Shown here piece after piece: positions 1 through 64,000 of a stretch of DNA of 64,000 bases. Each line of letters opens with the position of its first letter. Positions within the stretch are counted from its first letter, which is position 1. Under the pieces are notes generated by a model, which worked only from the letters and a program-made list of their open reading frames with translations, had not been told where the DNA came from and made no database searches. The position numbers and the translations under genes are program-made. Source of the DNA: Phenylobacterium sp. Lineage in GTDB: Bacteria > Pseudomonadota > Alphaproteobacteria > Caulobacterales > Caulobacteraceae. Location: contig NZ_JAUYNW010000059.1 of assembly GCF_030698145.1 (NCBI RefSeq), positions 62,001 through 126,000 on the forward strand, given 5' to 3'.

Positions 1-2
1 TG

Positions 3-206
3 GGCGAGTTCCTGTCGATCACGCCACTGATCGACCGGATCGGCGGCGCCTCGGCGGGCTTCATCCTCCACGCCCATCGCGGTGAGGACGAGGTGTTCCG
101 CGGTCGCCTGACTATGGTCACCACCGCCATTGAGGCCGGCCGGCCCATTCCGCTTCCGGCGCCGATCCGCGCCGCGCTCACCCGTTACCAGGAACAATGC
201 CAATGA
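3..206 (+). CDS. Acyl-CoA thioesterase family protein, C-terminal part (5' end outside window)
   Basis: Open from the left edge, so only the last 67 residues are visible. They fit the end of a 4-hydroxybenzoyl-CoA/YbgC-type hot-dog thioesterase: a strand with RGRLTMVTTAIEAGRPIPLP followed by an I-R-A-A-L helix, which resembles the closing strand and 'basic residue-P-x-P' tail of that family. Such enzymes hydrolyse short or aromatic acyl-CoA thioesters in the cytoplasm. The TGA stop overlaps the start of the next gene (ATGA), so the two are translationally coupled. The fatty-acid/amino-acid catabolic neighbours fit the assignment. The catalytic region is outside the window, so the substrate cannot be inferred. 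Confidence 0.6.
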   Translation, partial: GEFLSITPLIDRIGGASAGFILHAHRGEDEVFRGRLTMVTTAIEAGRPIPLPAPIRAALTRYQEQCQ

Positions 207-643
207 CCTCCCCCGCCGCGCTCACCCCGCAAAAGGACGACGACAAGCCGAGCCGCCAGGTTCTGCAGCCCGGCGGCTGGCCCAAGCCGAGGGGCTATGC
301 GAACGGCATCCTGGCGAGCGGCCGCACGATCTATGTGGGCGGCCAGATCGGCTGGAACGAGCGCGGCGAGTTCTCGTCGGACTTCGTCGAGCAGGTGCGC
401 CAGACCCTTTCCAACATCGTCGCGGTGCTGGCCGAGGGCGGCGCGGGCCCGGCCGACCTGGTGCGGCTGACCTGGTACGTGGTGGACATGGAGGAGTATT
501 CCGGCGCCCTACCCGCGATCGGCCGCGTCTATCGCGAGGTGATCGGCGCCCACTATCCGACCATGGCTCTCGTCCAGGTCGTCCGGCTGGTCGAGGCCGC
601 AGCGCGCGTCGAGATCGAAGCCACCGCGGTCCTCGCCGACTGA
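203..643 (+). CDS. RidA/YjgF-family protein lacking the usual catalytic arginine
   Basis: About 146 aa with the RidA fold signature: a Y-A-N-G-I-L opening, strand-turn T-I-Y-V-G-G-Q-I-G-W near residues 43-52, and a closing A-A-R-V-E-I-E-A-T-A-V strand. RidA proteins deaminate reactive enamine/imine intermediates. Where archetypal RidA has an arginine in a P-x-R-x-x-V motif, this protein reads P-T-M-A-L-V-Q-V, so it belongs to a Rid branch for which deaminase activity should not be assumed. ATG 203 is preferred because AGGA sits 9 nt upstream and it gives a coupled ATGA overlap with the thioesterase; ATG 197 is the alternative. It ends 3 bp before the convergent acyl-CoA dehydrogenase. Confidence 0.82.
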   Translation: MTSPAALTPQKDDDKPSRQVLQPGGWPKPRGYANGILASGRTIYVGGQIGWNERGEFSSDFVEQVRQTLSNIVAVLAEGGAGPADLVRLTWYVVDMEEYSGALPAIGRVYREVIGAHYPTMALVQVVRLVEAAARVEIEATAVLAD

Positions 644-646
644 ACC

Positions 647-1819
647 TCAGCGCGACTTGGCGAACTCGCCGGCCAGCTGCCGGGCGATGACCACCTTCTG
701 CACCTCCGAGGCGCCCTCGTAGATCCGCATGGCGCGGATTTCGCGGTAGAGCCGCTCGACGGGCGTCCCCACACGCACACCGAGCCCGCCCATGATCTGA
801 ACACTCTTGTCGATCACCGACTGTGCCGCCTCGGTGGCGTGGAGCTTCGCCATGGCGGCCTCGCGGGTGATCCGGGCGCCCATCCCCGCGCGGTCCCGCG
901 CCCAGGCCGCCCGGTAGACCAGCAGCGCCGAAGTGTCGATGTCGACCGCCATCTCGGCCAGCTTGGCCTGGGTGAGTTGCAGGTCGCCCAGCACCCCGCC
1001 GAACATCGGCCGCCGCGCGGCGTGGGCCTGGGCCTCGTCCAGCGCGCGGCGCGCCAGTCCCAGGGCCGCGGCGCCCACGCTGGGCCGGAAGATGTCCAGG
1101 GTGCTGAGCGCCACCTTCATCCCCGCCCCCTCGTCGCCCAGGCGCGCCGACTCCGGGATGAAGCAGTCGTCGAAGCGGATCGTCGCCATGGGGTGCGGCG
1201 CGCAGATGTCGATGCGCTCCTCGGTCACGAAGCCGGGCGTCTGGGCGTCGACCATCAGGGCGATTGTCGATCGGGCCTCGCCGTCCAGGCGGGCGAACAC
1301 CACGAACTGGTGGCCGATCCCGCCGTTGGAGATCCAGGTCTTGCGGCCCGACAGGCGGTAGCCGTCCAGGGTGCGCGTCGCCGTCGTGGTCATGGCGCCG
1401 GCGTCCGAACCCGCATCGGGCTCCGACAGGGCGAAGCCGGCCAGGCGCTCGCCCGAACGGATCCCCGGCAGCCATGTCCGCCGCTGCTCGGGCGTGCCGA
1501 ACAGGACGACGGCGCCGGACCCCAGCCCCTGCATGGCGAAGGCGAAGTCCGCCAGGCCGGCGTGGCGCGCGAGGATCTCGCGGGTCAGGCAAAGGCTGGT
1601 AAGGTCGAGCTGTTCGCCGGCCTCCAGATCGGGGGCGGCGACCGCCAGCCAGCCCGCCTGCCCCATGGCCTCCACCAGGCGCAGGCAGGCGGCGTCTTCA
1701 TCGCCCTCCTCCCCGACCAGGTCCGGGACGTTTTCGGCCGCCCAGGCGTCCAGGGCCTGCGCCATGGCCGCGTGCCGCGGCTGCAGAAACGGCCACTCCA
1801 GATAGGACTTGTCGCTCAT
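647..1819 (-). CDS. Acyl-CoA dehydrogenase family protein
   Basis: 390 aa, full length for the family. It oxidises an acyl-CoA at the alpha-beta bond, passing electrons from FAD to ETF. Visible marks are the helical N-terminal domain, the FAD/substrate signature F-A-L-S-E-P-D-A-G-S-D-A-G-A-M near residues 130-145, W-I-S-N-G-G, and the C-terminal helical domain with V-Q-I-M-G-G-L-G-V and R-I-Y-E-G-A-S-E, where the glutamate of Y-E-G is the expected catalytic base. It is transcribed divergently from a glutaryl-CoA dehydrogenase-like gene across a 128-bp AT-rich gap. The chain length or branch preference of the substrate cannot be read from sequence. Confidence 0.9.
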   Translation of the reverse strand: MSDKSYLEWPFLQPRHAAMAQALDAWAAENVPDLVGEEGDEDAACLRLVEAMGQAGWLAVAAPDLEAGEQLDLTSLCLTREILARHAGLADFAFAMQGLGSGAVVLFGTPEQRRTWLPGIRSGERLAGFALSEPDAGSDAGAMTTTATRTLDGYRLSGRKTWISNGGIGHQFVVFARLDGEARSTIALMVDAQTPGFVTEERIDICAPHPMATIRFDDCFIPESARLGDEGAGMKVALSTLDIFRPSVGAAALGLARRALDEAQAHAARRPMFGGVLGDLQLTQAKLAEMAVDIDTSALLVYRAAWARDRAGMGARITREAAMAKLHATEAAQSVIDKSVQIMGGLGVRVGTPVERLYREIRAMRIYEGASEVQKVVIARQLAGEFAKSR

Positions 1820-1947
1820 GCGCCGCGTTCCCTTGTTCCAAGCTTCAATATTTTAGACTTCAACTTTTTTGCGCGAAGCAGGGCTTGTGGCAAGCGGTTC
1901 GATGATATTTTATGTCTAAACTATTATCGCGCCACAGGACGCCCGCC
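1820..1947. promoter_or_regulatory. AT-rich divergent promoter region between two acyl-CoA dehydrogenases
   Basis: A 128-bp gap, strikingly AT-rich against the surrounding DNA. It holds two copies of ATATTTTA and an inverted pair, TTTAGAC and GTCTAAA, roughly 55 bp apart (around 1851 and 1914). This looks like a shared control region for the divergent genes. The binding protein is unknown and no regulator is encoded next to it. Confidence 0.45.
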
Positions 1948-3156
1948 ATGACCGACGCCTCGACCCTGCCCCAAGACGCCGCCCGCATGGCCGGGTTTGA
2001 CTGGCGCGACCCGCTGCTGCTCGACGACCTGCTCAACGAGGACGAGCGGATGATCCGCGACGCCGCCCGCGACTGGTGCCGCGAGCACCTGTTCTCCCGC
2101 GTGCTGGAAGCCAACCGGAAGGAGATCTTCCATCGCGAGATCATGATCGAGGCCGGCCGCATGGGCTTCCTGGGCTCGACCATCAAGGGACACGGCTGCG
2201 CCGGCGCGTCCTATGTCGCCTACGGCCTGATCGCCCGCGAGATCGAGCGCGTGGACTCCGGCTACCGCTCGGCGGTGAGCGTGCAGTCCAGTCTGGTGAT
2301 GCATCCCATCGACGCCTACGGGACCGAGGAACAGAAGCAGCGCTTCCTGCCCGGCCTGGCCAGCGGCGAACTGATCGGCTGCTTCGGCCTGACCGAGCCG
2401 GATCACGGCTCGGACCCCGGTGGCATGCGGACCCGCGCAGTGAAGGCGCCGGGCGGATATCGCCTCCGCGGCGCCAAGATGTGGATCACCAACAGCCCCA
2501 TCGCCGACGTCGCCGTGGTCTGGGCCAAGGACGAACAGGACGTCATCCGCGGCTTCCTAGTGGAGCGCGGGATGGAAGGCTTCTCCACCCCCAAGATCGA
2601 GGGGAAGTTCTCGCTGCGCGCCTCGGTGACCGGCGAGATCGTGCTGGACGACGTCTTCGTGCCCGCCGCCAATCTCCTGCCCCATGTCAGCGGTCTGAAG
2701 GGCCCGTTCGGCTGCCTCAACCGCGCGCGCTACGGCATCGCCTGGGGCGCCATGGGCGCGGCGGAGTTCTGCTGGCAGGCGGCCCGGGACTACACCGTCG
2801 AACGCACCCAGTTCGGACGGCCGCTGGCCGCCACCCAGCTGGTGCAGAAGAAGCTCGCCGACATGCAGACGGAGATCACGCTCGGCCTCCACGGCTGCCT
2901 GCGGCTTGGCCGCCTGATGGACGAGGGACGCGCCGCGCCCGAGGCCGTGTCGCTGATGAAACGCAACAACTGCGGCAAGGCGCTGGATATCGCGCGGCAG
3001 GCCCGCAACATGCACGGCGGCAACGGGGTCAGCGACGAGTTCCATGTGATCCGTCACGTGATGAACCTGGAGGCCGTCAACACCTATGAAGGCACCCACG
3101 ACATCCACGCCCTGATCCTGGGTCGCGCCCAGACCGGCTTGCAGGCCTTCTTCTGA
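1948..3156 (+). CDS. gcdH: Glutaryl-CoA dehydrogenase-like acyl-CoA dehydrogenase
   Basis: 402 aa from ATG 1948. The enzyme would convert glutaryl-CoA to crotonyl-CoA (oxidation plus decarboxylation) in lysine, tryptophan or dicarboxylate breakdown. The whole chain follows the GCDH pattern: F-D-W-R-D-P-L near the start, [21 protein letters not shown], the region [13 protein letters not shown], and the ending [17 protein letters not shown] containing the catalytic glutamate. A reading frame upstream of ATG 1948 adds a basic stretch ([12 protein letters not shown]) that lies in the AT-rich promoter and is probably untranslated. It is divergent from the other dehydrogenase, consistent with an acyl-CoA catabolic unit. 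Confidence 0.88.
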
Positions 3157-3180
3157 GGGCAATTCTGAGGCTTGGGGCGC

Positions 3181-4869
3181 TCAGAAGTCGGGGCTCCTGT
3201 AGACTTCCTTGCCGCCCACATAGGTCGCCAGGGCCTTCATGTCGCGAATGCGGGCCGGCGGCGCGGTGAGGAAGTCGTCGGTCAGCACGGCGAAGTCCGC
3301 CAGCTTCCCGGGTTCGATGGAGCCTTTCGACCCCTGCTCGCCAATCATCCGGGCATAGTTGATGGTGACCAGCTCCAGCAGCGCCTTGCGTGAAGCCAAG
3401 CCCTGACGCGGACCGAAAACGCCCCCCGAAATCGTGTCGCGGGTGAGGAAGTGATAGAGCTCCCAGAAGGGGTTGTAGGGGATGACCGGCGCGTCGGTGC
3501 CGCCGGCGAGCAGGAGGTCGGCCTCGGCCAGCAGCTTCAGCGGCGTCACCTGCTCGGCGCGTTCGCGGCCCCAGTATTTCTCAAGCACCGGCGCCGCCAG
3601 ATAGAGGTGATCCTGGACCGAGACCGCCACGTCGAGCCGCTTTAGTCGGTCGACCTGGTCGGGGCGGACGATGAAGGCGTGCTCGATGCTCCAGCGCTTG
3701 CCGGCGATCGGCCGGTCGTGATCGGCCGCGGTGTAGGCGTCGAGCACCACGTCCAGGCCCGCATCGCCGACCGCGTGGGTCGTGGGCCGCCAACCCAGCC
3801 GGTTGAGCTCCATCACCACGGCCTTGTAGGACTCGGGCGCCAGCGTCTGGATGCCGAAGAACGTGCCGCCGTTTCCATAGGGTTCGGCGTAGGGGCTGGA
3901 CATGTTGCCGCCCTCGAAGCCGCCGTCGACGCCCAGCTTGACGCCGCCGATCCGCAGCCAATCGCCGCCTTCGTCCGGCTTCACGCCCCAGCGTTCGAGG
4001 AACGGACCGACTTCGGCGGCCGAGCGAAGCCCGAACCCCGGCAGGTAGAAAACGTAGCGCAGGCTCAGTTCCCCCGCCGCGTCCGCCGCCTTGAGCAGGC
4101 TATAGGCCTTCAGGGGATCGCCCTTGTAGAATCCAGGGACCCGCACCGCCGTCACGCCATACGCGTTCAGCGCCTTCTGGGTCGCCAGGACATCGGCCCG
4201 GGTCACGGGCGCAGGCGGCGGCAGGGTGACGAACGCCTTGGCCGCGTCGATCAATTCGCCCGTCAGCGCGCCCGCCTTGTCCCGGGGGATCGCCCCGCCG
4301 GCCGGGGCCTGGGTCTCCTTCGAGAGGTTCCATTTCCGGAGCGCCGCGGAATTCAGGATGTAAGAGTGGCCGCCCCGCACCAGGACGACGGGCCTGTCAG
4401 CGCTGGCCTGGTCCAAATCCGCAGCCGTCGGCAGACGCTGCTCGCTCAACTGCGCCTCATGCCAGTCGGCGTTGGAGACGATGATCGCGCTCTCAGGGGC
4501 GGCGTCGGCGACGGTCTTCACGGCGCTCAGCAGCTCGGACATCGAGCGGACCTTCGACAGGTCCACCCCATCGCCGCCGCCCTCGTTGTGGAAGTGGGCG
4601 TCGGCCAGGCCCGGGCTGACGAAGCGGCCGTGCAGGTCGATCACCCGCGACTGAGGCCCAATGTGCTTGCGGACCGCCCCGTTCGAACCGACGGCGACGA
4701 ACCGCTCGCCGCGCACCGCAATGGCCTGCTGAACCGAGCCCCTGCCGTCCGCGGTGAACACCTTGCCGTTCACGAGCACCAGGTCGGCCGGCGGCGTCGC
4801 CGCCTGCGCGGCTCCCACGGCCAAGGCCAGCGTCCCAACCGCCAGCGCGCACGTCACGCCTCGCCTCAT
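3181..4869 (-). CDS. Secreted metal-dependent amidohydrolase, YtcJ-like
   Basis: About 562 aa with a Sec signal peptide (MRRGVTCALAV... ending A-Q-A-A). It is an Amidohydro_3/YtcJ-type TIM-barrel hydrolase: L-V-N-G-K-V-F-T-A-D-G opening, metal motif D-A-H-F-H near residue 93, H-A-V-G-D-A-G near the middle, E-H-A-F-I, and G-G-T-D-A-P-V toward the end. The natural substrate of this family is mostly unknown (amides, N-acyl compounds, imidazolones). ATG 4869 has AAGGGG 6 nt upstream, better than ATG 4884. It begins 27 bp after the sugar transporter stop (12 bp from the 4884 start), so it is probably the last gene of the glucokinase-GH3-MFS operon. That pairing hints at a substrate released along with a sugar; this is inference. 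Confidence 0.82.
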   Translation of the reverse strand: MRRGVTCALAVGTLALAVGAAQAATPPADLVLVNGKVFTADGRGSVQQAIAVRGERFVAVGSNGAVRKHIGPQSRVIDLHGRFVSPGLADAHFHNEGGGDGVDLSKVRSMSELLSAVKTVADAAPESAIIVSNADWHEAQLSEQRLPTAADLDQASADRPVVLVRGGHSYILNSAALRKWNLSKETQAPAGGAIPRDKAGALTGELIDAAKAFVTLPPPAPVTRADVLATQKALNAYGVTAVRVPGFYKGDPLKAYSLLKAADAAGELSLRYVFYLPGFGLRSAAEVGPFLERWGVKPDEGGDWLRIGGVKLGVDGGFEGGNMSSPYAEPYGNGGTFFGIQTLAPESYKAVVMELNRLGWRPTTHAVGDAGLDVVLDAYTAADHDRPIAGKRWSIEHAFIVRPDQVDRLKRLDVAVSVQDHLYLAAPVLEKYWGRERAEQVTPLKLLAEADLLLAGGTDAPVIPYNPFWELYHFLTRDTISGGVFGPRQGLASRKALLELVTINYARMIGEQGSKGSIEPGKLADFAVLTDDFLTAPPARIRDMKALATYVGGKEVYRSPDF

Positions 4870-4896
4870 CTCCAGCCCCTTCATTCGCGCGAAATC

Positions 4897-6186
4897 CTAA
4901 GCCTTTGCGACCCAGAGGCGCGCGGCCAGCCAGCCATAGACAGCAATCCAGGCGTAGCAGATGGCCGGCACCAACAGGCTGACGCTGAGGCCCGCCAAGT
5001 CCGCCACCCGCCCGGTGATCAGGGGGATGATCGCGCCGCCGACGATGGCCAGGCACAGCAGCCCCGACCCCTGCGGCGTCCGTTCGCCCAGGCCCTCGAT
5101 GGCCAGGGTGAAGATCGTCGGGAACATGATCGAATTGAACAGCCCGATGGCGATGATGGCGACGGCGGCGATCATGCCGACCGTGGCGGCCGAGGTGCAG
5201 GCCAGCAGTCCCGCGACCAGGGCGCAGACGCACAGGGCCATGCCCGCCGGGACCCGGCTCAGCACCGCCGAGCCGATGAACCGGCCCACCATGGCCCCGC
5301 CCCAGTAGAGCGCCACCAGCTGCCCGGCCGAGGCGGCGACCGCGCCCAGCGTCTTGTCCAGCATGAGGTAGTTGATCATGATCGAGCCGATCGAAACCTC
5401 GGCGCCCACATAGACGAAGATCGACAGCGCCCCGAGCGCGAGACGCGGACGCCGCAGCAGCCCGAGATCGAAGCCCGCCCCCTGCCCGCCAGCGGCGGAT
5501 GGCGCGGCCGGCGAACGGCGCAGGAACCAGAAGACGATGGCCAGGACCAGGAGGATGGCGGCGATGCCCAAGAACGGCGCCTGGACGGCGTCGGCCTCCG
5601 CCCGGCGGAAGGTTTCCAGCACCTCCGGCGCGACCTTGGCCGCGTCGGGCGCCGTCACTCCGCCCTGGAGGATCAGGGCGGCGCCGACCAGCGGGCCGAT
5701 CGTCGTGCCGAGCGAGTTGAAGGCCTGGGCCAGGTTCAATCGGGAGTGCGAGGTCGCCGCCGATCCCAGCAGCGCGATCAGGGGATTGGCCGCCACCTGC
5801 AGGGTGGTGATCCCCGCTGCCATCACGAACAGGGCGAACAGGAAGGCCGGATAGACCCCGAGCTGAGCGGCCGGCGCGAACAGCAGGCAGCCACCCGCCA
5901 TGATCACCAGGCCGACGACGATCTGCCGGAAGTAACCGATCCGCGCCAGCAGGAAGCTCGCCGGGATCGAGAACACCAGATAGCCGAGAAAGAAGGCGAA
6001 CTGGGTCAGCATCGCCTCGGTGTAGTTGAGCTGGAAGAACCCCTTGAGCTTGGGGATCAGGGTGTCGATCAGGACGGTCGCGAAGCCCCAGGCGAAGAAC
6101 AGCATGACCACCAGCGGCACGACCTTGGAGGCCGAGGCCGGCGCCGCCGCCGCCGGCGCGCGATTGAGTTGGATCGGGGCTTCCAC
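4897..6186 (-). CDS. Sugar MFS transporter, FucP/GluP family
   Basis: 429 aa, twelve hydrophobic segments, beginning M(GTG)EAPIQLNRAP and then F-F-A-W-G-F-A-T-V-L-I-D-T-L-I-P near residue 30, the N-terminal signature of the fucose/glucose-galactose:H+ symporter branch. Further family marks are N-P-L-I-A-L-L-G and S-R-L-N-L-A-Q-A-F-N-S-L-G-T-T-I-G-P. Start GTG 6186 is chosen because AGGAGG lies 7 nt upstream; a longer frame upstream runs through unrelated coding sequence. It would import the monosaccharide (glucose is likely, given the adjoining glucokinase) across the inner membrane. It sits 37 bp after a GH3 glycosidase in the same operon. Confidence 0.88.
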   Translation of the reverse strand: MEAPIQLNRAPAAAAPASASKVVPLVVMLFFAWGFATVLIDTLIPKLKGFFQLNYTEAMLTQFAFFLGYLVFSIPASFLLARIGYFRQIVVGLVIMAGGCLLFAPAAQLGVYPAFLFALFVMAAGITTLQVAANPLIALLGSAATSHSRLNLAQAFNSLGTTIGPLVGAALILQGGVTAPDAAKVAPEVLETFRRAEADAVQAPFLGIAAILLVLAIVFWFLRRSPAAPSAAGGQGAGFDLGLLRRPRLALGALSIFVYVGAEVSIGSIMINYLMLDKTLGAVAASAGQLVALYWGGAMVGRFIGSAVLSRVPAGMALCVCALVAGLLACTSAATVGMIAAVAIIAIGLFNSIMFPTIFTLAIEGLGERTPQGSGLLCLAIVGGAIIPLITGRVADLAGLSVSLLVPAICYAWIAVYGWLAARLWVAKA

Positions 6187-6223
6187 GGTCAGGCCTCCTG
6201 TCGCGTGATCGGACTGTGCGGGA

Positions 6224-8170
6224 TCATCGGCGCAGCGCGTAGCCGAAGGGATAGAGCGGGGCAGCGCTGTCGTGGGGCCGGTCCGGCGCCTGGGCCCGGA
6301 CAGCGTCCATCGACGACGGCAGCTCGAACGGCAGGCGGCCTTCCGGCTTCGCCTTGCCCACGACCACGTCCAGCAAGGCCTCGTCGCTGGCGCCAAAGTC
6401 GCCGATCAGGGCGCTGGCGTGGTCCTTGACGTTGGTGAGGATCGCCGGCCGGTCGAGGAAGACGCTAACGATGGTCGGGACCTTGGCTGCCGCGGCCTTG
6501 ATGGCCTCGTAATCCGGCGCGCCGTCCTTGAAGTCGAGATCGCCCTCATGCTGCATCAGGCCGAACAGGTAGTTCGGGTGCAGGAGCTGATGGGGCGCCT
6601 GGGTGCGGATGATCGCCACGTCGGCCGCCTCGGGCGAGTCGACCGCGATCAGGCCCCGCGCTGTCGCCGCGGCCGGCGAGACGCCGCGCAGGAACACCTT
6701 CTTCCCCGCCGCCAGGGGCAGGGTCGCGCGCCGGTTCTCCAGCAGCACCAGGGATCGGCTCTGGGCCGCCTCGGCCTCGGCCTGGAAGGCCGCGGACCCG
6801 ACAATGCGGGCGGCGGCGGCCGGGTCGACATAGGGGTCCTCAAACAGGCCGAGCTCGAACTTCTGTTGCAGGACGCGGCGGGCCGACTGCTCCAGCCGCG
6901 CCTCGGTCGCCTGGCCGGACCGAACGATCTCGACCAGCAGGTCCGTGCGCTCCGTGCCGCCGAACTGGTCCACGCCCGCGTCGAGCGCCTTGGCGAACCG
7001 GCCGATCTCGGAGAGATCCTCCACGCCCCAGGGCATGCCCAGGAGCGGACGGTCTCCGGCCTTCCAGTCGCCTCGGCAGGCGGCCGGACAGTCGTTGGTG
7101 ATCAGCCAGTCGGAGACCACCACGCCCTTGAACCCGTAGGTCCCTCGCAACAGGTCGGTCAGCAGGAACTTGTTGAAACCCGCCCCCACCTGCTCGACGG
7201 GCCGGCCGTTGATCTTCAGGTCCTGGAGGATGGAATAGGTCGGCATGACGCCACCGGCCTGGGCCTGGAACGCGCCTTCGAAGGGCTTCACATGCTGGGC
7301 GAACGCCCCGCCGGGGAAGCTCGCGAAGCGGCCATAGATGCTGTGGCTGTCCCAGCCCTCCTTCGCCGCGCCATAGCCCACCCAGTGTTTGACCACCGCG
7401 ACGACGCTGTCAGGGCCCAGGCCGTCCTCGCCGTCCTGGAAGCCGGCCACATAGGCCCGCACCATCCGCCCGACGAGGTCGGCGTCCTCGCCGAAGGTGC
7501 CCGTGGCCCGCGACCAGCGCGGCTCGGTGGCGAGGTCGGCCTGCGGCGAGAGCGCCATGTGGAAACCGACGGCGCGGTATTCCTGCCGCGCCACCTCGCC
7601 GAACCGGCGGGTCAGGCGCTCGTCGCCGATCGCCGCCAGGCCCAGGGCCTCGGGCCACTTCGAGAACCCGCCCGAGGCGACGCCGGCGCCCGCGACATGC
7701 TGGAAGTGGTTGCGGGGATCGGTGCTGATGGTTAGCGGGACGCCCAGGCGGGTCTGCTCGGCCAGGGCCTGGAGCCGGTTGTTCTCCTCGGCCAGGGCCG
7801 CGCCGCCGCCGCTCAGGCGGCTGATGAAGCTGTTCACCCGCCGCTCGGCGATGAGCGCCGCGGCGCCCTCGACGTCGTAGCGCTCGCCCATACCCATGGG
7901 GCTGGCGGGAGCCGGCAAGGTCCCGTGCATCAGCACGCCGGCCTTCTCCTCGAGCGTCATGCGCTGGACGAGATCGGCGGCGCGGACAGCCGGAGACGCG
8001 CGCCAGTCCTCGTAGGGATCCAGGCCGCCGCTTCGGTTCAGGTCCTTGAAGTTGAGGCCGTCGACGGAGATGATAGGAGCGCCGCGGACTCCGAGCCGCG
8101 GCTGCGGCGCGGCGCTCGCCGCCTGCGCGACGAGTAAGAGCCCAACGGCCCAGCAGACCCGGTCAAACAT
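6224..8170 (-). CDS. Exported GH3 beta-glucosidase-like glycoside hydrolase
   Basis: 648 aa from ATG 8170, signal peptide MFDRVCWAVGLLLVAQAASA. It is a glycoside hydrolase family 3 enzyme with the barrel domain (M-T-L-E-E-K-A-G near residue 60, V-K-H-W-V-G-Y-G, and G-F-K-G-V-V-V-S-D-W carrying the expected nucleophile aspartate) and the second alpha/beta domain. It ends shortly after P-L-Y-P-F-G-Y-A-L without a long Fn3-like tail, unlike the second GH3 in this window. It probably removes terminal beta-glucose from glucosides in the periplasm. It is in an operon with glucokinase (upstream) and the sugar importer (downstream). A copy of the LacI-type operator lies about 120 bp before its start, inside the glucokinase 3' end. 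Confidence 0.9.
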   Translation of the reverse strand: MFDRVCWAVGLLLVAQAASAAPQPRLGVRGAPIISVDGLNFKDLNRSGGLDPYEDWRASPAVRAADLVQRMTLEEKAGVLMHGTLPAPASPMGMGERYDVEGAAALIAERRVNSFISRLSGGGAALAEENNRLQALAEQTRLGVPLTISTDPRNHFQHVAGAGVASGGFSKWPEALGLAAIGDERLTRRFGEVARQEYRAVGFHMALSPQADLATEPRWSRATGTFGEDADLVGRMVRAYVAGFQDGEDGLGPDSVVAVVKHWVGYGAAKEGWDSHSIYGRFASFPGGAFAQHVKPFEGAFQAQAGGVMPTYSILQDLKINGRPVEQVGAGFNKFLLTDLLRGTYGFKGVVVSDWLITNDCPAACRGDWKAGDRPLLGMPWGVEDLSEIGRFAKALDAGVDQFGGTERTDLLVEIVRSGQATEARLEQSARRVLQQKFELGLFEDPYVDPAAAARIVGSAAFQAEAEAAQSRSLVLLENRRATLPLAAGKKVFLRGVSPAAATARGLIAVDSPEAADVAIIRTQAPHQLLHPNYLFGLMQHEGDLDFKDGAPDYEAIKAAAAKVPTIVSVFLDRPAILTNVKDHASALIGDFGASDEALLDVVVGKAKPEGRLPFELPSSMDAVRAQAPDRPHDSAAPLYPFGYALRR

Positions 8171-8250
8171 CTTCCGCCCCCTGTTTCGGCGCTTCTCCCC
8201 CGAGAAAGCGGCGGGCGATCGAGGAGGCCTCGACCACCCGCCAGTCAGCG

Positions 8251-9312
8251 TCATGGGGAAACGCTTCGCGCACGAAGAAAGCCAGTCTCCGGTAACGTTG
8301 TCAATACAGAGCGCTCCTTTTCAGGCATGGCGGCGGCGGCGAACCTCGCGGCGCCCAGGACGGCGGTGTGGGCCTGGGCCACCCGGCGCGTGGGAATGGC
8401 GGCGGCATAGGCCTGCAGGCGGCCCTTGGCCTCGAACCGTTCGCGGAACGCGCTCGCCTCCAGGAAGGCTGCGATGCTGTTGGCGAGTCCGCCGGCGATG
8501 AACACGCCGCCTTGGGCTCCAAAGGTGAGGGCCGCGTCGCCCGCCACCGAACCGAAGATGGCGCAGAACCGCGCCAGGGTCTGGGCGCAGAGGTCATCGC
8601 GGCCGCGCATGCCGAGCGTGGCGATGTCCTCCGGCGTCAGGTCGGGATCGGCGTAGACGCCGCTGATCTGGCCGAGGGTCAAGTAGAGGATCCGCAGTCC
8701 GGGCCCCGACACCAGGCGCTCGACGGAGACCCGGCCGTACCAACGGCGAAACCGCCGAAGGATCTCGATCTCCATGTCGTCTGTCGGGGCGAAAGACACG
8801 TGGCCGCCCTCCCCGGCGATCACCTGCGTCGGCGCATCGACGCCGCCCAGCATCGCGGCCAGGCCGAAGCCGGTTCCGGCGCCGAGGACGATGCGCGGCG
8901 CCCCCGCAACGCCTGTCATGGCGGGGCCGATCGGCGGGGTGTCATGCTCGGCGAGCGCTGCGACCCCGATGGCCAGGGCCTCGAAGTCGTTGAGCAGCCG
9001 CACCGGGCCGAGGCCGAGGTCGCCCAGGTCATCGAGCCGCACGTTCCAGGGTGCGTTGGGCAGGTCCGCGCCGGCGGGTCCGACAGGCCCCGCGACCGCG
9101 AAGGCCGCGGCCTGCGGACGCATCCGCGCGCTCACCCGGCCGGCTCCGCTGAGGAACTCGCCCACGACCGCGCGCAGGTTCGGGAAGTCGCGGCAGCGGA
9201 AGTCCTGCGCGTACAGCAGGTCCGGTTGGCCGGCGCCCACCTCGGCGAGCGCCAGGCGAGCGTTCGTGCCGCCGATGTCGGCCGCCAGGACAAAGGTCTC
9301 GGACGCGATCAA
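8251..9312 (-). CDS. glk: Glucokinase (bacterial Glk family)
   Basis: 353 aa. It phosphorylates glucose with ATP to glucose-6-phosphate in the cytoplasm. Marks: phosphate-binding A-A-D-I-G-G-T-N-A-R-L-A-L at the N-terminus, L-L-N-D-F-E-A-L-A with the expected catalytic aspartate near residue 100, V-L-G-A-G-T-G-F-G-L-A, and G-E-G-G-H-V-S-F-A with the Glk-type E-x-G-H. A TTG start at 9312 is preferred because GGAGGG lies a few bases upstream and it begins just before the conserved strand. A frame opening at 9396 would translate the operator and is unlikely. It is the first gene of a minus-strand operon and divergent from a LacI regulator. Confidence 0.9.
   Translation of the reverse strand: MIASETFVLAADIGGTNARLALAEVGAGQPDLLYAQDFRCRDFPNLRAVVGEFLSGAGRVSARMRPQAAAFAVAGPVGPAGADLPNAPWNVRLDDLGDLGLGPVRLLNDFEALAIGVAALAEHDTPPIGPAMTGVAGAPRIVLGAGTGFGLAAMLGGVDAPTQVIAGEGGHVSFAPTDDMEIEILRRFRRWYGRVSVERLVSGPGLRILYLTLGQISGVYADPDLTPEDIATLGMRGRDDLCAQTLARFCAIFGSVAGDAALTFGAQGGVFIAGGLANSIAAFLEASAFRERFEAKGRLQAYAAAIPTRRVAQAHTAVLGAARFAAAAMPEKERSVLTTLPETGFLRARSVSP
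8291..8305. promoter_or_regulatory. LacI-type operator copy inside glk 3' end, upstream of GH3
   Basis: GGTAACGTTGTCAAT matches the core of the palindrome between glk and the LacI gene (TAACGTTGTCAAT identical). It lies within the last codons of glucokinase and 121-135 bp ahead of the GH3 start, so it could serve an internal promoter for GH3-MFS-amidohydrolase. Confidence 0.6.
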
Positions 9313-9374
9313 GAGGCCCTCCCTACGGGCTGCTGCCGCGCGGCGCGCGGTCTGTTTGGATCGACAGAAAAGCC

Positions 9375-9394
9375 GATTGATAACGTTGTCAATC
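9375..9394. promoter_or_regulatory. LacI-type operator between glk and the divergent LacI gene
   Basis: GATTGATAACGTTGTCAATC is a 20-bp near-perfect palindrome centred on AACGTT, with one mismatched pair; a central CG dinucleotide in an even palindrome is typical of LacI/GalR operators. It sits 62 bp upstream of the glk start and 114 bp upstream of the LacI start, so one site could control both directions. Confidence 0.8.
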
Positions 9395-9507
9395 ACAATG
9401 TGGCGCCCTTATCATGGCGGCGCTTCCCGATTGCATCGACTCCGGGAGTTTGCGAGGAACAGGGTGGTCGCTGCGGCGGCCGGGGCCAGGCGAGCCACGG
9501 AGTCCCT

Positions 9508-10518
9508 TTGGCGCGGCAACCGACGATCAAGGATGTAGCCGCGAGGGCCGGCGTGTCCTTCAAGACGGTGTCACGCGTCCTGAACGGCGAACCCCATGTC
9601 CGTCAGGAGCTGCGCGAGAAGATCACCGCCGCCGTCGCAGAGCTCGGCTACCGGCCCAGCGTCGCGGCCCGCGGCCTGATCGGCGCGCCCTCTCGGCTGA
9701 TCGCATTCCTCTATGACAATCCGAACTTCGGCTATGTCGCCGAGGCCGAACTGGGCGCCCTGATCCGCTGCCGGCGCGCCGGCTACTATGTGGCGGTCGA
9801 GCCCATCGACAGCCAGGGCGACGTCGGCCGCCAGATCGAGCAGATTCTTTCAAGCCTCAGGGTCGACGGCCTGATCCTCACGCCGCCGATCTCCGACAAC
9901 GCCGTCGCGATCGCCGCCATCGAACGGCTTGGCGTCCGCTATGTCCGCATCGCGCCGTGGGACGTCGCGGCCGGCTCGGCCAGCATCGTGGTCGACGACG
10001 CCCACGGAGCCAGCGCCCTGACCTCGCGCCTGCTGGAACTGGGCCACGAACGGATCGCCTTCGTGCAGGGCCCGCAGGATCACGGCGCTTCGCACCTGCG
10101 GCTCAGGGGCTATCTCGAGGCCATGCGCCAGGGGGGCCGCGAGCCGGACGCGAACCTCATTGTCCAGGGCGGCTTCACCTTCGAGTCGGGTGAGGCGGCC
10201 GGCGAGCAACTGATCGCGCTCGCTGAGCGACCCACCGCGGTGTTCGCCAGCAATGACGAAATGGCGTTCGGCGTCATGGCAGCGGCGCGGCGCGCGGGGC
10301 TCGACATCCCGGGCGACCTCTCGGTTGCCGGCTTCGACGACACCCGCTCGGCGCGGATGAGCTGGCCCCCGCTGGCGACGGTCCGCCAGCCCATCGCCGA
10401 CATGTGCGCCGCCGCCGCGGACATGCTGATCGCCGCGGCCTCGGGCGCCCCCGCGGCCTTCCGGTCGATGTCGTTGTCGACGGAGCTGATCGAGCGGGCG
10501 TCCATCGGCCCGCGCTAG
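9508..10518 (+). CDS. LacI-family transcriptional regulator (probable regulator of the glucoside locus)
   Basis: 336 aa from TTG 9508 (GGAG 5 nt upstream). The N-terminal LacI helix-turn-helix reads T-I-K-D-V-A-A-R-A-G-V-S-F-K-T-V-S-R-V-L-N, followed by the hinge (Y-R-P-S-V-A-A-R-G-L) and a periplasmic-binding-type sugar domain with E-R-I-A-F-V-Q-G, A-V-F-A-S-N-D-E-M-A-F-G and S-V-A-G-F-D-D-T. It probably represses the genes behind the AACGTT-centred palindromes and releases them on binding a sugar or glucoside. The operator beside its own gene suggests autoregulation. It converges with a paralogous LacI gene, the two stops sharing the palindrome CTAG. Confidence 0.9.
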   Translation: MARQPTIKDVAARAGVSFKTVSRVLNGEPHVRQELREKITAAVAELGYRPSVAARGLIGAPSRLIAFLYDNPNFGYVAEAELGALIRCRRAGYYVAVEPIDSQGDVGRQIEQILSSLRVDGLILTPPISDNAVAIAAIERLGVRYVRIAPWDVAAGSASIVVDDAHGASALTSRLLELGHERIAFVQGPQDHGASHLRLRGYLEAMRQGGREPDANLIVQGGFTFESGEAAGEQLIALAERPTAVFASNDEMAFGVMAAARRAGLDIPGDLSVAGFDDTRSARMSWPPLATVRQPIADMCAAAADMLIAAASGAPAAFRSMSLSTELIERASIGPR

Positions 10519-11513
10519 GGCGGTGGCGCGACGCTCTCGCGGCGGACGATCTCGAAATCGGACCGGCGCTGTTCGGTCTCGGCGCCGGCGTTGATCAGCA
10601 TCTCCGCCGCGGCGGCGGCCATCTCGCGGATCGGCTGACGCACGGTCGTCAGGGGCGGCCAGGCGCGAAGGGCGAGCTCGCTATCGTCGAAACCCGCCAC
10701 CGACACATCCTGCGGCACGCGCAAGCCAAGCCGGTTGGCCGCCGCCATGACGCCGAGGGCGGTGTCGTCGTTGCTCGCGAAGATCGCGGTCGGCCGCGCG
10801 GGCGCCGACAGGAGCTGGGCGCCGCAGGCCTCGCCGCCGGAGAAGTCGAAATCCCCCTGGGCGACCAGCGCTTCGTCGAAGGCGATGCCGTGCGCCTCCA
10901 GGGCGCGGCGATAGCCGTCGAAGCGCCAGGAGGCGGCCACGTGGTCGGGATGGCCGCGGACGAACCCGATCCGTCTGTGGCCGGTCTCGATCAGCAGTTC
11001 GGTCATGGCCTGGGCCGCGGCGATCTCATCAATCGAGATCGATGCGCCCCGTTCGGCAGAGAGGCCGGGCGAGAGACGCACATAGGGGGTGTTCGACGCC
11101 TCCAGGACGTCCAGCACGCCGAGATCGTCGGAGATCGGCGGGGTGACGATGAACCCGTCCGGGCGCAGCGCGGCGATGGCGTCCTCGACGGCTTCGGCGA
11201 AGCGCGGCTGGCGGCTGTCATAGGGTTGGGCCACCAGGTGATAGCCCGAGGCGCGGCATCGCCCGATCGCGCCCAGCTGGAACTCCGCCACATAGCCCGG
11301 GATGACCTCCGGAACGAGCAGGCAGATCAGGAACGAGCGGTTTCCCGGCAGGCCGCGGGCGAAGATGTTGGGCCGGTAGTCCAGCGCCTCGACAGCCTTC
11401 AGGACCCGCTCGCGGGCGGCGGCGCTGACGTGCCGCTCCCCGTTCATCACGCGGGAGACCGTCATGATGGACACCCCCGCCTGGGCGGCTACGTCCCTGA
11501 TCGTCGTCGCCAA
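10515..11513 (-). CDS. Second LacI-family transcriptional regulator
   Basis: 332 aa from TTG 11513, with AAGAGG 8 nt upstream. The HTH is T-I-R-D-V-A-A-Q-A-G-V-S-I-M-T-V-S-R-V-M-N, then hinge Y-R-P-N-I-F-A-R-G-L, then a sugar-binding core with R-I-G-F-V-R-G-H, A-I-F-A-S-N-D-D-T-A-L-G and S-V-A-G-F-D-D-S. It is clearly a paralogue of the convergent regulator (shared I-V-T-P-P-I-S-D/L-T-P-P-I-S-D and A-W/S-W-P-P-L-T/A-T-V-R-Q-P-I stretches). The recognition helices differ (S-I-M versus S-F-K), so the two may read different operators. It follows the GH3-carboxylesterase operon by about 100 bp and could be co-transcribed. Confidence 0.88.
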   Translation of the reverse strand: MATTIRDVAAQAGVSIMTVSRVMNGERHVSAAARERVLKAVEALDYRPNIFARGLPGNRSFLICLLVPEVIPGYVAEFQLGAIGRCRASGYHLVAQPYDSRQPRFAEAVEDAIAALRPDGFIVTPPISDDLGVLDVLEASNTPYVRLSPGLSAERGASISIDEIAAAQAMTELLIETGHRRIGFVRGHPDHVAASWRFDGYRRALEAHGIAFDEALVAQGDFDFSGGEACGAQLLSAPARPTAIFASNDDTALGVMAAANRLGLRVPQDVSVAGFDDSELALRAWPPLTTVRQPIREMAAAAAEMLINAGAETEQRRSDFEIVRRESVAPPP

Positions 11514-11617
11514 AACGCCGGCCTCTTGGTCGTCGGCGCGAGTCGCCCAACGTTCTCCGCAGCCACTATAGCGCGGAAATCCCTTGGCGACCCGCCGCCG
11601 CTCGGTCGGTCGGCGAC

Positions 11618-13198
11618 CTAGTGGACCGCCTTGTCGTTCACGCTCTCGGCTAGGTCCAGGCGCACCTTCCACGGGTCGGCCTTGGCGACCGGGCCGTCAT
11701 TAGTGAAGTCCAGGATCTGGTCGCTGGCCGGCTCGTAGGCGGGCCATTTCGGACGTCCGGGCCCGTTCGGGTCGCCGGTCTTGGCGAAGGCGATCCAGTA
11801 GGCGCTGGCCGCCTCGGCCGCCTTGGCGTCCGAAGCCGTAAGCGCCGCGCCATACTTAGCCTTCACGGTGTTGAGGACGAATGGAATGTCGGTGGCGTGG
11901 GGCGCGCCGGGCCATTCCTTGCGCATGGACTCGGCCACGTAGGAGAAGCGGTAGGCGTAGGCCGGACGGCTCTGGGCGGCGAAGGTCCTGGCGACGTAGC
12001 GCGCCGGCTCGACCATCATCTGGTCGCTGGCGACCGTCATCCCAACCATCCGCAGGTTCCCGCTATTGGCGGGATCGTAGGCGGCCTGGGCCTTGGCGCG
12101 GTTGGCCGCGCCAAAGGGTGCGAAGACCTCGTCGATGGTCCGCGCCTGGGAGAAGCCGATATCCATGCTGTTGGCCCCGAGGATCATCGGGATCTTCGCC
12201 CCGCCGCCGGCCTTGTAGATGGCGCCGGGCTCGCCGACGGCGATCTTCCCGTCGATCATCGGGCCGCTGTAGGTGGGATCGAACATGGTCATCATGTCGA
12301 GGCCCGACAGGATCGTCTCGGCGGGCGCCTCGCGCAGGGCCGCGAGCGCCGCGGCGTCTTCGCCCTCGATCCCGATGCGCTTGGCGAAGGCCAGGCCGAC
12401 GGCTTCGCCCGACGGCGGCCCTCCCGGGGCCCCGCCGGTCACCCGGCGTCCGGGCGAAAGGCTCCCGCGCCCCCCGCCGGACTGGACGATGGCCTTGTGG
12501 AACAGTCCCTGCGCGGCCGGCGAGGTCGCCAGGGTGTGCACCGAGAAGCCGCCCGCGGACTCGCCGAATATCGTCACGTTGCCCGGATCGCCGCCGAAGG
12601 CCTCGATGTTGTGCCGGACCCATTGCAGGGCCGCGACCTGGTCCATGAAGCCGTAGTTGCCGAGAGGCCCGTCCGGGCTCTCCCTGGTCAGGGCCGGATG
12701 CCCGAAGAAGCCGAACCGGCCCAGGCGATAGTTGAAGCTGACGAACACCACGCCGTTTTTCGCGAACTCGGTCCCGGCGTAGACGGCCGGCGAGGAGCCG
12801 CCGTTCACGAAGCCGCCGCCATAGATCCAGACCATCACCGGCAGCTTGGCGGCGGAGGCCTTGACCGGACGCCAGACATTGAGGACCAGGCAGTCTTCGG
12901 CCGGCGTCGTGCCCAATGGCGCGGCGTCGCTGGGGAAGGGTTTCTGCATGCAGTCGGCGCCGTAAGCCGCGGCCGGGCGCACGCCGCTCCAGGACGCCGC
13001 GGGCTGCGGCGGCCGCCAGCGCAGGTCGCCGACCGGCGGAGCCGCGAACGGAACGCCCTTGAAGGCGACCACCTCGCCCTCCACGACGCCTTGGAGGGCG
13101 CCGGAGGCGACGGTCACTCGGGCGGTCTCGGCCTGGGCCGCGCCCGCCAGGAGAGCCAGGGCGACGCCGGCGATGCTCAATGTCTTCACGATATCCAT
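11618..13198 (-). CDS. Exported type-B carboxylesterase
   Basis: About 526 aa with signal peptide (MDIVKTLSIAGVALALLAGAAQA). Carboxylesterase type B (alpha/beta hydrolase): G-V-P-F-A-A-P-P-V-G-D-L-R-W near residue 50, E-D-C-L-V-L-N-V-W, oxyanion G-G-G-F-V-N-G, and nucleophile elbow G-E-S-A-G-G; H-A-T-D-I-P-F-V near the C-terminus fits the catalytic histidine region. It would cleave carboxylic esters in the periplasm. A loop rich in Gly/Pro/Arg (around S-P-G-R-R-V-T-G-G-A-P-G-G) follows the elbow. The start is uncertain: ATG 13198 is preferred, while TTG 13207 and GTG 13189 are possible. It lies 24 bp after the second GH3 and so probably shares its operon. Deacylation of acylated glucosides is a reasonable inference. 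Confidence 0.85.
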   Translation of the reverse strand: MDIVKTLSIAGVALALLAGAAQAETARVTVASGALQGVVEGEVVAFKGVPFAAPPVGDLRWRPPQPAASWSGVRPAAAYGADCMQKPFPSDAAPLGTTPAEDCLVLNVWRPVKASAAKLPVMVWIYGGGFVNGGSSPAVYAGTEFAKNGVVFVSFNYRLGRFGFFGHPALTRESPDGPLGNYGFMDQVAALQWVRHNIEAFGGDPGNVTIFGESAGGFSVHTLATSPAAQGLFHKAIVQSGGGRGSLSPGRRVTGGAPGGPPSGEAVGLAFAKRIGIEGEDAAALAALREAPAETILSGLDMMTMFDPTYSGPMIDGKIAVGEPGAIYKAGGGAKIPMILGANSMDIGFSQARTIDEVFAPFGAANRAKAQAAYDPANSGNLRMVGMTVASDQMMVEPARYVARTFAAQSRPAYAYRFSYVAESMRKEWPGAPHATDIPFVLNTVKAKYGAALTASDAKAAEAASAYWIAFAKTGDPNGPGRPKWPAYEPASDQILDFTNDGPVAKADPWKVRLDLAESVNDKAVH

Positions 13199-13222
13199 CC
13201 TCTTCAAGGCCGCGTCGTCCGC

Positions 13223-15457
13223 TCAGGGCTTCAGTGTCTGCGCCGCGATCTCGACCGATCCGCTGAGCCGCGTGTCGGTCGAGCTCGCGCCGACCGAGAT
13301 CGAATAGGCGCCCTTCGCGACCCGCCAGCCGGGCGCGGCTGTGTCGAACGCCGCCAGCAGCCGCGGGTCGGCCACCACGTCCAGGCGTCGGGATTCACCC
13401 GGCGCCAGCGTCACCTTCCGCCACCCGATCAGCCGGCGCAGGCCGCCAGAGGGCGGCGTGGCGTAAACCTGGGCGATCTCGGCGGCCGCGCGCGCGCCGG
13501 TGTTCCTGACGGTGAAGGTGACGGAAATCGTCTGGCCGCCCCGCGCCTCCAGGCCGTCATAGGCGAAGCGGGTGTAGGTGAGCCCGTGGCCGAAGGCGAA
13601 CAGCGGCTTGAGGCTCTTGGATTCGAACCACTTGTAACCCATCGCCGAACCCTCCGGATAAGGCACGTCGAAAGGCGGATCGTTTCCCCCGAACAGGGTG
13701 AAGGTCAATTCCGATCCCGGCACGACAGGGCGAGGAAGCTGGGCCTCGCTGGCGGGGAAGGTGATCGGCAGCTTGCCCGAGGGGCTGACCTTGCCGAACA
13801 GGATGTTGGCGATCGCCTGGCCGCCGCGTGCGCCGGGGTACCAGGCGGCCAGGACCGCGGGGGTCTTGTCCAGCCAGGGCATGGTCACGGGATTGCCGGT
13901 CTCCAGCACCACGACGGTGCGCGGATTGGCGCCGGCCACGGCGGCGATCAAGGCGTCCTGGCCGTCGGGCAGGTTCAGGCTGGGCGCGTCCTGGATCTCG
14001 GTCTGCCACTGTTCGGCGAAGACGATGACGATCTCGGCCTCCCGCGCCGCGGCGACGGCCGCGGCGAGGTCGTCGCCGGTCGTGAAGGTGACCTTGGCCC
14101 CCGGCGCCGCGGCCCGGATCGCCAGCAGCGGCGACGACGGGTGATAGACCATCTTGAAGAGCGCGGCGGCCGGGCCGCCCTTGGCCGGAAGCTCCAGCGC
14201 CGAGCCTCCGAAGGCGATCACCTGCGAGGACCCCGCGCCCGACAGCACGCCCACATCGGCATGCCCGCCGATCACGGCGATCCGCTTCAGCCGCGAGGCC
14301 ATGGGCAGCAGGTCGCCCTGGTTCTTCAGGAGGACGATCCCCTCCTCGGCGGCGCGCTGGGCGACGGCGGCGTTCGCGGCCTGGTCGATGGGGAGCCGCG
14401 GCTTGGCCTCGGTCAGGCCCACGGCGAACATGCTGCGCAGGATGCGCCGCGCCATGTCGTCGAGCCGCGCCGGCGGAACCTCGCCGCTCATCACGGCCGC
14501 CTTCAGGGGCGCCCCGAAATAGTCCTCGCGATCGAAGCTGTGGGCCGACTGCTGGTCGAGTCCGCCGTTGGCGGCCTTGACGGTCGAATGCACCCCGCCC
14601 CAGTCCGACATCACCCAGCCGCGATAGCCCCAGTCGCCCTTGAGCACCTTGTTGAGCAGGAAATCGTGCTCACAGGCATAGTCGCCGTTGATGCGGTTGT
14701 AGGCGCACATCACCGCGCCCGGCTCTCCGGCCTCGATGGCGATCTGGAAGGCGAGCAGGTCGGTTTCGCGGAGCGCCGCCTCGTCGATCTGGGCGTTCAG
14801 CACCATCCGGCCGGTCTCCTGGTCGTTGGCCGCGAAGTGCTTGATGGTCGAGACGACGCCCTGGTCCTGGATGCCCTTGATCGCCTGGCCGACCAGCACC
14901 CCGGCCAGCAGCGGGTCTTCGCCGGCATATTCGAAGTTTCGCCCGTTGCGCGGGTCGCGCGCCAGGTTGACCGCCCCCGCCAGCAGGACGTTGAAGCCCT
15001 TCGACGCCGCCTCGCGGCCGATCATGGCGCCGCCTGCATAGGCGATTTCGGGGTTCCAGCTCGAGGCCTGCGCCAGGCCGGACGGCAGCGGCGTCGCCTG
15101 GTCGCCGGGGCGCAGGTGGCCGCCGTTGGCCACACCCAGACCGGCGTCGGACTCCTGCAAGGCCGGGATCCCCAGACGCTCGACACCGGCCTCATAGCCG
15201 GCTCCGCCGATCGCGCCCGGCGGCGGCGGGGCGTTCAACGGCGGCGGCAGGCCTTTCATCGTGGCGCCGAAATGCCCGCGCACGAGCTGAAGCTTCTCAT
15301 CCAGGCCCATGGCCTGGATCAACAAATCCGCCCGGCGGTCGGGGGTCAGCGACGTGTCGCTCCACGGCCGCGCCTCCTGGGCCGACACCTCAAAGCCCGC
15401 GATCGTCGCCAGGACAGCCCCCGCCGCAGCGCAGAGATTCCGTCGAAACCTGTCCAT
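13223..15457 (-). CDS. Exported GH3 beta-glucosidase with C-terminal fibronectin III-like domain
   Basis: 744 aa from ATG 15457 (GGAGGG about 7 nt upstream), signal peptide ending E-V-S-A-Q. Complete GH3 layout: barrel with A-M-G-L-D-E-K-L-Q-L-V, K-H-F-A-A-N-D-Q-E (K-H acid pair), G-Y-R-G-W-V-M-S-D-W-G-G with the nucleophile aspartate, then the alpha/beta sandwich (V-A-Q-R-A-A-E-E-G-I-V-L-L-K-N), the F-G-H-G-L-T-Y-T motif, and an Fn3-like domain in the last ~110 residues. It is expected to act in the periplasm on aryl or oligosaccharide beta-glucosides. It is divergent from a TonB receptor; an AACGTT operator copy sits 74 bp before its start. Confidence 0.92.
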   Translation of the reverse strand: MDRFRRNLCAAAGAVLATIAGFEVSAQEARPWSDTSLTPDRRADLLIQAMGLDEKLQLVRGHFGATMKGLPPPLNAPPPPGAIGGAGYEAGVERLGIPALQESDAGLGVANGGHLRPGDQATPLPSGLAQASSWNPEIAYAGGAMIGREAASKGFNVLLAGAVNLARDPRNGRNFEYAGEDPLLAGVLVGQAIKGIQDQGVVSTIKHFAANDQETGRMVLNAQIDEAALRETDLLAFQIAIEAGEPGAVMCAYNRINGDYACEHDFLLNKVLKGDWGYRGWVMSDWGGVHSTVKAANGGLDQQSAHSFDREDYFGAPLKAAVMSGEVPPARLDDMARRILRSMFAVGLTEAKPRLPIDQAANAAVAQRAAEEGIVLLKNQGDLLPMASRLKRIAVIGGHADVGVLSGAGSSQVIAFGGSALELPAKGGPAAALFKMVYHPSSPLLAIRAAAPGAKVTFTTGDDLAAAVAAAREAEIVIVFAEQWQTEIQDAPSLNLPDGQDALIAAVAGANPRTVVVLETGNPVTMPWLDKTPAVLAAWYPGARGGQAIANILFGKVSPSGKLPITFPASEAQLPRPVVPGSELTFTLFGGNDPPFDVPYPEGSAMGYKWFESKSLKPLFAFGHGLTYTRFAYDGLEARGGQTISVTFTVRNTGARAAAEIAQVYATPPSGGLRRLIGWRKVTLAPGESRRLDVVADPRLLAAFDTAAPGWRVAKGAYSISVGASSTDTRLSGSVEIAAQTLKP

Positions 15458-15530
15458 GTCGCGGCCCTCCCCCGGCCTGGATGTGCGCGCCCGATTGAGT
15501 TTCGTGTGGCGCGGCCTCACTATCGGTGAC

Positions 15531-15550
15531 GAATGATAACGTTGTCAATC
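15531..15550. promoter_or_regulatory. LacI-type operator upstream of GH3
   Basis: GAATGATAACGTTGTCAATC: 18 of 20 positions equal the glk-side operator, including the whole core TGATAACGTTGTCAATC. It ends 74 bp upstream of the GH3 start codon, a usual place for repression. Confidence 0.78.
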
Positions 15551-15599
15551 AAGCCTGGCATGTGAGCGTTGATGTGCCGGGAGCGCGCGTCCCGGTTGA

Positions 15600-15647
15600 T
15601 TGACGACGCTACCTGTAGCCGGTCATTCTGACAACGTTACCTTTAGC
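15600..15647. promoter_or_regulatory. Tandem operator pair upstream of TonB receptor
   Basis: CTGACAACGTTACC (15628-15641) is the reverse complement of the core at 8291. A degenerate copy, TTGACGACGCTACC (15600-15613), lies exactly 28 bp before it, and similarity continues over 20 bp (15600-15619 versus 15628-15647, 16 identities). Helical phasing close to 2.7 turns; whether both are bound is unknown. Confidence 0.55.
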
Positions 15648-15976
15648 AAGCGACTGTTCGGATTTGTCCGCCGCCCCTCGCCCATCCGCCGGCGAGGGTT
15701 GATCGTCTTTGCATACCTACTCATAGAATATTTTGACTATAGCCTGACCGGATCGGCTCGGTCGGACGAGCCAGAGCCGCCGCACCCGGTGGGTCGAGCC
15801 ACCGCCCTTCGCGGCCACATTTTCTTTTTTAAAAAGATGTTGGCGATCCATCGTCGAAATGCAGACGATTTTCACCCTCTTGACAGGAACTCATTATCAG
15901 CAGTTATTTCATGCATAAATTGTTTAGTCTTAAAATACTGGATCGCCGAAAATGCGATTCCGGAGAGGGGGATCCT

Positions 15977-18187
15977 ATGAGCATCATGCCTAAGTCCGCC
16001 GACCTTGGCCGGTCGCTTCGTCTGCTGGCGTCAGCCTCCACCCTGGCGGTCGCCGCGGGTCTGGTGCTGTCGCCCTCCGTCGCCTTGGCCCAGGCGTCCG
16101 CCGACGCCTCCGACGCCGTGCTCGAGGAGCTGGTGGTGACCGCCGAACGGCGAACCGTCAGCCTCCAACAGACCAGCATCGCGGCCTCGGCCCTGAGCAG
16201 CGCGGACCTGGAGAAGAAGTCGGTCGAGAACGTCTCGGACCTGCAGCGCGCCACGCCGTCGCTGAGCATCATCGAGCAAGGCTTCAACAAGAGCCTCAAC
16301 ATCCGCGGGATCGGCCTGGCGGTGGTCTCCCCCGCCGTCGTCCCGGGCGTCGCCACCTATCGCGACGGCGTCTTCCTGCCGACCCAGACCACCTACGGCG
16401 AGCCCTTCTTCGACATCCAGAGCGTCGAGGTGCTGCGCGGGCCGCAGGGCACCTTCGTCGGCCAGAACTCCACCGGCGGGGGCATCTTCATCAACTCCAA
16501 GTCGCCGACGATCGGCGACGGGGTGAACGGCGACGTCTCGCTGGGCCTGGGCAACTACCAGAACGTCTCGCTGCGTGGCGCGGTCAACCTGCCGATCAGC
16601 GACACGCTCGCCGCGCGGGTGGCCTTCAACGCCGAGCAGAAGGACAGCTTCTACGACAATCTCGGCTCGTCCACGGTCGAGCCCGGCAAGGTCAACATGG
16701 CCAACCTGCGGCTGGGCCTGCTGTGGACGCCGAACGAGTCGCTGAGCGTTCTCTTCAAGACCCAGTACAACAAGAGCTCAACCGACGGTTACGCCTACAA
16801 ACCTATCCCCGGCACGGCCTTCGCGGCCCTGGCGCCCGCCGACCCCTTCACGATCAACTTCGATCGCCAGGACCTGCGCAACGACGCACTCTATGTCCGC
16901 TCGTCGCTGCAGGTGGACTACACCTTCGCCAACGGGGTGAAGCTGCGGTCGAACACCGGCCTGCAGTACAATGACGAGCGGATCGTCTACGATACCGACG
17001 CCACCGCCGCGCCGGTCCTGTTCCAGACCCAGGACTATATCGAGCGCATCGCCACCCAGGACATCAGCCTGATCTCGCCGGACGACGCGGCGCTGCGCTG
17101 GGTCGTTGGCGCGACCTATTTCAAATACACCGACTATGTCGACAGCACGATCTACACGCCGGTCAACCGCGTGCGGATCTACATCTACCTGCCCAAGAGC
17201 TCTTATGGGGTGTTCGGCGCGGCGACCTATAACCTGACGCCGACCCTCGAACTGCAGGTGGGCGCGCGCTACAGCGCCGACGAGATGAAGTTCCAGGGCT
17301 TCACCCGCATCACCCCCGGTCCCACCCTGCCCGCCAACGCATCGGGCGACGGCGACCAGTGGACCGGCAAGGTCGCCCTGAACTGGAAGCCGAATTCCGA
17401 CAACCTGATCTATGGGTTCTGGGCCAAGGGCTACAAGTCGGGCGGCGCCAACACCAACGGCGTCCCCTTCGATCCCGAGACCGTGCAGGACTACGAGATC
17501 GGCTGGAAGTCGACCCTGCTGGACGGGCGTCTGCGCACCCAGCTCGGCGCCTTCTACATGAAGTACGACGGCTTCCAGGCGGTGACCTACGACCCGACCA
17601 CGACCCGCACCGCCACCACCAACGCCACGGCCTCGACGATCAAGGGCTTCGAAGCCCAGGCCCAGCTCCAGTTCGGCCGCTTCGGCGCCGACGCCAGCCT
17701 GGCCTATGTGAACTCGGAGATGGGCACGCTGACCCTGGTCAACACCCGGCTGCTGCCAGGCGGATCGGCGACCGGCCTTGGGGTGCAGTGCCCCGCCGGC
17801 GTCCCGTCCAACCCGCCTCTGTGCTTCAATTACCAGCCGTTCACGGTGACCATCGAGGGCGCGGCCAATCCCTATGCGCCGGAATGGACGGGCAATGTCG
17901 GCATGCAATACGCCTTCGACCTGGGCGGCGGCACGCTGACCCCCCGGGTCGACGTGGCCTATATCGGATCGCAGTGGACGAGCTTCTTCCAGGCGCCGCG
18001 CGACTATCTGGCCGCGAGGACGGTGGTCAACATGCAGCTCACCTACGAGCGGGACGATTGGACCGTGCAGGGCTACGCGACCAACGTGGCCGACAAGCGC
18101 TACATCTCTGGCCAGAGCGCATTCGGCGATAACCAGTTTTACGGCGCGCCGCGGCAGTTCGGCGTGCGCGTCTCCCGGCGCTTCTAG
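15977..18187 (+). CDS. TonB-dependent outer-membrane receptor (probable glucoside uptake)
   Basis: 736 aa, signal peptide ending A-L-A-Q-A. The plug starts V-L-E-E-L-V-V-T-A-E-R-R, then V-E-V-L-R-G-P-Q-G-T-F-V-G-Q-N-S-T-G-G-G-I near residue 160; a 22-strand barrel follows and the chain ends in Phe (V-R-V-S-R-R-F), as outer-membrane barrels do. It would import a ligand into the periplasm using TonB energy. Start ATG 15977 has GAGAGGGG upstream; an earlier ATG at 15911 adds a non-signal segment. Neighbours (two GH3, esterases, glucokinase, LacI operators upstream) point to a beta-glucoside, perhaps an acylated or aryl one. It is followed by an esterase on the same strand. Confidence 0.9.
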   Translation: MSIMPKSADLGRSLRLLASASTLAVAAGLVLSPSVALAQASADASDAVLEELVVTAERRTVSLQQTSIAASALSSADLEKKSVENVSDLQRATPSLSIIEQGFNKSLNIRGIGLAVVSPAVVPGVATYRDGVFLPTQTTYGEPFFDIQSVEVLRGPQGTFVGQNSTGGGIFINSKSPTIGDGVNGDVSLGLGNYQNVSLRGAVNLPISDTLAARVAFNAEQKDSFYDNLGSSTVEPGKVNMANLRLGLLWTPNESLSVLFKTQYNKSSTDGYAYKPIPGTAFAALAPADPFTINFDRQDLRNDALYVRSSLQVDYTFANGVKLRSNTGLQYNDERIVYDTDATAAPVLFQTQDYIERIATQDISLISPDDAALRWVVGATYFKYTDYVDSTIYTPVNRVRIYIYLPKSSYGVFGAATYNLTPTLELQVGARYSADEMKFQGFTRITPGPTLPANASGDGDQWTGKVALNWKPNSDNLIYGFWAKGYKSGGANTNGVPFDPETVQDYEIGWKSTLLDGRLRTQLGAFYMKYDGFQAVTYDPTTTRTATTNATASTIKGFEAQAQLQFGRFGADASLAYVNSEMGTLTLVNTRLLPGGSATGLGVQCPAGVPSNPPLCFNYQPFTVTIEGAANPYAPEWTGNVGMQYAFDLGGGTLTPRVDVAYIGSQWTSFFQAPRDYLAARTVVNMQLTYERDDWTVQGYATNVADKRYISGQSAFGDNQFYGAPRQFGVRVSRRF

Positions 18188-18195
18188 TCACCGAC

Positions 18196-18224
18196 GCCCC
18201 GCGCCGCCCGATGCGGCGCGGGGC
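18196..18224 (+). terminator. GC-rich hairpin after the TonB receptor
   Basis: A perfect 12-bp stem, GCCCCGCGCCGC with GCGGCGCGGGGC, around a 5-nt loop, starting 8 nt past the receptor stop. No T-run follows, so it may act as an attenuator or mRNA stabiliser between receptor and esterase and need not be a full terminator. Confidence 0.5.
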
Positions 18225-18254
18225 GCGACCGCACCTTCATCCAAGGCGATCTCC

Positions 18255-19916
18255 ATGGCTCCCGCTCAATCCGATTCCGCTCTTCAGACGAGATCCCAGC
18301 GCCGGTCGCGCCTAGGGATCGCGCTTGGCCTCCTGCTCGCGCTCCCCGCCGCCAGCCAGGCCGCGCCGAACCCCCTTCAGGTCACCACCCGCCAAGGCGC
18401 AGTGGCCGGCGTCGAGGTCAGCCAGACCCGCGCCTTCCTCGGCGTCCCCTACGCGGCCCCGCCGGTTGGGGACCTGCGCTGGGCCAAGCCCGCGCCCGCC
18501 AAGGCCTGGACCGGCGTGCGGCCCGCCGTCGCCTTCGGCGCCAAGTGCCCGAGCCCGAGTTGGGGCCCGCAGCGCGGAATGGCCGGCGACGAGGACTGCC
18601 TCTTCCTTAATGTCTATGTCCCAAAGGGCGCGGCGAAATCCCGTCCGGTGGCGGTCTGGTTCCATGGCGGCGGCTTCACGGCCGGCGCCTCCCAGGACGT
18701 CGACCCGTCGCGGTTCGCCGAGAAGACCGGCGCGATCGTGGTCACGGTGAACTACCGCCTGGGCGCGCTCGGCTTCGCCTCCCTGGCCGAGCTCGACGCC
18801 GAGAGCGGCACGAACAGTTCGGGAAACTACGCCCTGCTGGACCAGCAGGCCGCACTGCGCTGGGTGGCCGAGAACATCAAGGCGTTCGGCGGCGATCCCC
18901 GCCGGGTGACGGCGGTCGGCGAGTCCGCCGGGTCGTTCAGCATCTGGAGCCACATCGCCTCGCCCCACGCGCGCGGCCTCTTCCAGCGCGCCATCACGAT
19001 GTCCGGGGTCAATTCGTCGTTCGGCGACGGCTTGCCGATGGTCGAACGCTCAGTGGAACAGGCGCGCGGGCCCTCATCCAAGCTCGCCACCGAGTTCGGC
19101 TGCGAAAAGGGCCCGGCGCTGCTGGCGTGCCTACGCGCCGTGCCGGCCGCCAAGCTGGTCGCCGCTGCGGCCAAGCCCGGCGGCTGGGCCGGCTGGACGA
19201 TCATCCTCGACGGCTACGTGCTGCCCGAGCAGCCCAGGACGCTGCGCGAGAACGGCAAGGTCGCCCAGATGCCGGTCCTCTCCGGGACCACAGAGAACGA
19301 GGGCGGCTTCTTCACCGTCGGCCGGCGGCTGCGGCCGGGCGCGGGATGGACCGAGGCCGACTACGCCAAGAACGTCTCCGCCGCGCCCTTCGGAGCCCAG
19401 ATCCTGGCCGCCTACCCGCCGCTGAAGCATGGCGCCCCGGACGAGACCTTCGCCGTGGCGGTGAGCGACCAGTGGGCTTGCGGCGCCCGCAAGATGAACG
19501 CGATCTACAGCCGGCTGGCCAGCGTCCACGCCTATGAGTTCGCCGACCGCCAGGCGCCGCCCACCCTGTTCGCCTTCCCGGGCGCTCCCGGCGGGGCGCT
19601 GCACACCGCCGAGATCCCCTATGTGTTCCAGACCAGCTATCCCAGCGAGCTCCACCGCACCCCGCCGGCGTTCTCGCCGGCCCAGGCGGCGCTGTCCGAA
19701 CGCATGCTGAAAGCCTGGGGCGACTTCGTCTGGGGCCGCGCGCCCGGCGACTGGCCGGCGTTCAGCAAGACCGGCGAGACGGTCATCCTCACGCCGGAGG
19801 GCGACAAGCCGATGTCGTCCACCGCCTTCGGCGAGAAACACAACTGCGCCTTCTGGGACACCACCCAGTTCGGCGACTGGATGGTCAACACCGGCAACCT
19901 GGCCCGCAGCGACTGA
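18255..19916 (+). CDS. Exported type-B carboxylesterase (second)
   Basis: 553 aa; an N-terminal hydrophobic segment (LGIALGLLLALPAASQA) about 20 residues in fits a Sec signal. Carboxylesterase type B marks: G-V-P-Y-A-A-P-P-V-G-D-L-R-W, D-E-D-C-L-F-L-N-V-Y, H-G-G-G-F-T-A-G, nucleophile elbow G-E-S-A-G-S, and H-T-A-E-I-P-Y-V near the end. It lies 67 bp after the TonB receptor, with a strong hairpin between, so it may share its transcript. The duplicated pairing of a type-B esterase with each GH3/TonB unit suggests periplasmic removal of ester-linked groups from imported glucosides. Distinct from the esterase at 11.6-13.2 kb (no G-G after the elbow serine-alanine). Confidence 0.88.
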   Translation: MAPAQSDSALQTRSQRRSRLGIALGLLLALPAASQAAPNPLQVTTRQGAVAGVEVSQTRAFLGVPYAAPPVGDLRWAKPAPAKAWTGVRPAVAFGAKCPSPSWGPQRGMAGDEDCLFLNVYVPKGAAKSRPVAVWFHGGGFTAGASQDVDPSRFAEKTGAIVVTVNYRLGALGFASLAELDAESGTNSSGNYALLDQQAALRWVAENIKAFGGDPRRVTAVGESAGSFSIWSHIASPHARGLFQRAITMSGVNSSFGDGLPMVERSVEQARGPSSKLATEFGCEKGPALLACLRAVPAAKLVAAAAKPGGWAGWTIILDGYVLPEQPRTLRENGKVAQMPVLSGTTENEGGFFTVGRRLRPGAGWTEADYAKNVSAAPFGAQILAAYPPLKHGAPDETFAVAVSDQWACGARKMNAIYSRLASVHAYEFADRQAPPTLFAFPGAPGGALHTAEIPYVFQTSYPSELHRTPPAFSPAQAALSERMLKAWGDFVWGRAPGDWPAFSKTGETVILTPEGDKPMSSTAFGEKHNCAFWDTTQFGDWMVNTGNLARSD

Positions 19917-19955
19917 GCCGCCGCCGAGCCTGGGGGGCCGCCCTCTCGGGGGCGG

Positions 19956-21089
19956 CTACTTGCTGGGATTGATCAGGTACTTCTCGCCGGTGGCGCGACG
20001 GTTGTAAGCGGCGATGATGTCGGGCTGCAGGGCCTGGGCCAGCGACACCTCGTGCGAATAGTGGCTGGCGAAGGTGGTCTTCAACTCGGCGGCGACACGC
20101 TCGCGCAGCTTCTGGGCCGCCTCCGGGCCGATCTTCATCAGGAACGGAGTCAGGAGCCAGCCGCCCAGGCCCCAGGCCATGCCGAAGCCGCGGTTGAGCT
20201 CGGTGGGCCGGGTGTCGAGGCCGCCATAGATATAGACCTGCTTGTGCACCGACGAGCCGTAGCGGCTGTAGCTGGTGGCGGTCTGGTTGGCGGCCGCCTC
20301 CATGCCGCTGAGGATCTGGCCGGCCAGTTTGCCGCCGCCGATGGCGTCGAAGGCCAGGGTCGCGCCGGTGGCCACCAGGGCCTTGATCAGGTCTTCCATG
20401 AAGCCGGGCGCGCTGGAATCCACCACATGCTTGGCGCCGACGCCCTGCAGGATCGCCGCCTGCCCGGGGCTGCGGACGATATTGACCAGGCCCACGCCCT
20501 CGGCGAGGCAGAGTTTGTTCAGCATCTGGCCCAGGTTGGAGGCTGCGGCCGTGTGCACCAGGGCGGTGTGGCCCTCGCGGCGCATGGTCTCGACCATGCC
20601 GAGCGCGGTGAGCGGATTGACGAAGCAGGAGGCGCCGTCGGCGGCGCTGGCCCCCTCCGGCAGGACCAGGAGGTCGGCGGCCTTTAGGCAGCGGTACTGG
20701 GCGTACATCGCCCCGCCCAGCATGGCCACGGTCTTGCCGACCAGGTGCTGGGCGTCGGCCCCAGCCTTGATCACGACACCCGCGCCCTCGTTGCCCACCG
20801 GCATCGACTCGTCGAGCCGCGCGGCCATGGCGCGCATGTAGGCCTCGGGGATCTTGGCGGTGACCACCGGGTTATCGGGAGTTCCCGTCAGGGCCGCGGT
20901 GGACATGTCGGCCGCGCCCAGCAGCAGGCCGAGGTCGGACGGGTTGATCGGCGAGGCCTCGACACGGACCAGCACCTCGTCGGCGGCGGGCTCCGGAATG
21001 GCGACCCGCGCCAGCGACAGTTCGAGCTCGCCGCTCGCCTTGACCAGCGAGCGCAGTTGTAGGCCCGTTTCCTGATTGTCGTTCGCCAT
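19956..21089 (-). CDS. Zinc-binding-type alcohol dehydrogenase / quinone oxidoreductase-like protein
   Basis: 377 aa from ATG 21089 (GGGAGA upstream). GroES-like N-terminal domain (P-E-P-A-A-D-E-V-L-V-R-V-E-A-S-P-I-N-P-S-D-L-G) and a Rossmann half with H-T-A-A-A-S-N-L-G-Q-M and A-F-D-A-I-G-G-G. The N-P-S-D motif and absence of the catalytic-zinc Cys/His pattern place it with the quinone reductase/enoyl reductase (QOR/MECR-like) branch of the MDR family. It would use NAD(P)H; the substrate is unknown. A long insertion between the two domains (around residues 85-115) is unusual for QOR. It is not obviously linked to either the sugar or the nitrate genes. Confidence 0.82.
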   Translation of the reverse strand: MANDNQETGLQLRSLVKASGELELSLARVAIPEPAADEVLVRVEASPINPSDLGLLLGAADMSTAALTGTPDNPVVTAKIPEAYMRAMAARLDESMPVGNEGAGVVIKAGADAQHLVGKTVAMLGGAMYAQYRCLKAADLLVLPEGASAADGASCFVNPLTALGMVETMRREGHTALVHTAAASNLGQMLNKLCLAEGVGLVNIVRSPGQAAILQGVGAKHVVDSSAPGFMEDLIKALVATGATLAFDAIGGGKLAGQILSGMEAAANQTATSYSRYGSSVHKQVYIYGGLDTRPTELNRGFGMAWGLGGWLLTPFLMKIGPEAAQKLRERVAAELKTTFASHYSHEVSLAQALQPDIIAAYNRRATGEKYLINPSK

Positions 21090-21202
21090 GTCGTATCTCC
21101 CGTCGCACGCTGTAATTTTGCAGCGCGCAAAAGAGCGCGTCGCGCGGGCCGGGGCAATGGGCGTGCTTCCCGTGAGGCGCAATCTCTGAGACCTTCAGGA
21201 TC

Positions 21203-21811
21203 ATGGGAAGCAGTTCAGACGCTCCGGTCGGCCTGGTGATCGCCGGCGGGCGCTCGCAGCGGTTCGGCGGCGAGAAAGCCGTCGCGCTGCTGGCGGGACA
21301 GTCGCTGCTGGCGCGAGCCTGCGCGCGGCTGGCGCGGGGATGCACGGCGGTGGCGGTCAATGTCCGGCCGGGCGGGGTCGGCGCGGCCGAGGCGGAGCGG
21401 CTGGGCCTCGTTGTGCTGGATGATCCGCCGGGCCTCGCGCCCGGCCCGCTCGGCGGCGTGCTCGCCGGCCTCAGATGGACGGCGACTCAGGGCGCAGGCC
21501 TGTTGATCACCCTGCCCTGCGACACGCCGCTGCTGCCGGACGATCTGGTCGCGCGGCTGATCGCGGCGGCGTCCGGTCTCTCATGCGCCGTGGCGCGGAC
21601 GCCGGACGGGGTGCAGTCACTGTGCGCCGCCTGGAGCATCGGGCTGATCGGCGACCTCGAGGCGGCCCTGGCCGACGGCCACCATCCGCCGGTCCACGGG
21701 TTCCTGGAAGACCACGACTGCGGCTTCGTCGACTATGCGGAGGCCGCCGGCTTCCTGAACATCAACACCCCTCAGGACCTCGCCGAGGCCGCGCGAAGGC
21801 TAGGGGCGTAG
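21203..21811 (+). CDS. mobA: Molybdenum cofactor guanylyltransferase
   Basis: 202 aa. Transfers GMP from GTP to molybdopterin to make the guanine dinucleotide form used by the nitrate reductase encoded nearby. Marks are the nucleotide-binding opening G-L-V-I-A-G-G-R-S-Q-R-F-G-G-E-K-A, P-G-P-L-G-G-V-L-A-G-L, T-L-P-C-D-T-P-L-L-P with the Mg-binding aspartate, and a C-terminal N-I-N-T-P-Q-D-L, all in the expected order and length. It converges with cobA and overlaps its 3' end by 40 bp, so both strands are coding there. Confidence 0.9.
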   Translation: MGSSSDAPVGLVIAGGRSQRFGGEKAVALLAGQSLLARACARLARGCTAVAVNVRPGGVGAAEAERLGLVVLDDPPGLAPGPLGGVLAGLRWTATQGAGLLITLPCDTPLLPDDLVARLIAAASGLSCAVARTPDGVQSLCAAWSIGLIGDLEAALADGHHPPVHGFLEDHDCGFVDYAEAAGFLNINTPQDLAEAARRLGA

Positions 21812-22545
21812 GCGGCGCGGGCCTGGCTGGCGACCTCGCCGACCACCAGCAGGACAGGACCCGAAAACGCCGCGTTTTCCACATCTTCGCCCAACATGCT
21901 CAGGGTGGTCGAAAGGATGCGTGCGTCCTCGCGTCCGGCGTTCTCCACCGCCAAGGCGGGCGTGCCAGGAGCGCGGCCTTCGGCCATCAGGCGGGCGGCG
22001 GCGGCACGGGCTGCGTCGCGGGCCATATAGAGGATCAACGTGGTCTCGGCGTCGGCCAGGCCGCTCCAGCCGCCCTCCACGACCGAGCCGTCCTGTACCC
22101 GGGCTGTGGCGAAGGCGATGCGGCGGGCCTCGCCGCGATGGCTCAGCGGGAAGGCGAACTGGGCCGCCGCGGCGCTGGCGGCGGTGACCCCGGGCACGAC
22201 ATCGACCTCGACGCCGTGGGCCTCCAAGAAGGCGCGCTCCTCGCCCGAGCGCCCGAACACCGAGGGATCGCCGCCCTTCAGGCGGACCACGTTCAGGCCT
22301 CGGCGCGCGAGGCGCAGCATCAGCCGATTGATGGTCTCCTGCTTCATGCTGGTCTTCCCGGCCCGCTTGCCGGTCTGGATGCGCACGCAGCCGGCCGGGG
22401 CCAGGGCCAGGATCTCGTCGGCGACGAGGGCGTCATATAGCAACGCCTGGGCGGTCTCGACGGCCCGCAGGGCGCGCACGGTCATCAGGTCGACGGTGCC
22501 GGGACCGGCGCCCACCAGGCGGACCTTGCCCATTTCAAGCGGCAT
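21772..22545 (-). CDS. cobA: Uroporphyrinogen-III C-methyltransferase (SUMT)
   Basis: 257 aa. Makes precorrin-2 from uroporphyrinogen III with two SAM, the first step toward the siroheme of nitrite reductase. The family opening V-R-L-V-G-A-G-P-G-T-V-D-L-M-T-V-R-A, then L-Y-D-A-L-V, R-L-K-G-G-D-P-S-V-F-G-R, and P-G-V-T-A-A-S-A-A-A-A are present. There is no fused oxidase/ferrochelatase domain, so siroheme completion needs a gene elsewhere. Start ATG 22545 has GGAGGAGG 7 nt upstream and overlaps nasA by 11 bp: translational coupling as the last gene of the nirB-nirD-nasA-cobA operon. Confidence 0.92.
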   Translation of the reverse strand: MPLEMGKVRLVGAGPGTVDLMTVRALRAVETAQALLYDALVADEILALAPAGCVRIQTGKRAGKTSMKQETINRLMLRLARRGLNVVRLKGGDPSVFGRSGEERAFLEAHGVEVDVVPGVTAASAAAAQFAFPLSHRGEARRIAFATARVQDGSVVEGGWSGLADAETTLILYMARDAARAAAARLMAEGRAPGTPALAVENAGREDARILSTTLSMLGEDVENAAFSGPVLLVVGEVASQARAAYAPSLRAASARS

Positions 22546-25210
22546 GACGGGCCTCCTCCTTGGATTGCGTGCGCAGCATGCGAGCGAGTTCCGGACGGCA
22601 GGATCCGCAGTTGGTCCCGGCCCCAGTGGCGGCGCCCAGGGCCTCGATGGTGCCCGCGCCGCCGGCGACGGCGGCGGTGAGCTTGTGGGTTCCGACCTTG
22701 AAACAGGCGCAGACGATGGCCCCTTCGTCGCGGGCCCCGACGGCGCGGCCGGCCAGCAGAGCGGCGCGGTCGGTCATCGACAGGGCCTCGTCCAGGAAGC
22801 GGTCGGCGATCCAGCCGCGCACCGGCAGGCCGCCCATCTCGGTGACCACCAGGACCCGCTCGGGCCGGCCGTCGCGCAGGAGGGCGCGGCGCACGGTTCC
22901 GCGCGCCGGATCGTCCATGGCCAGGGCCTCGCCCTCCCCGTCGGGCATCAGGGCCGCGGCGGCTGCCTCGCGCTCCCCGAGACCGCCGAGCCCCGCGAAT
23001 TCGTGGACATGGCAGCCATCATAGGGGGTGCGGCGCCAGACCAGGTCCAGGCCGTCGGGCGGCGACTGAGGCTCGCGGGTCACCAGGAAGCCGCGCCAGG
23101 CCTCGCCATAGGGGCCGACCCGAGCGGGGGTGTGCTTGAACTCCGGCTGGCCCGAGGTGGGGTCGACGAACGGCTCCACCAGCGGGTTGCAGCGGCCGGA
23201 CGGGGCGAAGGCGTTGGTCCAGTGCATGGGCAGGAAGATCCCGCCCGGCCGCTGGCGGTCGGTGAGCTTGGCGGTGACCACGGCGTGGCCGACGCGGGTC
23301 TCGATCCGGGCCAGCTCGCCGTCGGCGATCCCGAAGCGGGCGGCGTCGGCGGGATGGATCTCGACCATCGGCTCCGGCGAATGGCGGCACAGTTCCGGCG
23401 CCAGGCCCGTGCGGGTCATGGTGTGCCAGTGGTCGCGCATCCGGCCGGTGTTGAGGGCCAGCGGATAGTCGGCGTCCACCGGCCGCGCCGGGCCTTGCGG
23501 TTTGACGGGCTTGAGGTTCGCCCGGCCGTCGGGCGTCTGGAAGCCGCCCTCCGTGAACAGCCGCGCCGTCCCCCCATCAGGACCGACCGGCCATTGAACC
23601 GGCTCCAAGCCCTCGTAACCAGCGTCCGAAAGTTCGCTCAGCGGTCCCAGGTTGAGGATCCGCGCGCCGTCGTTCTCGAAGCGGGTGAGCGCGGCGTATT
23701 CGCGGAACACGTCGGCGGGCCGGCGCCAGCCAAACCCCTCGCGGTAACCCATGGCCTTGGCCACGTCAGCGACGATCCGCCAGTCGGCGCGGGCCTCGCC
23801 GGGGGCGGCGAACAGCGGCCGCTGGCGCGAGATGCGGCGCTCGGAATTGGTGACCGTGCCGTCCTTCTCGCCCCAGGCCAGGGCGGGCAGCTTCACATGG
23901 GCGAACGCGAGGGTGTCGGTGTCGGCCATGACGTCGGAGACGGCGACGAAGGGACAGGCCGCCAGAGCCTCACGCACCCGCGATGCGGCCGGCAGGCTGA
24001 CCACCGGATTGGTGGCCATGATCCAGATCGCCTTGATCCGCCCGTCACGCACCGCCTCGAACATCTCGACGGCCTTGAGGCCCGGCGTGGGCGCCACCTG
24101 GGGCGTCTTCCAGAAGGCGGCGACCCGCTCGCGGTCGGCCCGGCTGAAACCCATGTGGGCCGCGAGCGTCGTGGCCATGCCGCCGGTTTCGCGCCCGCCC
24201 ATGGCGTTGGGCTGGCCGGTGATCGAGAACGGCGCGGCGCCCGGCTTGCCGATCTTGCCGGTGGCCAGGTGGGCGTTGAGGATCGCCAGGCCCTTGGAGA
24301 CACCCTGGGCCGACTGGTTGGCGCCCATGCTGAACAGGGTCACCGTCTTCTGCGTCTCGGCGAAGGCGGCGTAGAAGGCGAGCACGGAATCGGACGTCAG
24401 GCCGCAGTCCTGGGCGATGGCCTGCAGGCTCTGGTCGTCGGCGGCGAGCACGCGGCGCAGGTCGCCGAAGCCGTTCAGATGGGCCGCGACATAGGCGCGG
24501 TCGATCCCACCATTCCTATCCATCCAGGCCAGCAGGCCGTTCCACAGGCGCACGTCGGTCTGGGGCGCGAGCGGTAGGAAGAGGTCGGCGCCCTCGGCGG
24601 TGTCGGTGCGGCGCGGGTCGATGACGATCCAGCGCTGCCCCCGCGCGCGGGCCTGCTCCATGCGGCGGAACAGCACCGGATGGGTCCAGGCCGCGTTGTG
24701 GCCGGAAAACACCACCAGGTCGGCGAGGTCGAGGTCCTCGTAGCAGCCGGGCACCAGGTCGGCGCCGAAGGCCTGGCCATGGGCGGCGACCGCCGAGGCC
24801 ATGCAGAGCCGTGAATTGGTGTCGATATTCCCCGAGCCGATGAAGCCCTTCATCAGCTTGTTGGCCGCGTAGTAGTCCTCGGTCAGCAGCTGGCCCGAGA
24901 CATAGAAGGCCACCGAATCCGGTCCGTGCTCGGCGATGGTCCGCGAGAAGGCGTCAGCCACGCTCGCGGTGGCTTCGTCCCAGCCGACCGCGCGATCGCC
25001 GATCATCGGGTGCAGCAGCCGGCCCTGAAGGTGGACCGTCGAGCCCAGCGCCGTGCCCTTGGAGCAGAGCCGCCCAAAATTGGCCGGGTGAGCCTGGTCG
25101 CCTTTGACGGAGAGTCCGCGCGCTTCGCCCGCCTGGCCCGCGACGCCGCAGCCGACCCCGCAATAGGGGCAGGTGGTCTTGACCGGGCTGGGCAGGCCGC
25201 CGTCAGCCAT
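22535..25210 (-). CDS. nasA: Assimilatory nitrate reductase catalytic subunit with C-terminal BFD-like [2Fe-2S] domain
   Basis: 891 aa. Reduces nitrate to nitrite in the cytoplasm with Mo-bis-MGD. The N-terminal [4Fe-4S] site is C-P-Y-C-G-V-G-C with the fourth Cys in L-C-S-K-G; then come the molybdopterin oxidoreductase core, including S-R-L-C-M-A-S (the Cys fits the Mo ligand), P-N-A-M-G-G-R-E-T-G-G-M, and a C-terminal MGD-binding domain with T-G-R-M-R-D-H-W-H-T-M-T. The last ~60 residues carry C-A-C-F-K-V-G and N-C-G-S-C-R-P-E-L, a BFD-like cluster found in many alphaproteobacterial NasA proteins. Its start overlaps the nirD stop. Electrons probably come from an NAD(P)H or ferredoxin partner not in the window. 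Confidence 0.95.
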   Translation of the reverse strand: MADGGLPSPVKTTCPYCGVGCGVAGQAGEARGLSVKGDQAHPANFGRLCSKGTALGSTVHLQGRLLHPMIGDRAVGWDEATASVADAFSRTIAEHGPDSVAFYVSGQLLTEDYYAANKLMKGFIGSGNIDTNSRLCMASAVAAHGQAFGADLVPGCYEDLDLADLVVFSGHNAAWTHPVLFRRMEQARARGQRWIVIDPRRTDTAEGADLFLPLAPQTDVRLWNGLLAWMDRNGGIDRAYVAAHLNGFGDLRRVLAADDQSLQAIAQDCGLTSDSVLAFYAAFAETQKTVTLFSMGANQSAQGVSKGLAILNAHLATGKIGKPGAAPFSITGQPNAMGGRETGGMATTLAAHMGFSRADRERVAAFWKTPQVAPTPGLKAVEMFEAVRDGRIKAIWIMATNPVVSLPAASRVREALAACPFVAVSDVMADTDTLAFAHVKLPALAWGEKDGTVTNSERRISRQRPLFAAPGEARADWRIVADVAKAMGYREGFGWRRPADVFREYAALTRFENDGARILNLGPLSELSDAGYEGLEPVQWPVGPDGGTARLFTEGGFQTPDGRANLKPVKPQGPARPVDADYPLALNTGRMRDHWHTMTRTGLAPELCRHSPEPMVEIHPADAARFGIADGELARIETRVGHAVVTAKLTDRQRPGGIFLPMHWTNAFAPSGRCNPLVEPFVDPTSGQPEFKHTPARVGPYGEAWRGFLVTREPQSPPDGLDLVWRRTPYDGCHVHEFAGLGGLGEREAAAAALMPDGEGEALAMDDPARGTVRRALLRDGRPERVLVVTEMGGLPVRGWIADRFLDEALSMTDRAALLAGRAVGARDEGAIVCACFKVGTHKLTAAVAGGAGTIEALGAATGAGTNCGSCRPELARMLRTQSKEEARHAA

Positions 25211-25547
25211 CACCGCGCCCGATCAGGATGCGGCCGTCGCGCACCTGCAGCGGCACCACCGGCGCGCAGCCCTTGCCGCGGTCGGCGCCCAGAGGCTCGC
25301 CGGTGGCCAGCTCGATCGACCAATTGTGCAGCGGACAGGCGACGGCGTGGCCGTGGACGATTCCCTGGCTGAGCGGCCCGCCCTTGTGGGGGCACTTGTC
25401 CATCAGGGCGAAGATCCGCCCGTCCCCGGTGCGGAAGATGGCGATGTCGCCCTTGGCGCTGGGCACCCGGCGCGCACCCCGCAGGGGGATGTCCGTCACG
25501 TCGCCGACGTCGGTCCAGGTCATGGGGTCCTTCACGAGGGCGTTCAT
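25203..25547 (-). CDS. nirD: Nitrite reductase small subunit, Rieske type
   Basis: 114 aa from ATG 25547. NirD partners NirB in NADH-dependent nitrite-to-ammonium reduction. The Rieske-like fold keeps cluster ligands: C-P-H-K-G-G-P-L followed by C-P-L-H-N-W 17 residues later, so unlike ligand-less members this one could hold a [2Fe-2S] cluster. Start overlaps the nirB stop by ATGA, and the stop overlaps nasA, giving a tightly coupled operon. A longer frame upstream of ATG 25547 is nirB antiphase sequence. Confidence 0.92.
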   Translation of the reverse strand: MNALVKDPMTWTDVGDVTDIPLRGARRVPSAKGDIAIFRTGDGRIFALMDKCPHKGGPLSQGIVHGHAVACPLHNWSIELATGEPLGADRGKGCAPVVPLQVRDGRILIGRGDG

Positions 25548-28003
25548 GCGGGGGCGAACTCCAGACGGCGGCTGAGCGGGTTGAACTCTTCGGCATGCCG
25601 GCCGGCCACCCGCTCGGCCCAGGGGTCGATGCGGGAAAAGCGCTGCGAATAGGCAAAGCGGTCGTAGAGGGCGCGGCGGTTCTCCGGGTCCTCGATCTCG
25701 GCCTGGATCGAGGCCAGACCGACCCGGTCCATCCACTTGTAGATCCGCTCCAGGTACCAGCCACGCTCACGGTAGAGCTGGGTGACGGCGCAGATGGTCC
25801 AGATCGCCTCCTCTTCGGTGGCGACCTTGGTGAGGATCTCTGTGCCGCGGATGTGCAGGCCGGCGGCGCCGCCGATGTGGATTTCGTAGCCGCTGTCGAC
25901 GCAGATCACGCCGATGTCCTTGCAGGTCGCCTCGGCGCAGTTGCGCGGGCAGCCGGAGACGCCGAGCTTGACCTTGGCCGGGGTCCAGGACCCCCACATG
26001 AACTTCTCCAGCCGCACGCCGAGGCCGGTGGAGTCCTGGGTCCCGAACCGGCACCACTCCGAGCCGACGCAGGTCTTCACCGTGCGCAGGCCCTTGGCGT
26101 AGGCGTGGCCGGAGACCATGCCCGCGGCGTTGAGGTCGGCCCAGACGGCGGGCAGGTCGTCCTTCTTGACGCCCAGCAGGTCGATGCGCTGGCCGCCGGT
26201 CACCTTGACGGTGGGGATCTGGAACTTGTCGGCCACGTCGGCGATGGCGCGCAGTTCGTTGGGGGTGGTCACGCCGCCCCACATGCGCGGCACGACGGAA
26301 TAGGTCCCGTCCTTCTGGATGTTGGCGTGGACCCGCTCGTTGATGAAGCGACTCTGCTTGTCGTCGCGATAGTCGCCAGGCCAGGCGCAGAGCAGGTAGT
26401 AGTTGAGCGCCGGTCGGCAGGACGAGCAGCCGTCGGGCGTATGCCACTCCAGCGCCTGCATGACCGCCGGCGTGGACTTCAGGCTCTCGGCCAGGATGCG
26501 TTTGCGCACCTCGTCGTGGCCGTGCTGGGTGCAGCCGCAGACCGGCTTGGGACCCGTCTGGGCCTCGAAGCCGTCACCCAGGGTGAGCTGCAGCAGTTGC
26601 TCGACCAGCGGCGTGCAGGAGCCGCAGGAGGCCGAGGCCTTGGTGTGGGCGCGCACGCCGTCGAGGGTGGTGAGGCTCAGCTCGGCGATGGCGCCGGTGA
26701 TCGCGCCCTTGCAGACGCCGTTGCAGCCGCAGACCTCTTGCGAGTCCGGCATCGCCGCAACGGCCGACCTAGGGTCCACCCCCCGAAGGGCCTCCGTGAT
26801 CGCCTGGCCGAAGATCAGGGTGTCGCGCACATCGGCCACATCGGCCCCGCTGCGCATCAGGTCGAAGTACCAGCCGCCGTCGGCGGCGTCGCCGAACAGC
26901 ACCGCCCCGGCCACCTTGCCGTCCTCGATGACCACGCGCTTGTAGACGCCTCGCCCGGCGTCGCGGAACACCACGTCCTCGCAGCCCTCCCCGCCGCCAA
27001 ACTTGCCGGCCGAGAACACGTCGACGCCGGAGACCTTCAGCCGGGTCTGCAGCAGCGAGCCCTCATAGGTCGCGTCCGATCCCGTCAGCACCTCGCCCAG
27101 CGTGCGGCACATGTCCCAGATGGGCGCCACCAGGCCATAGGCGACCCCGCGATGCTCGGCGCACTCGCCGATGGCGAAGATGGCGGGATCGGAGGTGCGC
27201 ATCTGGTCGTCGACCACCACGCCCCGGCCGCAGGTGATCCCGGCGGCGGCGGCCAGGCCCGTAGCCGGCCGAATGCCGACCGCCATGACCAGGATGTCGC
27301 CGGGGATGACCGTACCGTCCTTCAGTTTCAGGCCGGCGACCCGGCCGTCCTTCTCCAGGATCGCTTCGGAATGGGCGCCCAGCACCGTCTCGACGCCGCG
27401 CTCGGCCAGGGCTTCGCGCAGCAGGAAGCTCGCCGATTCGTCGAGCTGGCGCTCCATCAGCACATCCATCAGGTGGATGACGGTCGCGGCCATGCCGCGG
27501 CGGACCAGGCCATAGGCGGCCTCCAGGCCCAGCAGGCCGCCGCCGATGACGATGGCGCGGCCGCCCTTCTCGGCGGCGGCGACCATGGCCTCCACGTCGT
27601 CCAGGTCGCGGAAGGTGACGACGCCTTGCAGGTCCGCGCCCGGCAGGGGCAAGCGGACCGGATCGGAACCGCAGGCCAGGATCAGCCGGTCATAGGCGAC
27701 GCTCAGCCCGCCCTCGGCCTCGACGACCTTGGCGGTTGGGTCGATGCTGGTGACCTTGCGGCCGGAATGCAGGGTGATGGCGTTGTCGGCGTACCAGGCC
27801 AGATCGTTGATGACGATCTCGTCGAAGGTCTTCTCCCCAGCCAGGACCGGCGAGAGCATGATGCGGTTGTAGTTCACCCGGGGCTCGGCGCCGAAGACGG
27901 TGATGTCGTAGCGCGTCGGATCGCGCTTCAGCACCTCTTCGATGGCGCGGCACCCGGCCATCCCGTTGCCGATAACGACCAGACGTTGCTTAGGCTGGGA
28001 CAT
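25544..28003 (-). CDS. nirB: NADH-dependent assimilatory nitrite reductase large subunit
   Basis: 819 aa from ATG 28003 with GAGAGGGCG immediately upstream. Domain order: FAD/NAD(P) pyridine-nucleotide reductase (V-V-I-G-N-G-M-A-G at the N-terminus, V-I-G-G-G-L-L-G-L-E-A-A-Y near residue 150), two BFD-like [2Fe-2S] segments (C-G-C-N-G-V-C-K-G with S-C-G-S-C-T-P-L; C-G-C-T-Q-H with S-S-C-R-P-A), then the siroheme/[4Fe-4S] sulfite/nitrite reductase core with C-V-G-S-E-W-C-R-F-G and G-C-P-R-N-C-A-E-A-T-C. It reduces nitrite to ammonium with six electrons from NADH. First gene of the nirB-nirD-nasA-cobA operon, preceded by an RNA hairpin leader (28090-28129). Confidence 0.96.
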   Translation of the reverse strand: MSQPKQRLVVIGNGMAGCRAIEEVLKRDPTRYDITVFGAEPRVNYNRIMLSPVLAGEKTFDEIVINDLAWYADNAITLHSGRKVTSIDPTAKVVEAEGGLSVAYDRLILACGSDPVRLPLPGADLQGVVTFRDLDDVEAMVAAAEKGGRAIVIGGGLLGLEAAYGLVRRGMAATVIHLMDVLMERQLDESASFLLREALAERGVETVLGAHSEAILEKDGRVAGLKLKDGTVIPGDILVMAVGIRPATGLAAAAGITCGRGVVVDDQMRTSDPAIFAIGECAEHRGVAYGLVAPIWDMCRTLGEVLTGSDATYEGSLLQTRLKVSGVDVFSAGKFGGGEGCEDVVFRDAGRGVYKRVVIEDGKVAGAVLFGDAADGGWYFDLMRSGADVADVRDTLIFGQAITEALRGVDPRSAVAAMPDSQEVCGCNGVCKGAITGAIAELSLTTLDGVRAHTKASASCGSCTPLVEQLLQLTLGDGFEAQTGPKPVCGCTQHGHDEVRKRILAESLKSTPAVMQALEWHTPDGCSSCRPALNYYLLCAWPGDYRDDKQSRFINERVHANIQKDGTYSVVPRMWGGVTTPNELRAIADVADKFQIPTVKVTGGQRIDLLGVKKDDLPAVWADLNAAGMVSGHAYAKGLRTVKTCVGSEWCRFGTQDSTGLGVRLEKFMWGSWTPAKVKLGVSGCPRNCAEATCKDIGVICVDSGYEIHIGGAAGLHIRGTEILTKVATEEEAIWTICAVTQLYRERGWYLERIYKWMDRVGLASIQAEIEDPENRRALYDRFAYSQRFSRIDPWAERVAGRHAEEFNPLSRRLEFAPA

Positions 28004-28089
28004 CGCCCTCTCCGTCTTGGGCTCCACGATGCGCGGAGCGACAAACTGTTCGGATGGACGCCTTTGCCCGGACTGGCCCGACCGGGCCT

Positions 28090-28129
28090 CGGCTCGCAAG
28101 AGCCGGGTGGCGAAACCTCGTTGTTTCGC
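28090..28129 (-). promoter_or_regulatory. Two-hairpin RNA leader of nirB, ANTAR-type first loop
   Basis: In the transcript, GCGAAAC pairs with GTTTCGC around the hexaloop AACGAG (28110-28129): A at loop position 1 and G at 4, the pattern bound by ANTAR proteins. After a 4-nt linker comes CGGCTC/GAGCCG around TTGC (28090-28105), whose loop does not fit the A1/G4 rule. The pair lies 87-126 nt upstream of the nirB start. No U-tract terminator was found between it and nirB; a GC-rich inverted repeat (GGCCC/GGGCC) follows. Confidence 0.6.
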
Positions 28130-28254
28130 GCCTCTCCGTTGTACCGCAAGGATTGCTGCGATGCGGCATGAGGAGAGGCCGGGTCGGGTGTACGGCGGCC
28201 ATCCGCTGGATAATTGGGCGCCTCAGGCGGCCGGCGCCTAAGAGCTGGGCGCCC

Positions 28255-29469
28255 TCAGACCCGCGCCACGGTGGCCGAGGCCGCGCCCCAGGTGGTGCGC
28301 CACTGCTTCTTGACGGTGGTCAGGCCCACCAGGGCGACGACGGCCAGGGCCGCGAAGCCGAGGAAGCCCGCCTGGTAGGAGCCGGTGAGTTGCTTGGCCA
28401 GGCCCAGGCTGGAGGCCAGGTAGAAGCCGCCGATGCCGCCAGTCATGCCGACCAGGCCGGTCATCACCCCGATCTCGTTGCGGAACCGCTGCGGGACGAG
28501 CTGGAACACCGCGCCGTTGCCCATGCCGAGCGCCGCCATGCCGAAGATCACCACGCCCAAGGTCATGCGCACATCGGCCAGGCCGAAGCTCATGACCGTC
28601 AGGGCCGCGGCAGCGACCACGTACATGATCGAGAGGGTCCGGATGCCGCCGATGCGGTCGGCCAGGGCGCCGCCGATCGGCCGCACCATGGAGCCGGCGA
28701 ACACGCAGGCCGCCGTGAAGAAGCCCGCCATCACCGGCGCCAGGCCGTATTGGGTGTTGAAGTAGATGGTCAGGGACGAGGAGAGGCCCACGAAGCCGCC
28801 GAACGTCACGCCGTAGAACAGCATGAACCACCAGGCGTCGCCGATCTTCAGCACCGACAGGTACTCGGAGAGCGGCTTGGGCGCGGGCTGGTCAGGGCTG
28901 TCCTTGGCGAACACCAGATAGACCAGGAAGGCGACGATCAGCGGGATGGTCGCCAGGCCGAGCACGTTCTGCCAGCCGACCAGATTGGCCAGGCCCGGAG
29001 CGAACAGGGAGGCGAAGACCGTCCCCGAATTGCCGGCCCCGGCGATGCCCAGGGCCACGCCCTGGTACTGCGGCGGATACCAGCGCGAAGCCAGCGGCAG
29101 GGCGATGGCGAAGGACGAGCCCGCCACGCCCAGGACCAGGCCGACCGCCAGGACCCCGGCATAGGTGTCGACCTTGAGCATCCAGGCGATCAGCAGTCCA
29201 GCGATGACGACGATCTGGCACAGGGTGCCCGCCAACTTTGGGCCGATGCGGTCCACCAGCACGCCGTTGACGATGCGCAGCACCGCTCCGGCCAGCACCG
29301 GCAGGGCGACCATCAGGCCCTTCTCGGCGGCGTTGAGGTCCAGGTCCTTGGCGATCTGCACGCCCAGCGAGCCCAACAGGACCCAGACCATGAAGCTCAT
29401 GTCGAAATAGAAGAAGGCCGAGGCCAGGGTGGGCGTGTGGCCCGCCTTCAAGAAGTCCTTGCCGATCAT
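28255..29469 (-). CDS. narK: Nitrate/nitrite MFS transporter
   Basis: 404 aa, about twelve membrane segments. NarK/NasA-permease branch of the MFS: N-terminal F-F-Y-F-D-M-S-F-M-V-W-V-L-L-G, then P-V-L-A-G-A-V-L-R-I-V-N-G-V-L-V-D-R-I-G-P, the nitrate-signature stretch A-G-A-G-N-S-G-T-V, and the second signature G-M-T-G-G-I-G-G-F-Y. Moves nitrate in and/or nitrite out across the inner membrane. ATG 29469 directly follows a sequence that can pair with the upstream leader (29473-29482). Its stop is 251 bp ahead of nirB, which has its own hairpin leader. Confidence 0.94.
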   Translation of the reverse strand: MIGKDFLKAGHTPTLASAFFYFDMSFMVWVLLGSLGVQIAKDLDLNAAEKGLMVALPVLAGAVLRIVNGVLVDRIGPKLAGTLCQIVVIAGLLIAWMLKVDTYAGVLAVGLVLGVAGSSFAIALPLASRWYPPQYQGVALGIAGAGNSGTVFASLFAPGLANLVGWQNVLGLATIPLIVAFLVYLVFAKDSPDQPAPKPLSEYLSVLKIGDAWWFMLFYGVTFGGFVGLSSSLTIYFNTQYGLAPVMAGFFTAACVFAGSMVRPIGGALADRIGGIRTLSIMYVVAAAALTVMSFGLADVRMTLGVVIFGMAALGMGNGAVFQLVPQRFRNEIGVMTGLVGMTGGIGGFYLASSLGLAKQLTGSYQAGFLGFAALAVVALVGLTTVKKQWRTTWGAASATVARV

Positions 29470-29472
29470 CGC

Positions 29473-29567
29473 ACGCTCTGGATCTCGCGCCGGGGAGGCG
29501 GCGCTGGGTTGCGGTGTTGGCGGATCGTCCAGAGCGTCCTGGAGACCCACGCCGCCGTTGGCGTGGG
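29473..29567 (-). promoter_or_regulatory. narK RNA leader: ANTAR-type hairpin plus ribosome-site-masking alternative stem
   Basis: First hairpin: CCCACGCC/GGCGTGGG (8 bp) around hexaloop AACGGC (29546-29567), with A1 and G4. Two nt later comes TCCAG/CTGGA around GACGCT (29528-29543). A 10-bp inverted repeat competes with this second hairpin: ACGCTCTGGA (29528-29537) can pair with TCCAGAGCGT (29473-29482), which ends 3 nt before the narK ATG and covers its only plausible Shine-Dalgarno (AGAGCG). No T-run is present, so control may be translational. Confidence 0.6.
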
Positions 29568-29654
29568 CGAAACGGCTCGCCGAATAGGCGCCATCTACGC
29601 CCCGGCGCCCGCTCCTGTGGCGCCTTCCCCTAGCTTGGCCGGAGATTCGATGCG

Positions 29655-29697
29655 GATTTGCGCAAAGATGCGGCGCCATACCTTCGCACTTGCACAA
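29655..29697. promoter_or_regulatory. Conserved block upstream of the narK leader
   Basis: Shares with 36098-36141 the order TTTGC - AA - GATG - GGCGCCAT - 13/14 nt - GCACAA. The GGCGCCAT core is identical and lies 105 bp (here) or 102 bp (porin) from the outer edge of the ANTAR-type hairpin. A promoter or activator site is likely. It does not have correct sigma-54 spacing. Confidence 0.45.
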
Positions 29698-29750
29698 AAA
29701 TGGGCGCCGGGGCTGGACAGCCGCCTTGCGATGACGGCTCAGCGACAGGG

Positions 29751-31448
29751 ATGGAAACCCACGCGACCAGCCTGCGCGTCCTGACCGGCCTCGCTAGCGA
29801 GACCGGCCGGCGTGAGCGCAATGAGGATTTCGCCGCTGCGGTGCTGGAGCCGCCGGGGCGGATGACCGGCGTCGCCTGCGCCATCGCCGACGGAATGGGC
29901 GGGGCGAAGGGCGGGCGAGTGGCGGCCGAGCTCAGCGTCCGCGCCATGCTGGACGGCTATCTCGGGGCCAGCGAGACCCGCAGCGTCCGGCGCACCGCCG
30001 CCCACGCCGTCGACTGCATCAACCGTTGGGTCCACGCGCAGGGACGAACCGACGCCAATCTGGCTGGCATGGGCTGCACACTGACGGCGGCGATCCTGCG
30101 CGGGCGGCGGCTGCATGTGCTGCACGTGGGCGACACCCGGCTCTACCGGCTGCGCGACGGACGGATGGCGCGGCTCACGGCCGATCATCGGCTGGAGGGC
30201 ACGACCAATGTCCTGACCCGCGCCGTCGGCCTCCAGGAAAGCCTGCGCATCGACTACGCCAGCGAGGATCTGGCGCCGCACGACCGGCTGCTGCTCGTCA
30301 GCGACGGGGTCCACGGGGTCCTGCCCGACCGCCGGATCGAGGAGCTGTTGGCCGAGCGCGCCGGCCCTGACGAGACCGCCCGGCGCCTGGTGCAGGCCGC
30401 GCTGGAGGCCGGATCCGATGACAATGTCACCGCCCTGGTGGTGGACGTCCTGGAACTGCCGGCCGCCGACGTGGCGGGCCTGACCCAGGAGGTCGAGGCC
30501 CTGCCCATGCGCGCGCCGCCCGCAGTCGGCGAGCGGGTCGATGGGTTCGAGCTTCAGGCCCTGGTGGCCGACGGCCGCTACAGCCGCGTGTTCCGGGCCT
30601 TGGACAGCGAGACCGCCGCCACCGTCCTGGTCAAGTTTCCCAAGCCCCAGGCGCTGGGAGCCGAGGCCTCGGCCCGGGCGGCCTTCCTGCGCGAGTCCTG
30701 GGTGGCGAGCCGGGTGCAGAACCCCTTCGTCGGCGCCGTGCTCGACCTGCCCCTGGGCCGGCGCACCAGCCTCTACCTCGTCCAGCCGTTCTACGCGGGC
30801 GAAACCCTTGAGCGGCGGCTGTCGCGGTCTCCGCCGGTCAGCCTCGACCAGGGCCTCGACATCGCAATCAAGCTGACCAAGGCCATCGCCTCGCTTCATC
30901 GGGCCGGCGTCATCCATCGCGACATCAAGCCCGAGAACGTGATCCTGGAGCCGGGCGGCGGCCTGAAACTGATCGACCTGGGGGTGGCGCGCCTGCCGAA
31001 CCTGGAGGCCTCCCCGCCCCCGGACATCCCCGGCACGCCGAGCTACATGGCGCCGGAGCTGTTCGCCGGCGTCGGCGGCGACGAACGGTCCGACATCTTC
31101 GCGCTGGGCGTGACGCTCTATGCGATGTTCTCGGCCGGCCGGTATCCCTACGGCGAGATCGAACCCTTCACGACCCCGCGCCATCGCCGGCCGACCCCGC
31201 TCTCGGCCTGGCGGCCCGACCTTCCGGCCTGGGTGGAGACGGTGCTGGCCCGCGCCGTGGCGGTCGATCCGGCTGAGCGGTTCCAGGACGGGTTCGAACT
31301 GGCCTTCGAGCTGGAGAACGGCGCGATAAGGGGCGCGCCGGCCCGCCGGACGCGCCCCTCGCTCTACGACCGCGACCCGCTGCGCTTCTGGCAGGTCGCC
31401 GCCCTTGTTCTGCTGGTGCTGCTGCTGATCTCCCTCGCCAGACCCTAG
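29751..31448 (+). CDS. Bifunctional PP2C-type phosphatase / Ser-Thr protein kinase, membrane-anchored
   Basis: 565 aa from ATG 29751. N-terminal PP2C domain (about residues 8-245): R-N-E-D-F, A-D-G-M-G-G, V-G-D-T-R-L, V-S-D-G-V and D-D-N-V-T-A-L supply the metal-binding aspartates. C-terminal Hanks-type kinase (about 265-520): V-L-V-K-F-P lysine, H-R-D-I-K-P-E-N catalytic loop, D-L-G in place of D-F-G, G-T-P-S-Y-M-A-P-E. It ends with one membrane helix (VAALVLLVLLLISLA). It is inserted between narK and the nrt operon, and such fusions recur in nitrate-assimilation clusters, so a role in nitrate signalling is likely but the target is unknown. Its stop shares CTAG with nrtD. The start is uncertain (AGGG abuts the ATG); earlier in-frame starts exist at 29700 and 29658. 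Confidence 0.86.
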   Translation: METHATSLRVLTGLASETGRRERNEDFAAAVLEPPGRMTGVACAIADGMGGAKGGRVAAELSVRAMLDGYLGASETRSVRRTAAHAVDCINRWVHAQGRTDANLAGMGCTLTAAILRGRRLHVLHVGDTRLYRLRDGRMARLTADHRLEGTTNVLTRAVGLQESLRIDYASEDLAPHDRLLLVSDGVHGVLPDRRIEELLAERAGPDETARRLVQAALEAGSDDNVTALVVDVLELPAADVAGLTQEVEALPMRAPPAVGERVDGFELQALVADGRYSRVFRALDSETAATVLVKFPKPQALGAEASARAAFLRESWVASRVQNPFVGAVLDLPLGRRTSLYLVQPFYAGETLERRLSRSPPVSLDQGLDIAIKLTKAIASLHRAGVIHRDIKPENVILEPGGGLKLIDLGVARLPNLEASPPPDIPGTPSYMAPELFAGVGGDERSDIFALGVTLYAMFSAGRYPYGEIEPFTTPRHRRPTPLSAWRPDLPAWVETVLARAVAVDPAERFQDGFELAFELENGAIRGAPARRTRPSLYDRDPLRFWQVAALVLLVLLLISLARP

Positions 31449-32236
31449 GCTGCCACTGCGTGGCGGGCGTAGAGGAACTCCAGCACCGACTTGCGGGCGC
31501 GCAGGTAATCGAGGTCGGTGGCCAGCTCCAGCCGCTGGCGCGGCCTTGCCAAGCCCACGCTCAGCACCTCGCCGATCGTCGCAGCCGGGCCGTTGGTCAT
31601 CATCACGATGCGGTCCGACAGCAGGGCCGCCTCATCGACGTCGTGGGTGATCATCAGCACCGTGTTCTTCAGCTTGGCATGGATCTCCATGACGCTGTCC
31701 TGCAGGTGGGCACGGGTGAGCGCGTCCAGGGCGCCGAAGGGCTCGTCCAGCAGCAGCACCTTGGGCTGGATGGCCAGCGCCCGGGCGATGCCGACCCGCT
31801 GCTTCATGCCGCCGGAAATCTCCGAGGGGCGCTTGTCGGCAGCGTGGGTCATCTGGACGAGCGCCAGGTTCTCCATCGCCCAGGCGTGCCGCTCGCGGCC
31901 GTTCTTCTTGCCGCGGAACACCTTGTCCACCGCCAGCCGGACGTTCTCGTAGACCGAAAGCCATGGCAGCAGAGAGTGGTTCTGGAACACCACCGCCCGG
32001 TCGGGACCCGGCGCCTCAACCGCCGAGTGGTCGAGGATCACCGCTCCGGTGGTGATGGGCACGAGACCGGCCACCACGTTCAGCAAGGTCGACTTCCCGC
32101 AGCCGGAGTGGCCGATGATCGAGACGAACTCGCCCTCGTCGATCTGCAGGTTCACATCGCGCAGCACCTCGTTGGCGCCGGTGCGGCCGGGGAATGAGAC
32201 GCCGAGCGCCTCGATGGAGAGGAAGGCCTTGGGCAT
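31445..32236 (-). CDS. nrtD: Nitrate ABC transporter ATP-binding protein
   Basis: 263 aa. ATPase of a nitrate/taurine-type ABC importer: Walker A G-H-S-G-C-G-K-S-T-L-L, Q-loop V-F-Q-N-H-S-L-L-P-W, signature S-G-G-M-K-Q-R, Walker B V-L-L-L-D-E-P-F-G-A-L-D, and the switch histidine in M-I-T-H-D-V-D-E-A. There is no C-terminal NrtC-like sensor domain. Third cytoplasm-facing partner of nrtA and nrtB, 12 bp after nrtB. AGGA precedes the ATG. Confidence 0.93.
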   Translation of the reverse strand: MPKAFLSIEALGVSFPGRTGANEVLRDVNLQIDEGEFVSIIGHSGCGKSTLLNVVAGLVPITTGAVILDHSAVEAPGPDRAVVFQNHSLLPWLSVYENVRLAVDKVFRGKKNGRERHAWAMENLALVQMTHAADKRPSEISGGMKQRVGIARALAIQPKVLLLDEPFGALDALTRAHLQDSVMEIHAKLKNTVLMITHDVDEAALLSDRIVMMTNGPAATIGEVLSVGLARPRQRLELATDLDYLRARKSVLEFLYARHAVAA

Positions 32237-32248
32237 GTCCTGTTCCTT

Positions 32249-33151
32249 CTAGGAGAGCGCCGAGCCGCGGCTGACGATGCGTCCCAGCAGGGCCACGGCG
32301 CGGTCCAGCGCGAAGCCCACCAGGCCGACCCAGATCAGGGCGACGACGATGTCGGAGATGCGAGACGAGTTGTACTGGTCCCAGATGAAGAAGCCGACGC
32401 CGACCCCGCCAAGCAGCATCTCGGAGGCGACGATGGCCAGCCAGCTCATGCCGACCCCGATGCGCAGGCCCGTGAAGATGTAGGGCGTGGTGGCCGGCAG
32501 CAGGATCTTCCAGAAGTGCTCCAGCGGCGAGAGGCTGAGCGTCCGGCTGACATTCACATAGTCGGTCGGGATGTTCCGCACCCCGACCGCGGTATTGATG
32601 ATGATCGGCCAGATCGAGGTGATGAAGATCACGAACAGCGCCGAGGGCTGAGCTTCGCGGAACGCGGCCAGCGAGATCGGCAGCCAGGCCAGGGGCGGCA
32701 CGGTGCGCAGCACCTGGAACAGCGGGTCGAGTCCGCGATGGGCCCACACATTGGCCCCCACCAGAACGCCCAGCGCGATGCCGACCACGGCGGCCAGGCC
32801 GAAGCCCACCCCCACCCGGCTGAGGCTGGTGAAGACGTGCCAGAACAGGCCCTTGTCGACCCCGCCATTGTCGAAGAAGGGGTCGAGGATCAGATCCTTG
32901 GATTCCAGCCAGATCATGCTGGGCGCCGGCAGGCCGGCGCCGTCCCCGGCCAGGAACTGCCAGAGGCCGAGCAGGATCAGCAGCATGACGACCGGCGGCA
33001 GGACCCCCGCCGCGACCGCCTTGGCGGCGCTCAGGGCGCGGGTCGCCCGCGACGGTCCCGGCGTGGGGAGCCGGGTGATCATCGCGGGCGCGAGGCTCGC
33101 CGGCGGCTCGACTTCGCCGGCGATCTCGAACTTTTGCGCGGGCAGGCTCAT
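32249..33151 (-). CDS. nrtB: Nitrate ABC transporter permease
   Basis: 300 aa, six membrane segments after a ~50-residue soluble N-terminus. BPD_transp_1/NrtB-type permease with the coupling-loop region S-L-S-P-L-E-H-F-W-K-I-L-L-P-A-T-T-P-Y-I-F-T-G-L-R-I and the nitrate-permease stretch P-P-L-A-W-L-P-I-S-L-A-A-F. Forms the inner-membrane channel for nitrate. GGAG lies 6 nt before the ATG; 25 bp after nrtA. Confidence 0.92.
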   Translation of the reverse strand: MSLPAQKFEIAGEVEPPASLAPAMITRLPTPGPSRATRALSAAKAVAAGVLPPVVMLLILLGLWQFLAGDGAGLPAPSMIWLESKDLILDPFFDNGGVDKGLFWHVFTSLSRVGVGFGLAAVVGIALGVLVGANVWAHRGLDPLFQVLRTVPPLAWLPISLAAFREAQPSALFVIFITSIWPIIINTAVGVRNIPTDYVNVSRTLSLSPLEHFWKILLPATTPYIFTGLRIGVGMSWLAIVASEMLLGGVGVGFFIWDQYNSSRISDIVVALIWVGLVGFALDRAVALLGRIVSRGSALS

Positions 33152-33176
33152 GGGAAGCTCCTAGCCATGGAAGGGG

Positions 33177-34448
33177 TCAGACCAGCTTCTTGATCGGCTG
33201 GCTGGCCAGGTAGGCGGCCGGGTTCGCAGGATCGAAGACCTTGCCGTCGAAGAACCGCTCGATGCCGCGGCTGTCGGAAGCCGGCGCCGCGGCCCCGAGC
33301 GACTTGGCCGCCGCCCGCCAGATGTCGGCGCGGTTAACCTTCGCCACCAGGGCCGCGGCGTTGGTGTTCTTGGGTATGACGCCCCAGCGCTGGTTCTCGG
33401 TCACGAACCAGAGGTCGTGCGATTTGAACGGGAAGGAGGCGTTGTCGGCCCAGAACTTCATGAAGTGGCTTGAGCCCTTCACCGAGCGGCCGTCGCCGTA
33501 GTTGATAGTTCCCTGCAGCCTCGGCAGGATGTCGCCCATCGGCACGTTGATGTACTGGCGGCCCGAGACGATGGAGCACATGGCCGCCTTGTTGGCCGCC
33601 TTGTCGCACCACATCTGGGCCTCCATGACGGCCATGGTCAGCGCCAAGGCCGCGCGCGGATACTTCGCCACCCAGTCGGCCCGCATCCCCAGCGCCTTCT
33701 CCGGGTGGTTCATCCAAATCTCGGAGGTCAGGCAGGCGGTGTAGCCGACCTTCTGGTTCACGAGCTGGCCGTTCCAGGGTTCGCCCACGCAGAAGGCGTC
33801 CTGGGTGCCGGCCTTCATATTGGCCACCATCTGCGGCGGCGGGATCACGATGGTCGAGACCTCGGTCTCGGGATTGATGCCGCCCGCCGCCAGCCAATAG
33901 CGGAGCCACAGGTCGTGGGTCCCGCCCCGGAAGGTCATCGCGACCTTGGCGATGTTGCCAGCCGCCTTCATCTGGGCGAACTTGGCCTTGGCGCCGGCGC
34001 TGTTGAGGCCCACCTTCACCGCCTTCAGGTCGTTGCCGACCGAGATCCCCTGGCCGTTGGTGTTTAGCCGCGCCAGGATGTTCATCGGCAGGGGCCGGCC
34101 GCCTGTCGCGACGCCGGTCGTGAACTGGTAGGGCATGGGCGACAGGATGTGCGCGCCGTCGATGCCGCCGCCCCCGGAGCCCAGGACTAGGTTGTCCCTA
34201 GTGCCGCCCCAAGAGGCCTGCTTCAGCACCTCGACGTCGGGCATGCCGTACTTGGCGAACAGGCCCCGCTCCTTGGCGATGATCAGGGGCGAGGCGTCGG
34301 TCAGGGCGATGAAGCCCAGCCTGGCTTTGGCGACCTCGGGACCCGCGCCGGCGGCGTGGGCTCCTGACGGGAACGCGGTCTTGGCGGCGAGGAGGGTGGC
34401 GGCCGCGGCGGTCAGGGCCCCACGGCGGGTCAGGTTCTTGTCGGTCAT
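33177..34448 (-). CDS. nrtA: Nitrate-binding periplasmic protein of ABC transporter, Tat-exported
   Basis: 423 aa. NrtA/CmpA-type solute-binding protein. N-terminus L-T-R-R-G-A-L-T-A-A-A-A fits a twin-arginine signal, ending G-A-H-A-A-G. Then K-A-R-L-G-F-I-A-L-T-D-A-S-P-L-I-I-A-K-E-R-G-L-F, the family's opening, and G-G-I-D-G-A-H-I-L-S-P-M-P-Y; the E-P-W-N-G-Q-L-V stretch is shared with the sensor NasS in this window. It captures nitrate in the periplasm for NrtBD. ATG 34448 gives the signal peptide at the very N-terminus. It follows the porin gene by 8 bp, so it is in the same operon. Confidence 0.93.
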   Translation of the reverse strand: MTDKNLTRRGALTAAAATLLAAKTAFPSGAHAAGAGPEVAKARLGFIALTDASPLIIAKERGLFAKYGMPDVEVLKQASWGGTRDNLVLGSGGGGIDGAHILSPMPYQFTTGVATGGRPLPMNILARLNTNGQGISVGNDLKAVKVGLNSAGAKAKFAQMKAAGNIAKVAMTFRGGTHDLWLRYWLAAGGINPETEVSTIVIPPPQMVANMKAGTQDAFCVGEPWNGQLVNQKVGYTACLTSEIWMNHPEKALGMRADWVAKYPRAALALTMAVMEAQMWCDKAANKAAMCSIVSGRQYINVPMGDILPRLQGTINYGDGRSVKGSSHFMKFWADNASFPFKSHDLWFVTENQRWGVIPKNTNAAALVAKVNRADIWRAAAKSLGAAAPASDSRGIERFFDGKVFDPANPAAYLASQPIKKLV

Positions 34449-34456
34449 GGAATCCG

Positions 34457-35878
34457 TCACAGCTTGTATTCGAGGGTGAACCACACCTTGGTGCGGGAGG
34501 GCGGAGGGGCAGCCCCGCCCACGGGGACGAAGGCCTCGCGCTTGAAGTCGGCGTATTTCAGCGCCACCGAGAGCTTGGGCGTGACCGCCGCCTGGACCTG
34601 GACGTTCCATTCCCGGCCGAGATCCGCGCCCGTCCGCTGGGCGTCGAAGTCGTGGTAGCGGACGATGATGTCGGTGTTGAAGAGGTAGGTCCGCCGGAAC
34701 CGCGGCTTGACGTTGAGGCTGACGTTCAGGTCCTCGATCCCGTCGACGAAGCCCTTGTTCCCGCCCAGCGGCTGGACGAAGGCGTCCGACCAGCCCTGGA
34801 AGGCGTGGACGGTGGCCAGCGGCGTGGTGAAGCCGCGGGTTCCGTTCCCCTCCAGCGACTCCCAGGAGAGCTTGGCCGTGTAGATGTCGAAGGTCCCCGC
34901 GACATCGGCGCCCACATAGTCGAGATCGTAGGCCGCGGTGTTGCCGTTGTAGTCGCTCTGGGTCGCGTAGGTGGCGTTGTAGGCCACCTGGAACAGGCCG
35001 ACCCAGGTCTTGCCCGAAGCCTTGACCCCCTTGGTCACCGAGGAGTTCGGCGCCGAGTTCTGGAAGTCGAGGGCGTAGACGAAGCCCTGGAGGCGCAGGG
35101 CCTCGGCCGGCGACCAGGTGGCGTTCAGCAGGTGGCTGTCGCTATCCCAGTCGCGCAACTCGCCAAGGATGCGGTTGATATGGGTCACATAGGCATAGGT
35201 CGCCTTGAAACGGCCCAGCGCCAGGTCGGCGCGCACCGCGTCGAAGGTCTGTTCGTCCTGGCGCCAGCCGACATTGCCGACGAAGCGCTGGTCGTCGATC
35301 AGGATCCGCTGGCGGCCTAGGGTGAAGATGGCCGCGGCGCTGGGGGTCCAGGTGAGCTGCAGGCGGTTGAGCTCGGTGACGTCCGGATCGTTGATGATCG
35401 GGAAGCGCGCCTTGTCGGCGCCGTTCAACGGCGGCGTCGCCGCGCCAGGCACATTGACCGCGAACCGCTCCGAGCCGACCTGGCGGACATCCTCGAACTC
35501 CACCAGGCCCCGCAGGCCGTTCCAATCGGCGGTCTCCCAGCCGAGCCGGGTGCGCAGGGTCAGGGCCTCGCCTTCGTCGCGCAGGGTCGCTGTCCGGGTC
35601 TGGTCGACGCCCTCATAGCGGAGCCTAGCCTCCAGGAGCAGCTTGCCGCCCGCGATGGCTTCGCTGATGGTCGGCGGCGCAGGCGGAGGCGGAGGCGGAG
35701 GCGGTTCCGGCGCCGGTTCGGGCTCGGGCTCCACGACGGCCTCGGTCGGCTCTTCGGCCGCGACGGCCGGGGCCTCCTCGACCGCCGCCGTGGGCGGGGC
35801 CTGGGCCGCCGCCCCTGTTGCTGTAACCAGCGCCGCGGCGATCACCGCAGGCGCCAGGACACCGTTCCTCATGTTCAT
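34457..35878 (-). CDS. Outer-membrane porin, alginate-export (AlgE-like) family, in the nitrate operon
   Basis: 473 aa from ATG 35878, signal peptide ending A-A-A-Q. A ~45-residue Ala/Glu/Pro-rich spacer follows, containing E-P-E-P-E-P and a run of eight prolines, probably a periplasmic or wall-interacting linker. Then comes a beta-barrel with many aromatic-ended strands resembling the alginate_exp family (L-L-L-E-A-R-L-R-Y-E, G-R-Q-R-I-L-I-D-D-Q-R-F-V-G-N-V-G-W-R-Q-D-E-Q-T-F-D-A) and a C-terminal V-W-F-T-L-E-Y-K-L. As first gene of porin-nrtA-nrtB-nrtD, it is inferred to be the nitrate entry porin despite the family name. Its leader carries an ANTAR-type attenuator. Confidence 0.85.
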   Translation of the reverse strand: MNMRNGVLAPAVIAAALVTATGAAAQAPPTAAVEEAPAVAAEEPTEAVVEPEPEPAPEPPPPPPPPAPPTISEAIAGGKLLLEARLRYEGVDQTRTATLRDEGEALTLRTRLGWETADWNGLRGLVEFEDVRQVGSERFAVNVPGAATPPLNGADKARFPIINDPDVTELNRLQLTWTPSAAAIFTLGRQRILIDDQRFVGNVGWRQDEQTFDAVRADLALGRFKATYAYVTHINRILGELRDWDSDSHLLNATWSPAEALRLQGFVYALDFQNSAPNSSVTKGVKASGKTWVGLFQVAYNATYATQSDYNGNTAAYDLDYVGADVAGTFDIYTAKLSWESLEGNGTRGFTTPLATVHAFQGWSDAFVQPLGGNKGFVDGIEDLNVSLNVKPRFRRTYLFNTDIIVRYHDFDAQRTGADLGREWNVQVQAAVTPKLSVALKYADFKREAFVPVGGAAPPPSRTKVWFTLEYKL

Positions 35879-35897
35879 CGCCCTATCCCCCGAGGCC

Positions 35898-35940
35898 AAA
35901 AAAAAGACGTCCGCCGGGGTGGGAGCCCCGCGCGGACGTC
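35898..35940 (-). terminator. Rho-independent terminator inside the porin leader
   Basis: GACGTCCGC and GCGGACGTC form a perfect 9-bp stem, extended by CGGGG/CCCCG around a 6-nt loop, then eight T in the transcript (35898-35905). It lies 20 nt before the porin ATG, so it must be bypassed for expression of the whole operon. Confidence 0.9.
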
Positions 35941-36013
35941 GTTGTCCTTCCAGTCCGAAACCGTGCGGTATCGGCGGTCCTTTCGGACCTGCTGCGGGAC
36001 GCCATTGTCCCGC
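35898..36013 (-). promoter_or_regulatory. ANTAR-responsive attenuator leader of porin-nrtABD
   Basis: Reading the transcript 5' to 3': hairpin P1, GCGGGAC/GTCCCGC around hexaloop AATGGC (35994-36013); a middle stem, GTCCGAAA/TTTCGGAC (35953-35988), which could instead fold as GGTCC-GAAA-GGACC; hairpin P2, GGAC/GTCC around hexaloop AACGAC (35934-35947). Both P1 and P2 loops have A1 and G4. P2 uses bases of the 5' arm of the following terminator, so only one of the two can form. It matches the two-hairpin antiterminator bound by NasR/NasT-type ANTAR proteins. Confidence 0.75.
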
Positions 36014-36097
36014 GATGTCGTGATCAGGCCGCCACGGGCGCCGCACCCTCGCAACTGCGAAATGGCGAATATTGCCGTTCCCTCATCGTCCAGACGT

Positions 36098-36141
36098 GTT
36101 TTGCATCAAGGATGGGCGCCATTGTGCAGTGCAGCGCACAA
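36098..36141. promoter_or_regulatory. Conserved block upstream of the porin leader
   Basis: Partner of the block at 29655-29697 (TTTGC, AA, GATG, identical GGCGCCAT, GCACAA). It also contains an imperfect dyad GTGCAGTGCAGCGCAC. It lies between the nasS stop and the leader, so it is probably the promoter/activator region of the operon. Confidence 0.45.
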
Positions 36142-36164
36142 GGATTGGGCGTCGGCTGACCGAC

Positions 36165-37409
36165 TCAGGAGCGCATTCGGCCGATGGCGAAGCCAGCCGC
36201 GTAGCGCTCGGGCTGGGCGGCGTCGAACCGACCGCCGTCGAAAAACAGGTCCGGCGCCATGGGGATCGGCGCTGTGGCCTCGTCCAGGGTCCAGGGCGAG
36301 GCGTGCAGGCCCTCGACCTTCTCGTCCACCAGCGGCGCGGGCGCCCCCAGCTCGGCGGCGGCGGCGCGGAACAGGTCGGGGCGATAGACCGCCTCCGCCG
36401 TCCCGGCGATGTCGGCCTCCGGACCGATCTGACCCCAGCGCAGCATCTGGGTCATGAACCAGACCGCATGGCTGCGCCACGGAAAGCTCGCGGCGTAGCG
36501 GTGGTAGATGATGTAGTCCTGATGGTCGGGCCCAGGCTCGCCCAGGGCGTAGGGCGGCGCACCGGTCAGCGAGCGGGCGATCACCTCCTCCGGTGCGTCC
36601 ACATAGCGGCTATGAGCCAGGATGGCGGCCAACTCGGCCCGGTTGCCCGGTTCGTCGGACCAGGCCGCGGCGCGGATCAGGGCGCGCAGGGTCGCGCTCA
36701 CGGTCAGCGGGTGGCGCTCGGCGAACCCCTCTGTCAGGCCGAACACCTTGTCGGGGCCCACGCCCCACAGCTCGGCGGCATAGACCATGATCTCGCCATA
36801 GCCGTCGGCGACGGCCAGGGCGTTCCAGGGGGCGCCGACGCAGAAGCCGTCGATGTCGCCGGCGGCCAGGCGCGCGGCCATGCGCGCGGGCGGGGTCACG
36901 ACGATGCGCAGGTCCCGGTCCGGATCGAGGCCGGCTTCCGCCAACCAGTAGCGCAGTTCGTAATTGTGCACCGAGAACGGGAACACCACGGCGAAGGTCA
37001 ACAAGGGCAGGCCCTGCGCCTTGCGCTCGGCGACGACCTTGGTCAGTGGCCGGGCGGTGCGGGGCCGGACGGTCATGCCCTGCGCATCGGCTATGCGCAT
37101 CGCATCGGCCAGGGCCGTCGAGACCGTGATCGCGCTGCCGTTCAGATTTAGCGACATGGGGGCGATCATCCGCGCCGGCTCGCCGCAGACCCCGAGCCGC
37201 ACGGCCAGAGGCATGGGCGCCAGCATGTGGGCGCCGTCCAGGGCTCCCATCGCCACCTTGTCGCGGATATTGGCCCAGGACGCCTCACGCGACAGGTCGA
37301 CCGACAAGCCCTCGGCCTCGAAGAACCCCTTCTCGCGAGCCACCACCAGCGGCGCGCAGTCGTTCAGCGCGATGAAGCCCAGCCGAAGCTGCGTCCGCTC
37401 CAGGCTCAT
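36165..37409 (-). CDS. nasS: Nitrate/nitrite sensor NasS (cytoplasmic NrtA-like protein)
   Basis: 414 aa, homologous throughout to the NrtA-type binding protein at 33.2-34.4 kb (L-R-L-G-F-I-A-L-N-D-C-A-P-L-V-V-A-R-E-K-G-F-F, L-D-G-A-H-M-L-A-P-M-P, C-V-G-A-P-W-N-A-L) but beginning directly at the first beta strand with no signal peptide, so cytoplasmic. In the known NasS-NasT pair, NasS holds the ANTAR protein NasT until nitrate or nitrite is bound. Start overlaps the nasT stop by ATGA, supporting 1:1 expression of the complex. Confidence 0.92.
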   Translation of the reverse strand: MSLERTQLRLGFIALNDCAPLVVAREKGFFEAEGLSVDLSREASWANIRDKVAMGALDGAHMLAPMPLAVRLGVCGEPARMIAPMSLNLNGSAITVSTALADAMRIADAQGMTVRPRTARPLTKVVAERKAQGLPLLTFAVVFPFSVHNYELRYWLAEAGLDPDRDLRIVVTPPARMAARLAAGDIDGFCVGAPWNALAVADGYGEIMVYAAELWGVGPDKVFGLTEGFAERHPLTVSATLRALIRAAAWSDEPGNRAELAAILAHSRYVDAPEEVIARSLTGAPPYALGEPGPDHQDYIIYHRYAASFPWRSHAVWFMTQMLRWGQIGPEADIAGTAEAVYRPDLFRAAAAELGAPAPLVDEKVEGLHASPWTLDEATAPIPMAPDLFFDGGRFDAAQPERYAAGFAIGRMRS

Positions 37410-37990
37410 GATCGGTCCCCCTTCAAGACGCCCGCGAAGGTGAGCAGGTCGGTGGCCACGGCCCCGATCGACCGGCCGGTGTCCATGGCGAGCTTGCGCA
37501 GCAGCGCATAGGCCTGGTCCTCGTCGATGCCGCGCTCCTTCATCAGCAGGCCCTTGGCGCGCTCCACGGACTTGCGCGAGGCGAGGTCGGACTTGGCCTT
37601 GTCGAGGTCGGCGCGCAGCTTCTGCATCAGCTCGAAGCGGCTCATGGCCACCTCCAGCACCGAGCGCACCCGCCCGGCCGACAGTCCGTCGACCACATAG
37701 GCCGCCACCCCCGCCTCCACCGCCGCCTCCGCCAGGCCCGGCGAGGAGCGGTCGACGAACATCACCACCGGGCGCGGATTGTCGGAGGTCGCTTCACGCA
37801 GGCTTTCCAGGGTGTCGCGGTCGGGGCTGTCGCAGGCGATGACGATCACGTCCGGGGCGAAGGACGGAAGCTCGCCCTCGATGGCCTCGAAGCTGGACGC
37901 GCGGCGCACCTCGAGCGGGCGCACGTCCGCCAGCCCTTCGGCGACCAGGGCGGCCCGCGCCTCGTCCGGATCGATGATGATAACCTTCAT
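37406..37990 (-). CDS. nasT: ANTAR-domain transcription antiterminator NasT
   Basis: 194 aa from ATG 37990. N-terminal receiver-like domain (M-K-V-I-I-I-D-P-D-E, V-I-V-I-A-C-D, V-M-F-V-D, A-Y-V-V-D) followed by a coiled-coil and the ANTAR RNA-binding helix bundle: D-L-A-S-R-K-S-V-E-R-A-K-G-L-L-M-K-E-R-G, then D-E-D-Q-A-Y-A-L-L-R-K-L-A-M. It binds two-hairpin leaders and prevents termination. Candidate targets are the leaders at 28.1, 29.5 and 35.9-36.0 kb. A longer upstream frame overlaps the regulator next door and is rejected. Confidence 0.94.
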   Translation of the reverse strand: MKVIIIDPDEARAALVAEGLADVRPLEVRRASSFEAIEGELPSFAPDVIVIACDSPDRDTLESLREATSDNPRPVVMFVDRSSPGLAEAAVEAGVAAYVVDGLSAGRVRSVLEVAMSRFELMQKLRADLDKAKSDLASRKSVERAKGLLMKERGIDEDQAYALLRKLAMDTGRSIGAVATDLLTFAGVLKGDRS

Positions 37991-38097
37991 GCACGCCCAC
38001 CCGGCGGTCAGCGACAGGGCGCAAGCAACCCGTTTCTGCATTGAGCACGAAAGCATCACATAGGCGCCTGGAAAACAGGCGCCGGTGTGACCGGGTG

Positions 38098-38562
38098 TTA
38101 GAGCGGGATCTTGGTGCCGAACTTCACCCGGCGACGCACGAAGATGGTCTCGTAGCGGCTGACCGACGGATGGTCGCCGATATGGGCGTCGGCGAAGGCG
38201 TTGAAGCTCTCGATGCCGTCGAACATGCCGATGCACATCAGCTCGTAGGTCCCGGCGATCTCCATGATCACCTGGACGTGGGGCGACTTGCCAAGGAAGG
38301 CGCGGAACTCCGCCACCGACTGCGGGCGTTGCTGGGCGAGCTGGATGAGCAGCACCACGGAGAGCTGCTCGCCGGCCACCTTGGGGTTCACCACCGAGAC
38401 GTCGGCGGTGATCACGCCGCTGTTGCGGTAGTTGCGGATGCGCCGCTGGATCGCCGAGGCCGACAGAGGCACCCGGTCGGCCAGGTCGTGCGCCGTCATC
38501 TGGTTGGAGTCCTGGAGCTCCGACAGGATCTGAAGATCCAACCTATCAAGGTGCGGAGTCAT
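38098..38562 (-). CDS. Lrp/AsnC-family transcriptional regulator
   Basis: 154 aa from ATG 38562. HTH with D-R-L-D-L-Q-I-L-S-E-L-Q-D and L-S-A-S-A-I-Q-R-R-I-R, followed by the RAM ligand domain (Y-E-L-M-C-I-G-M-F-D-G, S-R-Y-E-T-I-F-V-R-R). Length is typical. It is 107 bp upstream of nasT on the same strand, so it could sit at the head of that transcript or act independently. Target and effector amino acid are not readable. A frame extended to 38676 adds a low-complexity His/Asp-rich piece and is not accepted. Confidence 0.88.
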   Translation of the reverse strand: MTPHLDRLDLQILSELQDSNQMTAHDLADRVPLSASAIQRRIRNYRNSGVITADVSVVNPKVAGEQLSVVLLIQLAQQRPQSVAEFRAFLGKSPHVQVIMEIAGTYELMCIGMFDGIESFNAFADAHIGDHPSVSRYETIFVRRRVKFGTKIPL

Positions 38563-38799
38563 CCAGGGCTCCGCCCCATGACCGTCGTCGGCATCGTCGC
38601 CAAGGCGATTGTCATGGTCATGTCTACGCGCTCCCTGAACGCTGATAGGTGACCCGGTTCGCCGCTTCTTCGCCAATTAATTTCTCGAAATGTTTCGACG
38701 GTTACTCATGTAACGTATCGCGATACGCGTCCTCTCTTTGGGTGTTCTGTTACATTCGTGACATCGTTCCTTTCTTTTCTGTAATGATCTGCACACGCG

Positions 38800-38827
38800 A
38801 AAAGGGCGGCGAATGACTTCGCCGCCC
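38800..38827 (-). terminator. Rho-independent terminator of the 1046-aa TonB receptor gene
   Basis: GGGCGGCGAA/TTCGCCGCCC, a perfect 10-bp stem with a 4-nt loop, followed on the minus strand by TTTT. It starts about 20 nt past the receptor stop. Confidence 0.85.
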
Positions 38828-38848
38828 CTCCCGTGATGTCTCCGCGCG

Positions 38849-41800
38849 TTAGAAGCGGAGTTTGATCTGCCCGAAGGCGCGGCGGCCGATCACGTCATAG
38901 GTGGACGGGTCGGTGCCGGACTGGACGTTCGGGGCGTAGAGGCGCGGCTGCTGGTCGGCCACGTTGTTCACGCCCAGCTTGATCTCGACGTTGTCGGTGA
39001 CGCCCCAGGTGGCGTCGACATCGATGTAGTAGGTCGCCGGGACGTTGGCGGCGACGCCGGCGGCGCCGAGGAAGGTCTCCCCCGTGTACTGCCGGAACTG
39101 GCGGTTCTCCATCGCGTCGATGTAGCGGACCCGGGCGCCGAGGCTGACCGCATCGGTCTCGTAGCCCATCAACCCGATCTGGCCGAGGTCCCAGCGGGTA
39201 TTGAGGGTCGCCTTCCACTCCGGGAAGCTCGTACCCAGGCCGGCTCCGAAATACGAGATGGTGCCGGTGTAGTCGACAGGGGTCAGGCCCGTCCGGTCGG
39301 CCTGCTTGTACTCGAGGACGTGGGTCACCAGCAGGTTGGCCTGCATCGAACCCATCCATTGCGGGGCGCCCAGCCGTTCCCAGTCGAACCCGTAGTCGAG
39401 CTGGAAATCGAGGCCGGAGGTCTTGATGATCCCGCCGTTCTCGAACGGCCACGGGCTGTTGCCGGGCAGCTGCGGATTGCGGATCGTCGAGTTTGTAAGG
39501 TTGCCGCCGGTCCGCGCGATGCCGGCGCAGTAGAGGTTGGTGTTCGAATAGGTCGGGTTGGCGCCATTATAGTTGAAGCACGACGAGATCGCGGTGTTGG
39601 TGTCGAACACGATGATCGGGTCGGCGATCTCGATGTTGTAGTAGTCGACCGTGCCGCGCAGGCGGCTCAGCCACTGGCTCTCCCAGGGCGAGGAGAGCGC
39701 GATGCCGACGGTGTAGGTGTCGGCCTTCTCCGGATCGAGGTCGAGGCTGCCCGACAGGTTGATATTGGCCTGCGAGCCCGGCGCCGTGGTCGCGCCAGTG
39801 GCCGGAACGCCCTGGGCCGCGCAGAGGGCGCGCAGGGTGCCGGGCCCCGTCCCCGAGGCCTGCCACGCTTTGGTGAAGGCCGAGCAGGGATCGAAGATCT
39901 GCGGCGCCGAGGCGGTGCCGACGAACAGTTCCTGGAAGTTCGGCTCACGGACGGCGCGCTGATAGGAGGCGCGGATCCGGGCCCAGTCGTTGGCCTTCCA
40001 GTTCAGCTCGGCCTTGTAGGTGGCCGAACCGCGCGAGTCGCTGCGCCGGCCGGTCAGCAGGTCTTCGAACTGAGCCCAGGAATAGCGGAAGCCCAGGCCG
40101 ACCTCGAGGCTCTCGACGAAAGGCATGTCCTTGACGATCGGGATCAGGGTTTCGGCGAACAGGTCGTTGAAGGCGCTGCTGCCCGCTTCCGGAAGGCCGA
40201 CGGTGAAGCCCGAGAACGGGCCCGGGTTGGACAGGAAGCGCAGGTTGTATTCCAGGCCGCGGTGCTCGGCGCCCAGCACGATCGGGACCGCGCCGGCGGG
40301 CAGTTCGAACAGGTCGCCGCTGATGAAGAACTGGCCGATGGTCTGCTCGTACTGCTCGCGCCTGGTGACCGGCGATTCGAGGATCGCGCGGCAGGCGCTG
40401 GCCAGCGGCCGGTCACCGAAGAAGTTCTGGTTCTGGCAGGCGCCGCCCGAACCCGCGGGGTTCTGGGTCGGGTGAGCCAGGATGTCCGTCAGGAGCTGGG
40501 TGTTGATGTTGCCAAACTGGGTCCGGTCGATCTCCGTGCGGCCCTGGCTGACATAGGCCTCGCCCTTGAAGTTCTCGCCGATCGGGAACTTCACGCCGGC
40601 CATGTACTGGACGACGGTGTTCTGGAACTGGGAGATCCGCGCGCCGAAGCCCAGCGGCCGGAAGGCGAACAGGAAGGGCTCGGTCGCGCCCGCGCCCACC
40701 AGCAACGGGTCGTCCCCGGTGCGCGCGTTCAGCAGGGTGCGCAGATCGTTGGGGATGAACGGGTTGGTGGCCGGCACCACCAGGTTGGCGCCGATGCTCT
40801 GGCCCGGCGTGACCAGGGACGAGGCGACCTGCAGGTTGGTGGCCGTGCCCACCGCGGCGGTGGTGACGGTCGGCACGGGGGTCGGGGCCAGGGCCTGGTT
40901 GGCCGTGTATTCGGTCCAACCGGACTGGGCGAAGACCTCCACCTCGTTGTCAAACTCGTACTTCAGCTTCGTCATGAACGAGTAGCGATCAAGCGGCAGG
41001 GTCAGCAGGTTCGGAGCGTCGAAGTTGTAGCTGTAGAAGTCCGGGTAGAACCGCGTGTTGACGTTGACGTCGACCGGATAGCGGAAGTTCTGGACGTTCA
41101 GCGTCGGATTGTTGCCCACCCCGCCGTAGAACAGGGTGCCGTCCAGGTTGAAACCCAGCGAACCCGAGCCGTTACCCACGGCGGTCGGCGCGACGCCATA
41201 GGTGGCGAACAGCGCCTGCACCGCCGACAGGGGGATGGCGTTGCCGGAGTTGTAGCGAACCACCCCGGCCGGCGGCGTGCCGGTGGTGGAGGTGGCGAGC
41301 GCCGAGAAGGCGCGCTGGCCCTTGGTCACCGGCTCGCGGTAGCTGCGGTCGAAGCCGAAGATCGCGTTGCCCTTGCCGTCGGAGAAGTTGCCGCCGAGCA
41401 CGGCGGAGAACTGGAACTCCTTGGCGTCCTGGTAGTCGGTGGAGTCGGTGTAGCCCGCGCGGAAGTCGAGGCCCTCGAAGTTCTCCTTCAGCTTCAGGTT
41501 CACGACGCCGGCCACGGCGTCGGCGCCGTAGGTCGCGCCCGCGCCGCCGGAGATGACCTCGATATTGCCGATCATCGCCTGCGGGATGGTGTTGATGTCG
41601 ACGGTCACGGTGTTGGCCGAGATCATCGGACGGCGTCCGTCCACCAGCACCAGGTTTCGGTTGGCGCCCAGGCCGCGCAGGTCGACATTGGCCTGGCCGG
41701 CGTTGCCGGGGTTGTTGGAGGTGGTCGTGCCGGCCGGGCTCACCTGCGGCAGGGTGTTCAGATAGGTGTCGAGGGTGATATCGGCGTTGGCCGTCGCCTG

Positions 41801-41989
41801 CTCGCCGGTGACGGTGGTGATCGGGCTGGACGCCACGAAGTCCTGGCGGACGATGCGCGAGCCGGTGACCACCACCTCGGCGACCTCGTCCTCCTGGGCG
41901 TAGGCCGGGCTCGTGGCGATGGCCGCAAAGGCCGCGCCACAGATCATGGAAGACGCCAGCAAGCGCTCCCGCATGGTTTTGATTTTCAA
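38849..41989 (-). CDS. TonB-dependent outer-membrane receptor (oar/Caulobacter type)
   Basis: 1046 aa from TTG 41989 (GGAGGA 7 nt upstream); ATG 41974 is the alternative. Signal peptide MRERLLASSMICGAAFAAIATSPAYAQ, then TonB-box-like E-V-A-E-V-V-V-T-G-S-R. Plug with N-V-D-L-R-G-L-G-A-N-R-N-L-V-L-V-D-G-R-R-P and V-I-S-G-G-A-G-A-T-Y-G-A-D-A-V-A-G, and a large barrel ending F-G-Q-I-K-L-R-F. It is an energised importer of an unknown large ligand (peptide or polymer). The N-terminus and upstream region are near-duplicates of the receptor at 52.9-55.9 kb, including a GTTACG repeat exactly 89 bp from the TTG. Confidence 0.92.
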   Translation of the reverse strand: MKIKTMRERLLASSMICGAAFAAIATSPAYAQEDEVAEVVVTGSRIVRQDFVASSPITTVTGEQATANADITLDTYLNTLPQVSPAGTTTSNNPGNAGQANVDLRGLGANRNLVLVDGRRPMISANTVTVDINTIPQAMIGNIEVISGGAGATYGADAVAGVVNLKLKENFEGLDFRAGYTDSTDYQDAKEFQFSAVLGGNFSDGKGNAIFGFDRSYREPVTKGQRAFSALATSTTGTPPAGVVRYNSGNAIPLSAVQALFATYGVAPTAVGNGSGSLGFNLDGTLFYGGVGNNPTLNVQNFRYPVDVNVNTRFYPDFYSYNFDAPNLLTLPLDRYSFMTKLKYEFDNEVEVFAQSGWTEYTANQALAPTPVPTVTTAAVGTATNLQVASSLVTPGQSIGANLVVPATNPFIPNDLRTLLNARTGDDPLLVGAGATEPFLFAFRPLGFGARISQFQNTVVQYMAGVKFPIGENFKGEAYVSQGRTEIDRTQFGNINTQLLTDILAHPTQNPAGSGGACQNQNFFGDRPLASACRAILESPVTRREQYEQTIGQFFISGDLFELPAGAVPIVLGAEHRGLEYNLRFLSNPGPFSGFTVGLPEAGSSAFNDLFAETLIPIVKDMPFVESLEVGLGFRYSWAQFEDLLTGRRSDSRGSATYKAELNWKANDWARIRASYQRAVREPNFQELFVGTASAPQIFDPCSAFTKAWQASGTGPGTLRALCAAQGVPATGATTAPGSQANINLSGSLDLDPEKADTYTVGIALSSPWESQWLSRLRGTVDYYNIEIADPIIVFDTNTAISSCFNYNGANPTYSNTNLYCAGIARTGGNLTNSTIRNPQLPGNSPWPFENGGIIKTSGLDFQLDYGFDWERLGAPQWMGSMQANLLVTHVLEYKQADRTGLTPVDYTGTISYFGAGLGTSFPEWKATLNTRWDLGQIGLMGYETDAVSLGARVRYIDAMENRQFRQYTGETFLGAAGVAANVPATYYIDVDATWGVTDNVEIKLGVNNVADQQPRLYAPNVQSGTDPSTYDVIGRRAFGQIKLRF

Positions 41990-42077
41990 GTCTGAATCCT
42001 CCAACGGCCCGCCCGACCCAAGAAGGTCGAAGGCGACATCCGCACCCCGCAAAAATTGCCGAACACAGTTAGGTCCG

Positions 42078-42094
42078 GTTACGGGTGAGTTACG
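42078..42094. promoter_or_regulatory. GTTACG direct repeat upstream of TonB receptor
   Basis: GTTACG at 42078-42083 and again at 42089-42094 (11-bp period, one helical turn), first copy 89 bp from the TTG start. The same pair at the same distance precedes the receptor at 52.9-55.9 kb. Possible activator or repressor site. Confidence 0.5.
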
Positions 42095-42262
42095 CGGTAA
42101 GGGAAAATTTGGTCAACAAATACGGAGTCGAATCGGTCGATATACTTATCTTTGTCGCGAGTTTGCAACATTTTGCCGTTTTTATTATTATAACTATATT
42201 GATTTCATAGATGCAATTACATCGGCACGCGGAAGCGATGTCCGTTGGACATCGAGCCGCGT

Positions 42263-42613
42263 TCAGCGTGTGATGGCGATGGCCTGGCCGATGATGTCGT
42301 CGAGGCGCGCGCGCAGGGCGCGGCCCTCGGCCGTGAGGTGCAGCACCCGTCCACGGCCGTCATTGGGATTGAGGAAGGCCTCCACCAACCCGCAGGCGGG
42401 AGGCCGCGCCCACTCCGACCCTGGGGGACCGAAGGAGCGGATGCTGCGCGAGGCGGTCGGCTCGGTCATCCGGCTGACATAGGCCAGCTCCTGGACGCTC
42501 AGGCCCTCGTTCTCGCAGGTGTAGAGGAAGCTGATGATCTCGTTGACCGTGATGGTCGGATTGAGAGTCTTGAACAGCGACAGCGCCTCGAGCAGGGAGT
42601 CGCGCGGCCGCAT
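42263..42613 (-). CDS. Small MarR-like winged-helix protein
   Basis: 116 aa. Helices L-L-E-A-L-S-L-F-K and I-T-V-N-E-I-I-S-F-L-Y, HTH L-S-V-Q-E-L-A-Y-V-S-R-M-T-E-P-T-A-S-R-S-I-R, then a wing and L-T-A-E-G-R-A-L-R-A-R-L, as in MarR proteins but about 25 residues shorter, lacking part of the N-terminal dimerisation helix. It follows the 74-aa gene by 4 bp. The target is unknown. A second protein with the same plan (R-R-R-S-A-V-L-E-A-L-E-L-L start) is encoded divergently at 43023. A CGATGTCC/GGACATCG hairpin (42236-42254) lies just past its stop. Confidence 0.72.
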   Translation of the reverse strand: MRPRDSLLEALSLFKTLNPTITVNEIISFLYTCENEGLSVQELAYVSRMTEPTASRSIRSFGPPGSEWARPPACGLVEAFLNPNDGRGRVLHLTAEGRALRARLDDIIGQAIAITR

Positions 42614-42617
42614 CGGC

Positions 42618-42842
42618 TCAGCCTTCGGCGTATTCGTTCAGGCGACCGGTGCCCAGGCCCGGCGGACGGGCGCGGACCACGGGCGTGGGACTGCGCTGGC
42701 GGCGCTCGCGCATGGCCAGGGTCGCCTCGGGGTAGGCGGCGCGGACGACGCGCAGCATGTCTTCCAGCCGCTTCTGGTGGTCGGCGGCCTCGACGAAATC
42801 CTCGACGTTCAGCTCGACTGAAATCTGTCCCCAGAGCTTCAT
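42618..42842 (-). CDS. Small conserved-looking hypothetical protein (74 aa), partner of MarR-like gene
   Basis: Not in a family I recognise. ATG 42842 has GGAGGG 5 nt upstream. N-terminal half MKLWGQISVELNVEDFVEAA then D-H-Q-K-R-L-E-D-M-L-R-V-V-R, predicted as a beta strand and two helices, followed by a basic, Pro/Arg-rich tail (R-E-R-R-Q-R-S-P-T-P-V-V-R-A-R-P-P-G-L-G). It ends 4 bp before the MarR-like ORF starts, so the two are one operon. A basic tail plus a regulator neighbour suggests nucleic-acid or protein binding; this is inference only. Confidence 0.55.
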   Translation of the reverse strand: MKLWGQISVELNVEDFVEAADHQKRLEDMLRVVRAAYPEATLAMRERRQRSPTPVVRARPPGLGTGRLNEYAEG

Positions 42843-43022
42843 GAGGCCCTCCAATCCGATTACGCGATGGTTGCTAAGCGTAGTCGCCGACGTATGCATT
42901 TTTGGAGCGTTCCTGCGCGGTGCGACGCGGCGCGGCGGACATTCACGCCCGCAGTTCGCACGCCGCGCGCGCCGGAACCGGTGCATGAGTCCCCAATAGC
43001 GTTGTGTCGTCAGGGAGCGGAT

Positions 43023-43361
43023 ATGCGCCGCAGAAGCGCTGTCCTGGAAGCATTGGAACTGCTGCGCGAGCGCGCGCCGACCCTGTCGCTCGCCCAGATC
43101 ATGGTCTTCCTCTACGTGGCCGACGAGGACGAGGCTCTGCCCCTGCTCGACCTGCAGCGACGCGCGGAGATGAGCGCCGTCCAGGCCTGGCGCAATGTCC
43201 GGGCCCTGGCCGGCGAGGACCTGGTTCAGGTCAGGCGCTGGAAGATGGGGTCGATCACCGCGGCCGAGCTTACCCCCGCCGGGCGCGATCTGGCCGCCCG
43301 GCTGGACGCGATGATCGCCGACGCCAGCCCCATCGCCGCCTCGTCGCGCGTGGCGGCCTGA
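43023..43361 (+). CDS. Small MarR-like winged-helix protein, paralogue
   Basis: 112 aa, GGGAG upstream of ATG 43023. L-E-A-L-E-L-L-R-E-R-A-P-T-L-S-L-A-Q-I-M-V-F-L-Y, HTH region L-D-L-Q-R-R-A-E-M-S-A-V-Q-A-W-R-N-V-R, wing with V-Q-V-R-R-W-K-M-G-S, then L-T-P-A-G-R-D-L-A-A-R-L. Same plan as the protein at 42263-42613, to which it is divergent across about 180 bp; the pair probably arose by duplication. It converges on the M20 peptidase gene, ending 7 bp before it. Confidence 0.7.
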   Translation: MRRRSAVLEALELLRERAPTLSLAQIMVFLYVADEDEALPLLDLQRRAEMSAVQAWRNVRALAGEDLVQVRRWKMGSITAAELTPAGRDLAARLDAMIADASPIAASSRVAA

Positions 43362-43368
43362 GCGCGCC

Positions 43369-44835
43369 CTACTCCGCGCCTGACGGGTTGCGGCGGTAAT
43401 CCAGCGGCGGAGGCCGGTCGCCGACCATGGCCTTGTAGCTGAAGTCCGCCCCGCGCTTGGTCTCGAGCTCGGCCTGGGCCTTGGCCAGCAACTCCGGCTC
43501 GCGGAACAGGGTGGCCGCGGCCAGCGCCAGGGTCTTGGACGCCACGACCCCGCCCTTGGACGCGATGCTGGTGCCACCGGCGGCCACCGCCTGCCAGCTA
43601 TGGGCCGGCGTGCCCGGCACCCAGGTCGCCGCGCCCATGCCGGCGGTGGGGGTGACCCAGCTCACATCGGCCACGTCGGTGGAGCCGCCGCCGCCATCGC
43701 CGATCCGATAGGGCTGGATGACGCCGACGCTGGCCAGGGTCGCCTTGTTGGCCGGAAGCTGCTTGGCCATGGCCTCGCCGAAGGCCTGTTCCTTGGCGTC
43801 CCAGGTGATCCCGCCGACCTGGCGCAGAGCGCCGTCCATCACCCATCCCAGGGTGTCGTTGGGCAGCATATTGTAGACGCCGCCGGTCTGCTCGAAGGCG
43901 ACCTTGGTCTCGGTGGCCATGGCCGCGCCCTCTGCGGCCTTCTGGATGCGGCCGACCACGTCGCGCACGATCTGCGGATCGGTGTGGCGGACGTAATAAT
44001 AGACCTCGGCCTTGTCCGGCACGACATTGGGCGCCTTGCCCCCATCGGTGACCACATAGTGGATACGCGTACCGTCCGGCACGTGCTCGCGCATGTAGTT
44101 CACCGCCACGTTCATCACCTCGACTCCGTCCAAGGCCGAGCGGCCGCGCGAAGGGGCTGCGGAGGCGTGGGCCGAGGCGCCGGTAAAGCGGAATTTGCCG
44201 CTGACATTGGCCAGCGACACGCTCTGGGCGGCGCTGTTCTCGCTGGAGGGGTGCCAGTGGAGGGTGGCGGTCACGTCCTTGAACAGGCCGGCGCGGACCA
44301 TATAGACCTTGCCCGACCCGCCCTCTTCGGCCGGTGAGCCATAGACCCGGATCTCGCCGGAGATCTTGTTGGCGACCATCCATTCCTTGAGGCTCTGGGC
44401 GGCGGCCACCGAGGCGGCGCCGAAGATGTGGTGGCCGCAGGCGTGACCCGCCTCCTGGCCGGCGATCGGCGAGCGGCTGGGATCGGCGGTCTGGGCCATG
44501 CCCGGCAGGGCGTCGAACTCAGCCAGGATGGCGATCACCGGGCCCGGGCCGGTCTTGAAGCTGGCGACGAAGGCGGTGGGCATGCCGGCCACGCCGGCCT
44601 CGACCTTGAAGCCCGACTTCTTGAGTTCGCCCTGCAGCAGGGTCGAGCTGCGGGTCTCCTGGTAGCCGACCTCGGCGAAACCCCAGATCTGCTTGGCGAC
44701 CTCAGCGGTGCGCGGCGCGCTCTTGTCCAGCGACCCCAGGATCGCCTGGCGTTCCGCCGCGGTGAGCTCCGCGGCCTGGGCCATGCCCCCCACGAGGGCC
44801 AGCCCCAGTCCGATACCGATCATCTGTCGCCGCAT
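43369..44835 (-). CDS. Exported M20 metallopeptidase / amidohydrolase, AbgB-like
   Basis: 488 aa, signal peptide MRRQMIGIGLGLALVGGMAQA. M20 family aminoacylase/AbgB branch: A-E-F-D-A-L-P-G-M, G-H-A-C-G-H-H-I-F-G metal-binding region, E-E-G-G-S-G-K-V-Y, the dimerisation domain with S-A-H-A-S-A-A-P, and S-T-D-V-A-D-V-S-W near the end. Members cleave aryl- or acyl-amide bonds such as p-aminobenzoyl-glutamate, usually in the cytoplasm, so a periplasmic copy is notable. It is followed upstream by a broken TonB receptor, so it may once have processed that receptor's ligand. Confidence 0.86.
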   Translation of the reverse strand: MRRQMIGIGLGLALVGGMAQAAELTAAERQAILGSLDKSAPRTAEVAKQIWGFAEVGYQETRSSTLLQGELKKSGFKVEAGVAGMPTAFVASFKTGPGPVIAILAEFDALPGMAQTADPSRSPIAGQEAGHACGHHIFGAASVAAAQSLKEWMVANKISGEIRVYGSPAEEGGSGKVYMVRAGLFKDVTATLHWHPSSENSAAQSVSLANVSGKFRFTGASAHASAAPSRGRSALDGVEVMNVAVNYMREHVPDGTRIHYVVTDGGKAPNVVPDKAEVYYYVRHTDPQIVRDVVGRIQKAAEGAAMATETKVAFEQTGGVYNMLPNDTLGWVMDGALRQVGGITWDAKEQAFGEAMAKQLPANKATLASVGVIQPYRIGDGGGGSTDVADVSWVTPTAGMGAATWVPGTPAHSWQAVAAGGTSIASKGGVVASKTLALAAATLFREPELLAKAQAELETKRGADFSYKAMVGDRPPPLDYRRNPSGAE

Positions 44836-44878
44836 GTGCCGCGTCTCCCAGGAATTCCGGCGTGATCGAAATGAGCGC

Positions 44879-44908
44879 GGAGGGGCGGCGCGCCGTCGCC
44901 GCCCCTCC
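44879..44908 (-). terminator. Strong GC hairpin after the broken TonB receptor
   Basis: GGAGGGGCGGCG/CGCCGCCCCTCC, a 12-bp perfect stem with a 6-nt loop, located 10 nt past the receptor stop and before the M20 gene. There is no clear T-run. Confidence 0.55.
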
Positions 44909-44917
44909 GGCTGGAGC

Positions 44918-46584
44918 TTAGAACGACTTGCGGACGCTGACGTACCAATAGCGGCTATGGGGCTGGTAGAGGGCCCCCAGGAAGCCGTCGCCCGACTCCA
45001 GCGGCGGCTTCTCGTTGGTGATGTTCCGCACGCCGAGACGCAGGCGGGTGTTGGCCGCCAGGCCGTCGGTGAACTCGTACTGGCCGTAGAGGTTGGCGGT
45101 CATCTGGCTCTCGACCACCCAGGCCTCGCCGGTGGCGTCGAGCAGATCGGTGTCCAGCACGTTGTCGATGAACTGGGTGAAGGCTCCGACCTGGAACTGC
45201 TCGTAGCTCCAGGTGGCCGTGGCCGACCACTTCCACTCCGGACGGCCGTTCTGGCGGATCAGGTCGCCGCCGCCGGTGATGGTGGTGCCGGCGTTGATCT
45301 GGCCGGCGGCCCGCGCCGCCAGCAGGGCGGCGATCTCAGGCGACGGCGAGCGGTAGAACTTCACCAGCTTGGCGGCGTTGATGTTGACGTTGAAATCGCC
45401 CCAGGTGTCGGTGCGCAGGTTCCAGATCAGCCCCAGGTCGACACCCCGCGCCTCCTGCGGCAGCAGGTTGCGGTACTGGTCCTTCACGAACAGGACCTGT
45501 CCGACCGGCGCGAGGCCGGTGCCGGCGAAGGCGGCGATGTCGTCGGCCGTGGGCGCGGCGCGGACCACGTCCGGGTTCGTGCCGCCGCTGACGCGCGCCA
45601 GGTAGTCGGCGATCAGGGCGTTGCCCTCGCCGAACAGGCCGACAATGCCCTCCTGCTTCACACGCCAGGTGTCGACGGTGAAGGTGAAGTCGCCGAACTC
45701 AGGCGGCACGAAGGCAGGCTGGAAGACCACGCCCGCGCCCCAGGTCTCCGACTCTTCCGGCTGCAGGTCAGGATTGCCGGCCCGCTGGGCGGTGGTGGCG
45801 CTCGAACGCGCGCAGGCGGAGAAGCTGGCGATCCGGCCGGCCCGCAGGTCGGCCTCGCAGCGCACCCAGTCGGAGCGGGTGTTGGCGCGGGTGACCAGGG
45901 TGGCGTTCACCTGCTCCAGGTTCGGGGCCTTGAAGCCCTGGGCCCAGGAGCCGCGGATGCGCAGGCCCTCGATGATGTCCCAGGCGATGGCCACCTTCGG
46001 CTTGGCCACCTCGCCGGCGTCGCTGAAGCTCTCGTAGCGGCCGGCAAGCTGCATCTCGATGTTGCGGGCGAACGGGATCTCCATCTCCGGCGAGACGATC
46101 GGGATCGCCAGTTCGGCGAAGGCCGAGGTCACCGTGCGCGAGCCCTTGGTGTCGGGCGACGGGCTGGAGCCGATCAGGTCGCCGATGAAGGCCTGGCCGG
46201 TCACCGAGTCGGTGAAGTTGATCGTGCCGTCGAGGCGGTGTTGCCGACTCCCAGGTTGCGCAGATTGACCGAGCCCACATCGCCGCGGGCGCTGTTGCTG
46301 GAATTGGGCAGGAAGCTGGAGTTGAAGCTGACATCGCCCATCTGCGGGATGGAGCGGAACAGGTCATCGCCCGAGGTGGCGGCGATGGCGTCCAACTGCT
46401 CCTCGCCGACGACGGTGACCGGCACGGCGGCCGTCACCTTGGCGCCGGCGATCTGCGAGCCGACGACCACCAGTTCCTCGACCTCGTTCTCATCGGTCTG
46501 GGCCAGGGCCTGACCCGCGAACGAAAGAGCGGCCAGGGCCGTGGTGGCGAGCATGGCACGACGCCACGAAATAGCTGATTTCAT
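44918..46584 (-). pseudogene. TonB-dependent receptor broken by internal deletion and frameshift
   Basis: Two receptor pieces in different frames. The 5' piece (46584 to about 46240) has signal peptide S-W-R-R-A-M-L-A-T-T-A-L-A-A-L-S-F-A-G-Q-A-L-A-Q, V-E-E-L-V-V-V-G-S-Q-I and the plug up to S-V-N-L-R-N-L-G-V-G-N-T, then loses its frame and stops at 46201. The 3' piece runs in another frame from L-D-G-T-I-N-F-T-D-S-V-T-G-Q to the terminal V-S-V-R-K-S-F, covering about the last 430 barrel residues. Missing between them are the rest of the plug (V-L-L-N-G-R-R..., Y-G-S-D-A-V-A-G...) and first barrel strands, several hundred residues by family length. The join lies near 46232-46245. An assembly error is the alternative. 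Confidence 0.8.
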
Positions 46585-46629
46585 AGAACTTATCCCCACT
46601 TAAATCACTCCGAGACGCGCGGTCCCGGG

Positions 46630-48417
46630 TCAGTAAAAGGTCACGTTGTCCACTTCTAGCCACAGCTTCTCGCCGGGCCCGCGGCTGCCGGCGAACTCGA
46701 CCTCCAGCAGGTCGTCGCCCGTCCAGGGTCCGGTCGCCTGCCCGCGGCCCGCCGCGCGCCTCAACGCACCGAACGGAACCTCGACCGCGCGCCAGTCGCC
46801 GCCGGCGGTGACCTCGGCGCGCCACTTGCTGTTGGTCGTGTTGATGTCGAAGTCGTAGGTCCCGGCTCCGCGCACCTCGAAACGCACACCCCTGAAGGCC
46901 CGCGCGTCCACCGGTTCCACAGAGCCGCGGCTCAGCGGGATGATCACACCGGCGGACGGATCGTCCTTGGCGGCCATGCGCGCGGCCAGGCTGAGCGCGT
47001 GGCCGGCCCCGGCGCGGTCGATGACCTGCGCCACCTGCAGCGTGCGGTCGATGCCGCCGTCCATGTCATTGAGCCTAAGGGTGTCGAGGCTGGAGCGGCC
47101 GTCGGCCCGCTCGAAGTCGTCGATGAGCGCTGCGACCTTGATCGCCGGCATGGCCGTGGCGCTGTTGGCGGCCGGCGCCTTGAAGCGCGCGCCGTGGACG
47201 GGCGCGCCGTCGACGAACACCCGCTCGATCTTGCGCACGTCGGCGATGTCGTTCCAGGGCGCGCCTGAGATCAGCACAAGGTCGGCGCGCTTGCCGGCCT
47301 CGATTGTCCCCCGGTCGGCGATCTCGCCCAGCGCCCGGGCGCTGTTGGAGGTGCCCGCCATCAGGGCCTGGGTCGGGGTCAGGCCCGCCTTCACCAACAG
47401 CTCCATCTCGCGCAGGGTCGAGACCCCGTGCGGCGTGCCCGGCATGCCAGCGTCGGTGCCCAGCACCACATTCACGCCCGCGTCGCTGAGCGCCTTCACG
47501 TTGCCAAGCGCATAGCCGAACTTGGTGATCGAGTGGCGGCGCGCCGGGGTGTCGGGCTGCTCGCGGCCGGACTTGTCGGGATCGTAGACGGCCAGCGTCG
47601 GCGCGTAGGCGGCGCCGGCCGCCTTGATCAGCGCCACGGTCTCGGCGTCGATCAGCCGGTCCTGCAGGCTGTGGGCGATGATGTCGACCTTGGCGCGGGC
47701 CGCGATCGCGCCCCGCTCGATGGTCACGGTATGGGTCAGGACCCGGATATCGTTCTTGTGGGCCTCGTCCACCAGGGCCGAGAGCGTGCCCTGGTCCATG
47801 CTGGTATTGTCGGCCGAGACGCCGTAGCGCCAGCCGTCGGTGAAAGCCTTGATGAAGTCGGGCTTGTAGGGGACCAGCGCCTTGACCTCGGTGCGCGCGT
47901 CCTGCGGGCTACTCAGCCACTTGGTGGTCGCCTCGTCGGCCCAATCGGCGCCGTGGCCTCCCGGCGTGCTCATCCGGGCCACGAAGTTCACGTGCGGCGC
48001 GGCAAGCGAACCCAGCCACCGGCGGCGCGGCGCGAAGGATTCCGGCTGCTGGTGGAAGTCGTTCACCGTGGTGACGCCCGCGGCGATGTAGGCGTTGGCG
48101 ATGGCCGGGGTCACCCGGGGATCGCCACCGGGGGTCCAATGGGTGTGCACGTCGAAGAAGCCGGGCAGCAGGGCCTTGCCCTTGGCGTCGATCACCTTGG
48201 CGCCCCTCGGGACGCGGACCTTGGCCCCGACCTGGGCGACACGGCCCTCGCGGATGATCACCGTGGCGACCCGCGGCGGCGCGCCCGTCGCGTCGAACAC
48301 CGTGGCGCCCACGATGGCGGTGACAGGCTCGGCCGCGACGGCCGCGCTCGCGACGCTCAGAAGGCCGATCGCGACCCACCCGGCGGCCGCCGGCCGCCCT
48401 CGTTCGCCCACTCTCAC
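46630..48417 (-). CDS. Exported amidohydrolase with C-terminal CIA30-like domain
   Basis: About 595 aa from GTG 48417 (GGGGG 6 nt upstream); GTG 48456 is the alternative. Signal segment W-V-A-I-G-L-L-S-V-A-S-A-A-V-A-A. Amidohydrolase barrel: G-F-F-D-V-H-T-H-W metal site, lysine/histidine regions (F-I-K-A-F-T-D-G, L-T-H-T-V-T, A-H-S-L), G-T-D-A-G-M-P-G, T-S-N-S-A-R-A-L-G and G-K-R-A-D-L-V-L-I. From about residue 440: L-I-D-D-F-E-R-A-D-G-R-S-S-L-D..., F-R-G-V-R-F-E-V-R-G-A-G-T-Y, W-R-A-V-E-V-P-F, a CIA30/galactose-binding-like jelly-roll. The fusion suggests carbohydrate or polymer binding attached to a prolidase/imidazolonepropionase-type hydrolase. It follows the TonB pseudogene gene order. 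Confidence 0.82.
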   Translation of the reverse strand: MRVGERGRPAAAGWVAIGLLSVASAAVAAEPVTAIVGATVFDATGAPPRVATVIIREGRVAQVGAKVRVPRGAKVIDAKGKALLPGFFDVHTHWTPGGDPRVTPAIANAYIAAGVTTVNDFHQQPESFAPRRRWLGSLAAPHVNFVARMSTPGGHGADWADEATTKWLSSPQDARTEVKALVPYKPDFIKAFTDGWRYGVSADNTSMDQGTLSALVDEAHKNDIRVLTHTVTIERGAIAARAKVDIIAHSLQDRLIDAETVALIKAAGAAYAPTLAVYDPDKSGREQPDTPARRHSITKFGYALGNVKALSDAGVNVVLGTDAGMPGTPHGVSTLREMELLVKAGLTPTQALMAGTSNSARALGEIADRGTIEAGKRADLVLISGAPWNDIADVRKIERVFVDGAPVHGARFKAPAANSATAMPAIKVAALIDDFERADGRSSLDTLRLNDMDGGIDRTLQVAQVIDRAGAGHALSLAARMAAKDDPSAGVIIPLSRGSVEPVDARAFRGVRFEVRGAGTYDFDINTTNSKWRAEVTAGGDWRAVEVPFGALRRAAGRGQATGPWTGDDLLEVEFAGSRGPGEKLWLEVDNVTFY

Positions 48418-48687
48418 ATCCAACCCCCGCCACAACCGTCGGGCGGATGAATTCACACTAATCGACGTTCAGGAACCCGGGGACGGGTGAATTGAACATG
48501 TTCAGTGTGGATATGGGCTCTGAAAGCCTCAGTTCGGGCCGCTTTCGCCCGTTTTCGGGCGCACGCCGTTCGCCGATCGTGGGCGCGTCGCTGAGCCCCG
48601 AAACGGTCGTTGCGCCACAAGGTCTTCTTTCGGACGCCGGCCGCTCCGATATAACCAGCGGCACGAACGTCCATAGCGCGGAATCAA

Positions 48688-50460
48688 ATGAAGCAATTCC
48701 TCATCACCACGGCCGGCGTCTTCGCGGGCCTGGTGCTATTCCTGGTGGGCGTTCCGTTCCTGCTGATCGTCATGGCGGCCGGGGCCGCCAAACCCTCCCC
48801 GACCCCCGACCAGGCGGTCCTGCAGCTGGACCTGCGCGATCCCCTGACCGACCAGGATCCGGTCAACCCCTTCGCCAGCTTCGGGCGCCGCTCAATGTCG
48901 GTGATGTCAGTGATCGAGACCCTCGACCGGGCGGGCAAGGACGGCAAGGTCAAGGGCCTGCTGGTCCGGCTGCCCGAGGGCGGCATGGAGCCGGCCGCCG
49001 CCGACGAGATCCGCCTGGCGATCCGGAAGTTCCATGCCACCGGCAAGTCGGTGATCGCCCACAGCCAGGGGCTCTATCCCTCCGGCGTCATCTCCTCGAC
49101 CTATATGCTGGGCGCGGCGGCCGGCGAACTGTGGATGCAGCCGGGCGCCTCCTTCCAGGTCACGGGCCTGGCCGGAGAGGACATCTTCTTCAAGCGCGCC
49201 TTCGACAAGTACGGCGTGAAGGCCCAGTACGAGCAGCGCTACGAGTACAAGAACGCCGTCAATCCCTACCTCTTCACCGACTACACCGGCCCCCATCGGG
49301 CGAGCACGCTCTCCTGGATGGGCTCTGTCTATTCCAGCGCGGTGTCGACGGCCGCCCTCGACCGCAAGATCGACGCCGCCAGCCTGCGCAAGACCCTCGA
49401 GGCCGGCCCCTATCTCGCCGAGGAAGCCGTCAAGCTGCGGCTGATCGACAAGGTCGGCCAGGTGAAGGAGGCCCAGACCGCCGCCCTGGCCAAGGCCGGC
49501 AAGAACGGCAAGCTGGTCGACTTCGAGAAGTACATGCGCGGCAATGACGACGAAGACGGGACAGGCCCGGCGATCGCCGTCATCGAGGGCGAGGGTCCCA
49601 TCGTCACCGGCCACGACGGAACCGCCAACCCGTTCCAGGGCGGCTCGTCCATGCATTCCGACGATATCTCCGAGGCGCTGTACGACGCCATCGAGGACAA
49701 GGACGTCAAGGCGATCGTCTTCCGGGTCTCCTCCCCCGGCGGCTCTGACACCGCCTCCGAACAGATCCTCGCCGCAGTGCGCGCGGCCAAGGCGGCCAAG
49801 AAGCCGGTGGTGGTCTCGATGGGCACCTATGCGGCCTCGGGCGGCTACTGGGTCTCCAGCCAGGCCTCGGCCATCGTGGCGCAACCCACCACCCTCACCG
49901 GCTCCATCGGCGTGTTCGGCGGCAAGTTCGCCGTGGGCGAGGCCCTGGGACGGTTCGGCGTCGACGTGCGCCAGATCGGGGTCGGCGGCGACTATGCCGG
50001 GGCTTTCGGCCTGGGCTCTGAATTCACTCCGGCTCAGCGCGCGGCCTTCGCCGGCTGGATGGACCGCATCTATGCCAACTTCATCGCCCGGGTGGCCGAC
50101 GGCCGTAAGCTCAGCCCCGAACGGGTGGGCGAGATCGCCAAGGGCCGCGTCTGGACCGGCGCCCAGGCGAGCGAGATCGGTCTGGTCGACGAGGTCGGCG
50201 GATTCTACCAGGCGGTGGAAAAGGCCAAGGGCCTCGCCGGGCTGAAGGGCCACGTGCGCCTGAAGCGCATGACCGCCACGGTCTCGCCCTTCGAGGCCCT
50301 GGAGAGCGCGCTGGGTGTTTCGGCGACCTCGATCCGCACCCTGGCCGCCGCGGCCTGGATCCTCGGCGATCCGCGGGCCAAGGGCCTGCTGGACGAGATG
50401 GCGGCCGAACGCCTGCGCGGCTCCGGCGCGATGGTCCTGGCGCCGACGCCAGTGAATTAG
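48688..50460 (+). CDS. sppA: Signal peptide peptidase SppA, 67-kDa type
   Basis: 590 aa, N-terminal membrane anchor ([20 protein letters not shown]). Tandem-domain SppA of the E. coli type: N-terminal half with [10 protein letters not shown] holding the expected catalytic lysine, C-terminal half with V-S-S-P-G-G-S and [10 protein letters not shown], the serine of A-S-G-G being the nucleophile, and T-G-S-I-G-V-F-G. Degrades cleaved signal peptides in the inner membrane. It converges with an aspartic protease gene, the stops overlapping at TTAG. Confidence 0.92.
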
Positions 50461-51503
50461 CGCATGGGTCGCATGGCGCCGGGCGGCGTTCGGAAGGTGA
50501 CACGGCGGGCGCCGAAGTCCAGGTCGATGCCCTCGAAATGGCGCATCACGTCGATCCCCACCAGGATCGCGGGCCGGTCGATCAGCTCCCAGAGCCGGAA
50601 GATGTGCAGGTCGGCGAACACCGCCGAGAGGTTGGCGATCCCCAGCCCCCCCAGCCGCAGCGGCGGCACGCTGGAAAACTCGCCCCGCGCGGTCTGGCCG
50701 GTGGCGCTGATCAGTTGCACCACCAGGGGACGCGGCGACAGCAGTTCGGGCCTCAGCTTGAGCTTGGCGTAGAGCTTCAGATTGCCGACGGTGTTCTGAG
50801 AGCCGGAGTCCAGGAAAGCCACCACCGGTATTCCGCCCAGATCGGCGTCGATGACGATCAGCTGCCCGAACCGCATCCGCGCCGGCACCACCGTATAGTC
50901 CGACCCGTCAGGCGCGCGGCCCGAGGCGCCGACCCGGGTGTCCATGACCCCCTGACGGAACTGGATGCTGTTGTCGTTGGCGCGATGGATGGTGATGACG
51001 TTGCGGCGGAAATCGATATTAAGCCGACGGTTCTTCAACACGTCGACGCCCATCAGCCCGTCGGCCCCCAGCCGCGCGCGGGTCAGCAGCGGTGCATGCA
51101 GGCGCCGGGAATTGACCCGCCCGACGTCCAGCCGGTCGATCAGGGCGGTGGTCGAGGCCTCGATCCCGGCGATCCCGTGGACTTCGGCGCGACCCGAGGT
51201 GGGCAGGGCCAGGGTCTGGGCGAGCTCGGTGGCGATCACCGTGCGGTTGGCGCCCGTGTCGATGACAAACTCATAGGGGCCCTGGCTGTTGATCATCACC
51301 GGCGCGGTCACCCGGTGGGCGGTGTCGCGCGCCGCGGCCAGTTGTGTGAGATCGGCCTCGGGATCCTGCGGGTCGGCCCCGAGGTCGGCCAGGTTGACCA
51401 GCACCTTGGGCTGGGTCGGCGCCGCCAGGGTCGCGCAGCCGGCCAGGGCCAGGCCCGAGCAGATCACGGTCGCGGCGCGCCGCCGGCTCCACAGCTCATC
51501 CAT
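50457..51503 (-). CDS. Retropepsin-like aspartic protease family protein, two-repeat
   Basis: 348 aa, lipoprotein-like N-terminus (C-S-G-L-A-L-A-G-C). Two retropepsin-type lobes: F-V-I-D-T-G-A-N-R-T-V-I near residue 80, with flap and hydrophobic L-M-G-V-D-V-L; and V-A-F-L-D-S-G-S-Q-N-T-V-G near residue 215, with I-L-V-G-I-D-V-M. The first has the D-T-G triad and the second D-S-G, so a single chain could form a pepsin-like bilobal site. Substrate unknown, probably periplasmic. GGGAGG upstream of the ATG. Confidence 0.82.
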   Translation of the reverse strand: MDELWSRRRAATVICSGLALAGCATLAAPTQPKVLVNLADLGADPQDPEADLTQLAAARDTAHRVTAPVMINSQGPYEFVIDTGANRTVIATELAQTLALPTSGRAEVHGIAGIEASTTALIDRLDVGRVNSRRLHAPLLTRARLGADGLMGVDVLKNRRLNIDFRRNVITIHRANDNSIQFRQGVMDTRVGASGRAPDGSDYTVVPARMRFGQLIVIDADLGGIPVVAFLDSGSQNTVGNLKLYAKLKLRPELLSPRPLVVQLISATGQTARGEFSSVPPLRLGGLGIANLSAVFADLHIFRLWELIDRPAILVGIDVMRHFEGIDLDFGARRVTFRTPPGAMRPMR

Positions 51504-51565
51504 GCGCGAACCTCCCTGATTCCGTCATGCTACGCCGGATTGGAAGGTAAGCCGAAAGGGCGGCC

Positions 51566-52831
51566 TCAGCCCTCGGCGTTGAACGCCCGCGCCGCCTCGG
51601 TCATCGCCTGGACCATCTCGCGTTCGGCCTTGGAGAGCAGCGGGTTCCAGACGTCGAAGATCAGCACCACGCGCAGCTCGTCGCTGTCGTTGCGGGCCTC
51701 GTGCTCGATGGTGTCGTCGAAGATCAGCACCTCGCCCACGGTCCAGCCGGTGCGCTCGAACCCGACGCGGTAGGTGCAGTTGGGCGGCACCACCAAGGGC
51801 AGATGAACCACCAGGCGCGCATTGGTCTCGCCATGGTGCGGTGGGATCTGGGTGTGGGGCGCGAGCGCCGAGAACATGGCGTTGGGGCAGAGGCCGCCGA
51901 TCTCGGCCATCTCGACGTCGCGCAGGGCCTGGGCGGTCTTTGGACAGCGGTCCAGATGCTCCTGCACCGGGGTCCCGCCGCGCCAGAGCGGATAGGTGCT
52001 CCAGCGGTTGGAATGATTGAGCTCGGCCCATTGGTTGACCGGCTCACCGGGGTTGTAGGCGATGTAGGGTGAGAACTCGCCCTGCTGGTCGGCGAGGGCG
52101 GCTTGCAGCTCCTCGCGGATCAGGTCGGTCTGGGCTTCCAGGGCCTCGACCCAGGTGAACTGCGCGCGGTCGTGGAACGGGATCGCGGGCAGGCGTGGAA
52201 CATAAAGTTGATTAGAATCAGATAGATATGGCTTGGATCGACCGCTCATGATCGAGGCCGCCTCCGCCCATCGCCCGGCGGCAGCGGTTTCGATCGCGGT
52301 GCGGGGGCCGGCCAGGGCCGCTTCAAGATAGGCGGCGAAGGCCTCGGTGTGGTCCTCGACCATCTTGGCGGCGTGGAGCAGTTGGGGCCTTAGCGAGTCG
52401 GGCCAGTGCGGCTGCGGCGGGGCCACCTTCAGCACGTCGCGATAGACGCCGGCGGCGGCCTTGGCCCGGCCCTGGCGCTCCAGGAAACCCGCCTTGGAGA
52501 TCAGGCCGGGCAGGAAATAGGGGTCGGCGGTCAGGGCCGCGTTGATCGCCTCCCACTCGCCCTGCACGTCGCCGCGCTCGCGCAGCACCACGCCGGTGGT
52601 CATCAGGATCAGCGGATCGCGGGGCGCGGCGGCGTGGGCGGCCTGCAGCAGCTCCAGCGCGCCCATCAGGTCGCGGCGCTGGAAGGCGTGGACGCCCAGG
52701 CTGTAGAGCGCCTGCGGATGGTCGGGGGCGAGCGCGCGGACCTGTCCCCACAGGCGCTCGGCGTCCTGCCAGCGGCCGGAATTGGCGGCCTGGCCGGCGG
52801 CCTGGACGAGGGCGTTCACCTGGTCGTTCAT
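51566..52831 (-). CDS. TPR-repeat aspartyl/asparaginyl beta-hydroxylase family protein
   Basis: 421 aa. N-terminal half holds TPR-like helices (W-Q-D-A-E-R-L-W-G-Q-V-R-A-L-A-P-D-H-P-Q-A-L-Y-S-L-G, then a second and third repeat). The C-terminal domain is an Asp_Arg_Hydrox cupin: P-P-H-H-G-E-T-N-A-R-L-V-V-H-L-P with the first iron histidine, G-E-V-L-I-F-D-D-T-I-E-H-E-A with the distal histidine, and R-V-V-L-I-F-D-V-W-N-P. A 2-oxoglutarate/iron enzyme acting on an acyl or peptidyl aspartate; bacterial substrates are largely unknown. It is located 101 bp after a TonB receptor gene. Confidence 0.86.
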   Translation of the reverse strand: MNDQVNALVQAAGQAANSGRWQDAERLWGQVRALAPDHPQALYSLGVHAFQRRDLMGALELLQAAHAAAPRDPLILMTTGVVLRERGDVQGEWEAINAALTADPYFLPGLISKAGFLERQGRAKAAAGVYRDVLKVAPPQPHWPDSLRPQLLHAAKMVEDHTEAFAAYLEAALAGPRTAIETAAAGRWAEAASIMSGRSKPYLSDSNQLYVPRLPAIPFHDRAQFTWVEALEAQTDLIREELQAALADQQGEFSPYIAYNPGEPVNQWAELNHSNRWSTYPLWRGGTPVQEHLDRCPKTAQALRDVEMAEIGGLCPNAMFSALAPHTQIPPHHGETNARLVVHLPLVVPPNCTYRVGFERTGWTVGEVLIFDDTIEHEARNDSDELRVVLIFDVWNPLLSKAEREMVQAMTEAARAFNAEG

Positions 52832-52877
52832 GAGGTCTCAATCCCTCTCATCGGGCCCGGCGCCAAGCCCTGCGCAC

Positions 52878-52910
52878 AAAAAGAAAACGGCGGGCTTTCG
52901 CCCGCCGTTT
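52878..52910 (-). terminator. Rho-independent terminator of the 999-aa TonB receptor gene
   Basis: AAACGGCGGGC/GCCCGCCGTTT, an 11-bp perfect stem with a 4-nt loop, followed on the minus strand by TTCTTTTT. It lies 22 nt past the receptor stop. Confidence 0.9.
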
Positions 52911-52932
52911 CCCCGTTCGTTTCCGTCGGTGT

Positions 52933-55932
52933 TTAGAACCGCAGGTTCAGACCCAGCGTGAACACGCGGCCCAGGGTGTCGTAGTCGCCCGGGAAGGTGT
53001 TGCCGGAGTTGGCCGAGGTGGTGCCCGCTTCGTTGCCGACGATCGGAGCTTCCTTCTCGAACACGTTCTGGACGCCGGCGGTGATACGCACCGCGTCGTT
53101 CAGGGTGTAGCTCGCGGTCAGGTCGAGCCAGTGATAGGCCTCGATCTTCTGGAAGGGCGCGAAGGTGGTCGGGAGTTGGACCTCTTCGATCGCCACTTCA
53201 TCGACATAACGCCACAGGTAGGACAGCTGCAGGTCGCCGACGGTCCAGCTGGTCCGCTGAATGAAGCGGAACTCGTGGGTCGGGGAGCCGCAGCTCGTGC
53301 CGTAGACGCCCAGGCAATCGAGAACCGGGGTGGCCTCGCTGCTCTGGCTCTCGTTCTTCAGGTAGTAGTTGGCGTTGAACTGGAAGGTCAGGCTGCCCAG
53401 GCTCTCGTCGAAGCCGAGGGTCGTCATGTCCAGACCGAACGCGACGTTCATCTCGACGCCTTCAGCGGTCTGGTCCTTCAGGTTGGTCGTGAAGAGCCGG
53501 ATGCCGGAGGCCGGCGAGGCGATGTCGCCGTTGACACGGACGATGTCGGCGCAAGCCAGGGCTTCCGCACGCACGTAGCAGGCGTCCAGGATTTCCTGGG
53601 GCGCGAAGATGCCGATCACGTCCTGGATGTCGATCTTGTAGTAGTCCATCGAGATCGAGGGGCTACGCAGGGCCGGCAGGAACGACGGTTGCCAGACGAA
53701 GCCGACGGTGGTCGTGTCGGCGGTTTCCGGTTCCGGCAGGCGCGACAGGTTGGTGCCTTCGAACGTGCCGACCTGACCCGAGACGATGTCCTGGACCGTG
53801 CCGACCTCACCCGACGTCATGCCCGTCGAGATGCAGAGCGCGGCGAGAGCGGCCGAGATCGGGGCGGGATTGCCGACCGAGCAGGGGTCGAAGTTCGCGT
53901 TCCGCAGGCCGGTGACCAGCGGAGCCGCCAGTTCGCCGACGTTCGGGGCGCGAGCCGCGCGTTGTTGCATCACGCGGACGCGGAAGCCGTCGACCACTTC
54001 CCAGTTGAAGCCGTACTTCCAAGTCTTGTTGACGCCCGACGGATCGTAGTCGGAGTAGCGGTAGCCGAGTTCCAGGTCGAAGGACTTGGCGAAGGGCTGG
54101 TCGGCGAAGATCGGCACGATGGCTTCGCCGAACACTTCCTTGACGCTGTAGCCGCCCTTGATCGGCAGGGTGTTGCCGCCGGCGCCGCCGAGGCAGCTGG
54201 CCGGGGCCAGCTTCAGGCATTCGTCGGGCTCGGACTCACCGGTTTCTTCGCGGTATTCCGTACCGAAGTTGACCGCCAGCGGGATGGTCGCCCAGGGGCT
54301 CTTGATCATCTCGACGGGGCCACCGACCGTGGCCGAGAAGATCTGCTGCACATAGGTGTCGTGCTGCAGGGCCGTGGCGCTGGCGTAGGCGATAGCCGCC
54401 GCCGAGGCGCGGCCATAGGCGCCGAAGATGTCGATCGGCACGCAGGCGTCGCCGCCGGTCCGGCAGGTCACACCGTCAACGGTGTTCACCGCGTTCTGGA
54501 AGTTCGCCAGGTTGGTGTAGCCGGCCGAGGTGCTGGTGCGGGTCGACTCGCCGCGCTGGAACGAGGCGTCCCAGGACCAGTCTTCGATGCCGAAGGCGTT
54601 GTCGCCGCGCAGGCCGAACAGCATCTGGTAGTTGGTGTTCTCGTAGGCGGTCGAACGCGGACCCAGCTCGCCGGTGCGGCGACGGATGGTCAGGTTCAGA
54701 TCATCGGCGGCGTCGACCACGTTGTTGCCGTTGAGGTCGCGCCAGTTGACGGTGCCGGGGCCAGCTTTCCTGACGGTGCCCGCGAGGCGGCCAGTTTCAG
54801 CTGCGGCGATGATGCTGTCCCGAGCGTTGTTGAGCGGGTTGCCGTTGTAAAGGAACGGATTGGACAGAGGCACGAAGAACGAGCTGCCGAACACGCCGGA
54901 AGGCGCGACCTGTTGGACGACGTTGGTGTGCGTGAACATCGCCCGGGCATAGGCCTCGACGTTGTCGGTGATCTCATAGTGACCGACGGCGGTGGCGCTG
55001 TAGCGCTCCGACGGGGTCTGGTAATAGTTGAACGGGTTGAAGTTGAACACCGAGCAGTTGGCGCCCAGGGTGCCGTCGTCGCGGATCTGGCCGAGGCCCG
55101 GGCCGCCGGCGATGGCGAGACGGGTCGGGACGGTGGTGGTGGAGCCGCCGAACGTGGTGGGCACCGAGCCGGGGCCGCCGCAGTTGGTGGGCGCCGGGGG
55201 AGCCGTGACGCCGAGGCCGCCGCCGGTGGCGGTGACGACGCCGACCTGACCGAACGGGCGATCGCCCAGCAGGACGGGTTCACGCTTGGAGTAGCCCATG
55301 TTCAGGGCGACGTTGCCGCGGCCGTCGGCCACGTTGGCGCCCACGGTCAGGGCGGCGCGATAGGTCTTGCCGTCGCCTTCGCCGGTCTGGGTGTAGCCGG
55401 TGTCGAACTCGACGCCTTCGAAGTCCTTCTTGAGGATGAAGTTGATCATCCCGGAGATGGCGTCCGAACCGTACACGGCCGAGGCGCCGCCGGTGATCAC
55501 GTCGACGCGGTCGAGCATGGCGGTCGGGATGACCGACACGTCGACGCGACCGTTGACGTCGTAGGGGGTGACGCGCTTGCCGTCGACCATGATCAGGTTC
55601 CGCTGCGGACCCATGCCGCGCAGGTTGACCGTGGAGACGCCGGCGGTGCCGTTGTTACGGGCCGGGTTGTCGCCCGGGACCGAGGCCGGCAGGAAGCGGA
55701 TGACCTGCTCGATTTCCGAAGCCTGCTGGAGGCGAATTTCGTCAGCGCCGACGGTCGTGATCGGGCTGGCCGATTGCAGGCCGGGCACCTGGATGCGCGA
55801 ACCGGTGACGACGACTTCAGCGACTTCTTCTTCGGTCTGCGCGTAGGCGGCCGTCGCGGAAAAGGCCGCCATGGCCACGCCGCAGATCATGGAAGACGCC
55901 AACAGGCGTTCCCGCATGGTTTTGATTTTCAA
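52933..55932 (-). CDS. TonB-dependent outer-membrane receptor
   Basis: 999 aa from TTG 55932 (GGAGGA 8 nt upstream). N-terminus K-I-K-T-M-R-E-R-L-L-A-S-S-M-I-C-G is nearly identical to the receptor at 38.8-42.0 kb. Then V-A-E-V-V-V-T-G-S-R-I-Q, plug T-V-N-L-R-G-M-G-P-Q-R-N-L-I-M-V-D-G-K-R-V-T-P and V-I-T-G-G-A-S-A-V-Y-G-S-D-A-I-S-G, barrel ending T-L-G-L-N-L-R-F. Ligand unknown. Upstream DNA repeats the GTTACG pair at 89 bp, so the two receptors probably share a regulator. Confidence 0.92.
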   Translation of the reverse strand: MKIKTMRERLLASSMICGVAMAAFSATAAYAQTEEEVAEVVVTGSRIQVPGLQSASPITTVGADEIRLQQASEIEQVIRFLPASVPGDNPARNNGTAGVSTVNLRGMGPQRNLIMVDGKRVTPYDVNGRVDVSVIPTAMLDRVDVITGGASAVYGSDAISGMINFILKKDFEGVEFDTGYTQTGEGDGKTYRAALTVGANVADGRGNVALNMGYSKREPVLLGDRPFGQVGVVTATGGGLGVTAPPAPTNCGGPGSVPTTFGGSTTTVPTRLAIAGGPGLGQIRDDGTLGANCSVFNFNPFNYYQTPSERYSATAVGHYEITDNVEAYARAMFTHTNVVQQVAPSGVFGSSFFVPLSNPFLYNGNPLNNARDSIIAAAETGRLAGTVRKAGPGTVNWRDLNGNNVVDAADDLNLTIRRRTGELGPRSTAYENTNYQMLFGLRGDNAFGIEDWSWDASFQRGESTRTSTSAGYTNLANFQNAVNTVDGVTCRTGGDACVPIDIFGAYGRASAAAIAYASATALQHDTYVQQIFSATVGGPVEMIKSPWATIPLAVNFGTEYREETGESEPDECLKLAPASCLGGAGGNTLPIKGGYSVKEVFGEAIVPIFADQPFAKSFDLELGYRYSDYDPSGVNKTWKYGFNWEVVDGFRVRVMQQRAARAPNVGELAAPLVTGLRNANFDPCSVGNPAPISAALAALCISTGMTSGEVGTVQDIVSGQVGTFEGTNLSRLPEPETADTTTVGFVWQPSFLPALRSPSISMDYYKIDIQDVIGIFAPQEILDACYVRAEALACADIVRVNGDIASPASGIRLFTTNLKDQTAEGVEMNVAFGLDMTTLGFDESLGSLTFQFNANYYLKNESQSSEATPVLDCLGVYGTSCGSPTHEFRFIQRTSWTVGDLQLSYLWRYVDEVAIEEVQLPTTFAPFQKIEAYHWLDLTASYTLNDAVRITAGVQNVFEKEAPIVGNEAGTTSANSGNTFPGDYDTLGRVFTLGLNLRF

Positions 55933-56020
55933 GGTCTAGATCCTCCAGCGGTCCGCCGGTCGTTACGACCCGCAGCACCTGCTCCCCACAAAAGGTACGG
56001 TCCCAGACTCGAAGAGCCCG

Positions 56021-56037
56021 GTTACGTAGGAGTTACG
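56021..56037. promoter_or_regulatory. GTTACG direct repeat upstream of second TonB receptor
   Basis: GTTACG at 56021-56026 and 56032-56037, period 11 bp, first copy 89 bp before the TTG, exactly as at 42078-42094. The flanking CCGG before the first copy is also shared. Confidence 0.5.
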
Positions 56038-56147
56038 AGTCATACACGCAGGGGGTCAACGCCCATTACGTGTCAGCAATGTTAAGGACGACAACCTGTC
56101 GCATTCTGGTCACAGAATGTGCGGGGCGCTGAGATGCGCGCACGAAT

Positions 56148-57824
56148 TTACCCTTGTGGGACACCCTTCGCGGGCGGAGCGGGCCTTGTGGCCGTGACGC
56201 ACCAGTAACGGGCGCGGTGCTGATCGACGATGTTGTCGACGAAGCCGGTGACCTTCGGGGCCACCAGGTTCTTGTTCACGTAGAAGTAGATCGGCGCGAC
56301 GGGCGCGTCGGCCAGCATGATCGCCTCGGCCTGCGCCAGGTAGCCGGCCCGGACCTTGGCGTCGGGTTCGGCGTCGGCCTTGGCCAGCAGGGCGTCATAG
56401 GCCGGGTTGGCGTAGTCGCCATAGTTCTGCGGCCCGGTGGACGACTGTTGCAGGTAGAGGAAGCTCATGGCGTCGTTGTAGTCGGCGATCCAGGCGGCGT
56501 CGGCCACCTGGAAGTCGCGGGCGCGATAGGCCGCGTAGGCGATCTGGACCTCATTCTGCACCAGGCGGGCGTCGACGCCGATCGCCTTCCAGTCGGCCTG
56601 GACCGCGGGTAGGTAGAGCGAGGGGTCGGGCGTGTTGCGGTGCTTGATCTCCACCTTCAGCGGACGCTTGGGGCCATAGCCCGCCGCCGCCAGCAGGCGC
56701 CGAGCCTCGGCCTGGCGCTTCTCCAGCGGCCAGGCGGCCCAGGCCGGCGCCTTTGCCTGTTCGTAGCCGGCCACGCCGGGCGGCACGAAGGTGTAGGCGG
56801 CCGTCTGTCCGCCGCGGAACAGCTTGCTGACGATGAACTCGCGGTCGATGGCCATGGTCAGGGCCAGGCGCACGCGCCGGTCCTTGAACGCCGGCTCGGC
56901 GGCGTTGAAGGCCAGGTAGGTCACGCCGAGATAGGTGTGGGTGCGCACATAGTCCGGCGCCTTCTCCCGCAGGAAGGAGATGCGGTTCGACTGCATGTCG
57001 GCGTTCATGTCGAGTTCCCCACGCAGCACGCGGCGCTCGGCCATGGTGGCGTCGGGGGTCGGATAGAAGCGGATCTGGTCCACGCAGACCTTGTCGGCCT
57101 CGTAGAACCGCGGGTTCTTCCTAAGCTGGACATAGTCGCCCAGCTTCCAGTCGGTGACCACATAGGGTCCGTTGGACACATAGTTCCCCGGCTTGATCCA
57201 GGCGTCCCCCAGCTTCTCCACCACATGCCGCGGCACCGGGAACATGGTGTAGTGCTTGGCGAGCTGCGGCAGGTAGGGCGCCGGGTGCTCCAGCACGATC
57301 TCCAGCACCTTGGGCGAGACCGCGCGCACGCCCAGGGCGCTCGGCTCCGCCTTACCCTCGTTCACCGGCTGGGCGTTCTTGATGAGGTAGAGCAGCGAGG
57401 CGTATTCCGACGCCGTCTTCGGATCGAGTATGCGGCGCAGGGAGAAGACGAAGTCATGGGCGGTGACCGGCACGCCGTCAGACCAAGTCGCATCGCGCAG
57501 ATAGAAGGTCCAGGTCAGGCCGTCGGCGCTGGTCTCCCAGCGCTCGGCCATGCCGGGGACGGCCTTCCCGTTGGGGTCGGCGTCAGTGAGCCCGACGATC
57601 AGGCTGGAGATGATCCGCTCTTCCCAGGTGCCGGTGGACTTGTGCGGGTCCAGGGTCGCCGGCTCGGATACGTTTCCGGCCTCGATGCACACCGCGCCCT
57701 GCGGACAGGGCGGCCTGGAAGGGCCCTTGGGGGAGCAGGCGGCGAGCGAAAAGACCGCCACCGCCGCCATCAGCATCTTGCCCAGCGCGGGGAGCGCCCT
57801 ATCAATGCGGGACGTCGAACTCAT
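56148..57824 (-). CDS. oppA: Peptide ABC transporter substrate-binding lipoprotein
   Basis: 558 aa. Signal with lipobox F-S-L-A-A-C near residue 30, so an inner-membrane-anchored lipoprotein. SBP_bac_5 (OppA/DppA) fold: E-P-A-T-L-D-P-H-K-S-T-G-T-W-E, I-S-S-L-I-V-G-L, W-T-F-Y-L-R-D-A-T-W-S-D-G-V-P-V-T-A-H-D-F-V-F-S-L-R-R, and S-N-G-P-Y-V-V-T-D-W-K-L-G-D-Y. Binds oligopeptides for import. It is separated from the permease genes (59.9-61.7 kb) by a dehydrogenase and a small gene. Its start is only 9 bp from a divergent start codon. Confidence 0.9.
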   Translation of the reverse strand: MSSTSRIDRALPALGKMLMAAVAVFSLAACSPKGPSRPPCPQGAVCIEAGNVSEPATLDPHKSTGTWEERIISSLIVGLTDADPNGKAVPGMAERWETSADGLTWTFYLRDATWSDGVPVTAHDFVFSLRRILDPKTASEYASLLYLIKNAQPVNEGKAEPSALGVRAVSPKVLEIVLEHPAPYLPQLAKHYTMFPVPRHVVEKLGDAWIKPGNYVSNGPYVVTDWKLGDYVQLRKNPRFYEADKVCVDQIRFYPTPDATMAERRVLRGELDMNADMQSNRISFLREKAPDYVRTHTYLGVTYLAFNAAEPAFKDRRVRLALTMAIDREFIVSKLFRGGQTAAYTFVPPGVAGYEQAKAPAWAAWPLEKRQAEARRLLAAAGYGPKRPLKVEIKHRNTPDPSLYLPAVQADWKAIGVDARLVQNEVQIAYAAYRARDFQVADAAWIADYNDAMSFLYLQQSSTGPQNYGDYANPAYDALLAKADAEPDAKVRAGYLAQAEAIMLADAPVAPIYFYVNKNLVAPKVTGFVDNIVDQHRARYWCVTATRPAPPAKGVPQG

Positions 57825-57833
57825 GGGTCACGG

Positions 57834-58376
57834 ATGACATACTTTTCCACACGCACAAAGCTGGCCGCCCTGGCCCTGGCGGGCCTGGCCCTGGCGGGGC
57901 CGGCGACCGCCGCCGAGCCCAAGATCGAGGGCCGCGCCGCCCAGTTCCAGGGCCTGCTGGACTGCAAGGTCAAGACCGATTCCGCCGAGCGCCTGGCCTG
58001 CTACGACGCGGCCGTCGGCGCCCTGGCCGGCGCCGAGCAGAAGGGCGACATCGTGGTGGTCGACCGCGAGCAGGCCAAGGCGGTCCGCCGCCAGGCCTTC
58101 GGCTTCAACCTTCCCAGCCTGGCCATGTTCGAGCGCACCGAGAAGCCGGAGGAGATCGACCGCATGACCGGTCAGGTCGCCGAGGCCTATCGCGGCGGCG
58201 ACGGCAAGTGGGTGTTCGAGCTGGAAGGCGGCGCAGTCTGGGCCCAGACCGACTCCGAAACGCTCGGCCGCCGGCCCGGCAAGGGGTCGAAGGTGGAGGT
58301 CCGCAAGGCCGCCATGGGCTCCTACTTCCTCAACTCCGACGGCCAGCGCGCGGTCCGCGCCCGGCGGGTGAAGTAG
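57834..58376 (+). CDS. Exported hypothetical protein with C-x11-C-Y-D motif
   Basis: 180 aa, signal peptide MTYFSTRTKLAALALAGLALAGPATA. After it comes L-L-D-C-K-V-K-T-D-S-A-E-R-L-A-C-Y-D near residues 41-58, a two-cysteine motif shared by several periplasmic proteins (for example VasI-type and other small envelope proteins), and a beta-rich C-terminus (W-V-F-E-L-E-G-G-A-V-W-A-Q-T-D, M-G-S-Y-F-L-N). The two cysteines could form a disulfide. Function unknown. It is divergent from oppA with only 9 bp between start codons, so its promoter must lie inside oppA. Confidence 0.8.
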   Translation: MTYFSTRTKLAALALAGLALAGPATAAEPKIEGRAAQFQGLLDCKVKTDSAERLACYDAAVGALAGAEQKGDIVVVDREQAKAVRRQAFGFNLPSLAMFERTEKPEEIDRMTGQVAEAYRGGDGKWVFELEGGAVWAQTDSETLGRRPGKGSKVEVRKAAMGSYFLNSDGQRAVRARRVK

Positions 58377-58384
58377 GGCCTTCT

Positions 58385-58520
58385 TCCTCCCCCGTTTACG
58401 GGGGAGGGGGACCGCGAAGCGGTGGAGGGGGCGGCCTCAACCTCAGAGCCCAGTCTCGCCCCCTCCACCACGCCTGCGGCGCGGTCCCCCTCCCCCATTC
58501 CCGTTGGTCATGGGGGAGGA
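58385..58520. repeat. GC-rich inverted repeat between convergent genes
   Basis: Left arm TCCTCCCCCGTTTACGGGGG and onward to GAGGGGGCG (58385-58432); right arm CGCCCCCTCCACCACGCCTG to GGGGGAGGA (58457-58520). The arms are near-complementary and each holds its own short hairpin. Blocks like GTGGAGGGGGCG / CGCCCCCTCCAC recur in Caulobacterales intergenic DNA (recalled, not searched). It probably ends transcription from both sides. Confidence 0.7.
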
Positions 58521-58527
58521 AAAGTCC

Positions 58528-59763
58528 CTACAGCAGATCCCCGCCGGCCGCCGAGGCCGTCGTGCCGTGCTGCTGGTAGGCCTTGATCACGTTGCGGCCG
58601 ACCGTCCAGCGGTGGACCTCGTCGGGGCCGTCGACCAGGCGTTGCGACCGGATGTGGGTGTACCAGGAGGCCAGCGGGGTGTCCTGGCTGTAGCCCAGGG
58701 CCCCGTGCAGCTGGATGGCGGTGTCGACCACCTTGTGCACCATGTGGGCCAGGAACACCTTGGCGATGGAGTTCTCCTGGCGCATGTCCAGGCCCTTCTC
58801 GGCCTTGTAGGCGATGTGCAGCAGCATCAGGCGGGCCATGTAGAGTTCGCTGGCGCACTCGGCCAACATGAACTGGACGCCCTGGCGCTCGTGCAGCGGC
58901 TTGCCGAAGGTCTCGCGCTTGGTGACGTGGGCCGCGGCCATGTCCAGCGCCCGCTGAGCCATGGCCACATTGTGCATGCCGTGGCGCAGGCGGCCGTAAG
59001 CCAGGCGGTGCTGGCCCATGTTGAAGCCCTGCCCCTCACCGCCCAGCAGGTTCTCGGCCGGGACCACCAAGTCCTTGATCTCGATCTCGGAGTGGCCGCC
59101 GCCCATGATGTGGCTGAGCTCGCCTTCCACGGCCATGGTCTTGATGTCGCGCTTGATGTTGTAGCCGGGGTTCGGCAGCTCGACGATGAAGGTGGAGAAC
59201 TGCTGGTGGCGTGGAGCGTCCGGGTCGGTGCGGGCCATGACCAGGGCCATGTCGGCGGCGCTGGCGGCCGATGAGAACCACTTCTCGCCGTTGAGGACGT
59301 AGTTCTCGTTGCCGTCCTTGACCGCGGTCGTCCGCATGCCGGTGGCGTCGGCGCCGGCGGCCTTCTCTGTCATGGAGTAGCAGACGCGCTTGTCGCCGGC
59401 CAAGAGCGGCTTGAGGAACTTCTCCTTCTGGTACTCGGTGCCGTGCGCCAGCAGGGTCAGCATGGTGGCGTCGTCCGGGCCCTGGCTGTTCATCGACAGC
59501 GCGCCCAGGTGGCTGCGTCCCAACTCCATCTGGACCAGGGCGTTGGCCAGGGGGCCCAGGCCCATGCCGCCGTATTCCTTGGGGATGAAGGGAAGCCACA
59601 GGCCCGCGGCCCGAGCCTTGACCCGCAGTTCGTCCAGCACGGTCTTGAAGCTTTCCTTATCGACCAGCTTCTTCTCGGCGGGAATGCACTCGTCCTCGAC
59701 CCATTGACGGACCTTGAGGCGGATCGCCTTGGCGTCTTCGGGAATGTCGAAATCGATAGCCAT
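58528..59763 (-). CDS. Acyl-CoA dehydrogenase family protein, long-chain type
   Basis: 411 aa from ATG 59763 with GGAGGA 6 nt upstream. Acyl-CoA dehydrogenase fold: F-I-P-K-E-Y-G-G-M-G, C-Y-S-M-T-E-K-A-A-G-A-D-A-T-G-M, W-F-S-S-A-A-S-A-A-D, R-E-T-F-G-K-P-L, and A-I-Q-L-H-G-A-L-G-Y-S. At the C-terminus the Y-E-G-type base position reads R-L-V-D-G-P-D-E-V-H-R, the pattern of the ACAD10/11-like branch, whose catalytic residue is an aspartate/glutamate elsewhere. Controlled probably through the 20-bp palindrome 71 bp upstream. It is inserted between the opp genes. Confidence 0.9.
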   Translation of the reverse strand: MAIDFDIPEDAKAIRLKVRQWVEDECIPAEKKLVDKESFKTVLDELRVKARAAGLWLPFIPKEYGGMGLGPLANALVQMELGRSHLGALSMNSQGPDDATMLTLLAHGTEYQKEKFLKPLLAGDKRVCYSMTEKAAGADATGMRTTAVKDGNENYVLNGEKWFSSAASAADMALVMARTDPDAPRHQQFSTFIVELPNPGYNIKRDIKTMAVEGELSHIMGGGHSEIEIKDLVVPAENLLGGEGQGFNMGQHRLAYGRLRHGMHNVAMAQRALDMAAAHVTKRETFGKPLHERQGVQFMLAECASELYMARLMLLHIAYKAEKGLDMRQENSIAKVFLAHMVHKVVDTAIQLHGALGYSQDTPLASWYTHIRSQRLVDGPDEVHRWTVGRNVIKAYQQHGTTASAAGGDLL

Positions 59764-59833
59764 TCGGTGTCCTCCACTGTGTGCTTTTTGTTGGCGCGCA
59801 GGGTCGGTCCATTCCGTGACGAGAGGCAAGTCG

Positions 59834-59853
59834 ATTCGAACAATTGTTCGAAT
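59834..59853. promoter_or_regulatory. Perfect 20-bp palindromic operator upstream of acyl-CoA dehydrogenase
   Basis: ATTCGAACAATTGTTCGAAT is a perfect inverted repeat. Its size and symmetry fit a TetR-family operator, a family often controlling acyl-CoA genes. No TetR gene is in the window. The palindrome ends 12 bp before the 3' end of oppC, so it serves the dehydrogenase promoter. Confidence 0.75.
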
Positions 59854-59864
59854 TTCCGGTCTAC

Positions 59865-60773
59865 TCAGCGGTCCTTGGGGTCGATGGCGTCGCGCAGGCC
59901 GTCGCCGATGAAATTGAAGCTCATCAGGGTCAGGACCATGGTCAGGGACGGGAAGATCAGCAGCCAGGGCGCCAGCTCCATGTCCTGGGCGCCCCCGGCG
60001 ATCAGGGTGCCCAGCGAGGCCATGGGCGGCTGCACGCCCAGGCCCAGGAACGACAGGAAGCTCTCGGCCAGGATCACCGCCGGGATGGTGAGCGTCACAT
60101 AGACCACCACCGGCCCCAGCAGGTTGGGCACGATGTGCTTGGCGATGATCGCGCCTTGCGTCAGGCCCGCCGCGCGGGCGGCCTCGACGAATTCCTTGTG
60201 CTTCAAGCCCAGCGTCTGGCCGCGCACGATGCGGCTCATGGTCAGCCACTCCACCGCCCCGATGGCCACGAAGATCAAGATGATGTTCGAGCCGAAGGTG
60301 ACCATCAGCAGGATCACGAAGAAGATGAAGGGCAGCGAATAGAGGATATCGACGACGCGCATCATCAGCTCGTCCAGCGGCCCGCCGACGAAGCCCGCCA
60401 CCGCGCCCCAGGCGATGCCGATCACCAGCGAGACCGCGGTGGCCACCAGGCCGATGGCCAGGGAGACCCTCAGGCCCATCAGCAGCCGGGCCAGCAGGTC
60501 GCGGCCGAGCGAGTCGGCGCCCAGCAGGTGGCCGGCGGTGAGCGGCGGCGCCCAGACGTCGTTCTTGTTGATCTGGTCGTAGCTGAACGGGACCAAGGCC
60601 GGGCCGGCCAGGGCGATCGCCACCAGGGCCAGCAGGACCACGACGCCGGTGACCGCCGCGCCGTTGCGCAGCAGGCGGCGGCGGGCGTCGTCCCAGAGGC
60701 TGCGACCCTTGACCGCCTTCTCCATCAGGTCCGCGCCGGCCCGCGAGCCGGGCGCCAGGATCGGTCCGGTCAT
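59865..60773 (-). CDS. oppC: Peptide ABC transporter permease
   Basis: 302 aa from ATG 60773, overlapping the oppB stop by ATGA. OppC/DppC permease: N-terminal W-D-D-A-R-R-R-L-L-R-N-G-A-A-V-T-G, H-L-L-G-A-D-S-L-G-R-D-L-L-A-R-L-L-M-G-L-R-V-S-L, and the EAA loop E-A-A-R-A-A-G-L-T-Q-G-A-I-I-A-K-H-I-V-P-N; P-F-I-F-F-V-I-L-L in the membrane. Six membrane segments. No OppD/OppF ATPase is encoded in the window. Confidence 0.92.
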   Translation of the reverse strand: MTGPILAPGSRAGADLMEKAVKGRSLWDDARRRLLRNGAAVTGVVVLLALVAIALAGPALVPFSYDQINKNDVWAPPLTAGHLLGADSLGRDLLARLLMGLRVSLAIGLVATAVSLVIGIAWGAVAGFVGGPLDELMMRVVDILYSLPFIFFVILLMVTFGSNIILIFVAIGAVEWLTMSRIVRGQTLGLKHKEFVEAARAAGLTQGAIIAKHIVPNLLGPVVVYVTLTIPAVILAESFLSFLGLGVQPPMASLGTLIAGGAQDMELAPWLLIFPSLTMVLTLMSFNFIGDGLRDAIDPKDR

Positions 60774-61693
60774 GACAGGCGCACCCGCGGATCGAGCAGG
60801 GCGTAGAGCAGGTCGGCGATCAGGTTCAGCACCAGGATCAGGGCGGCGTAGAAGATCACCATGCCCATGACCACGGTGTAGTCCCTCTGCAGGGCCGAGA
60901 TGACGAAGAACTTCCCCAGGCCCGGCAGGTTGAAGATCTTCTCCACCACCAGCGATCCGGTCAGCAGGCCCGCGCAGGCCGGGCCCAGATAGCTGACCAG
61001 GGGCAGGATCGCCGCGCGCAGGGCGTGCTTCATGACGATGCGGTGCTCGGGCAGGCCCTTGGCGCGGGCCGTGCGCACGTAGTTGGAATGCAGCACCTCG
61101 ATCATCCCGGCCCGGGTCAGCCGCGAGATGATGGCGATCTGCGGCAGGGCCAGGACCGTGATCGGCAGGATCAGATTGGCCAGGGCCCCGCCGTTCCATC
61201 CGCCTGAGGGAAGGATCTGCAGCTTGGACCCGAACAGCAGCACCAGCAGCGGCGCGGTGACGAAGGTCGGGATGCAGACGCCGACGATGGCCACCGCCAT
61301 GACGCCGTAGTCGATGGTCCCGTTCTGCCGAAGCGCCGCCAGCACGCCCAGGGTCACGCCCACCACGCCGGCGATGGTGATGGCCGACAGGCCCAGGATC
61401 AGGCTGACCTTGTAGTTCTCCTTGAGGATCTGCAGGACGCTCTTGTCCTTGTATTTCAGGGACGGGCCGAAGTCGCCGCGCGCCACATCCTTGATATAGT
61501 TGAAATATTGCTCGGAGATCGGCTTATCCATGCCGTACTTGGCCATGACGTTACGCTCGATCTCGGGGGAGAGCTTGCGATCCATGTCGAAGGGGCTGCC
61601 CGGCGCCGCGCGCATCATGAAGAAGGCGACGGTGACGACGAGGAACAGCGTCGGGATGGCCACGAGCAGCCGACGGCCTATGAAACGCAACAT
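60770..61693 (-). CDS. oppB: Peptide ABC transporter permease
   Basis: 307 aa, six membrane segments. OppB/DppB permease: M-L-R-F-I-G-R-R-L-L-V-A-I-P-T-L, M-R-A-A-P-G-S-P-F, and EAA loop Y-V-R-T-A-R-A-K-G-L-P-E-H-R-I-V-M-K-H-A-L-R. First of the oppB-oppC pair. It would combine with the OppA lipoprotein at 56.1-57.8 kb; the ATPases must be encoded elsewhere, perhaps beyond the window or shared. Confidence 0.92.
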   Translation of the reverse strand: MLRFIGRRLLVAIPTLFLVVTVAFFMMRAAPGSPFDMDRKLSPEIERNVMAKYGMDKPISEQYFNYIKDVARGDFGPSLKYKDKSVLQILKENYKVSLILGLSAITIAGVVGVTLGVLAALRQNGTIDYGVMAVAIVGVCIPTFVTAPLLVLLFGSKLQILPSGGWNGGALANLILPITVLALPQIAIISRLTRAGMIEVLHSNYVRTARAKGLPEHRIVMKHALRAAILPLVSYLGPACAGLLTGSLVVEKIFNLPGLGKFFVISALQRDYTVVMGMVIFYAALILVLNLIADLLYALLDPRVRLS

Positions 61694-61801
61694 CTTCGGA
61701 GGGCTCGAGGTGGGGCCTTTTGACGGCCGGGCGTTGCGAAACTTCCACCGGCCCCCGATGATGTCAACGAACCGCCCTCCTCCTCATGCCTGGCGCCGCA
61801 A

Positions 61802-62212
61802 ATGACCGAATTCCGACGTGTGACCGACACCCTGTCCGTCAGCCCCCAGATCGGGCTGGAGGACCTCGCGACCGCCGCGGCGCAGGGGTTCAAGCTGGTG
61901 ATCAACAACCGCCCCGACGGGGAGGATCCCGCCCAGCCGACGAGCGCCCAGGTCGAGGCCGCCGCCCGGGCCGCAGGCCTGGACTATGTGCACATCCCGG
62001 TGCGAGGGGGGCCGACCCCCGACCAGGTGGAGGCCAATCACGCCGCGGTGGAATCGGCCGGCGGCCCGGTGCTGGCCTTCTGCCGCTCAGGCACGCGGTC
62101 GATCGTCACCTGGTCGCTGGGCGAGTTCCACGCCGACGCCCGGACCCGCGACGAACTGGTCGAGCTGGGAAGCCAGGCCGGCTACGACCTGTCGGGCGCT
62201 TTCCCGCGCTAG
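61802..62212 (+). CDS. TIGR01244-family sulfur transferase / dual-specificity phosphatase-like protein
   Basis: 136 aa. N-terminal V-S-P-Q-I-G-L-E-D-L, V-I-N-N-R-P-D-G-E-D, then Y-V-H-I-P-V and the C-R-S-G-T-R-S loop, a CX5R site shared by cysteine phosphatases and the BLH/ETHE1-linked sulfur-transferase domain. Family members are often fused to or near MBL-fold persulfide dioxygenases, and an MBL protein is encoded 210 bp downstream. Stop shares CTAG with the small convergent gene. Confidence 0.82.
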   Translation: MTEFRRVTDTLSVSPQIGLEDLATAAAQGFKLVINNRPDGEDPAQPTSAQVEAAARAAGLDYVHIPVRGGPTPDQVEANHAAVESAGGPVLAFCRSGTRSIVTWSLGEFHADARTRDELVELGSQAGYDLSGAFPR

Positions 62213-62364
62213 AGGCGGAGCTGGACGCCGGCCGTGCGCTTTTCGCCGGGCTCGGGCTCGCCGCGCGCCATGGCCAGGACCATATGCGCCGCAAGGATAC
62301 ACAACAGGGCGAAGGCCGCGCGCTGAAGCCGTTTTGAAACAAAGATCGCCGCGTCAGCCGCCAT
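62209..62364 (-). CDS. Small one-helix membrane peptide (51 aa)
   Basis: MAADAAIFVSKRLQRAAFAL then L-C-I-L-A-A-H-M-V-L-A-M-A, a single hydrophobic segment, and a charged E-P-E-P-G-E-K-R tail. GGGGA precedes ATG 62364. It shares the CTAG stop with the CX5R gene, as two other convergent pairs in this window do, which supports it being real. No family recognised. Confidence 0.45.
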   Translation of the reverse strand: MAADAAIFVSKRLQRAAFALLCILAAHMVLAMARGEPEPGEKRTAGVQLRL

Positions 62365-62424
62365 GACATCCCCACTGGACGGGTTACAGGGATGTCGAGG
62401 CAAGACCGGCGCCGGAGCTGACCG

Positions 62425-63324
62425 ATGATCCCCTATGTTCGCGACATCAAATTCGACTACGGCGCCTGCGACCAGGTCTCGCCGCTGATCCGACGGGTGG
62501 TGGCCAACAATCCCGGCCCCTTCACCTTTCTCGGCACCGGCACCTATATCGTCGGCCGCGGCGAGGTGGCGGTGATCGATCCCGGCCCCGACCTGCCCGA
62601 GCACCTTGAGGCGATCCTGGCGGCGCTGGAACCCGGCGAGCGGGTCAGCCACATCCTGGTGACCCACCACCACTCCGACCACTCCCCCCTGGCCAGGCCG
62701 CTGCAGGAAAAGACCGGCGCGCCGATCTACGGCTGCGCGGTGGGCGCCCAGGCCGAGGAGTCGACCATCAAGACCGAGGCCGGCTCGGACTTCGGCTTCG
62801 CGCCCGACATCAGCCTCTGCGGCGGCGGGACGGTGCTGAAGGGGCCCGGCTGGACCCTGGAGGCGATCGCCACTCCAGGCCACACGTCGAACCACATCTG
62901 CTTCGCCCTGATCGAGGAGAACGCCCTGTTCTCCGGCGACCACATCATGGGCTGGTCGACCACGGTGATCACGCCGCCGGACGGCGACATGACCGACTAC
63001 ATGGACAGCCTGGAGCTGGTGAAGGCGCGGGGGTTCTCGACGCTATGGCCCACCCACGGCCCGCCGGTCACCGAGGTGACGCCGTTCATCGAGGCCTATA
63101 TCGCCCACCGCCGGGCGCGAGAGGCCCAGGTGCTGGACGCCGTCGCCCAGGGCCATGGGCGGATCAAGGACATGGTGCCGGTGCTCTACGCCGCGGTGGA
63201 CAAGCGCCTGTGGCCGGCGGCCTCGCGCTCGGTGCTGGGCCACATGATCGACCTGGTCCGCCGCGGCCTGGTGACCACCGACGGTGAGGCCGGGCTCGAC
63301 AGCGACTACCGACTGGCGGGCTGA
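62425..63324 (+). CDS. MBL-fold metallo-hydrolase, LACTB2/glyoxalase II-like
   Basis: 299 aa. Metallo-beta-lactamase fold: G-T-Y-I-V-G near residue 42, V-T-H-H-H-S-D-H-S metal site, T-P-G-H-T-S-N-H-I-C-F, S-G-D-H-I-M-G-W, W-P-T-H-G-P-P-V, then a C-terminal winged-helix-like domain (A-A-S-R-S-V-L-G-H-M-I-D-L-V-R-R-G-L-V) as in LACTB2. Likely a hydrolase (thioester, nucleic acid or other) in the cytoplasm. Ends overlapping the convergent cut-off gene. Confidence 0.88.
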   Translation: MIPYVRDIKFDYGACDQVSPLIRRVVANNPGPFTFLGTGTYIVGRGEVAVIDPGPDLPEHLEAILAALEPGERVSHILVTHHHSDHSPLARPLQEKTGAPIYGCAVGAQAEESTIKTEAGSDFGFAPDISLCGGGTVLKGPGWTLEAIATPGHTSNHICFALIEENALFSGDHIMGWSTTVITPPDGDMTDYMDSLELVKARGFSTLWPTHGPPVTEVTPFIEAYIAHRRAREAQVLDAVAQGHGRIKDMVPVLYAAVDKRLWPAASRSVLGHMIDLVRRGLVTTDGEAGLDSDYRLAG

Positions 63325-64000
63325 GCCGCCGCGGCCGGCGGCGCCTGGGCCCCGGCGTTGCGGGCCACCACGTAGGCTCCCAGGGTCGCGGCGCTGATCG
63401 CCAGCACCATCAGCCCGCGCAGCCAAAAGCGGTTGAACCCCGCCAGCAGGGCGACGCCCAGCCCGACCACGCCGGTGGCCACGCTGATCAGCGCCACCTG
63501 CGGCGCCAGGTCGAGCGCCAGCCGCACGAAGGCCGCGCGGTCCATCAGGTTGAGCTGCACGCCCAAGAAGGCGACCGCCACCATGGCGGCCGGGGTGATC
63601 GCCACGATGGCGGCCAGCTTCAGATAGAGGTCGGCGAACCGCGCGCGGCCCGGCGAAACCCGTTTGGCGGGCGCCGCCGGCGCGAACATCGGCTGGGCTA
63701 TGACGCTCTCGGCGGGCGGCAGCCCCGGGCCGGCGTGGGTCGCCGGCTCAGCGGGAAAAGGGACGTCGGCGTCCGCCGGGGCCTCCCCGGCCTTGGCTTC
63801 CGAAGCGGCCGGGAAGGCCGCCACCACCGGCTCGGGCTTGGGCTCGATCCGCTGGGCGGCGTTCGGCGTCCACTCCAGGCTCGCGGCCTCCAGGTTCGGA
63901 GGCTCCGGCTGTGGCGCGTAGATCTTCGGCTCGGGCGTGGCGGCGAGCGCCACCGCCGGCGCGGCGGCCGCGGCCGCGGCCGGCAGGACGTAGTCCTTCA
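63306..64000 (-). CDS. Ala/Pro-rich membrane protein, truncated by window edge
   Basis: Open through the right edge, so the N-terminus is missing. The visible ~230 residues start with an Ala-rich, Pro/Glu-rich, low-complexity part (P-A-A-A-A-A-A-A-P, E-P-K-P-like repeats, P-A-E-P-A-T-H). After R-V-S-P-G-R-A-R-F come three hydrophobic helices (about the last 110 residues). The disordered N-terminus followed by a small membrane module resembles conserved Caulobacterales hypothetical membrane proteins. No function can be assigned. Overlaps the MBL gene 3' end by 19 bp. Confidence 0.7.
   Translation of the reverse strand, partial: KDYVLPAAAAAAAPAVALAATPEPKIYAPQPEPPNLEAASLEWTPNAAQRIEPKPEPVVAAFPAASEAKAGEAPADADVPFPAEPATHAGPGLPPAESVIAQPMFAPAAPAKRVSPGRARFADLYLKLAAIVAITPAAMVAVAFLGVQLNLMDRAAFVRLALDLAPQVALISVATGVVGLGVALLAGFNRFWLRGLMVLAISAATLGAYVVARNAGAQAPPAAAAQPASR

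Follow-up and report, generated by a model that had tools for sequence, protein, structure and literature searches.

The operon for a nitrate porin and an NrtABD importer in this Phenylobacterium sp. is preceded by a leader that is very probably a transcription attenuator operated by NasT. The leader lies in a stretch of 64,000 nt (the window), and the assignment is drawn from its sequence and from analogy with known systems. The hairpins, the mutually exclusive pairing of the second hairpin (P2) and a terminator, the co-variation and the synteny with nasTS are read from the sequence and its comparison with relatives. By its hairpins, loops, exclusive terminator and cognate protein, the leader belongs to the ANTAR/NasT attenuator group; it departs from the group in its spacing.

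The genes on the minus strand are ordered nasT, nasS, leader, porin, nrtA, nrtB and nrtC/D, and then narK, nirB, nirD, nasA and cobA, as follows.

37406..37990, minus strand: nasT, response-regulator/ANTAR protein (profile match over the Pfam ANTAR cut-off)
36165..37409, minus strand: nasS-like nitrate sensor (PDB relatives NrtA/CmpA)
34457..35878, minus strand: outer-membrane porin-like protein, the first gene downstream of the leader (Pfam Alginate_exp; ATG at 35878)
33177..34448, minus strand: nrtA-like nitrate-binding protein (NMT1_2)
32249..33151, minus strand: nrtB permease (TIGR01183 over cut-off)
31445..32236, minus strand: nrtC/D ATPase (TIGR01184 over cut-off)
29469-28255, minus strand: narK, farther along from the porin-nrt group
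ATG at 28003, minus strand: nirB, downstream of narK; then nirD, nasA and cobA

The leader is directly 3' of nasS, with the nitrate uptake genes downstream of it. This is the arrangement of a NasS–NasT regulon, where nasS and nasT adjoin the target operon and nitrate genes follow. The original prediction had put NasT 1.4 kb away from the porin-nrtABD leader, and nasT was confirmed at that distance upstream. The genes nirD, nasA and cobA carry names presumed from their sequences, and the same applies to a large ORF on the plus strand (29658-31448, between nrtD and narK), which looks like a fusion of a phosphatase with a protein kinase. Elsewhere in the window, a perfect 13-bp hairpin with the loop ACGGCG was seen at 44909 (minus strand), close to where the ORF at 44835-43369 starts.

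NasT was the sole ANTAR match in the assembly (90.8% complete). It resembled solved antiterminators, including EutV and NasR, in a structure-database comparison. The EutV residues R142, E160 and Y164, which hold the G at loop position 4 (G4) (PMC8934654), aligned with an R, an E and a Y of NasT, with the numbering offset by two and the correspondence judged by spacing.

The leader was composed of the following elements.

35994..36013, minus strand: P1, the distal hairpin, GCGGGAC-AAUGGC-GUCCCGC, a hexaloop with A at position 1 (A1) and G4 (fold and co-variation)
35976..35989, minus strand: spacer hairpin H2, GGUCC-GAAA-GGACC, 5 bp with a GAAA tetraloop (fold)
35955..35974, minus strand: spacer hairpin H3, CCGAUACC-GCAC-GGUUUCGG, 7 bp with one U-U mismatch, nearest P2
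35934..35947, minus strand: P2, GGAC-AACGAC-GUCC, a hexaloop with A1 and G4
35906..35940, minus strand: intrinsic terminator stem-loop, 9 bp, one bulged G and 5 bp (fold)
35898..35905, minus strand: U-run, eight T

P1, P2, the 9 + 5 bp terminator and the eight T were all recovered by sequence and fold at the positions claimed earlier. The claim that P2 and the terminator exclude each other also held, since the 3' arm of P2 and the 5' arm of the terminator are identical bases. Thus, as in other ANTAR dual-hexaloop leaders, two A1/G4 hexaloop hairpins are present, the second is exclusive with an intrinsic terminator, and a cognate ANTAR protein is encoded in the genome. The 128-nt leader folded better than 200 of 200 dinucleotide shuffles (z of -4.24). 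In a pattern scan of both strands, a pair of A1/G4 hexaloop hairpins with a T-run after it was found at one site only in 64 kb, and a comparable motif in 2/60 shuffled windows. The probability that the motif arose in the window by chance is thus small without being zero, and it is conservation that provides the strong evidence. No Rfam family reached its curated threshold anywhere in the window, and the sole sub-threshold match around the leader was to the antisense-RNA family ctRNA_pGA1 (25.1 bits; threshold 45). A simple terminator scan missed the terminator of the leader, whose stem-loop is longer and bulged.

The proposed mechanism follows these elements. Without nitrate, NasS would hold NasT, the bases common to P2 and the terminator would go into the terminator, and RNA polymerase would stop 19 nt before the porin ATG. 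Nitrate would release NasT, which would bind the G4 hexaloops of P1 and P2, and the two spacer hairpins would bring P1 near P2 across 46 nt. NasT-bound P2 would stay folded, and the polymerase would read through. Nitrate sensing, NasT binding and read-through are here inferred from work on NasT and EutV in other species. For instance, nitrate dissociated NasS–NasT in Paracoccus denitrificans, and NasT bound the nasA leader (PMC3795266). The layout is the same there, with nasTS followed by a hairpin leader and a nitrate assimilation operon (PMC3795266, PMC5424462), whereas the operon here is for porin-nrtABD uptake, and a two-hairpin spacer separates the G4 hairpins. The OFF fold was computed to be 11.6 kcal/mol more stable than the P1 + P2 fold; therefore, NasT would have to act during transcription. 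Furthermore, the U-run is only 19 nt from the porin ATG, and transcription from upstream therefore has to pass the terminator.

For the comparison with relatives, 299 family genomes were searched for NasS, with a match in 111, and for 90 of these the sequence downstream of nasS was inspected (30 loci and 60 regions). Among the 90, 24 entered the alignment A1, 4 had other T-run leaders (L133, L140, L144 and L154, left out of A1 for a different P2), 55 had narK leaders of another kind, and 7 had no usable leader (L094, L110, L132, L141 and L159-L161). In L086 and L087, the distal hairpin was taken as P1 for alignment and not the middle hairpin chosen by the script. Over the 24 Caulobacteraceae leaders, 94.9% of the 431 cells of P1 and the terminator were paired, compared with at most 53.4% in slid controls. 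Changes on both sides were found in 31 cells, against 12.2 in shuffles (0/500), and both sides changed in some sequence at 4/9 P1 pairs and 3/9 terminator pairs. G4 was present in 24/24 P1 loops, as required by the search pattern, while position 1 was A in 20 and G in 4. The P2 stem was invariant in the 24, but the pattern required P2 and its invariance is hence uninformative. Outside the 24, L144, L154, L201 and L207 had AGAC/GUCU in place of GGAC/GUCC in P2, with a matching change in the 3' arm of the terminator (both read by eye); therefore, both alternative pairings are kept. The compensatory changes anticipated in the original prediction were accordingly present, in P1 and the terminator over the 24 leaders and in the P2 arms of the four others.

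A covariance model was built from 26 leaders, with pairs given for P1 and the terminator only. At E <= 0.01, it matched 46 of the 385 genomes searched in the class. This search was strand-blind; the antisense of the terminator also scored and was disregarded. Of 29 fetched loci that were not the model's own, the best 12 (E <= 3e-6) all adjoined nitrate genes, and several of these 12 showed three G4 hairpins. The other 17 did not adjoin nitrate genes, and matches weaker than about 1e-5 were therefore taken as chance.

A leader that directly follows nasS could also be a plain intrinsic terminator of the nasTS transcript, since a terminator is expected after nasTS; the hairpins would then be incidental, and the porin operon would have its own NasT-independent promoter. 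This explanation is very improbable. A promoter would hardly fit into the 19 nt between U-run and ATG, P1 and the spacer are conserved and co-vary, and both P1 and P2 carry G4 hexaloops. Moreover, L183 and L192 have the same layout upstream of narK, at a site apart from nasTS.

The spacer is the unusual part of the attenuator. It had been described as a single 8-bp helix, longer than published linkers; the length claim stood, but the 46 nt in fact contain two hairpins. The spacer measured 40-56 nt in 19/24 leaders, and the others were L089 (37 nt), L136 (35 nt), L153 (27 nt), L088 (23 nt) and L156 (8 nt). According to the minimum free energy fold, at least two spacer hairpins were present in 18/24, one in five (L084, L088, L089, L136 and L153, where the fold of L084 merges both spacer hairpins) and none in L156. 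The mean z of the spacer fold was -3.1 over 23 testable leaders, with L088 and L153 not unusual. In the 18 leaders and the narK leaders L183 and L192, the gaps were 0-4 nt after P1, 0-2 nt between the hairpins and 7-12 nt before P2, and the first spacer hairpin had a GNRA loop in 10/20. The spacer columns of A1 were aligned too loosely to be counted, and for H2 and H3 the individual arms were compared instead. When arms were swapped among relatives, pairing fell to 70% for H2 and 49% for H3; own pairing is 100% by construction, and only this fall and the range of pair types are informative.

The linkers of ANTAR leaders have been studied in other systems. The search definition in PMC3369931 specifies a variable linker and sets no length, and 46 nt falls within it. 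The Enterococcus EutV antiterminators likewise carry a pair of A1/G4 hexaloop hairpins, of which the second and the terminator exclude each other (PMC3369931, PMC8934654). However, the linkers of the eut leaders span 5-12 nt, and lengths of 3 or 14 nt were harmful (PMC3369931), and the addition of 20 nt abolished antitermination by EutV in vitro (PMC8934654), while the relatives of the present leader often have a third G4 hairpin. In the EutV structure, each ANTAR domain takes one hexaloop and the hairpins are bound in turn, with a strict linker limit (PMC8934654). Curated actinobacterial linkers are 2-25 nt (PMC8164766). The 46 nt of the porin leader exceeds all of these lengths; the short linker is a property of the studied ANTAR cases and not of the definition. 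The failure of EutV antitermination at a 14-nt linker or with 20 nt added counts against the 46-nt reading (PMC3369931, PMC8934654). It is a speculative suggestion that the two hairpins form a folded spacer that brings P1 close to P2.

A third hexaloop hairpin was frequent among relatives. The script gave 53 candidates with P2 and a terminator, by a choice that favoured at least one upstream purine-1/G4 hairpin. At least one such hairpin was found in 49/53 (8.2 in shuffles), this one being favoured by the choice, and at least two within 95 nt before P2 in 26/53, where shuffles predicted 0.6; a few second hairpins were weak or outside the spacer (L083, L156). When a further hexaloop hairpin of at least 5 bp was sought with no loop condition, 32/53 had one. 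Position 4 of these loops was G in 24/32 (12/16 in the family and 12/16 elsewhere), and position 2 was A in 22/32. With a background of one-third, 24/32 gives a binomial value of 1.4e-6, which is too small since the sequences are related. Within the family, 11/25 terminator-type leaders had a second purine-1/G4 hairpin inside the spacer besides P1. The porin-type leaders thus look like three-hairpin arrays in many relatives, and, as judged by sequence, the middle hairpin of the porin leader (H3) has kept its stem and lost the G4 loop found in many of them. The original assignment of an ANTAR attenuator before porin-nrtABD was supported by comparison, with the amendment that P1 is better described as the distal member of an array that, in many relatives, has three hairpins. 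The base-specific contact of EutV is with G4 only, and A1 is not contacted (PMC8934654), in keeping with the occurrence of G at loop position 1. In addition, NasT freed from NasS forms oligomers (PMC3795266), which would suit several hairpin sites.

The middle hairpin raises the possibility that NasT acts on P2 and H3 as the usual short-linker pair, with P1 merely an extra that recruits or stabilises. Across the 20 spacers with two hairpins, 7-12 nt separate H3 from P2, a distance within or near the eut range, and the purine-1/G4 hexaloops inside family spacers point the same way. Nevertheless, we consider this pairing somewhat unlikely, since the H3 loop in the window and in the near relative L002 (by eye) has no G4 and P1 keeps it, and since L156 has no H3 and its P1 is 8 nt from P2.

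The P1–P2 attenuator was not the only candidate target of NasT in the window. Hairpins with a stem of at least 7 bp and the loop A[AC][ACT]G[AG]N occurred three times, in the leaders of the porin, narK and nirB. Their number is not rare (mean of 1.4 in shuffled windows; at least three in 8/60); it is their places, in the 5' regions of nitrate transcription units, that stand out. The elements of the two additional leaders were as follows.

29546..29567, minus strand: narK leader hairpin CCCACGCC-AACGGC-GGCGUGGG, A1 and G4
29529..29542, minus strand: narK leader second hairpin CCAG-GACGCU-CUGG, G1 and G4
29473..29482, minus strand: narK leader UCCAGAGCGU, just before the ATG, pairing with ACGCUCUGGA (29537-29528) in the minimum free energy fold
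28110..28129, minus strand: nirB leader P1-like hairpin GCGAAAC-AACGAG-GUUUCGC
28056..28069, minus strand: nirB leader P2-like hairpin GGGC-AAAGGC-GUCC
28004..28014, minus strand: nirB leader CGGAGAGGGCG, before the ATG, pairing with GUCCAUCCG (28059-28051) in the minimum free energy fold

The narK leader (29473-29567) had two hexaloop hairpins 3 nt apart and no terminator, and the 10-bp helix that it forms with the pre-ATG site overlaps the second hairpin. Four genomes aligned here with 84% mean column identity; the relatives had a mismatch in the first hairpin, and G292 kept only part of the long helix. The nirB leader (28004-28129) repeated the porin-leader series of P1, two intervening hairpins and P2, but lacked a U-run. 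Its P2 3' arm lies within GUCCAUCCG, which is predicted to pair with the ribosome-site strand CGGAGAGGGCG. This leader was kept in five genomes (the window, G695, G163, G292 and G043). MAFFT misaligned the 5' half of two distant nirB rows, and the comparison was thus made by eye: the letters of P1 change on both sides among relatives and still pair, and the ribosome-site helix is different and of equal strength in G043 and weaker in G292 (-9.1 kcal/mol). The alternative helix over the ribosome site suggests NasT-activated translation of narK and nirB, and NasT probably acts on these leaders as well, via translation and not termination. The target set claimed earlier is therefore incomplete: porin-nrtABD was supported by comparison, and the regulon likely also has the narK and nirB leaders.

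Similar hairpins were studied in narK leaders across the family. The alignment A2 contained 69 narK leaders of another type, namely 61 starts minus six (the window, L009, L013, L019, L022 and L087) plus 14 added. An A1/G4 hairpin was present in 69/69, where the pattern required A-A-C/U-G. A second hexaloop hairpin was found in 64/69, 63 of them with G4, and in 32 it was the same loop, shared by close relatives. The first hairpin's 5' arm, together with bases upstream of it, pairs with the pre-ATG site. In 34 cluster representatives, the energy was -13.7 kcal/mol for own pairing and -12.5 kcal/mol for swapped pairing; own pairing beat the row mean in 25/34, and 1/20,000 permutations was as good, a small gain in a test that clades inflate. 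L087, L183 and L192 had narK with a terminator-type leader instead, so the same gene carries either output. As a side observation, L095-L111 and others had a Caulobacter-type narK leader without a U-run, in which about 115 nt before narK were near-identical between species.

It may still be that the narK and nirB hairpins are due to chance or belong to another regulator, and that the porin leader alone belongs to NasT. Besides the unremarkable number of hairpins, the fold energies of both leaders were not unusual (z of -1.3 for narK and -1.2 for nirB) and gave no support, and the covariance model placed the nirB leader fourth in the genome, with an E of 0.017. The locus G000:C80:95411-95472 (L195), on another contig, scored slightly above it (E of 0.0145). 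The positions before nitrate transcription units argue against chance, as do the retention of both leaders in relatives, the changed yet pairing letters of nirB P1, and the G4 hairpins with a matching ribosome-site helix shared by the family narK leaders. Overall, we judge the chance explanation unlikely.

Translational control of terminator-less matches has already been suggested (PMC3369931). Actinobacterial ANTAR-target RNAs that overlap the ribosome site are, like the narK and nirB leaders, terminator-less and near the start codon (PMC8164766). However, protein binding represses translation there, whereas in narK and nirB the ribosome site is covered by the competing helix and not by the ANTAR hairpin, and binding should activate. 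The NmPAL riboptoregulator works in this direction, with an aptamer-bound protein that frees a sequestered Shine-Dalgarno sequence (PMC11381354); it is engineered and light-driven, and in narK and nirB such control would occur naturally. Bradyrhizobium narK has predicted NasT hairpins, yet it was up in a nasT mutant (PMC6759348), and therefore the direction of regulation is not to be assumed. In Caulobacter, NtrC peaks were reported at nasT and narK (PMC10274813).

A similar sequence, TTGTGC...ATGGCGCC..CATC.TTG..GCAAA, was seen upstream of the porin and narK leaders (36070-36135 and 29640-29710, minus strand), and it is perhaps a shared promoter or an NtrC-type site. A sigma-54 reading of this sequence was dropped because of wrong spacing (by eye).

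A broader model can be offered tentatively, at slightly less than an even chance. In this model, proteobacterial NasT leaders would commonly be arrays of three G4 hexaloops with G or A at position 1. In Caulobacteraceae, they would have two interchangeable outputs, a terminator (porin, some narK) or a ribosome-site helix (narK, nirB), the latter giving natural ANTAR-activated translation, and the window would hold one regulon with three leaders and both outputs. Three-hexaloop NasT leaders and NasT-activated translation were not found in searches of open-access literature on ANTAR and NasT, and earlier genome-wide lists may include some of these leaders.

A NasT antitermination leader is of a known kind, and the new part is the anatomy, with its long two-hairpin spacer. 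For the question of how two hairpins serve an ANTAR dimer, conserved folded spacers of 40-56 nt, the 8 nt of L156, and leaders whose P2 is preceded by one hairpin or by two provide a natural series that bears on the linker limit and the role of the third hairpin. Around the porin leader, the sequence indicates a plausible two-output regulon. If the narK and nirB predictions are true, one nitrate-released protein would control uptake by termination and reduction by translation.
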